Shown one piece after another: positions 1-64,000 of a stretch of DNA of 64,000 nucleotides. The stretch covers positions 10,001 to 74,000 of the forward strand of contig JAUPFP010000019.1 of the NCBI GenBank assembly GCA_036925085.1. The letters run 5' to 3'. The number at the start of each line of letters is the position of its first letter. Position 1 is the stretch's first letter. The DNA comes from Brachycybe producta. Taxonomy: Eukaryota; Arthropoda; Diplopoda; Playtdesmida; Andrognathidae. Under the pieces are notes generated by a model, which saw only the letters and a list, made by a program, of their open reading frames with translations, was not told the DNA's origin and searched no databases. A program made the translations under genes and the position numbers.

Positions 1-1090
1 TATAAACATCAACAAATTGATCAACTAACTAACATCAAATTTGATCTTGATCCAACCTTTAAAAAGTTCATCCATGTGTTTCTGCTACAAGACAGAGTCT
101 ACACAACCAATATTGTTACTTACATAACAATTCTAATATGCAATAACAACAAAAAAAAACAGTAAATGGGTTTTTTTTGTTGAATTACAGACACACTTAT
201 ATATTAGAAAATCCCATTTTATATTGTGACAAACACATCACACAAAAATTGTCCCCCCCCCCTCCTTTCTGCTCTAAACCACCCTCCTCCTCTTCCATTA
301 TTGTATTTCTACTACACTCAAATTCACGAGAAAAAGAGAGAAAGAAAGAGAGAGAGAGAGAGAGAAAAAAATGTTTTCTCGAAACTCTTTTTATAAATTT
401 AACCCATTTTTCATTATAAAAATCGATGAGAATTTTTTTTCCCTCCTCCTTCTTCTTTCGCCCTTCATATTTTTTATGTACTGAATCACTTATAGTGATA
501 TTTTAAGCTCATAAAAACAATACATCATTTATTTTCTCAACCATTTTTTCTCTCTCTCTCTCTCTCTTTCTCAATCCCCCCCCCTCACTTATTCACCTTA
601 TTCTATTTTTTTTTACAAAGGCCAGCTTTTTTTACGACACATACACACAAACACACACGCAAATGTACATCAATATATAAGATATTATATAAAGAGAGAA
701 CCATTCAATAAAAATCGTTTTCAAACTTGTAAAAGCTTGGCGTCAATGACATTAACAATATAATAGATGTTGTTAACGACCACAATATTCCTCATGGGCA
801 ACAATTGGGCAATCAAGATTATATTGAAGAAAAAAGAAATCTTAACTTGAAGCCTTGTGTATAGAGCTATTATTACTATTATTAAAGTGATCAAGATTTT
901 TATGACCAAATGTGTACACGTGTGTGTGTGTGTCTCAGTGTGTACGTGTTCATGACTATGTGTCACGTCCTTATAAAAACTCATTATTATTAATAGAAGA
1001 AGAAGAAGAAGAAAAAAAAATGTCGGGCATAAATAGAAAACAAATAAAATGCATTGTGCTCCAAAAAATGTTTAGATTATTTATAGAAGC
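1..1090. other. AT-rich non-coding stretch with simple repeats
   Basis: No gene seen. It holds a GA run (about 348-364), a CT run (about 550-567), several C and T homopolymers and a GT-rich patch near 917-950. Short open frames here are made of simple repeats. Nothing else is supported. Confidence 0.7.
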
Positions 1091-1225
1091 TTATACCTTA
1101 TACACACATGAGTTAACTGAATAAATTGAATTCGATATATTGTTTGTTTGCCCTTCACAGGGGACTCTGTAGAACACGTTTATTATTTAAATACATTTAA
1201 ATTATCAGGTGTGTACTAGGTATTA
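1091..1225. repeat. Fragment of a foldback element (family FB-P)
   Basis: This segment matches the right arm of the larger copies at 27189-27750, 39870-40847 and 61919-62185: a TACACACATGAGTTAA block, then the CAGGGGACTCTGTAGAACACG block, then an ATTTAAATTATCAGGTGTG end. It stops just before the Harbinger-like element at 1237. The left half of the family is missing, so it is a truncated copy. Confidence 0.75.
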
Positions 1226-1722
1226 GGCTTTCTTTAAGCCGAGTACACACCAGGATTCTTTGTTGCGATACACTTTTGTGGGGCTGCTCCGATACAATGT
1301 TGCGGGTCAGAATCACAACTGACGCGATTCGGACCCACAACACTGTTCCTTGTCAACACCTATACTCAAGTTTCTTTCCATCCTTCTGGATTTCAGCATG
1401 TCCTTATCACTTGCAGAAATGTCCCTTTCAATATCTGCTTACACTGTCATTGATCAAAAGGGGCGAATAAAACAGAAACGGTGGTGGGCACTGGGCACTT
1501 TCTCAACATAGAACACATTCAGTTCACCCTAAAATTAGAAGATGGGGCAGGAGTTCAAAAATTCCCTAAAACACAATTTAATAGTGAATTTACACAGAAG
1601 GTCCTCAAGTAGTTTAACCGTATTTTAAAAGTCTAGTCTTTAATAATTAATAGCAATCTGAGCTCTTTTGAGTCTTTGTTCATGTTTTAAAAAGCGTCCC
1701 ACACTATGAAATGTTTTGCAAC

Positions 1723-1724
<2 letters not shown>

Positions 1725-1797
<73 letters not shown>

Positions 1798-1804
1798 GAT
1801 GGGG

Positions 1805-1864
<60 letters not shown>

Positions 1865-1881
1865 CCCCATCTGTGTGTGTG
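1725..1881. repeat. Two AT microsatellites forming a long palindrome with flanking GATGGGGCTTA
   Basis: AT dinucleotide runs span about 1725-1790 and 1807-1862. Around the second run the unique bases ACACACAGATGGGGCTTA (1791-1808) are the exact reverse complement of TAAGCCCCATCTGTGTGT (1861-1878). The whole block can fold into a single long hairpin. The right arm is the presumed 5' end of the Helitron that follows. Confidence 0.9.
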
Positions 1882-2424
1882 TGTGTGAGATCTAACACTG
1901 TACAAACACGGACAAAAACCTTGAAGCACGTCAGAACTTATATAAATTTAAATGAATAAATGAACCGCTTTTTTCTCAAGGTCAACTATATGTTGCACTC
2001 TCCCAATCCAAGGACCCCATGATAGTAAATTGGAGAGGGGACTAGGTTGGAAAGTGTAGAAGGGGAGAGAGAGAAACGTGGAGAGGGAAAAAGTGGGAAG
2101 GGGTGACTGAAATTGAAATGAAAGGAGTAAAAAAGGAACAAACGACGCGCATGCACACATCAGAGAAAATGAAAAATCATTTTCTCTTTCAAATATAAAA
2201 AGGGGAGGGGATAATAGTAGCAAAATTAAACTACAGTTTATCACAGGCAAATGTGCCCAGCATTACAATTTCTTTTGCTCAGCCCTTTTATGAACGTCAT
2301 CAATTTCTAACTGGTTTGTTACTTGGTCTGACATCATAAAAGGGCGGAGGAAAAGAAATTCTAATGCTGGGCACAATTGCCTGTGAATTTTGCTCCCGTC
2401 ATTTATGACGGGTTACCCCACTAG
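1863..2424 (+). mobile_element. Non-autonomous Helitron, copy 1
   Basis: The 3' end is diagnostic: palindrome CCCGTCATTTATGACGGG (2395-2412, 8-bp stem, 2-base loop), eight bases, then CTAG (2421-2424) followed by T. A hairpin then CTRR before T is the known Helitron 3' signature. The body (GTGTG run, CTCAAGGTCAACTATATG block, purine-rich stretch, ACGACGCGCATGC block) recurs at 37706, 51224 and reversed at 40345. The 5' limit is uncertain because AT microsatellite abuts it. No Rep/helicase gene is present. A MITE lies inside (2243-2384). Confidence 0.8.
2243..2384. mobile_element. ACAGGCA-type MITE carried inside Helitron copy 1
   Basis: Inverted ends ACAGGCAAATGTGCCCAGCA and (right, reversed) ACAGGCAATTGTGCCCAGCA enclose the palindromic core shared with the free MITEs: a CCTTTTATGAACGTCA block, an AATTTCTAACTGGTTTG block and CATAAAAGGGCGG. 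The flanks no longer match well, as expected of an old insertion carried along by the Helitron. In copy 2 the flanks GAATTTATC and GAATTTTGC agree at 7 of 9 bases. Confidence 0.75.
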
Positions 2425-2605
2425 TGTTTTAAATGTTTCCCATTTCGATGGGAGTCAAGAAACATGACTCTGAGCTGAACGCGATTCAGCCCCGAAACAT
2501 TTCAACATTGTTGTGGTGTCTGAATCGCAACTGACGCGATTCAACCGCGATTCAGACCCGCAACTTTATATCTCTTCAAAGAAACCTGGTGTGTACTACC
2601 ATTTA

Positions 2606-4006
2606 GAGCTGTGTGCGTTCACTGTATATTGTTGTGTTATGTGTGCGTCATGGTGTGAGTGTGTATGCATTTATGGATGTCCTTGCAAGAACCAAACACA
2701 GCTGGTCGTTGGCGTTAGCTTTGGTCAAATTTGATTCTGGCCAATAACAAGGCAATATTTTATTCTTGCAAGCGTATAAAACCCGCTCTTTCAGAAACAA
2801 AAGTACTCTAAACAGAAATACTAAAGCTGCTTTTCGCTTTGGACCGTCATCTCTTTTTTTTTTTCTTTTTAGAGTGAAAAATTCAAAAATTCAAAAAAAT
2901 AATAGTTAATCCATTAATTAAATCAAAATCTACAAATTTTAATTTAAAGAAAATAAAAAAGCCCTCTAAATAATCCATAAAAAAGTAATGAAACTTTGAA
3001 TTGGAATCAAACACATTCTCCTTTTTTTTGTAAAGATTTTCCAAACAAACAAAACGAGAAAAAAACAACACAATTGCTGAATTGTCAAAGCTTCCAAACA
3101 ACAACATTGAGAAAGCAGAATCTCCAAAAGAATCCAAAAAAAGACTAAAAAAATCAATGTAATAATTGCAGAAAGAAAAGAAAGCAAAAAAAAAAAATAC
3201 CTAAAAAAATGGGCAAACCGCCTTACATAAAAAAAATCACTGAAGCTCAAGAGTGATCCACAAAAAAAAAATGCACAAAAAAAAAAACTTGCAAAAAGAA
3301 CAATTGAAAGTGATGTTTTTTGGACATAGTAAGAGTTTCAAAACGAATAAATCGACAAAGAATTATTTACGCCAAATGGAAATAGAAAAGGAGAAAAGAA
3401 GGAAAGAAAAAAAGAAAAAAAAAACTCAAGCAGAAATATCTTTCATGCTCATATTTTTTTTTTTGGTAATATGTTCCTTTCAGTATAAAAGGAGCTTCAT
3501 AACATCAGCATCATCATACCCCCTACCCTCCAACGCAAGACACACACACACACACTCTATTTGAGTTAGAAACCTCGTCCATTACACCACCATATAAGAG
3601 TTAATAGTATTTCAATGGAGAAAAGCAATAAGGCGGTGGTCCATCCATAAACTATGGAGTTTTATATAGAGAGAAAACTTATATTGGATTCTATATATAG
3701 GCCTATACAGTATGTGTGTGTGTTTTGTGTTTGGACATTTATTTTTATAGATAACAAGACTATAGAAGAAGAACAATGAAAAATACACATTTGAAGAGAG
3801 AGAGAGAGAGAGAGAGAAAAACAGTAGTAAAGAAACACCTTTCTTCAAGAAAACGGTGCAAAAAAAAATGAAAAGAATCGATTTTTTTTTTTGAAAAAGA
3901 AAATATTAAATTAAGATTTTTTTTATTGATATTTAAATTTAATAAAATTTTATTTTCTAAAATAAAAAAAAAAAACTGTTGTGCCAGTTTTGCCAACACG
4001 TCTGTT
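2606..4006. other. AT-rich non-coding stretch
   Basis: No gene seen. Around 2738-2780 a CCAAT box is followed by GTATAAAAC, a promoter-like arrangement with no open frame behind it. A-rich sequence with short frames of Lys and Phe codons fills 2880-3450. A GA run lies at about 3794-3817. Nothing else is supported. Confidence 0.6.
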
Positions 4007-4165
4007 CTTTAATGTACCACCATCCTCCACCCGATCTTTTTTGAACACGAGCGAGCGAATGTTTTCTCGCTCGCTAACTGGTAACTCACCAGACGAATAC
4101 TGAGTGAGAAAGCGCGCTCGCTGTTCTTCACTTTTTTGATGAATATCCAAGCCAACTAGTGGCGC
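4007..4165 (-). repeat. Dispersed repeat rich in GCGAGCGA, paired with 26546-26705
   Basis: Read on the minus strand, this segment (AACAGCGAGC, CGTCTGGTGAGT, TTAGCGAGCGAG, CATTCGCTC, CGTGTTCAAAAAA in order) lines up with 26546-26705 on the plus strand. The 26.6-kb copy has a CT microsatellite inserted. The family is unknown to me and I see no reading frame shared by both copies. Confidence 0.7.
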
Positions 4166-4187
4166 AAGCAATAAAAAAAAATCAGAA

Positions 4188-4841
4188 TTTTTCATATTTA
4201 AAGTTGTCCAAGTTTGATGGTTCAAAGTGCAATGTGCACCTTAAATATATATGCTGATCTAGTGATAGAATGACAAAAAATTGGTAAATGCTGTTCTATT
4301 TTTAAAAAAGTATTTCAAAATCGCGAGTTTCTAACTCTTATGTTAAACTCCATTGAGATGGTAAAAATACCTAAAAATCATTTTAAAAAAACCACGAGTA
4401 AACCACAGTGAAGCCAACACATTGCTGGATTATTTCTAGTTTTTTTAAAATTATTTTTAGGTATTATTTTTTTCCTTAGGAGCACGTAGTCAATGCAGTT
4501 TAACATAGGAGTTAGAAATTCGCGATTTTGAAATAGTTTTTAACAATAGAACCGCACTTACCAATTTTTCGTCATTCTATCACTCGATCAGCATATATTT
4601 AAGGTGCACATTGCGCTTTAAAAACTTAATATTGGACAACTTTAAAATATGAAAAATAAACATATTTCCGCGACTGTGTATTTGAAAAATTAACATTTTT
4701 TCTTTTAACATTGGGTCTATATGCATATAGACCCAATGTCAGCATCGTTTTTCTATTGAGCCCATGGGCTCAATAGAAAAACGATGCTAAGCGCTCTTTG
4801 TGGAGATTTTTTCGAAGTAAATTTGCGATGTAGCTTCTTAA
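4188..4841. mobile_element. Foldback element of the TTAA group (TTAA-3)
   Basis: Arms 4188-about 4380 and about 4440-4656 are inverted copies of each other (TTTTTCATATTTAAAGTTGT against ACAACTTTAAAATATGAAAAA, then the AATGTGCACCTTAAATATAT block). The right tail continues through two perfect palindromes (4708-4788) and ends GCGATGTAGCTTCTTAA (TTAA at 4838-4841), resembling the terminus of family TTAA-1. The CATGTTAAACTCC-like stretch in the arms also resembles TTAA-1. The left terminus is not certain. Confidence 0.6.
4708..4788. repeat. Two adjacent perfect palindromes (32 bp and 48 bp)
   Basis: 4708-4739 is a perfect palindrome centred on ATATGCATAT with half-arm ACATTGGGTCTATATG. 4741-4788 is a perfect 48-bp palindrome centred on GCCCATGGGC with half-arm beginning AGCATCGTTTTTC. 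A relative at 36661-36749 has the sequence once only, with no palindrome, so the inversion arose in this copy or its lineage. Confidence 0.95.
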
Positions 4842-5008
4842 AAAAATTACCTAAAATTTAAAATGGGCTGTTTTTTAAAAGTAGTATCTGAGATATGTAA
4901 CTTTAAACTTCGCCAAGAGATATTATGTTATTTTCAAAATATAAAGGTAAAAAAAAACCTGGATTCAGAGCTCCAAATAAAAATGACCATAACTCTCCCC
5001 TCTCTCTT

Positions 5009-5044
<36 letters not shown>

Positions 5045-5660
5045 CCTACATATTGCAAAACATCCAGGCTATCTTTTTTAATACATTGTTCACGCTATGT
5101 TTGTTATAGAACTTATGTCATGTGTGCGTAAAAGCGATGCAAAAACGACGGCTTTTGGCGTCGAGATAAGACGCCAAAATGTTTGGGCACAAGGGAGAGA
5201 AAAAAAAAGAGAGAAAGAAAAGAAGGAAAAGAAAAAACTAGAACGAATGGAGAATGGAGGGGTTTCTCTTTTTTTTTTTTTCGTTCTTTCAAAGAAGAAT
5301 AAAAATAGAAAGAATAGAAATTCAGATAGACTATTGTTATTGATGTCATTCTTTATCTGTTGTATTGCTTGCTGCTAAAGCTAAGCGTGGAAGTAAAACT
5401 GTTAACAATATTCTTGCAGATTCGTCAATTCTTCTGTTTATTTCCTCGAGAAGAGATCCATCATCAGTTTCAAATTTGGAATTTTGTTTAAATAAAATGA
5501 ATAGACCCCCATCCTTCCCCTTCACAAAAAATAAGTAGCTAAAATAGCAGCATGTATCTTTGCTAACAAATCGTTTTATATTGCGTTAAGCTGGAACTTC
5601 ATACCTGCTACCTTGAGCGTAGCGTCTGCGACTAGTGACTAGCATAGCGACGTTATTAAA
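4842..5660. other. Non-coding stretch with CT microsatellite
   Basis: No gene seen. A CT run occupies about 5014-5039 and purine-rich A/G sequence 5190-5250. Open frames of up to 93 codons here are low-complexity Lys/Glu or Ser/Leu strings. Confidence 0.6.
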
Positions 5661-6054
5661 AAGTAGAAGGACCTTTTCAAAATTTCTAAAAAAGGAAACA
5701 TCGTGAAGCCAATACATGAAAGCATGGGTAACTTTTTTGGTAATCCTCTAAATCGTTTTTAACGAGAGTTCTTCAAAATGTTTTGAGACGGTTATTGTTC
5801 CAATGGGATTTAACATGGAGTAAAAAAACGAACAATTTTGAACGTTGTTTAAAAATAGAAGGACCTTTTCAAAATTTATATAAAGTCAGCACTTAAAGAA
5901 CAATACTTTTTATTGCATTTTGCGCTTTACTGTAATTTAATTGAGCGATTGTGAGACTATTTCTTGCAAGTTTAGTGACACCATGTAGTAACACTCATTT
6001 GTCTCGTTGTCGTCTGCTCAAAACAAGATGGAGGACGTGTATCTAGGCTCTTAA
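5661..6054 (-). mobile_element. TTAA-1 element, truncated copy
   Basis: On the minus strand the sequence starts TTAAGAGCCTAGATACACG (TTAA at 6051-6054) and runs through the GACGACAACGAGACAAATG, CGCAAAATGCAATAAAAAG and AAAGGTCCTTCTA blocks found in the full copies at 44992 and 62186. It ends after about one internal unit, near 5661; the other terminus is missing. Confidence 0.8.
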
Positions 6055-6230
6055 TTTTTTGATGAAATCTATAAAATTGTTTCTTTTTTTTCAAATTCAG
6101 AGAAGTCACTGTGGCTACTCAGAATTGTCAAACCGAAATCCAATTCTAAAACTAAAAGTGAAGGAGATGCTGTCAGTGGTACAATGCCATAGTTTGGCAC
6201 ATAACAGGGCTGAGTTAAGTTTGAAATTGT

Positions 6231-6605
6231 TTGGAAAAATTACACGTGGTGATTGTCCTAAACCACAGTCCAGTGGTATTCATAAAGCACTATACATGGG
6301 CAGGGCTGACCACTCTAGGAAAATTAGGGAGATTTTTTTTTGCTAGGACAGATTCATATTATTGGGTTTTTCTTCCCAGAGTTATAAGACAATGGGGGAA
6401 CTCTCTTCCTGAGGCAGTGGTGAATGGGGATAATTTGGTTTTGTGGGATTGACATTTGTATAGGCCTATTCATTTTGTTTTTTATGTATGTGCAATGTAT
6501 ATGTGCTTGACAATGCTTAATGCTGCATGTGGACTTTTATGTCCCTCTGCCATAGGCCTATTTGGCTGCTAGCAGAGTACTTCTTGTAATTGTAATTGAT
6601 GATTT
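6231..6605 (+). pseudogene. LINE retrotransposon relic: reverse-transcriptase C-terminus and 3' tail
   Basis: The frame open from 6231 to 6452 ends in a stretch with FLPRVIRQWGNSLPEAVV. This resembles the C-terminal SFFPRTIREWN-LP motif that closes the polymerase ORF of many LINEs (CR1, Jockey and RTE-type). Only the last 40 or so residues look real; the upstream part of the frame shows no polymerase motif and the catalytic core is absent. A 3' tail follows, with GCTAGCAGAGTACTTCTTG and a closing TTGTAATTGTAATTG. The same tail recurs at 26935-27055 and, reversed, near 59605-59660. The element is therefore a 5'-truncated dead copy, as is usual for LINEs. The clade cannot be fixed from this remnant. 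Confidence 0.6.
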
Positions 6606-7365
6606 CACCCAAGTGTCAGTTACCAATTTTACTAGAAAAAGTATTTATTCGTGACTAGAAATAAATTTTCTTTCAAAAAAACATTTATCCTTTAATGGCT
6701 TCGCAACTTTTAAAAGAAATTAGTAATTTGTTCAGAAACGTTTTTTTAAGGAAACAAAAAAAAAGTTTAGAACAGGACAATCTCTCCCCTCCAACAAGAA
6801 AAAAAAAAATAAGAAGAAAGGACATTGATGAGACATCTACAAAAATATATTCTCAAAACAATTGATAGCAATAAATAAAATTGGCGCCTCGAATACTAAG
6901 TTCCATATATAACACTAAAAGGACGGAAATAATGTTTGCTATCAGAAAGAGAGAATGAAACAAAAAAACAAAACTTTGTCTCTCTCTCTCTTCGTTGAGA
7001 TTCTAAAAGAAATCTCTGAATAACGAACGAATGGACAACTAAAACTAACTGTGCGACAAACAATGACAGACACCAGAATAAAAACACAAAAAAAAATTTC
7101 CTGTCCAATATGGAATCATAAAAGTCCATATATAAAGGCGACAGGGAGTCCATACTAAAAAGACTCCAAAAAAATATATATTTAATCCTTATTCGAATGT
7201 GGTGTGTGGCAATTGCAAGAGTTATCATTTCTTTTTCTCACTTTGACTGTTCAAAGTGTTAAAACAATATCTGCCCCCCCCCTTCTTAAAATGACAGATC
7301 TTCAACCTATGGGCTATTGCTGAGCCAGCACTTAAGACACTCTTTATTGTTTAGAACTTTGGATA
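6606..7365. other. AT-rich non-coding stretch
   Basis: No gene seen. Short A runs and a CT patch (about 6980-6991). A 110-codon minus-strand frame (6896-7228) is dominated by Phe/Leu/Ser codons and has no recognisable domain. Confidence 0.6.
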
Positions 7366-7368
7366 TTA

Positions 7369-7882
7369 AGCCAGTATTACACTAGCAACCTCCAATGCAA
7401 TTCAACTTGCAATGCAACTCGTGATGTGACTTTGCAACTAGAACTTTGTAACTCCAGTTGCCAATCAAGTTTTCAAAACTTCGTTTATGTCAAGGGGCCG
7501 ACACATTCTTGTGAATATCGTACGGTATCGGAAGCCATTTTACTTTTAATCCACGTTTTACTGAATTTTAAACATTTCAATTCTATTCTGGATATCCAGT
7601 AAAATGCAGCTAAAAAGTAAAATGACTTTCCATCGACACGATCTACTGTGAATCTTAGTGAAAATCGTACATGATTTTCTCTCAATGTCTGCCCCCTTGC
7701 TTTGTGTCCACATTGTGATCAACTAACAGGAAGTTTATAAACCGGAAGTCATAAAGAGTTTGACACTAGTTAAAAGGAAAGTTTTCTCAAGTTGTATGTC
7801 ACATATCACACTATAAACAAGGGAGTTGCATGTCACATTGCACATTTTATTGCATTAAAAGTTGCTAGTGTAATACCCCGCT
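7369..7882. mobile_element. PIF/Harbinger-like non-autonomous element
   Basis: Ends are inverted: AGCCAGTATTACACTAGCAA on the left; AGCGGGGTATTACACTAGCA on the right, reversed. Both are flanked by TTA (7366-7368 and 7883-7885). The subterminal part is full of short TTGCAA/TTGCAT words on both sides. No transposase. Confidence 0.8.
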
Positions 7883-7939
7883 TTAAAAGTAGCCATTGCA
7901 AAATATGCAACAGTGAGACTGAGCTTTTGCCTGGCTTTA

Positions 7940-8235
7940 CATTTTAGGGTGGATCCAGACTATAACAGAACAACGAACAGAAAGAACACTGTTCGCAAAC
8001 AGTGTGGATAGTTTTTTTTTAACATTTCTCCTGTAACATATTTTGTTCGTTGTTCTGTTCGGTACCGATCTACCAATGGTCGGTTTTTGGCTAAGGAGTA
8101 GTTTGAATGTCTTCTTGGCGAACATTTCTCCCAAACATCCAGTCGCTGGCGGTTCTGAGAACACTTTGCGAACTTGTTCTTGTTCAAGTTTGGAGACACT
8201 GCACGGCCACAGCAGACAAAACAATGAACATGTTT
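7940..8235. repeat. Inverted-repeat segment, probable foldback remnant
   Basis: ACAGAACAACGAACAGA near 7965 is inverted as TTGTTCGTTGTTCTGTTC near 8043, enclosing a smaller CACTGTTCGCAAACAGTG palindrome. The opening GGGTGGATCCAGACTATAAC looks like an element end, but I find no matching end or target duplication on the right, where the minisatellite begins. Confidence 0.45.
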
Positions 8236-8572
8236 TTAGGGCAAATGTTCCTTTAGGGCAAATGTTTTGTTAGGGCACACGTCCTTTTATGGCGAATGGT
8301 TTTAGGGCAAATGTCCTTTTAAGGCAAGTGTCTGTAGGGCAACTGTCCCTGTAGGAAAATGTCCTTTAGGGCAAATGTCCCTTTAGGGCAAATGGTTTTA
8401 TAAGAAGTGGTTTTAGGGCAAATGGTCTTAAGGGAAGTGGATTTAGGGCAAATGTCCCTTTAGGGCAAATGGTCTTAAGAAAAGTGGATTTGGGGCAAAT
8501 GTCTCTTTAGTGCAAATGGTTTTAGGGCAAGTGTCCGTAGGGCAAGGTCTATAGGGCAAATTATCATATCCC
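8236..8572 (-). mobile_element. Minisatellite-bodied element, degenerate copy
   Basis: Degenerate repeats of TTTAGGGCAAATG and TTTAAGGCAAGTGTC run across the segment, the reverse complement of the 17+15-bp units at 23650 and 34183. The right end reads TGTCCGTAGGGCAAGGTC and then CATATCCC, matching the right terminus of the 23650 element (TGTCCGTAGGGTAAGTG, then TATATCCC). The left terminus is not recognisable, so no target duplication can be read. Confidence 0.7.
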
Positions 8573-8610
8573 TTGTAAGAACCGTTGAACCCAAAGGAAA
8601 GCAGAAGTTT

Positions 8611-8696
8611 TAATATTATATTTTTAATATAATTTAATATTATATTTTTAATATAATTTAATATTATATTTTTAATATAATTTAATATTATATTTT
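8611..8696. repeat. 24-bp AT-only tandem repeat, about 3.6 copies
   Basis: The unit TAATATTATATTTTTAATAT plus AATT is repeated head to tail without change. It encodes nothing likely. Confidence 0.9.
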
Positions 8697-8704
8697 CAGC
8701 TTTG

Positions 8705-8862
8705 TTTTTCAAACATGTGGGATCCACGCCTTAGTTTTAATTTTTTTTTTTGTAATAGGACGTGGCACTTCAAACTTGACTGGTCGAACTTTTGACGTCA
8801 TTTACGAACTGCACACTCCCATACATTGTAATGTAATGCGTGGCCCCCTTGTTTGAAATTCT
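8705..8862. repeat. Short foldback
   Basis: TTCAAACATGTGGGATCCACG at the left is inverted, with mismatches, as GCGTGGCCCCCTTGTTTGAA at the right. The centre contains TTTTGACGTCATTTACG. A mobile origin is likely but no target duplication is clear. Confidence 0.5.
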
Positions 8863-9720
8863 GAGGACCCACCAATTCTTCCTTCCTTTTTAAATTGATA
8901 AGATAGATAAGAGATCCCCTCTTTCTCTTTCTCCCCCAACTGTTTTAGTCTTCATGTCGCCTCACTCAATCCTACAAGATGCATTTATTCTTTCAGCTAA
9001 GAGGCAAGATCAATGACCAAGTCACACACCATAATATTAATCTGTCCGTCTCCCCCTTCTTTTTTATTTCAACACACGATTTCAAATGATCTTGTCATTG
9101 TCTGGAGCATCTTGTACGTTCACAAGAATTTCTGGCCCTCAAGAGTTAACACTTGAGAGCCATAGTCAAAACTTCAAAACTTCTTATGGCCCTCTCCTCC
9201 CCCATTTTCAAATTCGAGAATGAAACTTCGCACTTGAACTACAACTTAATTTGTGTATGTTAGAATCTTGCAGCGAGGATTGAAGTTGAAGTGTCAAGTT
9301 TCCTTCTTGAATTTGTGCCTTAGATCTTCATTACAGGCATCTATTTATCTATCTCTTTACTACTTTCCTGTTTTCATTTACAGAAAAATACTCAAATGAG
9401 CACAAACCAGTAAAAAAAAAAGTAATTTCATGACCTGACTGTTGTGACTTTCAGAATTGATCTCCAATTTTGCACACAAACACCATCAGAGTTGTTATTT
9501 TAAAATGACAAATTAGAATCTAAAAGATTTAACCAGAGATGGGTATTAAAATTGGAATCGGAATTTAATCAATCATTTTTTTGGTATTTGATTAAGATTT
9601 GGTATCGCGAAAACATTTCGGAACAAAGTATTACAATTGTTCGGTGTTACAAAAAAGTATTGGAATTAGAATCCACGTTTTTAATTTGTGCACGGTATAA
9701 ATATAATTATTTGAAGAAAT
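8863..9720. other. AT-rich non-coding stretch
   Basis: No gene, RNA or clear repeat seen. Around 9540-9700 there are diverged GGTATT/GGAATT words of the kind found in old hAT-like elements, but no termini could be placed. Confidence 0.5.
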
Positions 9721-10316
9721 GAGAACATTTTTTTTAAAAAAAATGAGAAATTTAAAAAAATAAACAAAAATTTTAAAAAAAATAAAAATAAAAATTTAAA
9801 AAAAAATAAATAAAAATTTAAAAAAAAAATAAATAAAAATTAAAAAAAAATAAATAAAAATTAAAAAAAAATAAATAAAAATTTAAAAAAAAAATAAATG
9901 AAAATTTTTAAAAATAAATGACAAATTTTAAAAAATAAATGAAAATTTCTTAAAAAATAAATGAAAATTTCTTAAAAAATAAATGAAAATTTCTTAAAAA
10001 ATAAATGAAAATTTCTTAAAAAATAAATGAAAATTTCTTAAAAAATAAATGAAAATTTCTTAAAAAATAAATGAAAATTTCTTAAAAAATAAATGAAAAT
10101 TTCTTAAAAAATAAATGAAAATTTCTTAAAAAATAAATGAAAATTTCTTAAAAAATAAATGAAAATTTCTTAAAAAATAAATGAAAATTTCTTAAAAAAA
10201 AATTAAATTTAAAAAAAATGAAAAATTAAAGAAAAAATAAATGAAAAATTAACAAAAAAAATAAAATAAATGAAAAATTAAAAAAAAGTAAACGAGAAAT
10301 TTAAAACAATAAATGA
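9721..10316. repeat. A-rich array with an inner 22-bp tandem repeat
   Basis: From about 9948 to 10196 the 22-bp unit ATAAATGAAAATTTCTTAAA plus AA is repeated about 11 times almost without change. On both sides (9725-9945 and 10197-10316) less regular AAATAAATAAAAATTTAAA repeats form degenerate shoulders, as expected if the centre was amplified most recently. Confidence 0.9.
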
Positions 10317-11339
10317 CAAAAGTTGTGAAATAAAGTAGAATTATTACAAATAGCTTCTCTAAAAAATGTTTCATTGGTTAAAATATAAACCATTAAAAAA
10401 TCATAAAAAGCGTGTTTTTAAGTCAAAGAACCCGGATTAGAGGGTTAGAGAGTTCAAGACTAGCACCTAACATAAACACACAAACACACAAAGAAAATGC
10501 AAGAAAAGGAGCCCCCACACAACCTAAAATGGTCTTCTTTTATATTAAAAACAAAAGATGCTAAAGAATCTCTACACAATTACTTGCACTATATAGAAAA
10601 TATATTATCAAGACGAAAGTGAGAAAAGTAAATTTTAAACGATAGACACAGAGAGAGAAAGAGAGAGAGAGAGAAAGAGAACACGATGATGACTCTGCGT
10701 ACAGAAAAAGAGATGGGGGAGGGGTCAAAGAGGGTCATTCATGCATTTAATCTCCAGTACAACCCCGTCTTTTCAAGTCAATATATTAAGTCTCTCCTCT
10801 CTCTCTCTTCTTCCTCCTTTTCTCCTCCTTTCTAGTCTCCTATTCTTATATCCAGCAATTTCCTTTATATAAATATATATAAACTGAAGGCTAGATGATC
10901 TATTTTCTCTATCTAGTTCACCAGTCTCTTCACTTTTGATATTAAAAGAGGGTATTTTTTTTTCCTTCTTCTTCTACTATCTTCTACGTAAGAGACTAGA
11001 AAGGGCGTAACATGTGAAAAAGATTCCTAACAGCCAGGGTGTTTTTAGAACATACTAAACATTCCTCAAAAGATTGTGGGCCCATAAGAAACCCCATGTT
11101 GTGGTATTATTAGAATGTGTATTTTCACAAGATGTTGAATCTATAATAAAGGAATAGCCCACGAAACATATGGAATAAACATCTTTATTTCACTACCACA
11201 AGAAAAACACTACTTCTACAGGGTGGGCCACAGTTTTTTTTCCAAATAAAGTTTACAAATGGAAGATATCTTTTTTTTAAATAGGTATGAAAATTAATTT
11301 CACATAAATTATCCACCCTTTTTGGCTTTGCGAGTACGG
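10317..11339. other. AT-rich non-coding stretch with GA microsatellite
   Basis: No gene seen. GA run near 10651-10680; CT-rich patch near 10795-10840. Confidence 0.6.
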
Positions 11340-11421
11340 GCTCTTTTTACGGCATTTTTTTCATTATAGTTATCGCTGGGGCTCTTTTTACGGCATTTTT
11401 TTCATTATAGTTATCGCTGGT
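11340..11421. repeat. Exact 41-bp tandem duplication
   Basis: The block starting GCTCTTTTTACGGCATTTTT occurs at 11340 and again at 11381 with no change, a recent local duplication. Confidence 0.95.
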
Positions 11422-11551
11422 CCTCGTTGTAGCACTGCATTGCCATCGTTATTTTCAAGAAAAAAAGGGCCCGATGACCATCTCAATTGTAAAAACCACA
11501 CCAGAGAGTGTGATGCCTGAGACCGAGCAATTGACTGACTGACTGGTGAAT

Positions 11552-11757
11552 ACAGGCATTTAGAAATCGGGAAGAACTTCAGTTGGCTCCGCCCTTGTTA
11601 TGACGAACGTAACTTCCAATTGGTTGGTTATGTAGTCTGACGTCACATGCTCCGCCCTTTTCAACGTTGAACCACACAACAAACCAATTAAAAGTTGCCG
11701 GTCGTCATAAAAAAGGGCGGAGCCAACTGAACTTCTTCCCGATTTCAAAATGCCTGT
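11552..11757. mobile_element. ACAGGCA-type MITE (9-bp TSD)
   Basis: Inverted ends ACAGGCATTTAGAAATCGGG and (right, reversed) ACAGGCATTTTGAAATCGGG. Flanks CTGGTGAAT (11543-11551) and CTGATGAAT (11758-11766) form a 9-bp target duplication with one change. The core carries CTCCGCCCTTG, CCAATTGGTTGG, TCTGACGTCACATGC and AAAAAGGGCGGAG. A 9-bp duplication suggests a Mutator-like helper. Confidence 0.9.
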
Positions 11758-11766
11758 CTGATGAAT

Positions 11767-12649
11767 AGCTCTTGGATTCTCAGTATCCAAACCTGTCATT
11801 GAAGTGGCGGTAATACTTTATGTTAAGTCAGGAACAACACATATGGAGAACATACAACAGAAAACACACAAGATAACCACTGCAACAAAAGAAATTCTGT
11901 TCGTTTTTTTTCTGTTTGTATGTGAGGAACACACACATGCAGAACAGAAATGCGAAACGCCATCTTTTGTGAAACATAGACAAACATGTGTTCCAAAGGC
12001 TAATCAAGATGGACGATCCAACAGTAGTTTGCAACATAACTTATGGGTGCATTGTTTTGATGATGTATTGCAAGCTACAATCTGTTTCTTGCATTTCGAA
12101 GGCAGAATTGTCTGTTTTCTGTTTTTTTCTTACATGTTTTCTTTTACATTTTCTGCAAGTGTGTCTCTGGCTTTAGAGAAAGAACCCACATGCAGAAAAC
12201 GATGACTGAAAATGCTACAGAAAATATAATTTACCTAATTGATATAATACAGTTACACTTTTATTTTTCTAAATATTTTCTGTCACATAACTAGAAAAGA
12301 ATTATTTAATTAAGAAAAAATATATTTTTAGTCATATTTTCAATTTGTGTTTTCTGCATGTAAAAAAAAAAGAATACAAGACAGAAATAAATAAATACTA
12401 AGTCAAATTTAAGAAAAAAAAAACACAAAGATCCAACCCAAAACTGGGAAATATATAAATGAGTCTAACGTGAGTGATTTAAGGTTAAACTAAAAGGTAC
12501 AAACAATCCATATCATTATAACATAAAACAGCCTTATTAAAAGTAGTGTAACTCTAGGAAAAACCAAACTGCAGTAAAAGGATGGAGGTGCTGCACCGTG
12601 CATTCATATAAATGCATACATATAACAACATTGCATGTGTTAAATTAAG

Positions 12650-12651
<2 letters not shown>
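11767..12651. other. Non-coding stretch with one unassigned open frame
   Basis: A plus-strand frame open from 11804 to 12205 (133 codons) has no domain I recognise and an overlapping minus-strand frame of similar size; I do not accept it as a gene. The ACATGCAGAA word at about 11935, 12189 and (reversed) 12352 suggests an old dispersed repeat. Confidence 0.5.

Positions 12652-12708
<57 letters not shown>
12652..12708. repeat. AT microsatellite
   Basis: Uninterrupted TA dinucleotide run. Confidence 0.97.
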
Positions 12709-12713
<5 letters not shown>

Positions 12714-13464
12714 AAACACCAGCAAGCAATTGATTGCTAGGTTGCTAGGAAACAGTTTGAGCCAAAACACAAGAGCTGCAAAAGTTTGATGATGATGATG
12801 GCCACTCGCTAGCTTACAATTTCCACAAAAAAACACAGTGATGTCCATTCATTACAAAAGACAAAACCCACCCACAATCGGTGATAAAATGTTCAAAAGC
12901 AAACAACAACTTGACAAAGAGGAAACAGAGAGCGAGAGAGAAAGAGAAAAAGGGCGAAATTCACTAATAAGACACATTAGCATATATAGAAAAGATAACT
13001 AGAGCAAGTCATCTAGCCACATCCATATATTAATGAAGACTATATGGCCTCAATTTAAAAAAAAGCCCACACAATCAAACCAACCACATATATATTAAAC
13101 ATTAATAACATCATTAACAATGTACCCATATTAAAGATAGATGAGAAGAGCAATATACCGTCAATGGAATTGTATTCAATTTCATTTAATTGCCACTTTG
13201 AAGAACATTAAATTATTTTCGTTTTCAAATAACAAGTGAATAATGGCAGGCACTTGAAAAAAAAACAAAAACAATATTAATGAAGTATATATTTTTTTTA
13301 CTCATATTTGCATTCATGGATGTTAATACATAAGATGCTCTTGAAGTCACACACACAATCACTAACAATGTTTCTAAAATGTAAAGTAGATATTAACATG
13401 AAAGTAATCAATGCCGCACTTTCATGCATAATAAATATGCACAAAAACACAACCTATTACAGTA
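12709..13464. other. AT-rich non-coding stretch
   Basis: No gene, RNA or repeat seen beyond short GA-rich and TATA-rich patches. Confidence 0.6.
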
Positions 13465-13797
13465 TGCATGCAATCACTGCAAACATCTATTTTCAAGAAG
13501 CAATCCTTGTGTTTCGGCAATCACTGCTAACGTCTACTTGCAAGAAGCAACCCCTGTGGATCGGCAATCACTCCTAACATCTATTTTCAAGAAGCAACGC
13601 CTAAAACATGGTAATCACTTCTAGCATACGTTTTCAAGAAGCAACCCTTGTAGTACGGCAATCACTGCTAACGTCTACTTTCCAGAAACAACCCCCGTAA
13701 TACGGCAATCACTGCTAACGTCCACTTTATAAAAAGCAACCCCTGCGGTATGGCAATCACTGCTAACGTCCGTTATCCAGAAGCAACCCCCCCCCTG
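13465..13797. repeat. 47-bp minisatellite, about six to seven units
   Basis: Units begin GGCAATCACTGCTAACGTCT and contain CAAGAAGCAACCCCTGTG. Period is 47 (for example 13515 to 13562). Units differ by several percent and the first ones are most degraded. It ends 20 bases before the Harbinger-like element at 13819. Confidence 0.9.
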
Positions 13798-13818
13798 CGG
13801 AATGGTATTTTACAATAA

Positions 13819-14251
13819 AGGCGCATTCACACTAGGCTGGTTTACAAGCTGCTGGTTGCTGCTGGCTATTAGCAGCAACAGCAAGCAGCAGCTGCTTTGG
13901 GTTCACACTTGTCCAGTCACTGCTGGTATTAGCAGTGCAAGTCATCCAATCACCATCTTGCAACAAACACAAACAACACAAACCAACCCACCCAAGCAGT
14001 GGAGTTTCAACTACCACTAGTGCCACTACTAGCAACAAAAAGTTCACACTAGATAGCAGCAGCAGGAAGGGAGTCACATGACCAGCTGGTAGCTGCTAAA
14101 ATTGGACATGTCCAACTTCACCAGCCGCTGTTAAAATCACTAGCCCGCTGGAGAAAGCAGCTGCTAGTAGCAGTTCAGACTATGCTGCTAGAGCGCTACA
14201 ACCAGCCAGCAACAACCAGCCAGCAGCAACCAGCCTAGTGTGACTGCGCCA
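13819..14251. mobile_element. PIF/Harbinger-like foldback
   Basis: Ends: AGGCGCATTCACACTAGGCT on the left, TGGCGCAGTCACACTAGGCT on the right, reversed. Both are flanked by TAA (13816-13818 and 14252-14254). The arms are packed with CAGCAG/CTGCTG and CCAGC words, so short frames here read as Gln/Leu/Ala strings. No transposase. Confidence 0.85.
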
Positions 14252-14304
14252 TAAGAAAAGAACCTGCTCTCAAAACATGGTGGCAGCTTTAAATAATCAA
14301 GATA

Positions 14305-14519
14305 TAGTAGAACGTCGATTATCAGAACTACTGTCGGGCACGTCGAGTTCCAATAATCGAAACTTCATATAATCGAAATCCCATTAAAAAAGTGGAGAAA
14401 AGAAAAAACCGATTGCAAAGAAACTTTTTTATATTTCCATAAGTAGTATTTCAATAAAAAATAAGTAAAACAAAATTGGTTTCGATAATCAACGGTTCCC
14501 GATAATCAACGCTCTACTG
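14305..14519. mobile_element. pogo/Tigger-type MITE (Tc1/mariner)
   Basis: Left TAGTAGAACGTCGATTATC and right (reversed) CAGTAGAGCGTTGATTATCG are inverted ends; a second inner pair, AATAATCGAAAC and GTTTCGATAATC, follows. Both sides carry a TA duplication (14303-14304 and 14520-14521). The CAGTAGAAC-CGATTATC end is characteristic of pogo/Tigger-like elements. 215 bp, non-coding. Confidence 0.85.
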
Positions 14520-14926
14520 TAACTGCTAACCTTCTATGTAAATCACCGAGGGAAAAAAAATCTCATAAAAACAATCACATGCGCATAAAAAAAAACATTG
14601 CAAACTTTATTCAAATCTTTAAAAAAAAAGAAAAGAAAAAACATCTCAAGAATTTCTTTCATTCAAAAATAATTAACATTAACTTTACAAAAAAAAAATC
14701 ACTTCGTTTCATACAAGATAATTAAGAGCCCATTTTTTTCAATTAGCAAACAATTCTTTAAATACAATAGCGTGTGAAATTAATAAAGCTTTTTTTTAAA
14801 AAAAATAATAATCATTGAAGATAAAATAAAAATGTTTGCTTAAGAATTTCTTGGAGCAAATTTCAAAGAGAAATTTTGCGCTTGTTCATCAAAGAAAAAC
14901 CTTTTGTTTTTTGTTTTTCTTCCTTG

Positions 14927-15330
14927 TACGGAGCCCTGTGAATGACACGCGAGATTTTTTTTAAAACTCGACATACCGACTTTTATTCTGTTTTATTCGG
15001 CCATGTTAAGAATGCCATTTTGTGCGCACCATATACTCTAATAATTAAATTATTGCTGCTACAAGAGGGCGATTGCAATAATTTAATTATGGTGCACAGA
15101 ACATGGCATAATTAACATGGCTGAATAAAAGAGATTAAAAGTCAACATGTCGAGAATAAAGTCGACATGTCGAGATTCTGGAAAAAAGTCGAAATGTCGA
15201 GATTAAAGTCGACATGGCGAGGTTAAAGTCGATATGTCGCGATTAAAGTCAAAATGTCGAGATTAAGTTAAAGGCGAAATGTCGAGATTTTAAAAAAAAA
15301 TCTCTCGCATGTCCTTTACAGGTCTCCGTA
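14927..15330. mobile_element. Foldback element with TACGGAGCCCTGT ends and an internal 21-bp minisatellite
   Basis: Left TACGGAGCCCTGTGAATGAC and right (reversed) TACGGAGACCTGTAAAGGAC, then CGCGAGATTTTTTTT on both sides. Inside, ATTTAATTATGGTGCACAGA (about 15080) is the inverse of a segment near 15030-15060. From about 15136 to 15290 the unit AAAGTCGACATGTCGAGATT is repeated, degenerate, about seven times. The terminus is shared with other foldbacks in the window. Target duplication not clear. Confidence 0.75.
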
Positions 15331-16312
15331 ATCTTGTGTTTTTTTCTATCATCGTTAAAAAAATGAAGATCCAATAAAAACGAATGCGTAGGCGCCATAA
15401 AGATGCACTGACGCTGTTAGAAAATAAGAAAAGCTTAAACAAGCTTTAACAAGATAGAAAAACGCCAACCTTACAGAAGAAGAAGAAAGAAAGAAAGAAA
15501 CGACAAGTTATGCAAATGCAAATAATCGCTCTGGGGTTCTTTTTAAACAGAGCGCGCTCTCTCTCTCTCTCTCTCGCTCCCCCCCCCCTCTGAAAACATA
15601 TTCTAACAATTTGCACCCATTGTCGAATACAGTTGTTGGCAAACAACGAACCAAAAAAAAAACACCCACAACATTAACTTTTATAGCGTGAGGGGGCTCA
15701 TTTTATTCATTGTTTTGCATTGCTTCTTAATTGAAAAAAATAAAGAGCGAAAGAAAAAGTAAGACTAAGGTGGCCCCCTATAAACAAACACCTCCATTAC
15801 TATATATATACAGTATATGCAACAATGAAAATTAACCATTGTTGTTGGCACATCGGAATTTTACACTCCTCAACGTTTTTTTTTTTTGCAAACATTTGTT
15901 TTTTTTTTTAAAACAAGCAAATTTTATTCGCTTTTAATAAGAGTTTGAGGAAGCGTGTAAATATTATATATAATAGTGAAAGAGTTTCCAAAAAGAAGAT
16001 AACATCTTGAACCCTCTTATGAAACATCCTAATAATAAAAGTGTCAGTTTCCTAGTCTTGTTTTTTTTTTTTAAAAAACCACAACAACCATGAGAAGAAT
16101 CAATGAACGAGAAAAATCCATTTCGTGGCATTTTCGCTTTTCTCTTTTGCTTGTGCTCATATAATGTGCATGTGTGCGCCTTGCTACGTTTACAGCAGGA
16201 ATTTTACAACGACGGACGAGAATCACGGGTGTAGCGGGGGAGGGAGGGGGTGGGGCGCAATGTTGAGGGGGTATTAACTAGTAAGGCAACCACAACCTTT
16301 GTTGGAGTCTTT
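15331..16312. other. AT-rich non-coding stretch
   Basis: No gene seen. CT/C run near 15557-15590, several T and A homopolymers, short TATATATA near 15802. Confidence 0.6.
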
Positions 16313-16500
16313 ATAAGGCTATGCTAGATGCTGGTTTCACATTCGAATTCTAGCCTCTAACCAGGTTCTGCAACTGCAAAACGCAATTTTTTCTTTTACT
16401 TATGAATTTCTATTTTTTCTTAAAAAAAATAGGGGGGGGCGCACTGAAACTTTTTGCTCCCGGGCGCTAAAAAACCTAGCTACGTCACTCACGAGAATCG
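16313..16500 (+). repeat. Dispersed repeat ending TGCTCCCGGGCG, paired with 26745-26930
   Basis: Shares with 26745-26930 the blocks GCTATGCTAGATGCTG, GAATTCTAGCCTCTAAC, AGGTTCTG and GGGCGCACTGAAA, then TTGCTCCCGGGCG and ACCTAGCTA in the same order and orientation. It may be the 3' part of a retroelement or an old DNA transposon; I cannot assign it. Confidence 0.7.
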
Positions 16501-17361
16501 AGCACAAAACGCCAACAATAAAACGCCGAGTGTATATACAAGGGTGTCCCAAAAGTCTCACCATATGTTGGTGAAATAGGACCTTCCCACACGAACCACA
16601 ACGTTTGAGGGATCGAGTTCGACTGCAAATTCTTGTCGCAGGTGGCTGAGCGGTGGTTGCAATGTTTTGCTATAGAAAAACGCCGGACCTTTGGACAAGA
16701 GCGGTTTCACTCAACTGTATACACAACTGTGAATATGCGGATAAGTATCCGTATATCCACAGTTGCGAAAACGGTGGCCGAAGTCAAGAACGACCACCGG
16801 TTGTCAGGTTGTGATTTAAAATGTATTGCTATGAGGAAGGCCACATCAACCACTAGGGTAACCGCTTCTATGTGACAACACAAAGTTCTCCCGTGTGAAG
16901 AGGCTCTTTAGACACAGACACACAAATAACAACAAAATGTATGCCGAGAAGGTCCGTTTGACCATCTGACCACACCAATCTTTAATGTTTACCCTGAGAT
17001 AAAAAAATCTTTTACCCAAGCTACCTCCAGGCCTTTTTTATCTATACCTCTGTGCGAACCCTCCCCCCGAATTAAAATTTTAAAAACTGTAATAAAATTA
17101 AAGATCTAATGAGACTTCATAAAATGCCAGAAGAATAGACTAAAAAATAAACTTTTAGAACAAAAAATAGAACAAAACGTCCTTTTTTGGGGGTGGATTC
17201 GCTATATGTATTGAATATTGCTTGCTGTACCATTGCAGATAAGCAGAATGCTTTTATTTTTACTGTGTGCTTGTGTATACGAGACTCAATAAAATTCCTC
17301 CAAGCTAAAATTCCATCGTCCTTTTTATGAGGGCGTAACCTTCTCGGACAAGAAAACAATC

Positions 17362-17392
<31 letters not shown>

Positions 17393-17598
17393 GTCTCTTG
17401 CCTTACTCGCACCCTCATTTTCTAAAATGCCCCTCACTTTCAATATAAACCTATACATAATGCCTGGCAAAACTACATCAACTTTGGGTCGTTTAATTCA
17501 ACTAGCCAAACGAAATAATCGTAATCGAAAGCCCATCAAAAGCAGATGTACCATGAGTTTCATACGAAACATTTTCCAAAAATCCCTCTTTTATCCTC

Positions 17599-17643
<45 letters not shown>

Positions 17644-17788
17644 CTCTCTTTTTATCTCAAATTAAAATAATAACATGTTTACAATACTAACATATGGTAA
17701 ACAATGTTATTTATTGAAGTGCTTCATTTAAGACATTAGGCATTTTTTAGCTTATAATGTTTGATGATGAAGAGAGTGAGAGAGAAAC

Positions 17789-17827
<39 letters not shown>

Positions 17828-18237
17828 AAAAAAAAAAGAATTAGTAGTTAGGGACCACTGTTTTTAGACAGCGTGAATGGTCACTCATTTACGAGTTATT
17901 CCCATCAATGCACACCTGAAGTAACTCTTTCATTATGTGTGTATACGTGTGGGGGAGAGGGAGGAATGGATAAAATAAGCAAAGCTGTGGTAGCAGCGTC
18001 ATCTTTTGCAAGAAACATGCAACCTCAATTTCATCTTCATTCTATAAACTACAGTTAGATCTAGCTGCACTGTAAAGATGGACTTGAACGTTTTAAAAAA
18101 ATTTAAATAAAGGTTTTGCACTATGTCACTCAAACCAAACCAAAATTTACAATGCAAAATAAAGGCGCTTAAAAACAAATGACACATTTTGAGTGGAGAA
18201 AATAACTTCAAAATTCAAAGAATCACCTCAATTACAG
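16501..18237. other. Non-coding stretch with AG/CT microsatellites
   Basis: No gene supported. GGGTGTCCCAAAAGTCTCA at about 16543 resembles a transposon end without a partner. CT runs at about 17359-17384 and 17602-17639 and a GA run at 17796-17825 account for the longer open frames here. Confidence 0.6.
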
Positions 18238-19215
18238 AGTTGGGAAGGTTTTTCCTACTAGTGGTTTAAACCACTCTTTAAACTGGGCTGGGTTAAACTA
18301 GTTTAGTCGATTTTTTTCTTCTTTAGTTTTACTTGGGCTGTGGAGTCGTTACATAATTGTTCGACTCCGACTCCTGTAATTTGAAATTTGTAATCCGACT
18401 CCACTACGACTCCGACTGAGTCGGACAAACAAAAATAAAGAAAAATTGAAACTAAATCAACCTAATTATGTATTTGTTCAAAAATAATTTGTAAATTGCA
18501 AGCGAATTTAATTTAAATTGAATTGGTTCTTAAAAATAGCATGGCTTCAATTATGTCCGATTTCATCGATGCTCTCAAATCAGATTTTAGAATTCGGTCC
18601 ACACAGATACCTGAGTCGGTGGTAAAGCCCAAACGGTTAGAGCGGCATTTGGCGTATTCTCAGGGTACGTCGATATTGCATCTTTAAGACTCAATTTTGA
18701 TGTTAAGTTTATACCGACTCTTACCTAAAATGAGCGACTCCACCAACACCGACTCCACAGCCCTAAGTTTTACATGTAACATGCTATATATAGTATATGG
18801 TTCAATAGACATAAGATAAAGATTATCATCCTTTTTACCTTTTTGCACTAACAGTTTTTTTCCACATTCCTTGCATTTCATTCCTATAATTTTTTCCTTC
18901 CAATGAAATTTGTGAAAATTAGCTTATATTATCTAATGTTTGGCCAACCTTTACCACTCATTGTGACAAATATACTAAGATGCTTAAGTTCAAACTGATG
19001 GTAGCAATACAAGAAATGCTTAGGATGCTAAGGCTAGAGATGAGTAGAGTAAAATAATTAGTAACATACTGGCAATGCTACAATTGAAGTGAATATTTTT
19101 TTTATTTTTACATTAGGGACTTCCCCCTTTTTATTAAAGAAGTTTAACGCATTTTAATCCATAAAAACCCGGGCTAAACCGGGTTTAAACCAGCGGGCTT
19201 TGCTAAATTAATAAA
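18238..19215. repeat. Probable older element with GGTTTAAACC-rich ends, split by a hAT-like MITE
   Basis: Left part has AGTGGTTTAAACCACTC and CTGGGCTGGGTTAAAC; right part has AACCCGGGCTAAACCGGG and TTTAAACCAGC. These are inverted relative to each other across the nested element at 18333. No convincing target duplication was found, so the limits are approximate. Confidence 0.4.
18333..18765. mobile_element. hAT-like MITE (8-bp TSD)
   Basis: Ends TTGGGCTGTGGAGTCG and (right, reversed) TAGGGCTGTGGAGTCGG. Exact target duplication AGTTTTAC at 18325-18332 and 18766-18773. Body has repeated CGACTCC words. End sequence and 8-bp duplication fit hAT. Non-coding. Confidence 0.9.
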
Positions 19216-20260
19216 ATCTTTTTTTTTGCCTACCCTGCAGTCCATTACCATATGGGAATCCTACTTCCAAAAAGAAATAGTGAAAAATTCTACTAAGGCA
19301 CTCTACATATATACAGAGTGACTACAAAGTGTCATCACTTTAATGTCCACTTGAAATTTCTCAAGATCCTCAGGAGAACACATCAAAGTGAAAGTTTGGA
19401 GAAATAAAAACATATTGATGTTTTTGTCTTTACCAAAAACTCCCTATGTCCAATCAATACACTTCTTTTACAACATCAAGTGAGAGATCCTCAAGAAAAC
19501 CAAAAATATCTATCGAGGTTGTGTGTATGTGTGTATTGTGAAGCCATTTAAGGTTGTAAATCAAGTGTTAAGTACCCAAAATAAGAGCCATAGGTGAGAG
19601 TGACTTGCACTCCACATTCTAAAACGATAGATGTGGTCATAAAATTTCCTTTTTTTTTCCTTCTTCTTCTTTCTCCAAAGATAGGCTTCTTTTTCAAATG
19701 AAGGCAAAAGATAAAAGGGAGAAAATTAGCTAGTTATATCTAAAAGATAAAAGCTACACATAATAATGAACATGGTTCAATAAAACAGCAGGCTCTGCGT
19801 TTATAATGTTAAGAGTCTAAACACAATGACTATAATAAAACATTCATTTAGATATATTATACAGAGTGAGAGAGACACCCTTTTTTTTACATATGTCTTG
19901 TTGTTGGTTGCTTATCATCAAAATTATAAAAGCAGATATCATTTATAACTACATAAAGGTTATAACACACACACAGTAGATTAGAACACAACAGCCACTG
20001 TATGTGTTCAATGTGATTAGATAGCGAAAAACCTGCATTGGGACTGTTTACCAAGGTTATAAGCTAGTTATGACAACATACAAGTCCGTATGATAATTCT
20101 AATTACCTCTCTTTTTTTTCCACCCCCTCTTAGTTATACTGGGTTACAAGTCATTGCAAAATAGTCATGAACAAGTTCATAAACAGGTGACTAATTGCCA
20201 ACTTGCAGGATGCTTTATGGTCAACCGCGAGAAACCTGTCACTGCTAAACAATCACGAGT
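19216..20260. other. AT-rich non-coding stretch
   Basis: No gene, RNA or repeat family recognised. Confidence 0.6.
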
Positions 20261-20268
20261 GAATAGTC

Positions 20269-20510
20269 CATGAGCGCCCGCACATCGGGGCAAGAGGGGA
20301 CACTTGCCAAAAAAAATATTAATATCTAATTTTTTTTACCTACTACTTTTTGGGTTTTAACCAATTAAATCGCACTTAAGCACTAAAGAGCTAAAGATCC
20401 ACAAAGTTTAAACTTAAGACATTTAACTTTACAAAAAAAAAACTAGATGAATTTAACCTGGACCACTTGTGTTTTGCCCCCTCTTGCAAAAATTTCTGCG
20501 GGCGCCCATG
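20269..20510. mobile_element. hAT-like MITE (8-bp TSD)
   Basis: Ends CATGAGCGCCCGCA and (right, reversed) CATGGGCGCCCGCAGAAAT. Exact duplication GAATAGTC at 20261-20268 and 20511-20518. Inner arms AAGAGGGG and CCCCTCTTGC are also inverted. 242 bp, non-coding. Confidence 0.92.
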
Positions 20511-20578
20511 GAATAGTCCCATTCAAATAATATTGTAATCTAGTGTAGGTTTCGAATATGAGTGAGTAGGGTGTGACT

Positions 20579-20728
20579 ACAGGCAGTTCTACCCAGCACT
20601 AAGTTTTCGTTTTTCCCCCGCCCTTTTACGAGAGTCATCAATTTCTAATTGGTTGATATTTGGTCTGACGCTAATAAATGGGCGGGGGGAAAAACAAAAT
20701 CTTAGTGCTGGGCAGAAGAACTGCCTGT
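20579..20728. mobile_element. ACAGGCA-type MITE (9-bp TSD)
   Basis: Ends ACAGGCAGTTCTACCCAGCA and (right, reversed) ACAGGCAGTTCTTCTGCCCA. Exact 9-bp duplication GGTGTGACT at 20570-20578 and 20729-20737. Core has CCGCCCTTTTACGAGAGTCA, an ATTGG box and a TAAATGGGCGGGG block. Confidence 0.95.
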
Positions 20729-20737
20729 GGTGTGACT

Positions 20738-23640
20738 TCGTTAGTGAATTAAATTTCTTAAAGTATACCTTTATCTTTTAAGTAATTTTGTGGCGACAAC
20801 AACCAATCACCTAACAGGAAAAGCCAATGGACTGTGTACTAGTTTAAGATAAGAAGTCTGTTGCACATGAAAATAACCTCAAATACAGTCAAGCCTTAAT
20901 AATATACTTAATACATTTACAGTATGTAGCCAGACATGAACACATTTGAGACTAGCCTCTACCAAACAATCATTTTTAAACGTTTCCATAAGCTTTAAAA
21001 ACCACAACAAAAACAACATCAATTGAATTAATCAAAAATCATTTTCACAGTAGAGCTTACTGTGAATAAAATCTAGTTAGCATGGTATATAGCCTCTAAC
21101 AAGCAATGCCCAATCCTAAATTCAAATACTATGTTGCACCTTAAAATTTTTTTTTAACAAAAAAGTTGCAACATTCACACAAACACTGGAAAAAAATAAC
21201 ACAAATAGTTACACCTTGATGTTAATTTTCACAAACACGCTTAAGAGGCGTGGTTCCACATTTAACAGGTAAACCATACCTCTCCAACTTCCGGTTCTAA
21301 AAAAACGGAAACAAGTGACTACCACCTCCCTCCCCCACCCCCTCCACCAGCCTACCCCATTGTTTATAGAAGCTAATTATTCTTCTTATTTCAAACCACA
21401 ACCCCCAACTGCAATTAGGTTTTACACACACACATTGACAATATTTATGGATATAATTAGAATTTAATAACAGTAACTCTCCACAGTAATTTCATATTTT
21501 CATAATATTAATGTAATGCCTAACTCAATGTTGTAAAAATCACGTACTTAAAGACCATTACTTGCGGTTTAAAAATGAATATGAGTGTTGAGGATGATAG
21601 GGGGGGGGGGGGGGAAAGGAGGTGGTGGGTTGCAATGCAATCTAAAGTAAAATCAGCTATTTGTAAAGTAGTGGTAGTAGCTATTGCAAAATGCATTACA
21701 TCGTAAATATTGTCAGGTTTCGCTTTCTTTCTCTCTCTCTGACTCTCACTCACTCTCTCTCTCTCTCTCTCTCGCTCGCTCGCTCGCTCTATCACTCCCT
21801 CGTTCTCTCACTCGCTCTCGTTCTCTCTCTCTCTCTCTCTCTCTCCCTCTCCCTCCCTATAATTGTAAGAACCTTTGCAATTTGTTCTATCTGAAACCTC
21901 TTTTCTCTTTTGCTGCTGCTGCTTTTTTTTTCTTCCTTGCTTTCTTGCGCTACGCCTATTAATAATGCAAGTTGCAGCACTTAAAAACAGACTGACAAAA
22001 GTCTAGAGCAATGGAAACAGCATCTGAAAACTGTTTCTTCTTTTTCTTCTATTCAACTAACCCTCCCATTCCCTCCTCCACAATTTCACCTCTTGATCGA
22101 TCGATTAAATCGATTTCTTATCGGAGGTTTTCTCCTCTAAAGGTTTATTTATATTTCTTGTGTTATCAGTAGCACACTTGCTCATTTTTTTTTCATCTTC
22201 TTCTTCTTCTTTGTTTGTCTAGAATGCTCAAGTTTTAGTTTACTTTTTATAATAATTGTAAATACATTCTAGCATGTATTGTTGACACTTTATAGTTTAC
22301 ACAGCAGCACTGAAAGGCTGTATATAAACGGTTACTAAGTTGACTTTTAATTTGTAAAATAAATGTGTGTGTGTGTGCAATTTTTCCATTCCTAGCCAGT
22401 CTCCCTCTCTCATGTGTGTCAAGCATGCATTTTCATTTCACTTGGATGTGTGCCTCATTTGCTTCACTCCAGAGCCCAGTCAGCGTTACAGTGTCCACAT
22501 GAGACACAAAATGCAAACATTTCTCGTTTGTGGTCTTTTTCTCCTTCCGTTTCTCTTTCAGTCTCAACCTATATCAAAAATCCACTGTTGAATGAAGGTC
22601 TCTTCAATGATTTTCCAAAGTTGCTTGTCTTCTGCGGCTCTCATCCATGTTTGCCCGGCCATCTGCAAGATTTCTTTTTTCCCACCTTGTCCATTGTCTC
22701 TCCTTTTTTTCCTGATTAGGGCCACAATGACCACAAACTAAATGGCCAACAATGCATTTGAAAATGACTACAAATGTTGTACTGGTAGAAACATGGTAGA
22801 GGATAGTTGGTTCTATCCCTATCAACACATTCCGAAGACACTAGAGAATACAAAGAATCGTGCCACTTGTGCACTTATTTTGCACTGACTTAGTCTTCCA
22901 GCGAGTGGAATCTAAACTGGGATTAATTACTTCACAATTGGCTCTTGGACCACAGATCGAGAAAAATTTGCTTGATATTGCATCAAAATCCGAGCCCTAA
23001 TCATAAGCAATGATCTGTAAATTTCTTCAAATGTCAACATTCGATTTTTTTACAAAAAAAAAATCATAACTTATGAATTAAGTTATGCCATAACTTGGCA
23101 GTGGTTTTATAATTCTATTTCCTTTCATTATCGAGTTGTTCGATCCAGAACGATTTTGTCGACATCCACCCATTCAAAATCTGCCTAAAAAGTTCTCTTT
23201 TATTTGTTAAAAGCCTCTCCCCCCCCCCCGCAATACAAAACATCTATATCTCTTCCACCACCATATGCACTTCACTTTCCAAACAAACAATTCTCATATA
23301 ATTCAAAATGCTTCATTTTACACAAATCAATAAAAATTTATACAATCTGTTCAAAAAAAAAACTGTCACAACCTTTTTGTTGCATTGACATAATATCAGA
23401 AGAGTGAGAAGAAAAAAATATTTAGAAATAAAATAATTAATAAACTGTAGTCTTCTTACCTTACAGAAATAAGAATTGCAACCAGTCAGTGATTTCTTGA
23501 AGTTGTGCAATCTGCAAAAAATAGATAGAACAAAATTGTCTATAAGAATCAGTTTATTTCAATTCACAACAATTACTAAAACAATTTGCCCAGTTCACAA
23601 TGTAAACCAATGCAGAAGCAATGCAATGCAACGTAGAGTA
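20738..23640. other. Non-coding stretch with AG/CT and homopolymer tracts
   Basis: No gene supported. CT-rich block about 21728-21856 (with CTCGCTCGCTCG inside), a G run at about 21600-21614, CTTCTTCTTCTT near 22197. Open frames of up to 101 codons near 22.4-22.7 kb have no recognisable domain. Confidence 0.6.
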
Positions 23641-23649
23641 TCATCGACT

Positions 23650-24172
23650 GGGTGTGGGACATTTGCCCTAAAGACACTTGCCCTACGGACAATTGCCATA
23701 AACGGACATTTGTCCTAAAACCATTTGCCCTAAAGAGACATTTGTCCTAAAACCATTTGCCCTAAAGAGACATTTGTCCTAAAACCATTTGCCCTAAAGA
23801 GACATTTGTCCTAAAACCATTTGCCCTAAAGAGACATTTGTCCTAAAACCATTTGCCCTAAAGAGACATTTGTCCTAAAACCATTTGCCCTAAAGAGACA
23901 TTTGTCCTAAAACCATTTGCCCTAAAGAGACATTTGTCCTAAAACCATTTGCCCTAAAGAGACATTTGTCCTAAAACCATTTGCCCTAAAGAGACATTTG
24001 CCTAAAACCATTTGCCCTAAAGGAACACTTGCACTAAAACCATTTGCCCTAAAGGAACACTTGCACTAAAACCATTTGCCCTAAAGGAACACTTGCACTA
24101 AAACCATTTGCCCTAAAAGAACATGGCAAGTGTCCGTAGGGTAAGTGCCTTTAAGGCAAATGTCTATATCCC
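23650..24172. mobile_element. Transposon whose body is a 32-bp minisatellite (9-bp TSD)
   Basis: Flanking TCATCGACT is present exactly at 23641-23649 and 24173-24181. The ends are inverted: GGGTGTGGGACATTTGCC on the left and GGGATATAGACATTTGCC on the right, reversed. The match continues through CACTTGCCCTACGGACA-type sequence for roughly 55 bp. Between these TIRs lie about 13 head-to-tail 32-bp units, each a 17-mer (CCCTAAAGAGACATTTG) plus a 15-mer (TCCTAAAACCATTTG); the last few units vary (GGAACACTTGCACTAAAACC). No gene inside. The duplication shows that the array arrived by insertion. A Mutator-like helper is inferred from the 9-bp length. Confidence 0.9.
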
Positions 24173-24181
24173 TCATCGACT

Positions 24182-24651
24182 AGGGTTGGTGCATTTGGAC
24201 GATGTAGCTGCGCAGTAGAAAGAGAGGTCTTTGTACTGCTTCTGCATTACTTCATGGTGTGAATTAAGCTTTAAATTGATGTATGTATGTGTACATCTGT
24301 ACATGTCTATTGCATGTACAAAATAATGTAGACAATCAACACGCAATGAACATAAAATAACAGCAACAACTCAGAAACAAGAAAAATAATATGAAAAATC
24401 GATAATTATTATTATTATTATTATTATTACATGTGAGAAAATAAACCATCAAAAACAACAATAAACAATGTACCCGTCAAAACAAAACAAAACAAAATAG
24501 GAATAAAATAAAAAATAACTGCAGCAAATATATGTAAAACCATAAAAGTGATAAAAAAATAATACATGGACACCACACCATCAAGGTCCATATAATTAGC
24601 AATCAGGTCAACACAAAATTCAAAAGGTTTATTGAATCGACTGTTATACCA
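24182..24651. other. AT-rich non-coding stretch with ATT microsatellite
   Basis: ATT repeat at about 24406-24429. A 98-codon minus-strand frame (24427-24723) reads mostly hydrophobic residues and runs into the MITE at 24661; not accepted as a gene. Confidence 0.6.
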
Positions 24652-24660
24652 CGTCGACAG

Positions 24661-24847
24661 ACAGGCAAGTAAAGACAGTAAGATACAGTCGTTTTTCCCC
24701 GCCCCTTTTATGAGGACTGACAACTTCTAATTGGTTTGTTATGTGGCCTGACGTCACATGCCCCACCGCTTTTAAATTTCCAATTGGTTAATATTTGGCC
24801 ATAAAAGGGCGGGGCAAATGACTATCTCTCTGTCGTTACATGCCTGT
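24661..24847. mobile_element. ACAGGCA-type MITE, diverged (9-bp TSD)
   Basis: Left ACAGGCAAGTAAAGACAG and right (reversed) ACAGGCATGTAACGACAG. Flanks CGTCGACAG (24652-24660) and CATCGACAG (24848-24856) differ at one base. Core has CCGCCCCTTTTATGAGG, ATTGG boxes, CCTGACGTCACATGC and CATAAAAGGGCGGGG. Confidence 0.9.
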
Positions 24848-25027
24848 CATCGACAGTTGCCAATCAATTAGTCTACATGAAGGGTTACGGAGAAAAACAA
24901 TCAAGAGTCCACTTTTGGTGAAAAGTTGGCTTGGTTGTGCTATCTTGTAGCTTATTACATACAGATTCAAATCGTGATTCATAACTTTTTTTTTTAAAAA
25001 AAAAAGTTATGGTCTTTATATAAAAAG

Positions 25028-25226
25028 TAGGGATAGGACATTCGAATCCTCGAATCTCCCGAATCTTGAAAAATATTCGAGATTCGAAAGCTCGAATCTT
25101 CGTCTTCCGAATTCTAACCTAAAAAAACTGTTAAAAACTTTGGTAAAATTAGTTTTAACTCCATTGACGTCCAATAGAAGCGTTCAATAACAAAAACCGG
25201 CGATTGTTGGATTCGTCCCACCTCTA
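25028..25226. repeat. Probable hAT-like element without clear TSD
   Basis: TAGGGATAGGACATTCGAATC on the left and (reversed) CTAGAGGTGGGACGAATCC on the right resemble inverted ends; the left part has repeated TTCGAATC/CTCGAATC words. Flanks do not match convincingly. Confidence 0.4.
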
Positions 25227-25351
25227 GTTTTTTCTAACCTTACAATAATAAGAATTAGCGTCGCGAGCGCCATCCATGTCATGTTGCTGAAACAACGTTT
25301 AGTTTAATGCTCTTAATTTTAGAATAATCCCAAAAAACACCAATAAATGAG

Positions 25352-25556
25352 ACAGGCAATTAGAAATCGGGACAAACAGAAATTGGCTCCGCCCTTTTTA
25401 TGACCACCAGCAACTTCTAATTGGTTTGCTGTATGGTTCGACGTTGAAAAGAGCGGAGCATGCGACATCCGATTACATAACCAACCAATTAGAAGTTGCG
25501 TTCGTCATAAAAAGGGCGGAGCCAACTTCTGTTTGTCCTGATTTCTAATTGCCTGT
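25352..25556. mobile_element. ACAGGCA-type MITE (9-bp TSD)
   Basis: Ends ACAGGCAATTAGAAATCGGG and (right, reversed) ACAGGCAATTAGAAATCAGG. Exact duplication ATAAATGAG at 25343-25351 and 25557-25565. Core carries GCTCCGCCCTTTTTATGACC, ATTGG boxes and AAAAAGGGCGGAGC. Closest relative is the copy at 11552. Confidence 0.95.
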
Positions 25557-25565
25557 ATAAATGAG

Positions 25566-26545
25566 TGCAAGAACTCCATTTTTCCATGTCACTCACTCAC
25601 TAGGTAAGAGCTGAAACAACTTAATGTTTCCTACTGAAAAACATACCCCCAAAAAATAATTTCTAATTCAATTATGTAAATGGCTCTTGTCATTACAACT
25701 TGTAACAACCAGCAAGAACATAAATATCTACCATCAACAACAACAAAAACAAGAGTATATGCCCACCCTCCCCCCCCCCCAAAAAAAATAAAATTCATCT
25801 TGCACCAAATGCTGTCTATAGAATTGTAACTTGTGATTTGCCATAAATGTCACATAAAATATAAAAGCCAGATATCAACCCGATGTTAGAGGAGCACACA
25901 CACACATACAGCAATGACATGATCCTTTTCGTAAAATGTTTGTTCATATCATTGCATACATTGCTGGCAATATAGACTAACAACGTTTATATTCCATGTT
26001 TTTTTTTGCTTCTTCTTCTCCTCCTCTTGCTTCCATCTGTCGCCAGCATAAATAATGATGGCGGCATAAAGAAGTGGCATGCCACTTCAGATAAAGCTCT
26101 GAGATTGAATCTTTGAAGACAGTAAAGTCTTTAAAGAGTCCAAAAATTGTATTATACATACCCCCCCCCCCCGACACACAAATGTTTCAGTAGATTATGC
26201 AAAAAAATAATAAATCTCAAAATCCTAAAGAAACACAACAATAAAACGGAACTTCTTGAAAAATGACGAAAAAATCACTCCATTTAAAATAGCAAAAAAG
26301 ACAAGAGAGAGAAAGAGAAAGAGAAAAAAAAAACGGATATTGAAATCGTAAACATGTAACAAACGAATCTTCCGAATCGGTGAAGCGAGAACCGTTTTCT
26401 CGTAACTTTTTCTTGAATGGAAGGCTTTGCACGGATTTGCAAAGCTATCCATATATAAATGTAGTTGCCAGTGACATTCCTGCTTTAGCATCAACAGCAA
26501 ACGAGAATGTTTCACGAAAAAGTTATTGTAAAGCCGAGTATTCAC
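25566..26545. other. AT-rich non-coding stretch
   Basis: No gene seen. C runs near 25769 and 26161, CA repeat near 25897, GA patch near 26303. Open frames are short and low-complexity. Confidence 0.6.
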
Positions 26546-26640
26546 CAAAAGAGCGAGCTAGAACAAGCGAGCAGTCTCACTCCATAGGCCCTAATCGTCT
26601 GGTGAGTCGAGGTTAGCGAGCGAGCAAACATTCGCTCTCG

Positions 26641-26676
<36 letters not shown>

Positions 26677-26705
26677 TTCAAAAAAACATCGGATAGATGG
26701 CGGCG
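26546..26705 (+). repeat. Dispersed repeat rich in GCGAGCGA, second copy, with CT microsatellite
   Basis: Same order of blocks as the minus strand of 4007-4165. A CT run (about 26643-26673) interrupts it between CATTCGCTCTCG and CGTGTTCAAAAAA. The upstream AAAGCCGAGTATTCACC looks like a transposon end, but its partner was not found. Confidence 0.7.
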
Positions 26706-26744
26706 ACCAGAAAAAATGCACTTCTACTAAAAGAAACACTATCT

Positions 26745-26930
26745 TTGTTTGAGTCTATAATTCTATGCTAGATGCTAATGTCACCTTTGAATTCTAGCCT
26801 CTAACAAGGTTCTGTAACTGAAAAACGCAATTTTTCCATTTACTTAATGAATTTCTATTTTTGTTTTTAATTTGGGGGGCGCACTGAAAAGTTTTGCTCC
26901 CGGGCGCCAAAAACCTAGCTATGCCACTGT
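26745..26930 (+). repeat. Dispersed repeat ending TTTTGCTCCCGGGCGCC, second copy
   Basis: Collinear with 16313-16500 (TCTATGCTAGATGCTA, TTTGAATTCTAGCCTCTAAC, GGGGGGCGCACTGAAAAG and CTCCCGGGCGCCAAAAACC). Confidence 0.7.
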
Positions 26931-26934
26931 TGCA

Positions 26935-27055
26935 ATTGTTCTTATCTTTGAGTTTTGACAATGCATTTCGGCATGCTACAATTAAACTTTTGTCCCTCTT
27001 GTCACAGGCCTTCTCCGGCTGCTTGCAGAGCAATTTTTCAAATTCAAATACAACG
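26935..27055 (+). repeat. LINE 3' tail, dead fragment
   Basis: TTTTGTCCCTCTTGTCACAG and GGCTGCTTGCAGAGCA correspond in order to the 3' tail of the relic at 6231-6605 (TTATGTCCCTCTGCCATAGG, GGCTGCTAGCAGAGTA). No coding part. Confidence 0.6.
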
Positions 27056-27188
27056 CATCGATTTAATTAAATAACTCATTTTCCTTGTAACCGTATTCTT
27101 CACATTTATTCGAGTTATAGTTAGTTAAGAGCATTATACAAAAATCAATATTTATGAAGAGTAAAAGTACATTTGAAATTCGCTAATC

Positions 27189-27750
27189 ACCTGATAAATG
27201 TCTTCTACAGAGCCATGTGAAGGGCAAACAAACAATATGTCGAATTCAATTTATTCAGTTAATAATCTGAAAATATTGAGTTAATACTTAAATAAAATAT
27301 CTAAACTATTGACAAAATATTGATTTAGTATTTCAATTTAAAATATTAATAATGTCAATTTTTATTTGGTTCATGTCCTTAACCTGGATTCCTTATACCT
27401 TGTACACACATGAGTTAAATGAATTCAAATTAAATGTGTTTAGGTGAATTATACGGAAACCCGTTAAGGACATCAACCCAAATAAAAATTGACATTATTA
27501 ATATTTTAAATTGAAACACTAAATCAATATTTTGTCAATAGTTTATATATTATATTTAATTATTAACTCAACATTTTGAGATTATAAACTGAATAAATTG
27601 AATTCGATATATTGTTCGTTTGTCCTTCACAGGGCGCTGTAGAACACGTTTATTATTTAAATGCATTTAAATTATCAGGTGTGTACTAGCTATCATACTG
27701 TAATTCACTTAAACACATTTAATTTGAATTCATTTAACTCATGTGTGTAC
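27189..27750. mobile_element. Foldback element FB-P
   Basis: Left arm CACCTGATAAATGTCTTCTA, then CAGAGCCATGTGAAGG and CAATATGTCGAATTC. Right arm repeats these in inverse order (CGAATTCGATATATTGTTCG, CTTCACAGGGCGCTGTAG, TTAAATTATCAGGTGTG). Inside are two further inverted blocks (TTGACAAAATATTGATTTAG and its inverse near 27520). After the right arm a TTCACTTAAACACATTTAA block, which is normally central, is repeated. Unoccupied by other elements. Confidence 0.8.
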
Positions 27751-28440
27751 TGAACACACGCATACTGAAACCATAAAATATGCTCTCAGCTATAAAGCCA
27801 TATTTAAAATAAAAAAAACATCCAAATTTCTAAGCACAAAGTGGCATAAAAATATATTTCATATATAATATAACAGTGGTACTAGGATAGAAAAAAATAT
27901 AAAATACTGATGTACTAGTTCGCTGATGCGTGACGTCACCAAAAAAGTCAATAAGACTGCACGTCACAAATGCATAAATGATGAAGGAAAAATACGAAAA
28001 AAAAAAAGGCAAAGATAAGCATTCATGCATATGAAAGGTCGTCTATTAGTTCTGCTTATTTAAATTTTTATGCAGTTTATTGTTAGATAGAAATGATGAC
28101 AGAAGATAATTGGGTGAAAACTAATTAGGAAATTGGCTTTGATAGAGAAAGAAATGGAAAGAGAGAAGAAAAAAATCATTCATGCACACCAAGACTAAAA
28201 AAAACTAGAGATAAAAAAAAATAAGAAATAGAAATCTTCAAATCACACACAGGACAAAATTCGCAAAAATGTATGATTAGTCAAACAAACACACAAGAAG
28301 ACTAGAAAGATTATAAAAGCTGGTTACACACGATGAATTCCAATGTCACATTTTCACGTTGAAACTTTTACAAAACATTGGTCTTCTTTTAATTCAGTGT
28401 TATAATTTTTTACACATTTTTTTTCTACCATTAAGCTTTG
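27751..28440. other. AT-rich non-coding stretch
   Basis: No gene, RNA or repeat family recognised. TGACGTCA occurs once near 27932 without promoter context. Confidence 0.6.
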
Positions 28441-28448
28441 TTTCCATT

Positions 28449-28735
28449 GCCCCAAAAAGATGTTTACCCCCAAAGGGATGTTTGCCCCCAAAGGGATGTT
28501 TGCCCCCAAAGAGATGTTTTCCCCCAAAGGGATGTTTGCCCCCAAAGGGATGTTTGCCCCCAAAGGGATGTTTGCCCCAAAGGGATGTTTGCCCCCAAAG
28601 GGATGTTTGCCCCAAAGGGATGTTTGCCCCAAAGTTACATTTGCTCTAAAACTATTTGCCTTAAAGGGACATTTGACCTAAAACCACTTGCTTTAAAGGG
28701 TCATTTGCTCTAAAACTATTCATAAAAAAGGAACC
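28449..28735. repeat. 18-bp minisatellite, relative of the TTTGCCCTAAAGGGACA array
   Basis: Units CCCCAAAGGGATGTTTG (17-18 bp) repeat about ten times up to 28634. They are followed by ordinary family units (AAAGGGACATTTGACC, TAAAACCACTTGC). The unit differs from CCCTAAAGGGACATTTG at a few positions, so it is a sequence variant amplified separately. Open frames on both strands are periodic and not genes. Confidence 0.85.
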
Positions 28736-29417
28736 CACCTATTTTTGAAATATTAATTGTTTGTTTTCAAACGGTTTAGTGTCTTTTGGTGGAGTATGTT
28801 AAATAGTATACAATGCGAAGAAACTGTTTTACATTTTACAATATTGTAAAATGTAACAAAAAAATAAATTTGAACTAAATTAGATTTGGATTTGAATTTG
28901 AATTTTTTTTTTGTCAGATTTGGATTTTGATTTGTTAAAATTTTAGATGTTGGGATTTGGAGCTTTATTTGGCAATTGCCAATAAAAATTTGGATTAGAT
29001 TCAATCCAATAGAAAACACCAAATCCAATGCACTGATGATGCTGACATCTTCTGAACAGTCAATGTACTAGTTTGTACAACCCACACACATACGAAAAAA
29101 ATCTAAATTATATTACAAAAAATAGTAAAAAAGAAAATCTATTAAAATTTTACCATGAAAAGAGAAGCAGACAAGTAGTTTAAAAAATTGTTTTGTAAAT
29201 CCATTATTTATGTAACAGTAGAAAGAGTCTTAAAAGTCTCACTATAGCCTATATAGTGTATGTCATTCGATCAAAAATAATTAATTTTTTTCTTATTTGT
29301 TCTGCGCTGTTTTTGGTTGCAATTGAAATCCAGTAACAATACCAACAACAAAAACAACAACAACAACAAAACAATCAATTTTATTTTCTCTTATTTAAAA
29401 CAACAACAAACATACTC
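28736..29417. other. AT-rich non-coding stretch
   Basis: No gene seen. TTTTGGATTTGAATTTG-like words near 28875-29000 are low-complexity. Confidence 0.6.
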
Positions 29418-29420
29418 TTA

Positions 29421-29762
29421 AGGTGGGATCACACGGAGTCGTGAATTGGGCGAGAACATACCCCAGTAATGCGCATGTCACACTACTTGATTATTCAACA
29501 CCGGAGTTCACGACCATTTTCAGTTCACACAGAGTTCTCTAACGACCGTCGCATCTATTGCCGCCGCCAAACGTTGCCTCGCGAGTAGTTGTTCAAATGG
29601 TAGAATGAGAAGCTGTGATATTCCGAATTCACGACTGAAGCATTCATTGTCAAAAGTCTGGGTCGTGTACGTCCGCCCACTTGTTCACATGGGGTAGTGA
29701 TTACTACTGCTAGCTTACCAGTAGTGCTCTCGCCCAACTCACGACTCCGTGTGAACCCACCT
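29421..29762. mobile_element. PIF/Harbinger-like MITE
   Basis: Ends AGGTGGGATCACACGGAGTC and (right, reversed) AGGTGGGTTCACACGGAGTC, then GTGAATTGGGCGAGA on the left and GTGAGTTGGGCGAGA on the right. TTA duplicated at 29418-29420 and 29763-29765. Second copy at 54044. Confidence 0.9.
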
Positions 29763-29899
29763 TTAAAGGTGACAACCTTGGCAACAACAGAGGCGACATC
29801 AGTCACATTTTACACACAAGACATCATTTTCATTCTTTTTAATCAGTTTATCATTAAGGCCTTGTTTCCATCGGGGTGAAAATTTCAACTGGTTCATGA

Positions 29900-30270
29900 T
29901 AATGCTGTACCGATCACAATTTGTTTTACCGAGCCAATACCGAACCGATCACACAAAAACAAATTGGCATGCCGATCGATTTAACCGAGCCAATCATGCC
30001 GATTTTCACTACTCATTTTTGCTGCTAGAGTTTGTTTCACAGACGATTTCTGGTACAGAAAGTGTAGGCTGTACACACAGGCATACGAGCTGGGGGAGAG
30101 CAAATGCCCCACCTCCCTCTCCAAAGCTGCTCAGTCCAAGTCAGATTATATCGAGGAGCAGTCCTAATTATTGAGTGCGTTAATGAACGGAGATCGGTTA
30201 ACATTTGTTCGCCGATCCGATTTTTGCCAATTAGCAGTAAATTGGCAAAAATCGGCTCGGTAAAGCCATA
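29900..30270. mobile_element. hAT-like element (8-bp TSD)
   Basis: Left TAATGCTGTACCGATCAC, right (reversed) TATGGCTTTACCGAGCCGA; exact duplication GTTCATGA at 29892-29899 and 30271-30278. Arms contain repeated ACCGAGCCAAT and CCGATC words. Fits hAT ends of the TAGxGCTGTACCGA type. Non-coding. Confidence 0.85.
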
Positions 30271-30411
30271 GTTCATGAGTGTTACTAAAATTGCAAGAAA
30301 TATAGTCTCACAATTGTCCACAATGAAGACACATGGAAACGCCAAATGCAATATAAAGTATTGTTCATTAAGCGACTGCTTCATATAAATTTTGAAAAGG
30401 TCCTTCTATTT

Positions 30412-30877
30412 TTAAAGAGACCATTACCTTCAGAAATTTATTTTCAAAATATTGTCAAGAATTATTTAACGATTGTCAAAACGATTTTTTAAATTTTAAA
30501 ATAAGTCATTAAAACCATAAAAAAACTTGTAAATGAAGTGACATGTACTCCCTATTCCTATTCAACTGAATGCAACCTTCCATGTGGAATAATCCAAATA
30601 TTAAATCCATAGTACTTTGAAATGAAAGTAATGTGAGCTGGTGACAACACTATCAGAATTCGAATAGAGCAGTGGACTTTGGCAGGTTTTGTGGCCAATG
30701 TCTGTTGTTTGGTGGCGCATCTATCTGATAAAGTTCATTTACATGAAGGCAAATGATTTTTAATTTTTTAAAATTATATTAATCACATATTTTACATTTT
30801 AAAAATCGTTTTGGAAATCGTTGAATAAATCTTGATAATATTTTGACAAAAAAATTCTGGAGGTAATGGTCTCTTAA
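30412..30877. mobile_element. TTAA-2 MITE nested in TTAA-1
   Basis: Left TTAAAGAGACCATTACCTTC and right (reversed) TTAAGAGACCATTACCTCC; the match continues with AGAAATTTATTTTCAAAATA. TTAA on both sides (30412-30415, 30874-30877). In other TTAA-1 copies this point reads CTATTTTTAAACAACG, giving the empty site. Confidence 0.9.
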
Positions 30878-31251
30878 GCCGTTTAAAAATGCTTAAATAA
30901 TGTTTAATTAATGTTTAGTAATGTTTAAAATAGTAAATTTTCTTAACTCCCTGTTAAATTCCATAGACACAAGAAAATCTTCCCACAAAAGTTTGAAGAA
31001 CTCTCATTAAAAATGATTTAGAGCAATACAAACAAAATTAACACCTGCTTTCATGTATTGGCTTCATGCTGAAAATTTTCTTTTTTTTTTTTTTTTTCTT
31101 AGAAGCTTTGCATCTGCAATTACTTTTTTTTTTATTAATTTTTATATGACTTCATACCTGGACAATAGCCATTTTTTATGACAAAAACAATCGTAGCTCG
31201 GAGACATACGGAGACATTTTGAATTAAACACTGTCTCCGTAGGCTTTTTAA

Positions 31252-33745
31252 GTATTTGCATGCGCCTTTCTTCATCCTATGTATTACAACATTGGAAACA
31301 GAGCTCTGGGAATGCTTCATGAATAAACCATTTTTGTTTTAAATGAATGAAATGATCTGTTTGATTATTTACATTAAAACAAACTGGTTATAATCAACGA
31401 TAGATCACTTTTGACATTGAAGCCTTTTAAAAAAAAAACTTTTACTTCAAAACCAAAAAAAAAAGCCCTGTGCATTTCACTAACTAAATAACACCTTTTT
31501 AACCTTCTTCACTTAAACGTCCCTCATTGTTACACTTAACTGTCCATCACTTAAGTGTTTTCTCCACACACACACACACACACACACAAACAACAACAAA
31601 AAAAATAGATGAGAAAATATCTCTTAAGTCATTTTGTCATTCAGTTCTCTGGAAAATGGAAGTTCTCCATTTATCTTAGTGGTTTTTTTGCAATATTCTT
31701 CTTAATTGAAATGAATGATGTGTATTTGAGGGGAGGGGGAGAAAGACTAAAAGTGAAGCCTTAATGCTTTTGCTTTTTGATGGGGAGAGAATAGCATGTA
31801 TGTGGAGGGAAAAGAGAGATTGAGAGAGGCTACCCCCTCTCCCCATTGGTTATCCTTTTTTTCTTTATTGATTACTAGTTTATGGAAAATGTATAGTTCC
31901 TATGAATCACTATAAAATAAGAAAAATTGTAACACTTCTTTTGCCTATAGATTTTTTTTGGGGTGCTTTTTTCCGGAGACCAAAAGAGACCCCCCCCCCC
32001 TTATTTTGAGTTTTTCTTATTGTTGCCCTTCCTTCCGTCTCAAGAAATGTCTTTTTTTTTTGTCTCAAGACATTTTGGAGGGTGGGTTTCTGTCTTCTTT
32101 TTTTTTTCTTTCTTGCCCCTTCTATCTGGCTTTTTAAGCAGATAAATTTCATTTATCCTCTTTTCTTGTGTCTAAAAAGTCGATTTTTATGAGAATCACA
32201 AATCCATATTATACATATAGTTTTCCCTCCTTTCAACTTTTATTTTCTTCAGTTGTTCCAACTGTATCGGAAACATTCAAGAAGTATACTCTTGAAGGAG
32301 GTTTTTTTTTTCTATGTTAGAATTCGGATCTTAAACTATCTATGCAAAGGATTAAAGATGAAAATATTTCACAAGCATTGTTGGAAGCCAGCTTTACATG
32401 TTGAAAAATACAGTTGCCGCACTGTATGTTGAAGGTTGGGAACGTCAGATAGGCTCACCAAAAAAAAAAAGAAATAGTTTAAAACAAAATGTTGCTTGAA
32501 TATTTTTCTTTGTAATACTATTTAACCCCTTTTTTATCAGACAAAATGAGACAATGCCTAAAGCACGTCATGTTATAGTGCAGCAACTATACTAATATAC
32601 AATGAAATGTATTCAGTTTCGAATCACTTTTGGACTCAAGGACTGGATTCACAGTATATTTGAGCACTCATTGCACTTTAAATTATGTTTCAAACATAAT
32701 TAGGTGAAGAGAAGCACTAAACGAAATCCGAACACACACCATGTCAAATGGCCATACCAGCTATTGCATCATCGAAGTCTTAGTTTTTATTATAAACTAT
32801 TATAGGATAAATGTATTACTAAAGATGCTGGCGCCATCTACTGGTTATTTTCTTCAACTTATCCAAGCAAATACCCCTTTAAGGGCCATACATAGCTGAC
32901 TTACATTCATTCGTTAAAAATGAAATTCCCTGAGAAAATATTTTCGCTTATTTCAAACCATGAAAAGCACCCCTTGAATAGCATGCTTGTAGAGCTGCTT
33001 CAAAAGCGCTTATCCAACAGAACGCATTCAGATGCATTTCAATGCATCAAGGCTATCAAAGCCAATAACATGAATACACAAATTCAACGCGAACACAGAT
33101 TAGAAATGCTTCATACTACTACTACTACTACTTCACGAAAAAATATACATAAAATTTGACATTTATTTGATGGAAAAGTTTTAATAAAGCAAAAGCAATT
33201 CTTATAAAATGCCGATAATAGGATGCATTTATTTTTATGCGAATGGTGGAATCTAGACTAGAATTATGATGTTTTTATGACATAATCTTGTTACTAATGG
33301 CGTAACTGCATTTTTATACGCGATCATGCTCTTTTTTTCTTCTTCTTCTAATAATGAGAAAACCATCTGTTCATCATGCATTCTCTCATGTAGTTCATTC
33401 CCGTTTACAATTGAAGGGAGTTATATCTATCTGCATACAGAGTCGTACTAAAAATTTATATTAATTTTTTTTATAGAAAAAAAGGCCAAATTATTATTTA
33501 TTTTATTATTAATAATAGCTTCTGCATCACCCTGTATTAGTGGAGTTGCAAACATTGATGGACTATGAAAGAATTTTTGTCAGATAGTTAATGGCATTAA
33601 ATCTCATTTTTTAGCTTAATTTCAAGTTAGTTTAATGGAACTAAAAATGTGGAATGTTAAGTAGAAAACTTAATCTGCGATTTTTTTTTTTGGAAAATAA
33701 AAAGTGGAATACATTTTGATAGTCATTAAAGCTTTTATCATTATG

Positions 33746-33808
<63 letters not shown>

Positions 33809-34182
33809 GAAAATGGTTTCCATTTTCACAATGATGCACAGGCTCTCTTGCCTTTTTTCATGAATTTTAATTAAAAAAGTGGGTAGTTTTAATTAAATTT
33901 GAATCTTAATTGTTCACTGACTTTGTCTAAATGACATTTTGAAAGTTTTGCTGCTCCTGAAAGTATACTGAAAATTGTATGTCATAGCTTTCAAAACAAT
34001 CATTGTCAATTTATGTCATGTCTCTGTACATACAGTACATGACCTGTATAATTTATATACAGTAAAATAAAGATGGTTTCACATGCATATGCCGCACAGA
34101 TGTAAACAATTGTTTCTTTTTCTTAATTACCAGTAGGCCCTACATTTATTTCGCAGAGACTACACATCAGTCACAGAAATAT
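31252..34182. other. AT-rich non-coding stretch with microsatellites
   Basis: No gene seen. CA run about 31567-31588, ACT run about 33114-33131, ATT run about 33748-33808. Frames near 31.9-32.1 and 32.9-33.1 kb have no recognised domain. The ATT run yields a poly-Asn frame on the minus strand. Confidence 0.6.
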
Positions 34183-36655
34183 GGGTGTGGGACATTTGCC
34201 CTAAAGTGCATTTGCATTAAAACCACTTGCCCTAAAGAGACATTTGCCCTAAAACCACTTGCCCTAAAGAGACATTTGCCCTAAAACCACTTGCCCTAAA
34301 GAGACATTTGTCCTAAAACCACTTGCCCTAAAGGGACATTTGTCCTAAAACCACTTGCCCTAAAGGGACATTTGTCCTAAAACCACTTGCCCTAAAGGGA
34401 CATTTGTCCTAAAACCACTTGCCCTAAAGGGACATTTGTCCTAAAACCACTTGCCCTAAAGGGACATTTGTCCTAAAACCACTTGCCCTAAAGGGACATT
34501 TGTCCTAAAACCACTTGCCCTAAAGAGACATTTGCCCTAAAACCACTTGCCCTAAAGAGACATTTGCCCAAAAACCACTTGCCCTAAAGAGACATTTGCC
34601 CAAAAACCACTTGCCCTAAAGAGACATTTGCCCAAAAACCACTTGCCCTAAAGAGACATTTGCCCAAAAACCACTTGCCCTAAAGAGACATTTGCCCAAA
34701 AACCACTTGCCCTAAAGAGACATTTGCCCAAAAACCACTTGCCCTAAAGAGACATTTGCCCAAAAACCACTTGCCCTAAAGAGACATTTGCCCAAAAACC
34801 ACTTGCCCTAAAGAGACATTTGCCCAAAAACCACTTGCCCTAAAGAGACATTTGCCCAAAAACCACTTGCCCTAAAGAGACATTTGCCCAAAAACCACTT
34901 GCCCTAAAGGGACATTTGCCCAAAAACCACTTGCCCTAAAGGGACATTTGCCCAAAAACCACTTGCCCTAAAGGGACATTTGCCCAAAAACCACTTGCCC
35001 TAAAGGGACATTTGCCCTAACACCACTTGCCCTAAAGGGACATTTGCCCTAACACCACTTGCCCTAAAGGGACATTTGCCCTAACACCACTTGCCCTAAA
35101 GGGACATTTGCCCTAACACCACTTGCCCTAAAGGGACATTTGCCCTAACACCACTTGCCCTAAAGGGACATTTGCCCTAACACCACTTGCCCTAAAGGGA
35201 CATTTGCCCTAACACCACTTGCCCTAAAGGGACATTTGCCCTAACACCACTTGCCCTAAAGGGACATTTGCCCTAACACCACTTGCCCTAAAGGGACATT
35301 TGCCCTAACACCACTTGCCCTAAAGGGACATTTGCCCTAACACCACTTGCCCTAAAGGGACATTTGCCCTAACACCACTTGCCCTAAAGGGACATTTGCC
35401 CTAACACCACTTGCCCTAAAGGGACATTTGCCCTAACACCACTTGCCCTAAAGGGACATTTGCCCTAACACCACTTGCCCTAAAGGGACATTTGCCCTAA
35501 CACCACTTGCCCTAAAGGGACATTTGCCCTAACACCACTTGCCCTAAAGGGACATTTGCCCTAACACCACTTGCCCTAAAGGGACATTTGCCCTAAAGGG
35601 ACATTTGCCCTAAAGGGACATTTGCCCTAAAGGGACATTTGCCCTAAAGGGACATTTGCCCTAAAGGGACATTTGCCCTAAAGGGACATTTGCCCTAAAG
35701 GGACATTTGCCCTAAAGGGACATTTGCCCTAAAGGGACATTTGCCCTAAAGGGACATTTGCCCTAAAGGGACATTTGCCCTAAAGGGACATTTGCCCTAA
35801 AGGGACATTTGCCCTAAAGGGACATTTGGCCTAAAACCACTTGCCCTAAAGGGACATTTGGCCTAAAACCACTTGCCCTAAAGGGACATTTGGCCTAAAA
35901 CCACTTGCCCTAAAGGGACATTTGGCCTAAAACCACTTGCCCTAAAGGGACATTTGGCCTAAAACCACTTGCCCTAAAGGGACATTTGGCCTAAAACCAC
36001 TTGCCCTAAAGGGACATTTGGCCTAAAACCACTTGCCCTAAAGGGACATTTGGCCTAAAACCACTTGCCCTAAAGGGACATTTGGCCTAAAACCACTTGC
36101 CCTAAAGGGACATTTGGCCTAAAACCACTTGCCCTAAAGGGACATTTGGCCTAAAACCACTTGCCCTAAAGGGACATTTGGCCTAAAACCACTTGCCCTA
36201 AAGAGACATTTGCCCTAAAACCACTTGCCCTAAAGAGACATTTGCCCTAAAACCACTTGCCCTAAAGAGACATTTGCCCTAAAACCACTTGCCCTAAAGA
36301 AACATTTGCCCTAAAACCACTTGCCCTAAAGGGACATTTCGCCTAAAACCACTTGCCCTAAAGGGACATTTGGCCTAAAACCACTTGCCCTAAAGGGACA
36401 TTTGGCCTAAAACCACTTGCCCTAAAGGGACATTTGCCCTAAAACCACTTGCCCTAAAGGGACATTTCGCCTAAAACCACTTGCCCTAAAGGGACATTTG
36501 GCCTAAAACCACTTGCCCTAAAGGGACATTTGGCCTAAAACCACTTGCCCTAAAGAGACATTTGGCCTAAAACCACTTGCCCTAAAAAGACATTTGCCCT
36601 AAAACCACTTGCCCTAAAGAAACATTTGCCCTAAAACCACTTGCCCTAAAGGAAC
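34183..36655 (+). repeat. 2.5-kb minisatellite array derived from the minisatellite-bodied element
   Basis: The left end GGGTGTGGGACATTTGCC is identical to the left TIR of the element at 23650. The body is about 75 units of 32 bp (17-mer CCCTAAAGGGACATTTG plus a 15-mer such as CCCTAAAACCACTTG). It is built of homogeneous blocks: 15-mer CCCAAAAACCACTTG about 34560-34990; CCCTAACACCACTTG about 35010-35575; the 17-mer alone about 15 times, 35575-35830; GCCTAAAACCACTTG about 35830-36195; mixed units to the end. The right TIR is missing; a TTAA-3 fragment abuts. Confidence 0.95.
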
Positions 36656-36660
36656 ATTTT

Positions 36661-36749
36661 TAACAATGGGTCTATGGGCTCAATAGAAAAACAATGCTAG
36701 CACTCTTTGCAGAAATTTTTCGAAGTAATTTTGCGATGTAGCCTCTTAA
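36661..36749 (+). repeat. TTAA-3 right-end fragment
   Basis: TTAACAATGGGTCTATGGGC, CAATAGAAAAACAATGCTAG, TTCGAAGTAATTTTGCGATG and GTAGCCTCTTAA match the right end of 4188-4841. It lacks the palindromes of that copy. TTAA at 36746-36749. Confidence 0.8.
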
Positions 36750-37295
36750 GGCTCAGAGAAAATATTTAAAGTCTCAATCTGATGGCCTATGTATTTAATC
36801 GAAGAAACCAACACAAAAAACCACTCCTATGATTTAAAACCCTCATATGTGAGATAAATATAATTCTAATTGTTGTTCTCGTCTTATCTTTGTAATAGAA
36901 GGCAAAAGGAGTGTCATTATCATAGTTGTAATTATGCATGTTTAGGCGTGGTTCTTGAAGTTCTAACATGCATATGTATACTATTTCCTTTTGTTCATGG
37001 TTTGTAATCTCTCTAAAAAAAAGTTGTTTTCTCTTCTTGATTTTCATTGATAATATTAATTAAATCATTATAAGGATGTGGTTATTATCTTAATTAATGG
37101 TAATTTCTGATCATTGGGTATTTTTTGTTCGTGGTGTCTGCTCACATGTGAGCCAGTTTATGACTTGTTATATGTGGGACATTCAATAAGTCATCAAAGT
37201 CACAAACTTCAAATAACATGGCTCATAACTTATAATCAACAAAAATGAAATAAGCATTTTGCAATAAAGCAGCAGTTTTGCTTAGAAATTTTAAC
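36750..37295. other. AT-rich non-coding stretch
   Basis: No gene or repeat recognised. Confidence 0.6.
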
Positions 37296-37705
37296 TTAAA
37301 GAGACCCAATGACCTCCAGAAATTTCTTGTCAAAATATTGTCAAGAATTATTCAACAATTACCATACAGATTATTGAAATTTAAAATAAGTCATTAATAT
37401 AATTTAAAAAATTAAAAATCAGTTGACTTCATGTAAAAGAACGTTATCCGATAGATGCGCCACCAAACAACAGACATTGGCAACAAAAACCCCCCAGCGT
37501 CTACTCCTCTACTCGAATTCTGATGAGTTGTCACCATCTCACATTACTTTCATTTCCAACGTACTATGGATTTATTATTTGAATTATTCCACATGGAAGG
37601 TTGTATTGAGTTGAATAGGAATAGGGAATACGTGTATTTCATTAAGGAATTGACTTATTTTAAATATATTATATATATAATATCCCAGATATTATATATA
37701 TAATA

Positions 37706-38225
37706 TCCCAGGTCTGTGTGTGTGTGTAACGTCGGAATTTATATAAATTTGAATAAATGAACTGCTTTTTTTTTCTCAAGGTCAACTATATGTTGCACCC
37801 TTCCCATCCAAGAACCCCATGAGATTAAATTGGAAAGGGGAAAAGGTTTATAAAGTGTAGAGGGGAGAGAAACTTGGAGGGGGGGGGGGAAGTGGGAGGG
37901 GGTGACTGAAATTGAAATGAAAAGAGTAAAAAAGGAACAAACGACGCGCATGCGCATACCAGAGAAAATGAAAAACTCATTTTCTATTTCAAATATAAAA
38001 AGGAGTGGGTATAATAGTAGCAAAATTAAACTAGAATTTATCACAGGCAATTGTGCCCAGCATTAGAATTTCTTTTGCTCAACCCTTTTATGAACGTCAT
38101 CAATTTCTAATTGGGTTTGTTACTTGGTGTGACGTCTTAAAAGGGCGGAGGAAAAGAAATTCTAATGCTGGGCACAATTGCCTATGAATTTTGCTCCCGT
38201 CATTTATGATGGGTTACCCCACTAG
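37706..38225 (+). mobile_element. Non-autonomous Helitron, copy 2
   Basis: Starts about TCCCAGGTCTGTGTG after AATA; ends with hairpin CCCGTCATTTATGATGGG (one stem change), then TTACCCCA and CTAG (38222-38225) before T. Body collinear with copies 1 and 3. Carries the MITE at 38043-38185. Confidence 0.85.
38043..38185. mobile_element. ACAGGCA-type MITE inside Helitron copy 2
   Basis: Ends ACAGGCAATTGTGCCCAGCA and (right, reversed) ATAGGCAATTGTGCCCAGCA. Flanks GAATTTATC and GAATTTTGC agree at 7 of 9 bases. Core as in the copy at 2243, here with GTGTGACGTCTTAAAAGGGC. Confidence 0.8.
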
Positions 38226-38237
38226 TTACCATGTATT

Positions 38238-38347
<110 letters not shown>

Positions 38348-38457
38348 TACAACTGCTGTGGAACTGCTGTGACTAATTATTATATTAAAATTTAAAAATC
38401 GTTTTGACAAACATTGGGTTAGCCTTAACAATATTTTGAAAAGAAATTTCTCTTTAA

Positions 38458-39869
38458 AATTACGAAGAGACTTAAATTTTGATTGTAAAAATGTTTATTT
38501 TTTTTTTAAAAAAAAAGTAACTGCTTAATAAAAAAAGAGAACTTAAAAATGAATTGTATTTGGTGGAAACTCACAATTTCAGATAGATGCCCCACCAAAC
38601 AACATCAATTGGAACGAAAACACTAAAAAGTATACTCGTCTACTTGTAAAATATCGATATATCTGACATGAAGGCATTGAAGCTTCAAATACAGTACACG
38701 TATTTCCTATTAATTTTAATTTCCTATTCAAATACACGTATTTTCTATTCATTTTAAAATACTATAGATACTATGGATTTACATGCATTTTGTTTGGGAG
38801 CCAGTGCTGTTTGACGTGTTCGACGAATTAGAATTAATTTACTAAATTAGTAAATTTGGCGGCCTGGCGCCCTCTTGAAATTTTCTTTGCGCCCCCTTCA
38901 AATTCCCTCCCTCCCCACGCAACGAAACCTAAATATGTCACTGTTGGGAGCCGTGTATTCTCCGCGCTGCGCTGCGTCAACAACCTAGTCGGTGAGCAGC
39001 TTTATATAGATTGGTTATTTACGAAAAGCATGCAACTATTCAGAAATAGCCCCCAAATGTCCAATCATAAAAAAAAACCTTTACAATCTGAAAATTTTAT
39101 TTACAACAAGCTTAAATGATAAGAAAAAAATATATACTGTATATATTAGATGTCTACATTTCAGACACATGTATAATCATTGATTTCCTCATGTTAGATA
39201 GATAGAGAGAGAGACATCAACACTCAATAAAAATTGGTTTATGACAGCTTTGCGTCCATGGTCGCAATCCGTCACATCATTCCTCCTTCTCCTCCTCTTC
39301 CCCCATCACTAGACAACATTTCAAAGTACATATTTTGTCAGATGTAATGATATACAATAGGCAATTTGAAAGAAATCTCCAGACACTAAAATCTGACACT
39401 AAAACACAGATCGTATATTAAATAAAACCCAATAAAAACAGACCCCCCCCCCTTTCCTCTATCCTCCCATCTCAAAGAGATAAATAAATTGTAAAGATGT
39501 AAATCATAAATTTTATTTATTGAAGCAACATCTTGTTAATGCATTCATGGACAACACTTGACAGTGGAGTGACAAGTGTCATTTCATTTCAAATCATAGA
39601 CACAACCACCCCAAAATCAATCAGCTGAAGTCACTTGTGATATCATTGCATAATCTCTTTTAAGCCTTGATTGATTCTCATAACGTTGCAGTCACTTTTA
39701 CAGTTTGCGGTGTCTTTTTGGCAATAAGATTATCAACAGAGATTACACGTTGGTCATTTTCGAAACATTGTTCAATAGAAATAAATGTAATTCAAATGCG
39801 AATCAAAATCAAAAAGTTTGGAGAGATAATTTTTTTTTAGGATACTAAAAACTTGCAAAGTTTGAAGTA
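38458..39869. other. Non-coding stretch with old repeat fragments
   Basis: 38575-38650 resembles the TTAA-2 interior (ATAGATGCCCCACCAAACAA). 38855-38945 (GGCGGCCTGGCGCCCTCTTG, TTGCGCCCCCTTC, CTAAATATGTCACTG) looks like the end of an old retroelement or DNA transposon. A short TATATACTGTATATA occurs near 39130. No gene. Confidence 0.5.
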
Positions 39870-40847
39870 TATACCTAGTACACACCTGATAATTTAAATG
39901 CTTTTAAATAATAAACGTGTTCTACAGAGCCCTGCGAAGGACATACAAACAAACAATATGTCAAATTCAATTTATTCATTTAATAATCTGAAAATATTGA
40001 GTTAATACTTAAATACTAGTGGGGTAGCCCGTCATAAATGACGAGAGCAAAATTCACAGGCAATTGTGCGCATGCGCGTCGTTTTTTCCTTTTTTTACTC
40101 CTTTCATTTCAATTTCAGTCACCCCCTCCCACTTTTCTCTCTCTCTCCCCCTTCTACACTTTCCAACCTTTTCCCCTCAACCCCTCCCACTTTTCTCTCT
40201 CTTCTCCCTTCTACACTTTCCAAAGGAAGAGTTCAACATATAGTTGACCTTGAGAAAAAAAAAACGGTTCATTTATTCAAATTTATATAAATTCCGACGT
40301 GCTTCAATGGTTTTTGTTACTCCACACAAACACACAGACCTGGGATATTATATATATATAATAATATATAGCCTAAACTATTGACAAAATATTGATTTAG
40401 TATTTCAAATTAAAATATTAATAATGAAGTCAATTTTATTGGGTTCGTGTCGTTAACTGGATTCCGTACAATTCACCTAAACACGTTTAATTTGAATTCA
40501 TTTAACTCGTGTGTGTACAAGGTAGACTTGATTTAGCATAATACGGTACCTTGTTCACACACGAGTTAAATGAATTCAAATTAAACGTGTTTAGGTGAAT
40601 TATACGGAATCCAGTTAAGGACATGAACCAAATAAAAATTAACTTTATTATTATTATTTTAAATTGAAATACTAAATCAATATTTTGTCAATAGTTTATA
40701 TATTATATTTAAGTATTAACTCGATATTTTGAGATTATTAACTGAATAAATTGAATTCGACTTATTGTTTGTTTGCCTTTCACAGGGCTCTGTAGAACAC
40801 GTTTATTATTTAAATGCATTTAAATTATCGGTTGTGTATTAGGTATA
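39870..40847. mobile_element. Foldback element FB-P, complete copy split by Helitron copy 4
   Basis: Left TATACCTAGTACACACCTGA and right (reversed) TATACCTAATACACAACCGA; then AATAATAAACGTGTTC and CTACAGAGCCCTGCGAAGG inverted at the right as CAGGGCTCTGTAGAAC. The centre is a second palindrome (ATTCACCTAAACACGTTTAA against TTAAACGTGTTTAGGTGAAT). Without the Helitron the element would be about 650 bp. Confidence 0.85.
40016..40345 (-). mobile_element. Non-autonomous Helitron, copy 4, internally deleted
   Basis: On the minus strand it begins TCCCAGGTCTGTGTG and ends with hairpin and CTAG (40016-40019) next to the host A. The hairpin left arm reads GTCAT with a change. The MITE and neighbouring 90 or so bases are gone; the join is at a GCACA word present on both sides in the other copies. 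The interrupted FB-P host supplies the empty site. Confidence 0.85.
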
Positions 40848-41819
40848 AAACAATTTATGTAAACAAAAAAAATCCAGCTGTCAAGCATAATGGTGACACA
40901 AAAACCCGAGGTTGCAGTAATTTTTATGGCAATCCAGCTTGGAAATCATTCAATTCGCGTATTTTTTGTGTGTGTGTGTGTGTGGTACCATCTATTTTTC
41001 TTCTTGGTATTTTGCAGTAAAATAAATATTTTTTTATGTTGTTTAGACTTTTAACAACAATTTCCCTACCTCAAATAAAAAATAAAGTAAGATTTTCATT
41101 CTCGAAAAGAAAAAACTAAACGTGAGCTGCATTCTCAATCATACATAATTCCTGCAACTATGTTGGTCCTGCTTATTTTTCTATAAATTGCTATTCGAAC
41201 ATCTGCACACACATATATAGTATGCTTACAGTAGCATTTGAAACTACACGTGCATACAGATGAGAAACCACCAACATAACACACACAATCATCAACTTAT
41301 GTAAATTTTATGCAATCAACGTTAAAAAAACGTCGTGATGCTTATTCTAGGCTTCTTTCACAGCATTCAAATACCCCTATTTTCAAGTATGGATGAAACC
41401 CAAACACAACAACAGAAGAAGAAAATACTCAGCGGAAATATGGCATTAGTTCTTATATTAAACTGCATTAAATTGTATACGAAATTCCTTCAATGTTATA
41501 TAGTCAACATTTCCCTTTTTTGTTCCCTCATCTCTCCCCATCCCTCTTGAGTTGGCGGGGAACAAAATGAAAGAGGAAAGAAAAATAAGTTCTCGAAAAT
41601 TGAATTAAGAACGGAAAAATTCGCAGCTTCATCATCATCATCAAATGCATAATCATTGTCAATGCTCTCCGTTTATACGAGAATAACCCTAGAAACCTTC
41701 CCAAACCCTTAGTATGTGTGCATATGGATGCATTAGGTGGTTTTGTACATACTATGATTCAAAAGAATCAGCCTCACTGCATCAATGCTTCATTGCATGA
41801 AGTGACTAGTGAAGGGCTT
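40848..41819. other. AT-rich non-coding stretch
   Basis: No gene seen. GT run about 40967-40984. A CATCAT run near 41630. Confidence 0.6.
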
Positions 41820-42249
41820 TTAAATCCGCCCACTATGGCGTGCAGCCCCGAACTGCCATGTGGAATATTCCATCAGGGATTCCGCGCCACTTGTGGAAGA
41901 CAACATAAACGTTCACGTGTCACAATGCAAATGAACACGTGTTGTTTACAACAAGGTATGCCAGCAAACAAGGACCCCTTAGTGGAGTCACTGGTGTCTG
42001 AATGTCACGTGAGCACATTTCTTCCGTGGTTCCTTCCATCTAATCCTGGACACAGACGCAATGCTGCACGTCAAAAGGAAAAGGTTCTTCTCCGGTTTCC
42101 TCGTGACTTTGGCATGAAAATTAATCAAGTCAGTTTCACGCTTCGCGGCGTGCCACCATATTGTGGACGTGGCTGGCCATGCATGCAACGGAAAGTTCTT
42201 CTAGGGGGCCTGGCACGGGGCTGCGCGTCATAGTGGGCGACTAGCTTAA
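41820..42249. mobile_element. TTAA-flanked foldback overlapping a 171-codon open frame
   Basis: Inverted arms CGCCCACTATGGCGTGCAGC (from about 41827) and, right reversed, CGCCCACTATGACGCGCAGC. TTAA occurs just outside both (41820-41823 and 42246-42249). It is less AT-rich than its surroundings. A plus-strand frame (41718-42233, 171 codons) begins outside the element, crosses it and ends in the right arm. It shows no domain I recognise and its last residues are encoded by the TIR, so I read it as chance. Confidence 0.6.
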
Positions 42250-42438
42250 GAGGGCAGCAAACAACCTATTTTTTCTCCCACGATATTTAATGCAAGAATA
42301 TTGCTGTGCATCTTGTGCTGTTTCTTGCATCAAGAAGAAGAACAAAAAACCAAGATCAAATGTTTTCAGCACGTTTGTGTGTCCAGACAATACTCTAAGT
42401 CAATTATTACATTGGCAACGTCGATTTGTTCCAGAATA

Positions 42439-42588
42439 CTGGCCCGGTATTAGTGCAAGGCAACCGCCTTCGGCCCCGCACTTTCAGGAGTACCCGCGCT
42501 GCTGACTAATAATTTTTTTTTCACGGCCCCACTCATCGGTTGCTGCCTGAGCTGCCTCTTGCCTCCAAACTCTAGAGCTGGCGCCCTG
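42439..42588. mobile_element. hAT-like MITE (8-bp TSD)
   Basis: Ends CTGGCCCGGTATTAG and (right, reversed) CAGGGCGCCAGCTCTAG. Exact duplication CCAGAATA at 42431-42438 and 42589-42596. It shares CTTCGGCCCCGC and GCTGCTGAC with the element at 44840, of which it is a short relative. Confidence 0.85.
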
Positions 42589-42811
42589 CCAGAATACTAT
42601 AACAGTGAATCTTGTGTGGATATGCGCAAACGTAATATGTATGCGTGACAAGGCCTCTAAGACAATAGTTCGGTTCAGCCCCAAGCACGGACAGCACACG
42701 ATATAGAGGAAAAAGTGTATATAGAGGCTAATAGAAGGGTAAAATAGCTGATTTTTCTGAATAGCTAATTATTTTCCATATTAAATAATAAACTAAAAAC
42801 GACCCTCCCAT

Positions 42812-43016
42812 ACAGGCAGTTCTGACCAGCACTAGCTTTTTGTTTGCCCCGCCCTTTTATGAACGTCATCAATTTCAAATTGGTTTGTTACTTGGTCTGA
42901 TGGCACATGCCCCACCCTTTTTTGAGAGACAGCAATTTCTAATTGGTTGATAGTTGGCGTGACGATCATAAAAGGGCGGGGCAAACAAAATCTTAGTACT
43001 GGGCAGAACTGCCTGT
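42812..43016. mobile_element. ACAGGCA-type MITE (9-bp TSD)
   Basis: Ends ACAGGCAGTTCTGACCAGCA and (right, reversed) ACAGGCAGTTCTGCCCAGTA. Flanks CCCTCCCAT (42803-42811) and CCCTTCCAT (43017-43025) differ at one base. Core has CCCGCCCTTTTATGAACGTC, ATTGG boxes, GGCACATGCCCC and CATAAAAGGGCGGGG. Confidence 0.93.
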
Positions 43017-43074
43017 CCCTTCCATATCTTCTTAAATTCTGACTAAAAAAAGGTGATCCTCAACATTCCTGTAC

Positions 43075-43269
43075 ACAGCCAAGTGTGGCCAGCACTAGCT
43101 TTTCGTTTGCTTCACCCTTATCTGAGCGTCATCAATTTCTAATTGGTTAGTTATTTGGTCTGATGTCACATGCCCCGCCCTTATCAATTTCTAATTGGTT
43201 AATATTTGGGTCTGACGCTCATAAAAGGGCGGGGCAAACGAAAAGCTAGAGTTGGCCACACTTGCCCGT
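43075..43269. mobile_element. ACAGGCA-type MITE, diverged ends (9-bp TSD)
   Basis: Ends ACAGCCAAGTGTGGCCAGCA and (right, reversed) ACGGGCAAGTGTGGCCAACT. Flanks TTCCTGTAC (43066-43074) and TTCATGTAC (43270-43278) differ at one base. Core has a GATGTCACATGCCCCGCCC block, ATTGG boxes and CATAAAAGGGCGGGG. It lies only 58 bp from the previous copy. Confidence 0.88.
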
Positions 43270-43278
43270 TTCATGTAC

Positions 43279-44670
43279 ATGATGTATTTATTGCACAAGT
43301 TTAATTTTTAAAAAAGTGTTCAGTAAATACTTTAACGAAAAGAATGAAATTGAAGCAACTATTGTCTGCTACCATAAATAAAATAAATTATCTAAATTTT
43401 TATAACAAACAGATTCATTAAAGACAAAAAAAAAGAACCGGATAATTAAGTTAGCTAGCAATGCTCCCTCGCCCCCACCTCACAGTAGACACCCACAGCC
43501 ACACTGTATTTCTTTTTTTTCTCTTGAATGTTTATTTACTGAACATTCTCCAATGCAAAACAAAAAAAATCATTCATGCATAGACCTAACCTTCCCATCA
43601 TGCTCTCGTTTCTTGTTTTTATTAAAAAAATCTGATATTAAGATTTTTTTTTCATTGAATTTTCTAATCACATTCTGTATTTAGAAAACATTAAAAGTAA
43701 TAAAGGTTCACAAAAGATTAATTTAAAGAAAAAATGTCTCAAAAAGAAAGAATAAAATGGCGTCATTTCTTCCAATTTTTTTCTTCTCTCTCTTTCTCTT
43801 TTCAATTTTCTGTTTCTTTCTTTCTCTTATCTATTTCTTTAAAAACAATTTTTTTCTTCTATTCTTTAAAATTTTACGAATGTTAAACCAAAACAATGTT
43901 TGAAGATTGGATAATTTTTTTTGCCCCCATTTTTTTTTATTTCTGCGCACAAGTTCAATTGAAAATAAAGAATAGGATAGACGTTTATCAAGCAATCATT
44001 CATTTTTTTTTTCCTCCTTCTAGTATCTTGGATTTTTTGTCATGAAAAAAAAAAATTGGTTTCAGCTAGCTGACAGATACAGATTGCTTAAAAGACAAGA
44101 ACTTCCCCACTCAAACTTTACTAGAAAACCCATCCAATATAATAGAAGCCATATTCGGTTTAGTTCAAATATTGTTCTTTATATATAAAGAAAACAATGT
44201 GTAATTTAATTTATCATATATATAAATATTTCCGGATGTGCTAGATTTTTCAATCTTCTTTCTTTTTAAATATGAGGCCATAGAAAGCCTCACACGAGGA
44301 CCTCATGATTCAACCATACCAATTCTTTACAATCTGAAATTCACTCTAAAAGTCGCTATATTTACTGTAACTTTCTTAAAAAAAACTAATGTATCAATTT
44401 AATGCTTGCTTTCTTGAGAAAGGTAGGCAGAAAAATCTAGTATTTTTAGAGGACACGTTTTTATTGCAGATATGGCGCCCCACCCTCATGTTATTTTTGG
44501 GTGCTACTTTTCTGTTTTCTTTTCAGACAATAGCTTTTTTCTTTTATTTCAAAATCAGAATAAAGCCCGTACAAAGCACAGAAATCTTGCAGTTCATGGC
44601 TGCGATTGTTAAAACCTTCAATTTTATTTCGCTGTCGGGAATGACTTATCGTGCATGACGTACTTCCGCA
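43279..44670. other. AT-rich non-coding stretch
   Basis: No gene seen; T-rich low-complexity sequence. An 89-codon frame (44389-44658) has no recognised domain. Confidence 0.6.
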
Positions 44671-44679
44671 ATAGCAAAT

Positions 44680-44821
44680 ACAGGTAATTGGAACCAGTAC
44701 AAGAAATTCGTTTGTCCCGCCCTTTTATGAGGAACGGCAATTTCTAATTGGTTGATATTTGGTCTGACGCTCATAAAAGGGAGGGGCAAACTAATTTCTT
44801 GTGCTGGTTCGAAATGCCTGT
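44680..44821. mobile_element. ACAGGCA-type MITE, short (9-bp TSD)
   Basis: Left ACAGGTAATTGGAACCAGTA and right (reversed) ACAGGCATTTCGAACCAGCA. Flanks ATAGCAAAT (44671-44679) and ATAGCCAAT (44822-44830) differ at one base. Core: TGTCCCGCCCTTTTATGAGG, ATTGG, CATAAAAGGGAGGGGC. Confidence 0.9.
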
Positions 44822-44839
44822 ATAGCCAATAGCTAGAAG

Positions 44840-46189
44840 CAGGCCCGACCTTAGAGCAAGGACAGCGAGGCAACTGCCTTCGGCCCCGCGCTTTCAGGGG
44901 CCCCACACGCTGCTGACTTAATTTTTACTACTGTGAAGTAAACGAAATAATGACAGTTGAACAATTAGGAAAACAGTTGATGCAATTCGATTTAAGAGCC
45001 TAGATCCACGCCCATCTTGTTGTTTTGAGCAGACGACAACGAGACAAATGAGTGTTCTTATATGGTGTTACTAAAAGTGAAAGAAATCGCCTCACAATCG
45101 CTCAATTAAAATACAGTAAAGCGCAAAATGCAATAAAAAGTATTGTTCTTCACCTGCTCGATTTATATAATTTATGAAAAGGTCCTTCTATTTTTAAACA
45201 ACGTTCAAAGTCGTTCGTTTTTTCAACCCCATGTTAAATCCCATAGGATCCCACAAACATTTGAAAAACTCTCGTTAAAACTGATTTAGACCAATAACAA
45301 AATAATTAGCACATACATTCATGTATTGGCTTCACGATGTTTCCTTTTTATAAATTTTGAAAAGGTCCTTCTATTTTTTAATAACGTTTAAAATCGCACG
45401 TTTTTAAACTCCATGTTAAGTCCCATAGGACTAAAACACCGTCCAACAAAAGTTAAGAGAACTCTCATTAAAAATGATTTAGAGCAATCAGAAAAATTAG
45501 CACGTACTTACACGTGTTTATTGCCTTCAGGATTATTCCTTTTTCTAAATTTTAAAAGGGCTTTCTATTTTTAAATAACATTTAAAATCTTACGTTTTTT
45601 AACTCCATGTTAAGTCCCATAGGACTAAAACACCGTCCAACAAAAGTTAAGAGAACTCTCATTAAAATTGATTTAGAGCAATCAGAAAAATTAGCACGTA
45701 CTTACACGTGTTTATTGCCTTCAGGATTATTCCTTTTTCTAAATTTTAAAAGGGCTTTCTATTTTTAAATAACATTTAAAATCTATCGTTTTTTTTAACT
45801 CCATGTTAAGCCCCATAGGAGCAAAAAACCGTCACCCAAACATTTGAAGAACTCCCGTTAAAAACAACTCAGAACAATAACAAAATAATTATTACGTGCA
45901 TTAATCTACTGGCTTCACAATGTTTTCTTTTTATAAGATTAGCACGTGAAATTATTTTTCAATTAATTATTATGTGACTTCGAACCGGGAGAAAAAACGT
46001 TAAAAAACCGTTTTTTAATCAACAACGATCGCAGCGCCTACATTCGGAGAAATTTTGAACTAAACGATGTATCTAGCCTCTTAACTTTATTTTAATACCT
46101 GCAATCAACTCCAAAATGCAATATTTTTTACATTTGGCAGCGCTCATCGCTAGCTGCCTCGGATCTCAAATACTCTAGGGCCGAGCCTG
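44840..46189. mobile_element. hAT-like element containing a TTAA-1 element
   Basis: Ends CAGGCCCGACCTTAGAG and (right, reversed) CAGGCTCGGCCCTAGAG. Flanks GCTAGAAG (44832-44839) and GCTATAGG (46190-46197) agree at 6 of 8. Left part carries GCAACTGCCTTCGGCCCCGC. Removing the nested element at 44992-46084 leaves about 260 bp. Confidence 0.75.
44992..46084 (+). mobile_element. TTAA-1 element, full copy with four internal ~190-bp units
   Basis: TTAAGAGCCTAGATCCACGC on the left; right (reversed) TTAAGAGGCTAGATACATCG. TTAA at 44992-44995 and 46081-46084. Inside are four tandem units of about 190 bp, each with a CCATGTTAAATCCCATAGG-type block (starts near 45226, 45409, 45603, 45799). No transposase. 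The TTAA target suggests a piggyBac- or Kolobok-type helper. Confidence 0.9.
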
Positions 46190-46197
46190 GCTATAGG

Positions 46198-46790
46198 GTT
46201 ACGGCGGTCGGACAGTCGGTCGGTTGAACCGAATTAGTATATTAGATGCGTCCATACTCATTTAAAGACAATTGCGAGTTTTTGAAAAAACAAAATCAAA
46301 TATAACTTACATGTATTTAAAACATTTTTTAAATAAATAATTAGTGACATTAATTTTAATCACACCTTTTCAATAAAATCATTATTAAGTTTAAAATAAA
46401 TAATCGATATTAATCAAGATTCTCTCCACTTATTTTAATCATTTAATGGTAAACATTCCAAAGCCTGCTTTTCATCAGGCCCGTAAATAAATATTCTTTC
46501 TGAAGGTGCAAACTAAAAATTGCGCCCCCTTAATCAAATTTTAAGTAGGACCCCACCACCTGCTATGAAAAGAATAGTTTGAAGAAAAATTATTTAATAA
46601 AAAATAAGTCTTTTATTTTATTTATTTTATTTTTATTTTTTTTTTTCAAAATGGAAACTTTTATAAAATAAAATGAAAAAAAAAAATGAAATAAAATTGC
46701 TGTCGTTTAATTAAAACAAATTCTTTTATAGAAATTTACAAAATATGGAATTAATTCTTTACCTAATTACTCGTATTAATAATGTATATT
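46198..46790. other. AT-rich non-coding stretch
   Basis: No gene seen. 46480-46560 (ATCAGGCCCGTAAATAAATA, TTGCGCCCCCTTAATC) looks like an old transposon end without partner. Confidence 0.5.
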
Positions 46791-46799
46791 CTGTTAAGG

Positions 46800-47100
46800 C
46801 ATTGCTAGAGCTTAATGAAAATTATGAAACACACAGAAATGGGTTTTCTTCCAAAAACTGCCGTTTCAGAGTGGAAAATCTGAGTCCTCTCAGACTCCAG
46901 GGAGATGCAACACTCCAACTTTCAGGGTGACCATGTGCAAACAGTAGCTTAGGGATTTACACAATTGCTTTTGTTTTCATTATTCTATAGGCTGCAAATT
47001 ATTTTTTGAGTTCCATTTTGTGGAATTGTTGTTTTGGGGATATTTTTACAAGAGTTCTTTTCATTGAGCTCTAAGCAAGGCCTTTAGTGAAATTTATGTT
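46800..47100 (+). repeat. Member of a local duplicated segment (pair with 48046-48720)
   Basis: ATTGCTAGAGCTTAATGAAA, TTTTCTTCCAAAAACTGCC, GATGCAACACTCCAACTTTC and CAAGAGTTCTTTTCATTGAG recur in the same order in 48046-48720. The tandem repeat element at 47183 lies between the two. Confidence 0.65.
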
Positions 47101-47182
47101 TTTGGATTATGTTTAACTTCATAATTTGTTTGTCCACCACAAACCTTCTGAAATAGTTGAAAATAATTCCAACTGTACGGGG

Positions 47183-47852
47183 GGGGGGCGACTGAATAAG
47201 CGCCAATTTGAACAAACGCCAAACTGAATAAGCGCCAAATTGAACAAACGCCAAACTGAATAAGCGCCAAATTGAACAAACGCCAAACTGAAAAACCGCC
47301 AAATTTTTGGCTTTTATTCAGTTTGGCGTTTCTTCCATTTGGCGCTTATTCAGTTTGGCGTTTGTTCCATTTGGCGCTTATTCAGTTTGGCGTTTGTTCC
47401 ATTTGGCGTTTATTCAGTTTGGCGGTTATTCAGGTTTTTTGTAAATTGTGATGGTCCTAATATTGTGAGTTTTTATAGACGTCAGACTGTGCAGATTTAC
47501 AGCTAACCTAACCTAATCTAACCAATATTAACCTAACCTAACCTAACCTAACCAAACCAAACCTAACCTAACCAAACCTAACCTAACCAATCCTAACCTA
47601 ACCAATCCTAACCTAACCTAACCTAACCAATCCTAACCTAACCTAACATAACCTAACCAATCCTAACCTAACCATGTGTTTATCACATTTTCGCGGTTAT
47701 TCAGTTTGGCGCTTGTTCAGTTTGGCGTTTGTTCCATTTGGCGTTTGTTCCATTTGGCTTTTATTCCGTTTGGCGTTTGTTCCATTTGGCGTTTATTCAG
47801 TTTGGCGTTTATTCAATTTGGCGCTTGTTCAATTTGGCGCTTGATCAGCGCC
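47183..47852. mobile_element. Foldback element of tandem repeats, with interstitial CCTAA tract
   Basis: ACTGTACGGGG flanks both sides (47172-47182 and 47853-47863), a target duplication of 9-11 bp. The left block (to about 47430) is AAGCGCCAAACTGAACAAACG-type repeats that invert at about 47305 into TTCAGTTTGGCGTTTATTCA. The right block (about 47690-47850) carries the same repeats. Between them 47504-47673 is CCTAA pentamers with CCAAT/CCAAA variants. Periodic open frames on both strands come from the repeats. Confidence 0.8.
47504..47673. repeat. Degenerate CCTAA/TTAGG pentamer tract
   Basis: CCTAACCTAACCTAACC runs with frequent CCAAT and CCAAA substitutions. It equals the arthropod telomere unit TTAGG on the other strand, but it lies within a mobile element. 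Confidence 0.85.
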
Positions 47853-48045
47853 ACTGTACGGGGATTGAACCTGATGGACGGGATTAGATCCTATTTTTTT
47901 ACTTTTTAGACCTTTTTTTTTATAAAAGCTATTATCACAAAAACATGTTTTTTTTGTTGAATTTTCTTATTCTGAAACAAGAAAATTAAACAAAAAAACA
48001 TGTTTTGTGATACTTTATTTTCTTTAAAGCAATGCCTTTAAAACA

Positions 48046-48720
48046 TTGCTAGAGCTCAAGGAAACACCCAGAAATGATAGTTTTTGGAAAAATTTTCTTC
48101 CAAAAAAAAAACTGCCTTTTTGAGGTGAAAAATTTTCTTCCAAAAAAAAACTGCCTTTTTGAGGTGAAAAATTTTCTTCCAAAAAAAAACTGCCTTTTTG
48201 AGGTGAAAAATTTGAGTAAGAAACTGAAATAAAAAGCTCGGAAATACAATAAGAAATCTAGCAAAATCAGAGGCGTGCTGGCCATCGGGCAGCTCCGGCA
48301 AATGCCAGAAAGGCCGTTATTTAATTGGGCCGTTTTTTTAAAAAAATATTTTCTGTCCAGTATAAAATTAAAAAAAGAGTGGGTTATTTGTCTCCATACA
48401 AATGTGACACAATGACAACAACCACACCCACCTACACAGTTACTGTGTGTAGGTGAAAGAAGTATTTTCAATATATTGAATCTGGGGTCAGAGAAAATAA
48501 TTGAAGCTGAAACAAATGCAATACTACAAACCGTTCTTAAACCGTTCTTTTCCCAGCACGCCTCTGAGGGAAATGCTACACTGAAAAGCTCAAGGTGGCC
48601 ATATGCAGACAAGAGCAAGATTTGCAGAATTTTCGCTGTGAATTATTTTCTGAATTAAATTTTGTGAAATTTATATTTTTGGAATATTTTTTTTTCTCCA
48701 AGAGTTCTTTTATTGAGCTG
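48046..48720 (+). repeat. Second member of the local duplicated segment, with hAT-like insertion
   Basis: Collinear with 46800-47100. It has an added 41-bp triplication (about 48096-48209, units of GAGGTGAAAAATTTTCTTCC plus AAAAAAAAACTGCCTTTTT) and a hAT-like insertion at 48268. A 189-codon minus-strand frame across it reads through the triplication and is not accepted as a gene. Confidence 0.65.
48268..48566. mobile_element. hAT-like MITE
   Basis: Ends CAGAGGCGTGCTGGCCATCG and (right, reversed) CAGAGGCGTGCTGGGAAAAG. Flanks AGCAAAAT (48260-48267) and AGGGAAAT (48567-48574) agree at 6 of 8. Inner arms AGTAACTGTGTAGGTGGG-type sequence near 48430 form a small hairpin. Non-coding. Confidence 0.75.
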
Positions 48721-49880
48721 TAGCATGAAAAACTGAAATCTTTCATTCCGTTTTTTTTTTTCCTTCTCCAATTAGTTTACATTAAAAAAGAAGCCAAACT
48801 AATTTTTTTTTACATCACTAGAAGTTTTCAATTAAAATTCCATTTTTTTTTTGTGTGCTCTCTTAATTTTCATAATCCTTTGATTTTTTTCTTCTTTTAA
48901 GCTTGAACTTGAAGAGTATCTATCCTCCTCCCCTTTCTACTCTCATTCTCTCTCTCTCTCTATCTCTGCAAAAAAACAAAAAAATCTTCCCACACCCAAA
49001 AATCACTCTCACTATAAATACACAACATTAACCTTAAATCTCAATACATGTACATGCATATACATAAGGCTTTGTTTTTAATCATGTTTGTGTTTCTGCA
49101 CTTCTTAAGTATTAGTTATCTTAAGGGGGTATTGACATGATTAGACACTTAGAAAAATGTCCTAAACATCAGTGTCGAAATACATTGTACATGTGGAAAG
49201 GTCTACTAACAAAACCCTTGATGTCAAAAGACATTTTAGTGTCTTTTGTATTACAAACAACACATTTTTAGAAAAAACAAAAGAGCTTAGAGAGAAAATA
49301 ACAGTATAAAGCCATTTGAAAATAATTAAAAAGTACAAAGAAGAAAACCCCAATTAAAACAATGGTTAAAAAAAACTCTTCTATTTTTTTTTTTGTTAGC
49401 TTATGGATGCGTTCAGTTTTTAAGCGCTGCTCACGTTAGCTTAGAATGTATGTGTCAAAATAAGTCATCAATAATAATATATTGAAGGTGACTAATTAGA
49501 TAATTATTTTGTTTTCGTCCTCATACAGGGCGCGCTTGCGTGCCCCCCCCCCCCAACCTGGGGTTTTGAGAAAACTGATATTTTTCAAGCAAACTTTTTT
49601 TTTTTCAGGAGTGCGAAACAAAATTAATTCAAAGTGGTTTTAGAATGTGTTTGTGGTATTACTAAAAGTTTGCTCATGAATCATGTTGATGCCTTTTAAA
49701 AATAAATTTCTTATGAAGTTATGACCGTTTGAAAAAAGCGAAAATATGTTTCTAGGAGAAAAAAAAAACGGGTCATTTTCAAAGTTATTAAAATATTTAC
49801 TTTTAAAAAATCTTTTAAATCTTTAAACTTCTAGTTTTGAAAACAATTTGAATTTTTTTTAATAATATTGTTTCTTAGTC
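48721..49880. other. AT-rich non-coding stretch
   Basis: No gene seen. CT run near 48945-48967, C run near 49542-49555, many T/A homopolymers. Confidence 0.6.
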
Positions 49881-49882
49881 TA

Positions 49883-50063
49883 GGGATATGTTTGCACTCT
49901 GGTCATGACGACACAATTGCCGCGGCGAGGTCGCAGTGCTGTGTTACGTGGCTTCTAATTTATAAATCGATGGCCATGTTTGTCGCAGATCGCAAACATG
50001 GTCACGATCTACATTAGAACTCATGTAACACAGTATATTGCGACCAGAACGCAGGCATGTCCC
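49883..50063. mobile_element. TA-target MITE
   Basis: Left GGGATATGTTTGCACTCTGG and right (reversed) GGGACATGCCTGCGTTCTGG; TA on both sides (49881-49882, 50064-50065). Arms continue with GTGTTACGTGGCTTCTAAT against ATTAGAACTCATGTAACAC, and an inner CATGTTTGTCGCAGA hairpin. 181 bp. Confidence 0.75.
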
Positions 50064-50142
50064 TAGCCCAGTGTTTCCCAATTTTATTTGACTATGGAAC
50101 ACGTTTTATAATCTTTAAAAATAGGATTTTCATTGCAGGTTT

Positions 50143-50341
50143 TAATGTTACTGGTAAACCGGTATTACTGATCTATTTTGTTACATCAGTATTACCGGTA
50201 AATTGACTTTTCAATACCGGTTTTTCGGTAAAAAAAAAGTTTTATATTAATTTGGATAAAAAGAATTGACCAATATTTAAGAACCACTGAGTTTGAAATT
50301 ATAATTTTACATACAAGATACAATATATAGTCGCTTGTGAC

Positions 50342-50375
<34 letters not shown>

Positions 50376-51170
50376 AAATTTACGGAGAGAATTGGAGAGC
50401 ATATAGCGTACGGCTCAATGGTAGTAGGCAATTGATGGTGAAAAAAAAACTCAAAAATTCGCTGTCTGACACACACAGCCAGCAGAAAATAACGGTATAT
50501 TTAAAAATAGTAAATAAAATAGAACAGAGATTGTGAGATTAAATGAATGCTTTGTGCTGAAATGTTTTATTTAAATGGAACATCACTTTTTAAATTTATT
50601 GCCAAAATTTACCGGTATTTACCAGTTTCGGTAATGCTATAAGGTGATCGTTAATGGAAACAATACTTTAAAACAGCAGTCGCCAACCTTTCGGACCTCA
50701 TGGACGACTAAATTCAAAATTTTAAATCCCGTGGACCCCAAAATATGAATTTTTTTTATAAAAAGATAAATATGTTTGTCAAATAATGATCAGAGAACTT
50801 CCATTTTTTTAATATATAATCTTTAAAGGTTGTTTAATTGTAACAAAATTATTAAAGTTAGTTTAATTATTACAAAACAATTGAAGCTTAGGTGAGAAGT
50901 GTGGGGTGGGTGAAACTGAACGAAATGAAGCTCTTGCGTGCCGTATTTTACGAGAACTGTACTAGACCAGTACATTTTGTGAATTTAGTGCAATAGAAAG
51001 GCGAAAATTGTCATTCAGAATAGAAGAATTTATTAAAAATATTTTTGTATTATTATTAATAAAACAAAAAAAAATGCAAATATTGTCCAGATTTCTTGCG
51101 GACCACCAGTGGTTCACGAACCACCGGTTGGCGACCGCTGCTTTAAAATATTACGGGAACCCGGATAGTA
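50143..51170. repeat. ACCGGTA-rich element, split by a hAT-like MITE
   Basis: Left part (TACTGGTAAACCGGTATTAC, ATTACCGGTAAATTGAC, ATACCGGTTTTTCGG) and right part (ATTTACCGGTATTTACCAG, TTTCGGTAATGC) hold inverted repeats of the ACCGGTA word. GT run at about 50346-50374. Termini not fixed. Confidence 0.45.
50674..51140. mobile_element. hAT-like MITE (8-bp TSD)
   Basis: Ends CAGCAGTCGCCAACCTTTCG and (right, reversed) CAGCGGTCGCCAACCGGTGG. Exact duplication CTTTAAAA at 50666-50673 and 51141-51148. End sequence CAGCGGTCGCCAACC is typical of hAT elements widespread in animals. Non-coding. Confidence 0.93.
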
Positions 51171-51177
51171 CTATTAC

Positions 51178-51179
<2 letters not shown>

Positions 51180-51222
<43 letters not shown>
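51180..51222. repeat. AT microsatellite at the Helitron 5' end
   Basis: Uninterrupted TA run directly upstream of Helitron copy 3, as in copies 1, 2 and 4. Confidence 0.95.
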
Positions 51223-51223
<1 letters not shown>

Positions 51224-51225
<2 letters not shown>

Positions 51226-51754
51226 GCCAGGTCTGTGTGTGTGTGTGTGGTTAACGCTGTACAATTTATATAAATTTAAATGAATAAATGAACCGCTTTT
51301 TTTCTCAAGGTCAACTATATGTTGCACACTCCCTATCCAAGAACCCCATGATATTAAATTGGAGAGGGGAAAAGGTTGGAAAGTGTAGGGGGGAAAGAGA
51401 GAGGAAACGTGGAGGGGGGAAATGGAGAAGGGGGAAACTGAAATTGAAATGAAAGTAAAAAAGGAACCAACGACGCGCATGCGCACACCAGAGAAAATGA
51501 AAAACTCATTTTCTCTTTCAAATATAATAAAGGGGAGAGGATAATAGTAGCCAAATTAAACTAAAGTTTATCACAGGCAACTGTGCCCAGCATTAGAATT
51601 TCTTTTGCTCAGCCCTTTTATGAACGTCATTAATTTCTAATTGGTTTGTTACTTGGTCTGACGTCATAAAAGGGCAGAGGAAAAGAAATTCTAATGCTGG
51701 GCACAATTGCCTGTGAATTTTGCTCCCGTCATTTATGACGGGTTACCCCACTAG
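51224..51754 (+). mobile_element. Non-autonomous Helitron, copy 3
   Basis: Begins about AGCCAGGTCTGTGTG; ends with palindrome CCCGTCATTTATGACGGG, TTACCCCA and CTAG (51751-51754) followed by T. Collinear with copies 1 and 2 throughout and carries the same MITE. Confidence 0.87.
51573..51714. mobile_element. ACAGGCA-type MITE inside Helitron copy 3
   Basis: Ends ACAGGCAACTGTGCCCAGCA and (right, reversed) ACAGGCAATTGTGCCCAGCA; core CAGCCCTTTTATGAACGTCA, ATTGG box, TCTGACGTCATAAAAGGGC. Confidence 0.82.
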
Positions 51755-52092
51755 TTATTATATATAGTATCTAGAGTGAGAAAAAAAATGTCCGAAAAAG
51801 TAGACATGAATAAAAATAATGGGAACGTTATCTTAATAAAATGATAATTTTAGAGTATCAGGATTCACATTTAATTAATATTAAGAATATCGCATAAAAC
51901 GCATTTTATGTCTCATTTCATTTTTGAGTTGTGTTGGAATATCTTAGAATGAACATGCTCTGGTAACTACTTAAATTTAATTTTAAGAAACTATTATAAT
52001 TATACACATTTTTTACAGTCGGAAATTTAATAATTTTTTTTTAATTTTCTCGTGGAACCTTTACTTCACGGAACCCCATTTGGGAAACACTA

Positions 52093-52974
52093 GCTTATAC
52101 ATTATACACAATAGTTATAGATATTTTCACCATTTTGCAATACACTTTTGCAAATCTTTAAGCTCATTTACATATTTTATTTCCGCATGTTCTTTATTCC
52201 TTTTCGCTACAAATCTCAACGAATGTTTCATATTTAGAAAGATTTTTCTAGAAGTTTAACAATATTCGTTTTTTTTTGTTGTTGTATGTCTTGATACCTT
52301 TTATAAAATATTTTTCGTTTAAATATGTTTAAAACATTTAGAAAGATTACCTATACATGTTTTTCAGGTTTATGGTTTGAAATGCGTTATATTTTTCCGA
52401 AATTGATTGTATCAAGACTGATCAGATTCGTTTTGAATGAAAAAGCACAAAAAAAACCAACTCCAAAAACCTGCGATTCTAATTTCATACTGTCCAATAA
52501 AATTCGTTTTATTCCTGTAATCATGTACATGCTATGATTGATTGCCTGCAACAAGGAGCAGCAGCAGCAGCATTAGTAAAAATTTCGATTTTTTTTTTTC
52601 TTCTTTCTTGTCTTCTCTTCTTTTTCTTCATGCTCCAGTGTTGCCAGCAATACATTATACTGTGTAAAAACTAAACAAAATTTATGCAAATTAGTCCATT
52701 GAAGAGCTTATGCATGCATGCATGTGCTTCTTCTCATAGCAAAATATACTGGAGGATTGGACAAACACCCCTTCAAAATGAAAACCTGCAAACCTAATTT
52801 GGAAGGTGATGGAAACTGGCGGCTGTGTCTATGTATATATATGTGTGTGCTTGCAATACTGAAAACAAAATATCAGGCTAAAAAAAAACCTGGCATCCCA
52901 GGTGAATAGGAATGACACAAGATTGAATTTCCTCTCAAAATGCTTATGGTAAAATTTAAATTGCAGTCACTGTT

Positions 52975-53005
<31 letters not shown>

Positions 53006-54040
53006 GATAGGAAAAACTAAACAAGAACATGGGTTGTCCAACGTGTGGCCCATATAAAACATTTCTCCGCACACACATTAATAAACACAAACAGAAACGA
53101 GCAGTCTGAAGATGATGAACACACAATAGCTTTATTTAGGAAAACTAATTTTATTTTTTATTTTTTTGGGTGAAAAAAAGCTAATTGATTTTGTAGATAA
53201 TCTCGAATGTGGCTTTCTAAGTTGTCACCGCTAGTTTAATGCGCTCAAAAACTATAAGAGGTAAATTTATACCCTTTTCCAACATTAACTGGGCTACATT
53301 ATAAATTAGATTTTCCGTTCCACATAGGATAGAATTACACTAATCAGCAATTTCAAAAAATATGATGCAGACAAAAAAAAACTTAAGTAGTTTTCAAACT
53401 TATAATGAAAAAGGGGCCACGTTTAATTGGTTATTACAAGCTAAGGTCCAAATTCAAGAAGAAAGCTTGACACTTGAACTTCAACTAGGCCCATTTCCGA
53501 CAACGTTCCACAACATAGGAAGAAAAAAAAAATCTTATTTAACCGGTTTTCAATATAACTTGAATTTTCTATGTTGGAACCCTGTTCAGAGGGTTGAAGT
53601 TACTGTACCAGTGCTAAGTTTCCTTCTTAAAACGTCACTAGAAAAACAACTGTGAAAACAACAACTTCAAAAGAAAAGAAAAAACTTTAAAGTTTTCAGA
53701 AACTAGAAAAGTGAAACGTATGGATGCAATGGTAATTTTATGTTGGTTTACTTTTCAAATTTAACTTTTTATGGTAAATTTGAAAATAAACTACCCAAAT
53801 TGTGAAGTTTCGTATATAATCACTGATCAGACAATTTTTCCCCCCAATTTTGGACCAACTTGAAGTGAAAAACGAAAATGACAAATTTGAAATTCCTACA
53901 AGTTTATTTAAAATAAACCAATAAGAAATTATTATGTGGTTTTTAAAACACTTTCAATTTCTTGTTAAAGTTTATTTTTTTTTTAAGCAAGCATGCCGTT
54001 TCAACCACTACGTAGTGGCACTGTGTTAACATCAAAGCTC
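52093..54040. other. AT-rich non-coding stretch
   Basis: No gene supported. CAG run about 52558-52572, ATGC repeat near 52710-52724, GA run near 52985-53004. Open frames at 52325, 52718 and 53362 (up to 97 codons) have no recognised domain. Confidence 0.6.
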
Positions 54041-54043
54041 TTA

Positions 54044-54761
54044 AGGTGGGTTCACAAGAAGTAGTGAATTGGGCGAGAACACGCCCAGTAATGTGCACTT
54101 CACGACCATTTCCAGTTCACACGGGGTTCTCCAACGACCATCTATTGCCGTCGCCAAAAGCTGTCTCGCGAGTAGTTGTTCAAATGGCAGCACTATTCAT
54201 TTTGTACACCGACATTTTCACTTGCCGAATTCACGACTGAAGCGGTCGTTGTCACTCCGGCAGGTTGGAGTAAGCAAGACCCCACATTTCAAGGTCGTGT
54301 ACGACCGCCCACTTCCACGACCACATGTTCCACATGAGGTAGTGATTACTACTGCTAGCCTACTGGTAAGTGGTCTCGCCCAGTAATGCGCATGTTACAC
54401 TACTTGCTTGTTCAACACCGGAGTTCACGACCATTTTTCCAGTTCACACGGAGTTCTCCAACGACCATCTATTGCCGTCGCCAAACATTGTCTCGCGAGT
54501 CGCGAGTAGTTAGTTGCTTCAAATGGCAGAACGAGAAGCAGTGAAAGTCGATCGTTTGTGAAGTATTAATTAACGAATTCACGACTGAAGCGGTAGTTCT
54601 CACTCCGGCATGCAGGTTGGAGTGAGCACGACCCGACTTTTCATGGTCGTGTACGACGACCGCCCACTTTCACGACCACTTGCTCACATGAAGTAGTCAT
54701 TACTACTGCTAGCCTACCGGTAGTGCTCTGGCCCAATTGACGACTCCGTGTGAACCCACCA
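54044..54761. mobile_element. PIF/Harbinger-like element with duplicated interior
   Basis: Ends AGGTGGGTTCACAAGAAG and (right, reversed) TGGTGGGTTCACACGGAGTC; TTA at 54041-54043 and 54762-54764. Same family as 29421-29762. The interior occurs twice: CCAGTAATGTGCACTTCACG, GTTCTCCAACGACCATC and CTCGCGAGTAG near 54090-54180 recur near 54380-54510, and CACGACTGAAGCGGT at 54233 recurs at 54580. Confidence 0.8.
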
Positions 54762-54764
54762 TTA

Positions 54765-55487
54765 GTATCTCGTTTAGAGTCGTGTCTCAAGAATAGTGTT
54801 GGACTGTATTGTGTATAAAAACATTAATCTTGTTACACTTTTCTATTATTTTTCTGACTTCAGACTTACGTGACACCCTGTAGAGACAAACAGTAACGTG
54901 AAGAGACACCTCCTCCTTCTGCCACTACTCATAATTAGTAATTAATCTCACTACTAATAAATGAAATTATATAATGGCGGAAGTCGACAGATGATCGCTT
55001 CTCTAATTAACTTTATAGCGAGATAATACAAAAAAACATTTTTTTTTTCTGTTGCCAAAAAAGATGAAACACAAATATCGATTAATGAAAAAAGCCAGTG
55101 AATTTTTAGCTGCCAGCAAAAGACATTTCTTTAGATGAGTGTTAATTTTTTTTTTTACTAATGCAATCAGCATCATTGTATTTCCCCCCTGTGTATAAAT
55201 GGGTTTTCTGACCAGTAATTTTTATACCCCGGCTAGATTACGGATCCAACCGTGATGACTGAGTGTCTCCAACATACAGATCAGCATAACAGAAAGGCGA
55301 ATACAACACGCAAGCAAAGCAAGAAAGTTCGGATTCAGTTTTTGTTGCACCTCATGTTAGTAAGGCTGATTACTTCCCTTCAAGCAGGGTCTTATATGCG
55401 CCACATTGCGCAACGTGCCCGCGCATCACACTTTCATAGTTCGTGGAAATACCATATACCAACAGAAACTCAAGAAGAAAACAGTTC
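54765..55487. other. AT-rich non-coding stretch
   Basis: A 99-codon plus frame (55252-55551) runs into the hAT-like element and has no recognised domain. Nothing else seen. Confidence 0.55.
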
Positions 55488-55495
55488 CTCTTGTT

Positions 55496-56192
55496 TAGTG
55501 ATGTGCGATAGTCAAAAATGCACTATCGATAGTATTTTACAGGACCGATAGATAGTATCGATAGTCACTTCACTATCGATAGTACTATCAATAGTTTTCA
55601 ACTTTTTCAAGGTTGCAAATTAAAAGCTACATTAAAAACCTGTTAGGCTCACAACTTGTCTTAGTAGTTTTACCAGTCCATAGACTCCATAGCATACTTA
55701 TTACAAGCCATTACACCATTACTCACTAATGTTACAATACAAAATTATACAACACAGTTTAAGAGTGCACACGGTGCACAAGGTACGCACGTTACATTGC
55801 ACAAAGTGCACAATGCGCACAAGGTACACGTTCAAGTGAACAATATGCACATTGTGCACAAAGTGCACAATGCGCACAAGGTACACGTTCAAGTGAACAA
55901 TATGCACATTGTGCACATTGCTCACTGCGTACATGGTTCACAAGGCGCACAATGTGCACACAGTGCATATGTACAAACGACAAATTGAAATAATTATGGC
56001 GCCATCTAGCATCCACTATTTCAGATACATTATTGTTTATGTGAGACAGTGTGTTGATTTTTTTTAAAAACTATCGATAGTTTTTAAACTATCGATAGAA
56101 CTATCGATTTGTAAACCACTCGATCGTTTGACTATCGAGTAGTTGACTATCGCGATAGTATTCATATTCATATCGCTATCGGAACATCACAA
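55496..56192. mobile_element. hAT-like element with TATCGATAG clusters and an internal 57-bp repeat
   Basis: Left TAGTGATGTGCGATAGTC, right (reversed) TTGTGATGTTCCGATAGCG. Exact duplication CTCTTGTT at 55488-55495 and 56193-56200. Both subterminal regions are dense in CTATCGATAG. The centre (about 55770-55980) is GTGCAC/TGCGCAC-rich, with one 57-bp unit duplicated (from about 55803 and 55860). Open frames of His/Val/Cys codons there are periodic and not genes. Confidence 0.9.
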
Positions 56193-56529
56193 CTCTTGTT
56201 TTAAGAAAACTGTGCGTGTGCAAGTCTCCCGATAATCTTGTTGTAGTGCCAATTAAATAATTATTGTATATTCAATTCAATTCAACTCAGTACACTTGCA
56301 TCCAGCTTAAAAGCCATGTGGCCGGGGGGGGGGAGAGAGGGAGTGCTCCCGATCACAATTGATTGTCATTCAAGTAAAACACGACATCATTGTGTAATTG
56401 AAATCATCATAACGAAGAACTATCAACTGGAAGAGAATTCCATAGTCTTAATATAACATTTGGGAAAAAAGACCAAAAATATATTTATGCATCAGTTCTA
56501 GCCATTAGTTCTTTAAAAGTTTTTGAATG

Positions 56530-57080
56530 CTCGTGTACGGAGCCCTGTTGAGGGCATAGAATATTTTTTTTATCTCGTCTGGACAAGATAATAAGTCGTC
56601 CGGACAAGATAGTAAGTGACAGTCGGGTCAGGATGAAAAGATGAATACTGTGGGGTAACTCTAAAACCTGAAACAAAATGCATATAGAATTCGCTGAACA
56701 CTGTACTAACATATGTGCAGAACACTACTGACATCGGTGCAGAATAACATAACCATTTTTTAAATTAAATTGTGATTTTTTTACATTATGGGGGATGCGC
56801 CCCCCCACACACACACACCCCCTGAATCAAGCTTAATTAAATATGACACCATCTAATCACCTATATATATAAAAAAAGCATAGTGTTCCTCCAATTCTAT
56901 ATGCATTCTGTATCGAGGTTTAAAGTTACCCTACAATGTTCATCCTTTCATCCAGACCCGACTTAGTGTCTAGCCCAGACGACTAATAGTATCTTGTCCA
57001 GATGACTTTATTATCTCGTCCAGACGACTAGTATCTCGTCCAGACGAGATAAAAAAATATTCCATGTCCTCAACGTGTCT
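56530..57080. mobile_element. Foldback element with CTCGTCTGGACAAGATA repeats
   Basis: Left GTACGGAGCCCTGTTGAGGG, then GAATATTTTTTTTATCTCGT and TCTGGACAAGATAATAAGTC. The right arm holds the inverse, with several GTCCAGACGAC units and GATAAAAAAATATTCCATGT before CCTCAAC. An inner pair, GGGGTAACTCTAAAACC and GGTTTAAAGTTACCC, is also inverted. Left end shares the TACGGAGCCCTGT motif with other foldbacks. Confidence 0.75.
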
Positions 57081-57086
57081 TCTCTA

Positions 57087-57480
57087 AAGCCTGGAACAGA
57101 CACGCGGAATTCCGCTCAGAAAATAATAACAGAATATTTAAATGAGACAATTTTCCATAAAAAGTGAACGGAAAGTTCATTAAAAATGAGTTGAACAAAG
57201 CTCAACTTTTTCCGTTCTCAAAATATTCCGTTCAAATTCCCACCAATCAGAAACGAGCATGACGTGACATGACAAAAAAGCAAATTGGAATCCATTTTGG
57301 CAATAGATCTAAATATAATGTTTCTTTTCTTGCTCAATAGAGAGTGCCCACAACTTTCCTCATTACTTTTTCTGTTTCTATGTGTGAACAACAGAGATAC
57401 AGAAAAAGAAAATGACTTTTTTTTTTCCTTTTCCTATTTTCTTTTTCCTTGGCGGAATTCCGCGTGTGTGTTCCAGGCTT
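57087..57480. mobile_element. TA-target MITE with AAGCCTGGAACA ends
   Basis: Left AAGCCTGGAACAGACACGCG and right (reversed) AAGCCTGGAACACACACGCG, then GAATTCCGC on both sides. TA flanks both (57085-57086, 57481-57482); a PIF-type reading (TAA/TTA) is also possible. Contains GAACGGAA/TTCCGTTC inverted words. A plus frame (57285-57587) crosses its end and is not accepted. Confidence 0.75.
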
Positions 57481-57482
57481 TA

Positions 57483-58266
57483 CAAGAATTTATATTTAAT
57501 AAGTCATTAAATAGGACAATATTATTATCTGTCAGTAAACTTCCGAAAAGGGCAAGGCTTTGGTCATTTTTTTCGGCCTGCTTATGACTCCCACTCTCTC
57601 GTAAACATAACCGTGTGTGGGCGTCACTGCGTATTGGCGCGTGCAAGATCGACGTGCAACATGCTGGTTGTGAAGGACGTTTTGCAGCCCCTTCACGAGC
57701 AAAAAAAACGACTAGAACTACTGCTCTAAAACAATCACACCATACAATGCATTATCGAATGCACCTTAATTGTGTGCGGTAGCACCTTAACTGTGTGCGT
57801 GTTTTTTCACCAAATTTACTTCAATACCTTTAATGTGTGTTTGTATGGACTTACAAGTTTATAACACAGGCCTAAGCAATTTACGAGTTTTGTACCAAAA
57901 AAAAAATCCGTTTTATGCGAAAATTACAATTAAAAGAAAATTAAAGAAAAAATAAAATATTGTTCATAAGTTGTTATAATGACAGATGGATATTATTCAC
58001 TTTTTTATAGTATTTTTAATAGCCTGTATCTGGTGCAATTATAATGAAAATGGAATGTGCTGATGCTCGTTTTACTTGTAATCTATAAATCATGTAACTG
58101 CATTCTTCTCACTAAATTAAGAGTTAATGATTAACGAATAGAAAGAAGAAGAAGAAAAAAACCTGCTTAGAACTTCTTCTTCACGCAATGTCCATGCAGT
58201 GACCAACAGTGTGGCACGCGTGCCACTCAAAATATAAAATGAGAACCACATGTTTAAAAAAAATTC
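57483..58266. other. AT-rich non-coding stretch
   Basis: No gene, RNA or repeat family recognised. Confidence 0.6.
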
Positions 58267-58848
58267 TTAAGACCATTACCTCCAGAAATATATTTTCAAA
58301 ATATTGTCGAAACTTACCCAAAGATTACCAAAACGATTTTTAAATTTTAAAATAAGTCAATAAAACCATAAAAAAAAAATTTGAAAATGAAGTGACTTTT
58401 CCTGAGACACCAAATGACGCCATTTTAAATTTTCAAAAACAGAAATCTATCACTCCCCCATTTTTGTGGCAAAGGTTGTCACCTCACATTTCCCATAATT
58501 CCTTAATGAAATATACCTAGGTATTTTCCCTATTCCTATTCAACTCAATACAACCTTCCCATGTGGAATAATTCAAATATTAAATCCATAGTACTTTGAA
58601 ATGAAAGTAATGTGAGGAAGTGACAACACATCAGAATTCGAGAAGAGGAGTAGACTTTGTGGGTTTTTTGTTGCCGATGTCTGTTGTTTGGTGGCACAGC
58701 TATCTGATAAAGGTTCATTTACATGAAGTCAACTGATTTTTAATTTTTTTAATTTATATTAATCACTTATTTTAAATCTTAAAAATCGTTGAATAATTCT
58801 TGACAATATTTTGACAAAAAAGTTCTGGAGGTAAAATGATCTCTTTAA
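58267..58848. mobile_element. TTAA-2 MITE
   Basis: Left TTAAGACCATTACCTCCAG, right (reversed) TTAAAGAGATCATTTTACC then TCCAGAACTTTTTTGTC. TTAA at 58267-58270 and 58845-58848. Interior matches 30412-30877 (CCCTATTCCTATTCAACTCA, TTCCCATGTGGAATAATTC, GTCTGTTGTTTGGTGGC) with an added segment near 58390-58510. Confidence 0.85.
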
Positions 58849-59530
58849 AAAAATTTCTTAATTATAACAACGAAAATTAAAACCCGAGCCATTTCTAGTT
58901 ATAATTGCATATGGATCCAAACATCAATGAAAAAGAATATTTAATTTTTAAATGAAAAGCATTAAATATGTGATAACGAAGAAGAAGAAGATGAAAAATA
59001 TCATCAAAGTTATGCAGAAACATTTTTTCTTCACCCTATTTTCCGGTTTTGTTTTGGGGGGAAAATCTACCAAGACACACACATTCAAACACTATCATCA
59101 TCCTTCATAATGTGTTAATTTAAAAATTTAATAAAACGGGACATAGAATAGATAAGAAAATGGAAATAGGGAGAAACTTTTCTTGAACACAATAGAGGTG
59201 TAGGTAGCATTGAAATTGCGTTTACTCTCTCTCTCTCTCTCTCTCTCTCTTTCTACGTGGGTGTGCTTTCCTTGGATGTGTATTCTTTTCTGCGTGTTTG
59301 AGGGTAAACCCACCTAATGGCATGCAGCATGAAGCAGAGGAGGAGAATTAGACAAACCATAGGAGTATAGAGTGTGCCAGCACTTCCTGTCGGCGACCAA
59401 ATTATCGCTCGTCACTCCAGTGTAATTAACTCAACGACTTGATAACCTCCATCTCTATCTGTGGTCGTTGGTTCACATGAACTCGGGCTTAGATAGAACG
59501 CACGTATTAATCGTGATTTACACGGTGAGC
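58849..59530. other. AT-rich non-coding stretch with CT microsatellite
   Basis: CT run about 59225-59250, GAAGAAGAAG near 58979. No gene. Confidence 0.6.
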
Positions 59531-59745
59531 ACATCGGCACAACTCCAAAAAAAAAAAAAAAAAACACTTTTTTTGGGAAAATGAGTTTAAAGTTGCAATT
59601 TTTCTATCTCAATTACAATTAGTACTCTGCTAGCAGCGAGGGAACCCAAATAAACGGATAATGTGAATAGTTAAAATGGTTTTTGCACTTAAAAAACTGA
59701 GCAAAGTTAAGCCATGAACCTTCTCTTACTTCTCAAAACAGTTTT
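59531..59745. repeat. Dispersed repeat, inverse partner of 61046-61270, with LINE-tail-like core
   Basis: CGGCACAACTCC then A run, TTTTTTTGGGAAAATGAGTT and TAAAGTTGC; then (reversed) LINE-tail words GCTAGCAGAGTACTAATTG; then AATAGTTAAAATGG and GAACCTTCTC. The same blocks occur in 61046-61270 in inverse order. Confidence 0.6.
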
Positions 59746-59747
59746 AG

Positions 59748-59845
59748 CCAAATGTCCCTTTAGAGTAAATGAGTTTAGCCTAAAACTTGCCCTAAAATCA
59801 TTTGCTCTAAAACTTTCATGGCAAGTGCTTTAGGGCAAATGAAAA
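59748..59845. repeat. Short fragment of the TTTGCCCTAAA minisatellite family
   Basis: CCAAATGTCCCTTTAGAG, ACTTGCCCTAAAATCATTTG and AAGTGCTTTAGGGCAAATG: units in both orientations, arranged as a small inverted repeat. Confidence 0.65.
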
Positions 59846-60592
59846 AAAGAACAATAAAATGCAGTTCAAACAATTTAAAATAAAAAGTTACTGAGTACTT
59901 TTATTATTACATCTTTTTAAATCAGAGAAAATGGCAAAATCCTAGGTTTTTGATTAAGATTTAGTTCTTTTTTGCTCTTTCTTAATTTTAAGAATAATAA
60001 AGCACCATTTTGTATTCAAACAATTTATTATTTAAATAAATTTAAATAAAATTATACACAAATGGCTGACGCTTCGACAGCAATAGTAGCTACCTTCAGA
60101 ATCTTAATACATAAATAGTCCATAACTAAATAATATAGTTTTTGATTAACTCCTCTCACGTCACAAGCTTCAAATTAAAGTGAGCCGACTCCATGTTTAA
60201 GGTTTCTATCACACTTTATTTGAATATCAAGGTGTCTGTCTTATTTTTGGAAATACCTCCCTCCCTCCCTCTATCTCTCTTTTCATTTCCCTTTGCGTGT
60301 ATGTTGTCTATTTGCTCTTTTTAGCCTCCTTATATATGTGTATGCACGTGTTTTTTTTTTTTCTTATCTGTGTGACATGTTTGTGTTTGTGCTCGTGTTT
60401 CTTCTCTGCTCTTCATCTGAGAAGCCTGAAATCTCACCTCTTAAATGCACCTCGAATTCCCTTCCTAAGCAAACACGCGCTTTAATTATATTGAACAAAA
60501 AACTGTTCTAGAGACTTAACATGGAAACCAAACTGCACATGTGAATTTCCCAAAGGATCACTGAACGAAATTTGCATAATACCAATTTGCAG
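59846..60592. other. AT-rich non-coding stretch
   Basis: No gene, RNA or repeat family recognised; CCCTCCCTCCCTC near 60259. Confidence 0.6.
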
Positions 60593-60826
60593 TGGCAATA
60601 TTCCTGGGTCGCACACTTAAAACGGTCCCCATTTAATCTCAAAAACTATAAATGCTATCTATACAGTTATACAGTGAGAAGTTCTTAGATATTTTTAACA
60701 ACATAAAATTTATTCGTACAATAACTGAAGCAAGTTTGGTCAAAAATTATTAGTTTTTTTAATTTTGAAAATGACAAACTATTTGAAAACGGGCGCGACA
60801 TTTTTTTGTCGCCCAGGAATTGTGTC
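60593..60826. repeat. Foldback with CACAATTCCTGGGCGAC end
   Basis: GCAATATTCCTGGGTCGCAC on the left, CACAATTCCTGGGCGACAA on the right (reversed). Target duplication not found. Confidence 0.45.
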
Positions 60827-61045
60827 GTGATGTACAAATAAATGGACCACTCTGCGCGGCAACAAAATAATCACTTAATACCATTTAAAACAATGTGTTT
60901 TATATTAAGTTTATTTTTAGCAGCCGCCATAAGAAGTCGCCATTGTGAGAGCAGGTTTAAATAAAATCGTTTCCACTAATTTCGGCGATTGGTATAAAAC
61001 CCTGCAGGAGTTGTACATACAGCACCGCGGCTAAAAGAGTGGCAC

Positions 61046-61270
61046 AACTCAAAAAACCACTTTTTTTTTTGGGAAGAGGAGTTTAAAGTTAAGAGAAGAT
61101 TTCATGGCTTACTTTGCTGAGCTTCTCAAGTGAAAAAAAAAAAAACCGTTTTAACTATTCACAATATTGGTTTATTTGGTTCCCCTACAATAGATTGCGA
61201 CAGTAAAAATGCAACTTTAAACTCATTTTCCCAAAAAAAAAAGTAGTTTTTTTTAGTTGTGCAACTCAGC
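61046..61270. mobile_element. Foldback with GCACAACT ends
   Basis: Left GGCACAACTCAAAAAACC and TTTGGGAAGAGGAGTTTAAA are inverted at the right as TTTAAACTCATTTTCCCAAA and AGTTGTGCAACTC. The interior is shared with 59531-59745. Confidence 0.6.
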
Positions 61271-61327
61271 AGTGCCACACAGTGGTTTACTAGTGCCATC
61301 ATGAAGGTGACAACCATAATACCTGTT

Positions 61328-61391
61328 CTCTAGACACGACAACCACACTGTGGCACCATCTCTAGACACGACAACCACACTGTGGCACCAT
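61328..61391. repeat. Exact 32-bp tandem duplication
   Basis: CTCTAGACACGACAACCACA plus CTGTGGCACCAT occurs at 61328 and 61360 without change. Confidence 0.95.
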
Positions 61392-61449
61392 CGAAAGACA
61401 GATTCAGATGATAGATGTTTTACTGTTAGAAGTTACTGTTGAAGACCTA

Positions 61450-61866
61450 AAAAAAACACGGCCTGGGTCTCATTCCACAAAACTACTAGAGTAATAAATT
61501 ACAAGCTACAACTAAAAATACCTGAAGATTAAATATGGTTTAATAATATTCAGTTCCACATAGAAACTGCCACCCCCTGTAGATTTCACTAATAACTACA
61601 ACTGCTACAAGTAAAATAATACAAAATGGCGTCGCAGGAGAGCAAAATATTGTTGTTGAACCTTTTTCCTGAGAGTGTTCCATTACTGGCCCTTGAGAAT
61701 CTCAGAAAACTGGAGTGTGCATAATTTTTGACTCCCCCCCCCCTCATACAAGTTACAAGTAATGGCTTTAAGGAACACAATATTTTATATTGATGGAATT
61801 TACAGGTGAATTCCATCGTAATTATTAGTCATTACTTTATTGTGGAATTCGGCCCTCGTGTCGTTT
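61450..61866. repeat. Foldback with CACGG/CACGAGGGCC ends
   Basis: Left CACGGCCTGGGTCTCATTCC then ACAAAACTACTAGAGTAATA; right (reversed) CACGAGGGCCGAATTCCACA then ATAAAGTAATGACTAATA. Probably mobile; no clear target duplication. Confidence 0.55.
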
Positions 61867-61918
61867 CTGTCAACTTAGTAATACCGTATACAACACCACA
61901 TATACTAACAACTACCCT

Positions 61919-63115
61919 AATACCTTGTACACACACGAGTTAAATGAATTCAAATTAAACGTGTTTAGGTGAATTATACAGAATCCAGTTAAGGACATGA
62001 ACCCAAATAAAAATTGACTTTATTATTAATATTTTAAATTAAAATTACCAAATCAATATTTTGTCAATAGTTTATATAATATATTTAAGTATTAACTCAA
62101 TATTTTCAGATTATTAAATGAATAAATTGAATTCGATATTTTGTTTGTTTGTCCTTCATAGGGCTCTGTAGAACACGTTTATTATTTAAGAGCCTAGGTA
62201 CACCGCCATCTTGATGTTTTGAGCAGACGACAACGAGACAAATGAGTGTTCTTATATGGTGTTACTAAAACTGCAAGAAATCGCCTCACAATCGCTCAAT
62301 TAGAATGCAGTAAAGCGCAAAACGCAATAAAAAGTATTGTTCTTCTCGTGCTCGATTTATATAATGTTTGAAAAGGTCCTTCTATTTTTAACAACGTTCA
62401 AAGTCGTTCGTTTTTTAACCCCATGTTAAATCCTATTGGATCAAAAAACGTCCCACAAACATTTGAAAAACTCTCGTTAAAAACGATTTAGAACAATAAC
62501 AAAATAAATAGCACATATATTCATGTAGTGGCTTCACGATGTTTCCTTTTTATAAATTTTAAAAAGGTTCTTCTATTTTTTAATAACGTTTAAAATAGTA
62601 CGTTTTTTAACTCCATGTTAAGTTCCATAGGAGCAAAACACCGTCCCACAAACGTTAGAAGAACTCCCATTAAAATGATTTAGAACAACCAAAAAAAATT
62701 AGCACGTACTTACACGTGTTTATTGCCTTCAGGATTATTCCTTTTTCTAAATTTTAAAAGGGCTTTCTATTTTTAAATAACATTTAAAATCTTACGTTTT
62801 TTTAACTCCATGTTAATTCCCATAGGACCAAAAAAACCGTCACCGAAACATTTGAAGAACTCCCATTAAAAACGACTTAGAACAATCACATAGTAATTAG
62901 CACGTGCATTAATCTATTGGCTTCACAACGTTTCCTTTTTATAAGATTAGCACGCGAAATTATTTTTCTATTAATTATTGTGTGACTTCGAACCGGGAGA
63001 AAAAACCTTAAAAAACCGTTTTTCAATCAACAACGATCGCAGCGCCTACATTCGGAGAAATTTCGAATTAAACGATGTATCTAGCCTCTTAAATGCATTT
63101 AAAATGCATTTAAAT
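61919..63115. mobile_element. Foldback FB-P right half, split by a TTAA-1 element
   Basis: 61919-62185 matches the central and right part of FB-P (TTGTACACACACGAGTTAAA, TTGACTTTATTATTAATATT, CTTCATAGGGCTCTGTAG, AACACGTTTATTATT). After the inserted element the host resumes at 63093 with ATGCATTT, exactly as in uninterrupted copies (TTATTTAAATGCATTTAAA). Confidence 0.85.
62186..63092 (+). mobile_element. TTAA-1 element, full copy with three internal ~190-bp units
   Basis: Left TTAAGAGCCTAGGTACACCG, right (reversed) TTAAGAGGCTAGATACATCG; TTAA at 62186-62189 and 63089-63092. Collinear with 44992-46084 but one internal unit shorter (907 against 1093 bp). The FB-P host gives the empty site with a single TTAA. 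Confidence 0.95.
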
Positions 63116-64000
63116 CTTTCTCACAAAACTACATTATTATTTTGAGCAAAACGTTTTAATTGCCCCATCCGGTACTCACTGCGCTATTTGAAAATTAAAA
63201 AGCAACATTGTGATTCCTCCCATAGTGAAAATAAATTCCCAAGTTTTCGAATTATAAATATAGAAAAAGCTTAGTTTATTTTATTCAAATTCACAAGAAG
63301 AAAATAATTTTTTTTTTCAAAAATATTTAATTTTATTTCCTGCTGTAATAAACTTATGAGAAAAAGTTAATAAGAACGTATTTTGATTTTACCTTATGTT
63401 ATGACTTCTTCAAACAAACAAACAACATAAAAGTTTGTCGCTGCTCGTTCTTTTTTAGATCAAAGTCAAACAAGAAAATCTACAATAAGACAAAAATAAA
63501 ACGAGATTAATTTTTATGTATGTCAATTTTAACGCAAGAATTGCAAATTTAAAGCTGGGGTCACATTGCTCATCTATTTTTTTTTTGCAAAATAATTTGC
63601 ACTTTGTGCTTTTTATGCTGTGCAACCAATAAAATGTCAATAGTCAATTGTGCTCAACAATTGATTCATTACTGATGAAAATCATTTGTATATTAGTCAC
63701 TTTTATTAACGACATTCTCTGTAAGGCACAACACAATAGCATCATCGTAGAAAAATCAAACAAAACCTTGAAGGATGTGTTTCTGTTGGCTGCAATAGTA
63801 ACTTCAGCTTACCAAAAATAGAAAATAGATTTAAAAAAAGCTGAAATTGTTTAAAACATTCTGCCACGCGGAATTACATTTAATAAGGCATAAACTTTAT
63901 AAAAACTGTAAATGAATTGTTTTTGCTTTTTTATTGTAATGTGTTAAGAAAAGAACCCTTCAAATGGAATTGCTTCCAGCTAAATAAACGATGGTGCTGA
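63116..64000. other. AT-rich non-coding stretch to the window edge
   Basis: No gene seen. TTTAAAGCTGGGGTCACATTG near 63548 resembles a Harbinger-type end whose partner is not found in the window. Confidence 0.5.

Follow-up and report, generated by a model that had tools for sequence, protein, structure and literature searches.

A probable decayed copy from a non-autonomous foldback transposon family with minisatellite arms in Brachycybe producta

Introduction

The classical Foldback element of Drosophila is built of 31-bp units and is associated with 9-bp duplications. The general idea of transposons with tandem-repeat arms is already in print for flies, worms and beetles. Tm1, a Mutator/Foldback family of root-knot nematodes, is described with 13–15-bp units, MITE-like members and a Phantom-like transposase, and duplications of 8–10 bp are reported for 45 of its 53 complete elements (PMC3169594). 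Tetris of Drosophila virilis is likewise reported with 8–10-bp duplications, as well as with arrays that expand into a satellite (PMC4079207). MULEs as a whole are defined by a target-site duplication of 8–11 bp, and a PHD finger together with a minisatellite is given as the feature that sets Rehavkus apart (PMC6446971); the satellite TCsat23 is placed within the inverted ends of Rehavkus-1_TC (PMC10218199). For Galileo, the repeats of the arms are described as extra transposase binding sites (PMC3688188).

The DNA analysed here, referred to as the window, is a stretch of 64,000 nucleotides of the Brachycybe producta genome (C19:10001-74000; genome of 295.3 Mb in 442 contigs). A preliminary description of the window had read one of its minisatellites as a non-autonomous transposon with nothing but tandem repeat inside. 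We report that this element, at 23650-24172, is in our estimate (probability about 0.87) a worn member of a family of non-autonomous DNA transposons of the foldback type.

Results

The window element spans 523 bp (23650-24172) and lies between two copies of the 9-bp sequence TCATCGACT, at 23641-23649 and 24173-24181, which are identical at 9/9 positions; the 9-mer corresponding to the left copy is single in the relatives of the empty site described below. The element starts with GGGTGTGGGACATTTGCC and finishes with the inverse of GGGATATAGACATTTGCC. Its left, L-type terminal inverted repeat (23650-23703, plus strand) consists of half-units of about 16 bp, and its right, R-type repeat (24119-24172) is read inward on the minus strand. 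These ends of about 54 bp are imperfect inverted repeats, in which 41 of the first 50 positions agree (42/55 over 55), and their first 8 bases are mostly unlike (GGGTGTGG versus GGGATATA). The tandem array on the plus strand was delimited by TRF at 23660-24117, with a period of 32, 14.4 copies and 95% matches; it contains 13 clean units, each 32-bp unit being composed of the 16-bp half-units ACATTTGTCCTAAAAC and CATTTGCCCTAAAGAG, and the same half-units make up the inverted ends. The exact duplication, the inverted ends and the 32-bp array between them, as first described from the window, were thereby borne out.

Matches to the ends were then counted over the whole genome. The 18-bp end motif GGGNNNNRGACATTTGCC gave 1,595 matches with up to 1 mismatch (802 forward and 793 reverse), compared with 32 (17+15) for the reversed pattern. 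Searches with the 32-bp left and right ends, allowing up to one mismatch, returned 118 and 130 matches, respectively, with 0 for each control.

For analysis of flanking duplications, 50 ends were sampled: the 30 first listed, fetched with 1.5 kb on each side, and the 20 next, fetched with approximately 2 kb inward. The partner of each end was taken as the best inward-facing 18-mer within 1.5 kb, picked by end sequence alone and blind to the flanks. A partner with up to 4 mismatches was found for 28 of the 50 ends and for the other 22 there was none; the partner choices joined unlike end types in 23 cases and like types in 5. The 9-bp flanks agreed at 0–2 mismatches in 14 of the 28 choices, and all 14 paired an L end with an R end. 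Among 750 mismatched flank pairs used as a control, about 0.2% reached this level. With repeated copies removed, duplications were present at 11 of 25 distinct sites, for which L028 (the same element as L027) and L037 and L052 (the insertion site of L035) were left out. L010 and L055 have flanks similar to that of L057, and merging all three gives 11/23. In the 14 cases the flanks agree when a length of 9 bp is taken, but not with 8 or 10. Among the other 14 partner choices, which have no in-register duplication, the flanks of L038 and L045 match after shifts of 2 and 1 bp, respectively. At the five array-rich loci, both ends with a duplication were seen in two (L003, 9/9; L006, 8/9), no clear duplication was seen in L005, and a single end in each of L002 (the array at 34183 in the window) and L008. 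The excess of end motifs, together with the duplications found with blindly chosen partners, rules out a chance origin for the 9-bp duplication. The similar flank of L010, L055 and L057 was observed to abut the L end in L055 and the R end in L057, an arrangement that perhaps reflects two insertions at one site or inversion of the element.

In its fuller form, the family consists of an L end, an array of 16/32-bp units, a core of about 130 bp, an inverted array and an R end. The strand of the units flips once inside the element in all 15 paired rows (14 elements), the pairing of which made use of the flanks. The core was found between the arms at 28 of the 50 sampled loci, and in 24 of these 28 it points the same way with respect to L and R. 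The four exceptions are L027 and L028 (one element), L046, and L047, which is R by the 18-mer rule and yet has the flank of the L sites. Given the largely constant orientation of the core and the strand switch, the family element has a polarity: its ends are asymmetric, and between them lie a core and two tandem arrays inverted to each other. Both hallmarks of foldback elements are thus represented: tandem-repeat arms in two orientations in the paired copies, with about 54 bp of the right arm in the window copy, and a central non-repetitive domain in the form of the core (28/50 loci). A long gag-like frame in L017 was judged by eye to be an unrelated insert.

Empty sites were looked for by joining the window flanks across a single 9-mer. 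Besides its own locus, the joined sequence matched 12 diverged places (15 match rows). Six of these places have a match that extends over the junction, and their sequences were fetched and aligned. They are 71–76% identical to the joined flanks and unbroken over the junction, and carry the 9-mer once, for example as TCATTTACT or TTATCTACT. Host homology to the left of the insertion is short, 6–26 bp counting the 9-mer: in L082 and L083 the left match begins within the 9-mer, and in the other four it reaches 4–17 bp past it, so that alignment outside the 9-mer on both sides is found in 4 of the 6 relatives. Because these relatives are unbroken and have a single 9-mer, the window element, as judged from the alignments, most likely sits within an older dispersed repeat, 9 bp of which were duplicated. 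From the outer limits of the matches in the joined-flank search and the alignments, and with the element excluded, this host repeat occupies 23624-24281 on the plus strand. Two further empty sites were identified. That for L035, L037 and L052 lies at L006:3200-3467 as an uninterrupted host repeat with one GATACAAAT, and that for L057 at L069:8440-8760, also uninterrupted, with CTCTAGAAC; L057 has CTATAGAAC on both sides.

Compared with the fuller form, the window copy is reduced. Its right inverted repeat is short, only about 54 bp being left on that side; the array runs in a single orientation right up to this repeat, and the conserved core of about 130 bp was not found in the window copy. 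The junction that marks the missing core and the missing bulk of the right arm maps to 24107-24135 on the plus strand (C19:34107-34135 minus the offset of 10,000). A pattern search for this coreless junction with up to 3 mismatches gave 1 match genome-wide, and since the junction occurs once, loss of the core and right arm most likely followed the landing of the window copy.

Variation among copies at a single insertion point was seen in a multiplied host repeat. Loci L035, L037, L047, L052 and L064 have the insertion point and both flanks in common, with 7/6, 9/3, 9/5, 5/3 and 3/3 units per arm, respectively, and with cores eroded to different degrees; L020 and L039 share with that site only the left flank. 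The simplest account of these sequences would be one insertion that was copied with the host repeat, the copies then gaining and losing units and losing core sequence independently. Alternatively, the element may have inserted more than once at a preferred site of the multiplied repeat. Within arrays, neighbouring units are the more alike. For the two window arrays, identity between adjacent units is 97% and 99%, against 91% and 94% over all pairs; adjacent identity exceeds that of all pairs in 16 of 17 array rows (several of which, L002, L004 and L007, overlap and were cut from a single array of the window), and at the other places it is 72–94%. Pairs between array rows average 79%, overlapping cuts of one array included. 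The random-pair maximum of 40/48 comes from a stretch of sequence with these arrays in it and was not used as a control. Because one-site copies vary in array length and neighbouring units are more alike, array growth appears to be separate from dispersal.

The window contains other arrays of the family, which are likewise fragmentary. At 34183-36660 (plus strand), an exact L end is followed by an array of approximately 2.5 kb with 76.6 copies of 32 bp, for which an R end was not found. It was observed to consist of successive blocks of single unit variants, including one stretch made up of 16-bp units alone, such as amplification of different segments one after another would give. A half copy at 28450-28806 (plus strand) comprises an array and a core fragment (28764-28806). 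On the minus strand, a family array at 8230-8572 lacks its left part and has an R-like end as judged by eye, which was not detected in the end scan at 3 mismatches.

Arrays of other kinds were also observed. A second, unrelated array set at 47172-47861 is inverted and has 16-bp units (TTTGGCGTTTATTCAG / TTTGGCGTTTGTTCCA); by eye, ACTGTACGG stands at both of its borders (47172-47180 and 47853-47861), and the set has the appearance of a further foldback family, again with a 9-bp duplication. Within it, at 47503-47673, there is a degenerate (CCTAA)n stretch. Tandem arrays at 45267-45833 (194-bp units) and 62356-62944 (192-bp units) share letters in the printed parts of their consensus and are probably one family.

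A candidate autonomous partner was sought among the transposase genes of the genome, in which PF10551 has 21 matches. Family ends were not seen at up to 4 mismatches in eight PF10551 loci fetched with wide flanks. Of six further loci, only L064 has a short L..R copy, approximately 570 bp from a 198-bp MULE match; the copy lies beside and not around this match, and L064 was rejected as the autonomous form. The MULE loci L059-L063 and L073-L076 (no end-like 18-mer at up to 5 mismatches), L065-L072 (none at up to 4) and L077 (one 18-mer at 5 mismatches, within its reading frame) were likewise rejected. Coordinates of termini and transposases were compared by eye among the matches listed, about 100 rows in each of three listings of ends, and no MULE gene enclosed by family ends was seen in the fetched loci or among these matches. 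A long L..R pair at C4:8774976-8787542 (12.6 kb) was set aside on account of its unlike flanks (ATCCCTATT versus AGTCTGTTA), as was an R..R pair at C20:788417-790299, the flanks of which differ and which has further end-like 18-mers in between. A search of the 1,500–2,000 bases inside the 50 sampled ends with eight MULE proteins gave no match at E 1, apart from a single row in the window (E 0.12) that is at chance level, and two MULE+PHD proteins gave no match to the same interiors at E 0.1.

The genome does hold transposase-bearing elements of the same build as the array family. At C5:5398643-5412657 (L070, L084-L086), a complete, near-palindromic element of 14,015 bp has a transposase frame in each half, 31-bp minisatellites in its arms, GGG termini, an identical outermost 91 bp at both ends and a 9-bp duplication, CAAAAAACA. 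One frame has 1,088 codons and the other, cut short by a stop, 1,003. Its protein (L070) scored 28.9 bits for MULE (cut-off 27.6) and 20.0 for PHD (cut-off 24; E 7e-4). Paired frames like these were also observed on C2 and C38. L077 (C12:3722600-3731600) encodes 1,049 amino acids with an Ulp1 protease above cut-off and MULE and PHD below (PHD E 0.065), and a 238-bp tandem array follows the frame; its family has two identical full frames, the second at C27:1091775-1094921, and many decayed matches. The C-terminal Cys/His residues of the L070 and L077 proteins align. MULEs of several other kinds are present in the genome.

Discussion

The reading to which we give a probability of about 0.87 treats the window element as a copy of a non-autonomous TIR transposon, inserted with a 9-bp duplication of its target and belonging to a foldback-type family; as to the transposon copy and its duplication, the preliminary description is upheld by dispersed copies with the same ends and by paralogous empty sites. 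The genome search it had proposed, for flanking duplications at inward-facing pairs of ends, returned 14 of 28 (11 of 25 distinct sites). Its statement that the internal sequence is only minisatellite is not supported for the family, which has a core of about 130 bp (28/50 loci) and two inverted arrays; the phrase describes a decayed copy, since the window copy lacks a core and the greater part of its right arm. Of the outer inverted repeats of about 55 bp, their presence stands, but the right one is short, and unit orientation flips in paired family copies. The single mechanism suggested for dispersal and growth is retained in both of its parts, transposition and in-place change of arrays, yet as separate processes. 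An autonomous Mutator-like element with the same termini, for which a search had also been proposed, was not found in the fetched loci or among the matches listed.

Under the preferred reading, a MULE-superfamily transposase supplied in trans would cut at the GGG ends, and the repeated half-units may act as its binding sites. The arrays would lengthen and shorten in situ by unequal exchange or slippage, and the core and right arm would have disappeared from the window copy once it had landed; change of array length and graded loss of the core after insertion are suggested by the copies at one site of the multiplied repeat.

The coreless, near-pure minisatellite form might itself be mobile, with the window copy having transposed as a minisatellite with ends. 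The intact ends and perfect duplication of a copy that looks younger than its host repeat speak for this, but its internal junction occurs once genome-wide and the one-site copies in the multiplied host repeat show graded loss of the core, and we regard such mobility as improbable. That the arrays are ordinary minisatellites spread by recombination, with a coincidental duplication at 23641/24173, is scarcely credible. Some arrays do have no or one recognisable end (34183-36660; 22/50 ends unpaired), but ends recur genome-wide with 9-bp duplications and empty sites, and spread of a pure minisatellite by recombination is rejected as a general account on the duplications found with blind partners and on the empty sites. 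As to the source of the transposase, the family could have been moved by a MULE of the Phantom type, like that of Tm1, rather than by a MULE+PHD protein of the Rehavkus type such as this genome contains. Tm1 is, as described, the closest in architecture (asymmetric motifs, 13–15-bp units and 9-bp duplications; PMC3169594), and several other kinds of MULE are present, but no such gene enclosed by family termini was seen in the fetched loci or among the matches listed; we regard this possibility as somewhat less likely than not.

A broader proposal, made by analogy, is that the half-units are transposase binding sites, that transposition favours array growth, and that several parallel families reflect satellite growth selected at the level of the transposon. 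This we consider rather unlikely. If the binding-site reading were true, the parallel families would comprise the 16/32-bp one, the other array set with 16-bp units and the MULE+PHD element with its 31-bp arms. That element, in the same genome and with minisatellite arms, provides material for testing whether transposase binds arm repeats. The value of the present family lies in its being well populated and separating two processes, dispersal by transposition and growth or loss of arrays after landing. It also carries a caution, as a single decayed copy can be read as a new kind of mobile minisatellite.

A text search of the literature for two 14-mers of the unit returned only an unrelated melon paper. 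The 9-bp duplication of the family falls within the range that defines MULEs. Because no transposase gene bounded by family termini was found in the fetched loci or among the matches listed, we infer membership of the MULEs from the build, the 9-bp duplication and the analogue in the same genome. The P. gingivalis MITE with a minisatellite inside (PMC4596501) resembles the present elements in having a minisatellite in a MITE, and differs in being bacterial. Galileo, as described, is also foldback-like with tandem repeats in long TIRs, but belongs to a different superfamily, P (PMC3688188). Tetris and its TIR-220 satellite have in common with the present family the foldback form and tandem repeats in the arms, and differ in a 220-bp unit, arms of up to 1,735 bp and three complete copies reported (PMC4079207). 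As in the definition given for Rehavkus, the family has a 9-bp duplication, TIRs in the range of 26–400 bp and a minisatellite; the PHD-finger transposase of Rehavkus (PMC6446971) has its probable counterpart here in other elements, for which no link to the family ends was seen in the fetched loci or among the matches listed. Tm1 has a transposase-bearing member, whereas none was found for this family, and its motif letters are unrelated to those of the 16/32-bp units and ends described here; it is, in its published form, alike in 9-bp duplications, asymmetric outer motifs and arms with variable numbers of tandem units (PMC3169594). The family of Brachycybe producta is a further foldback family of the kind of Tm1, Tetris and Rehavkus.
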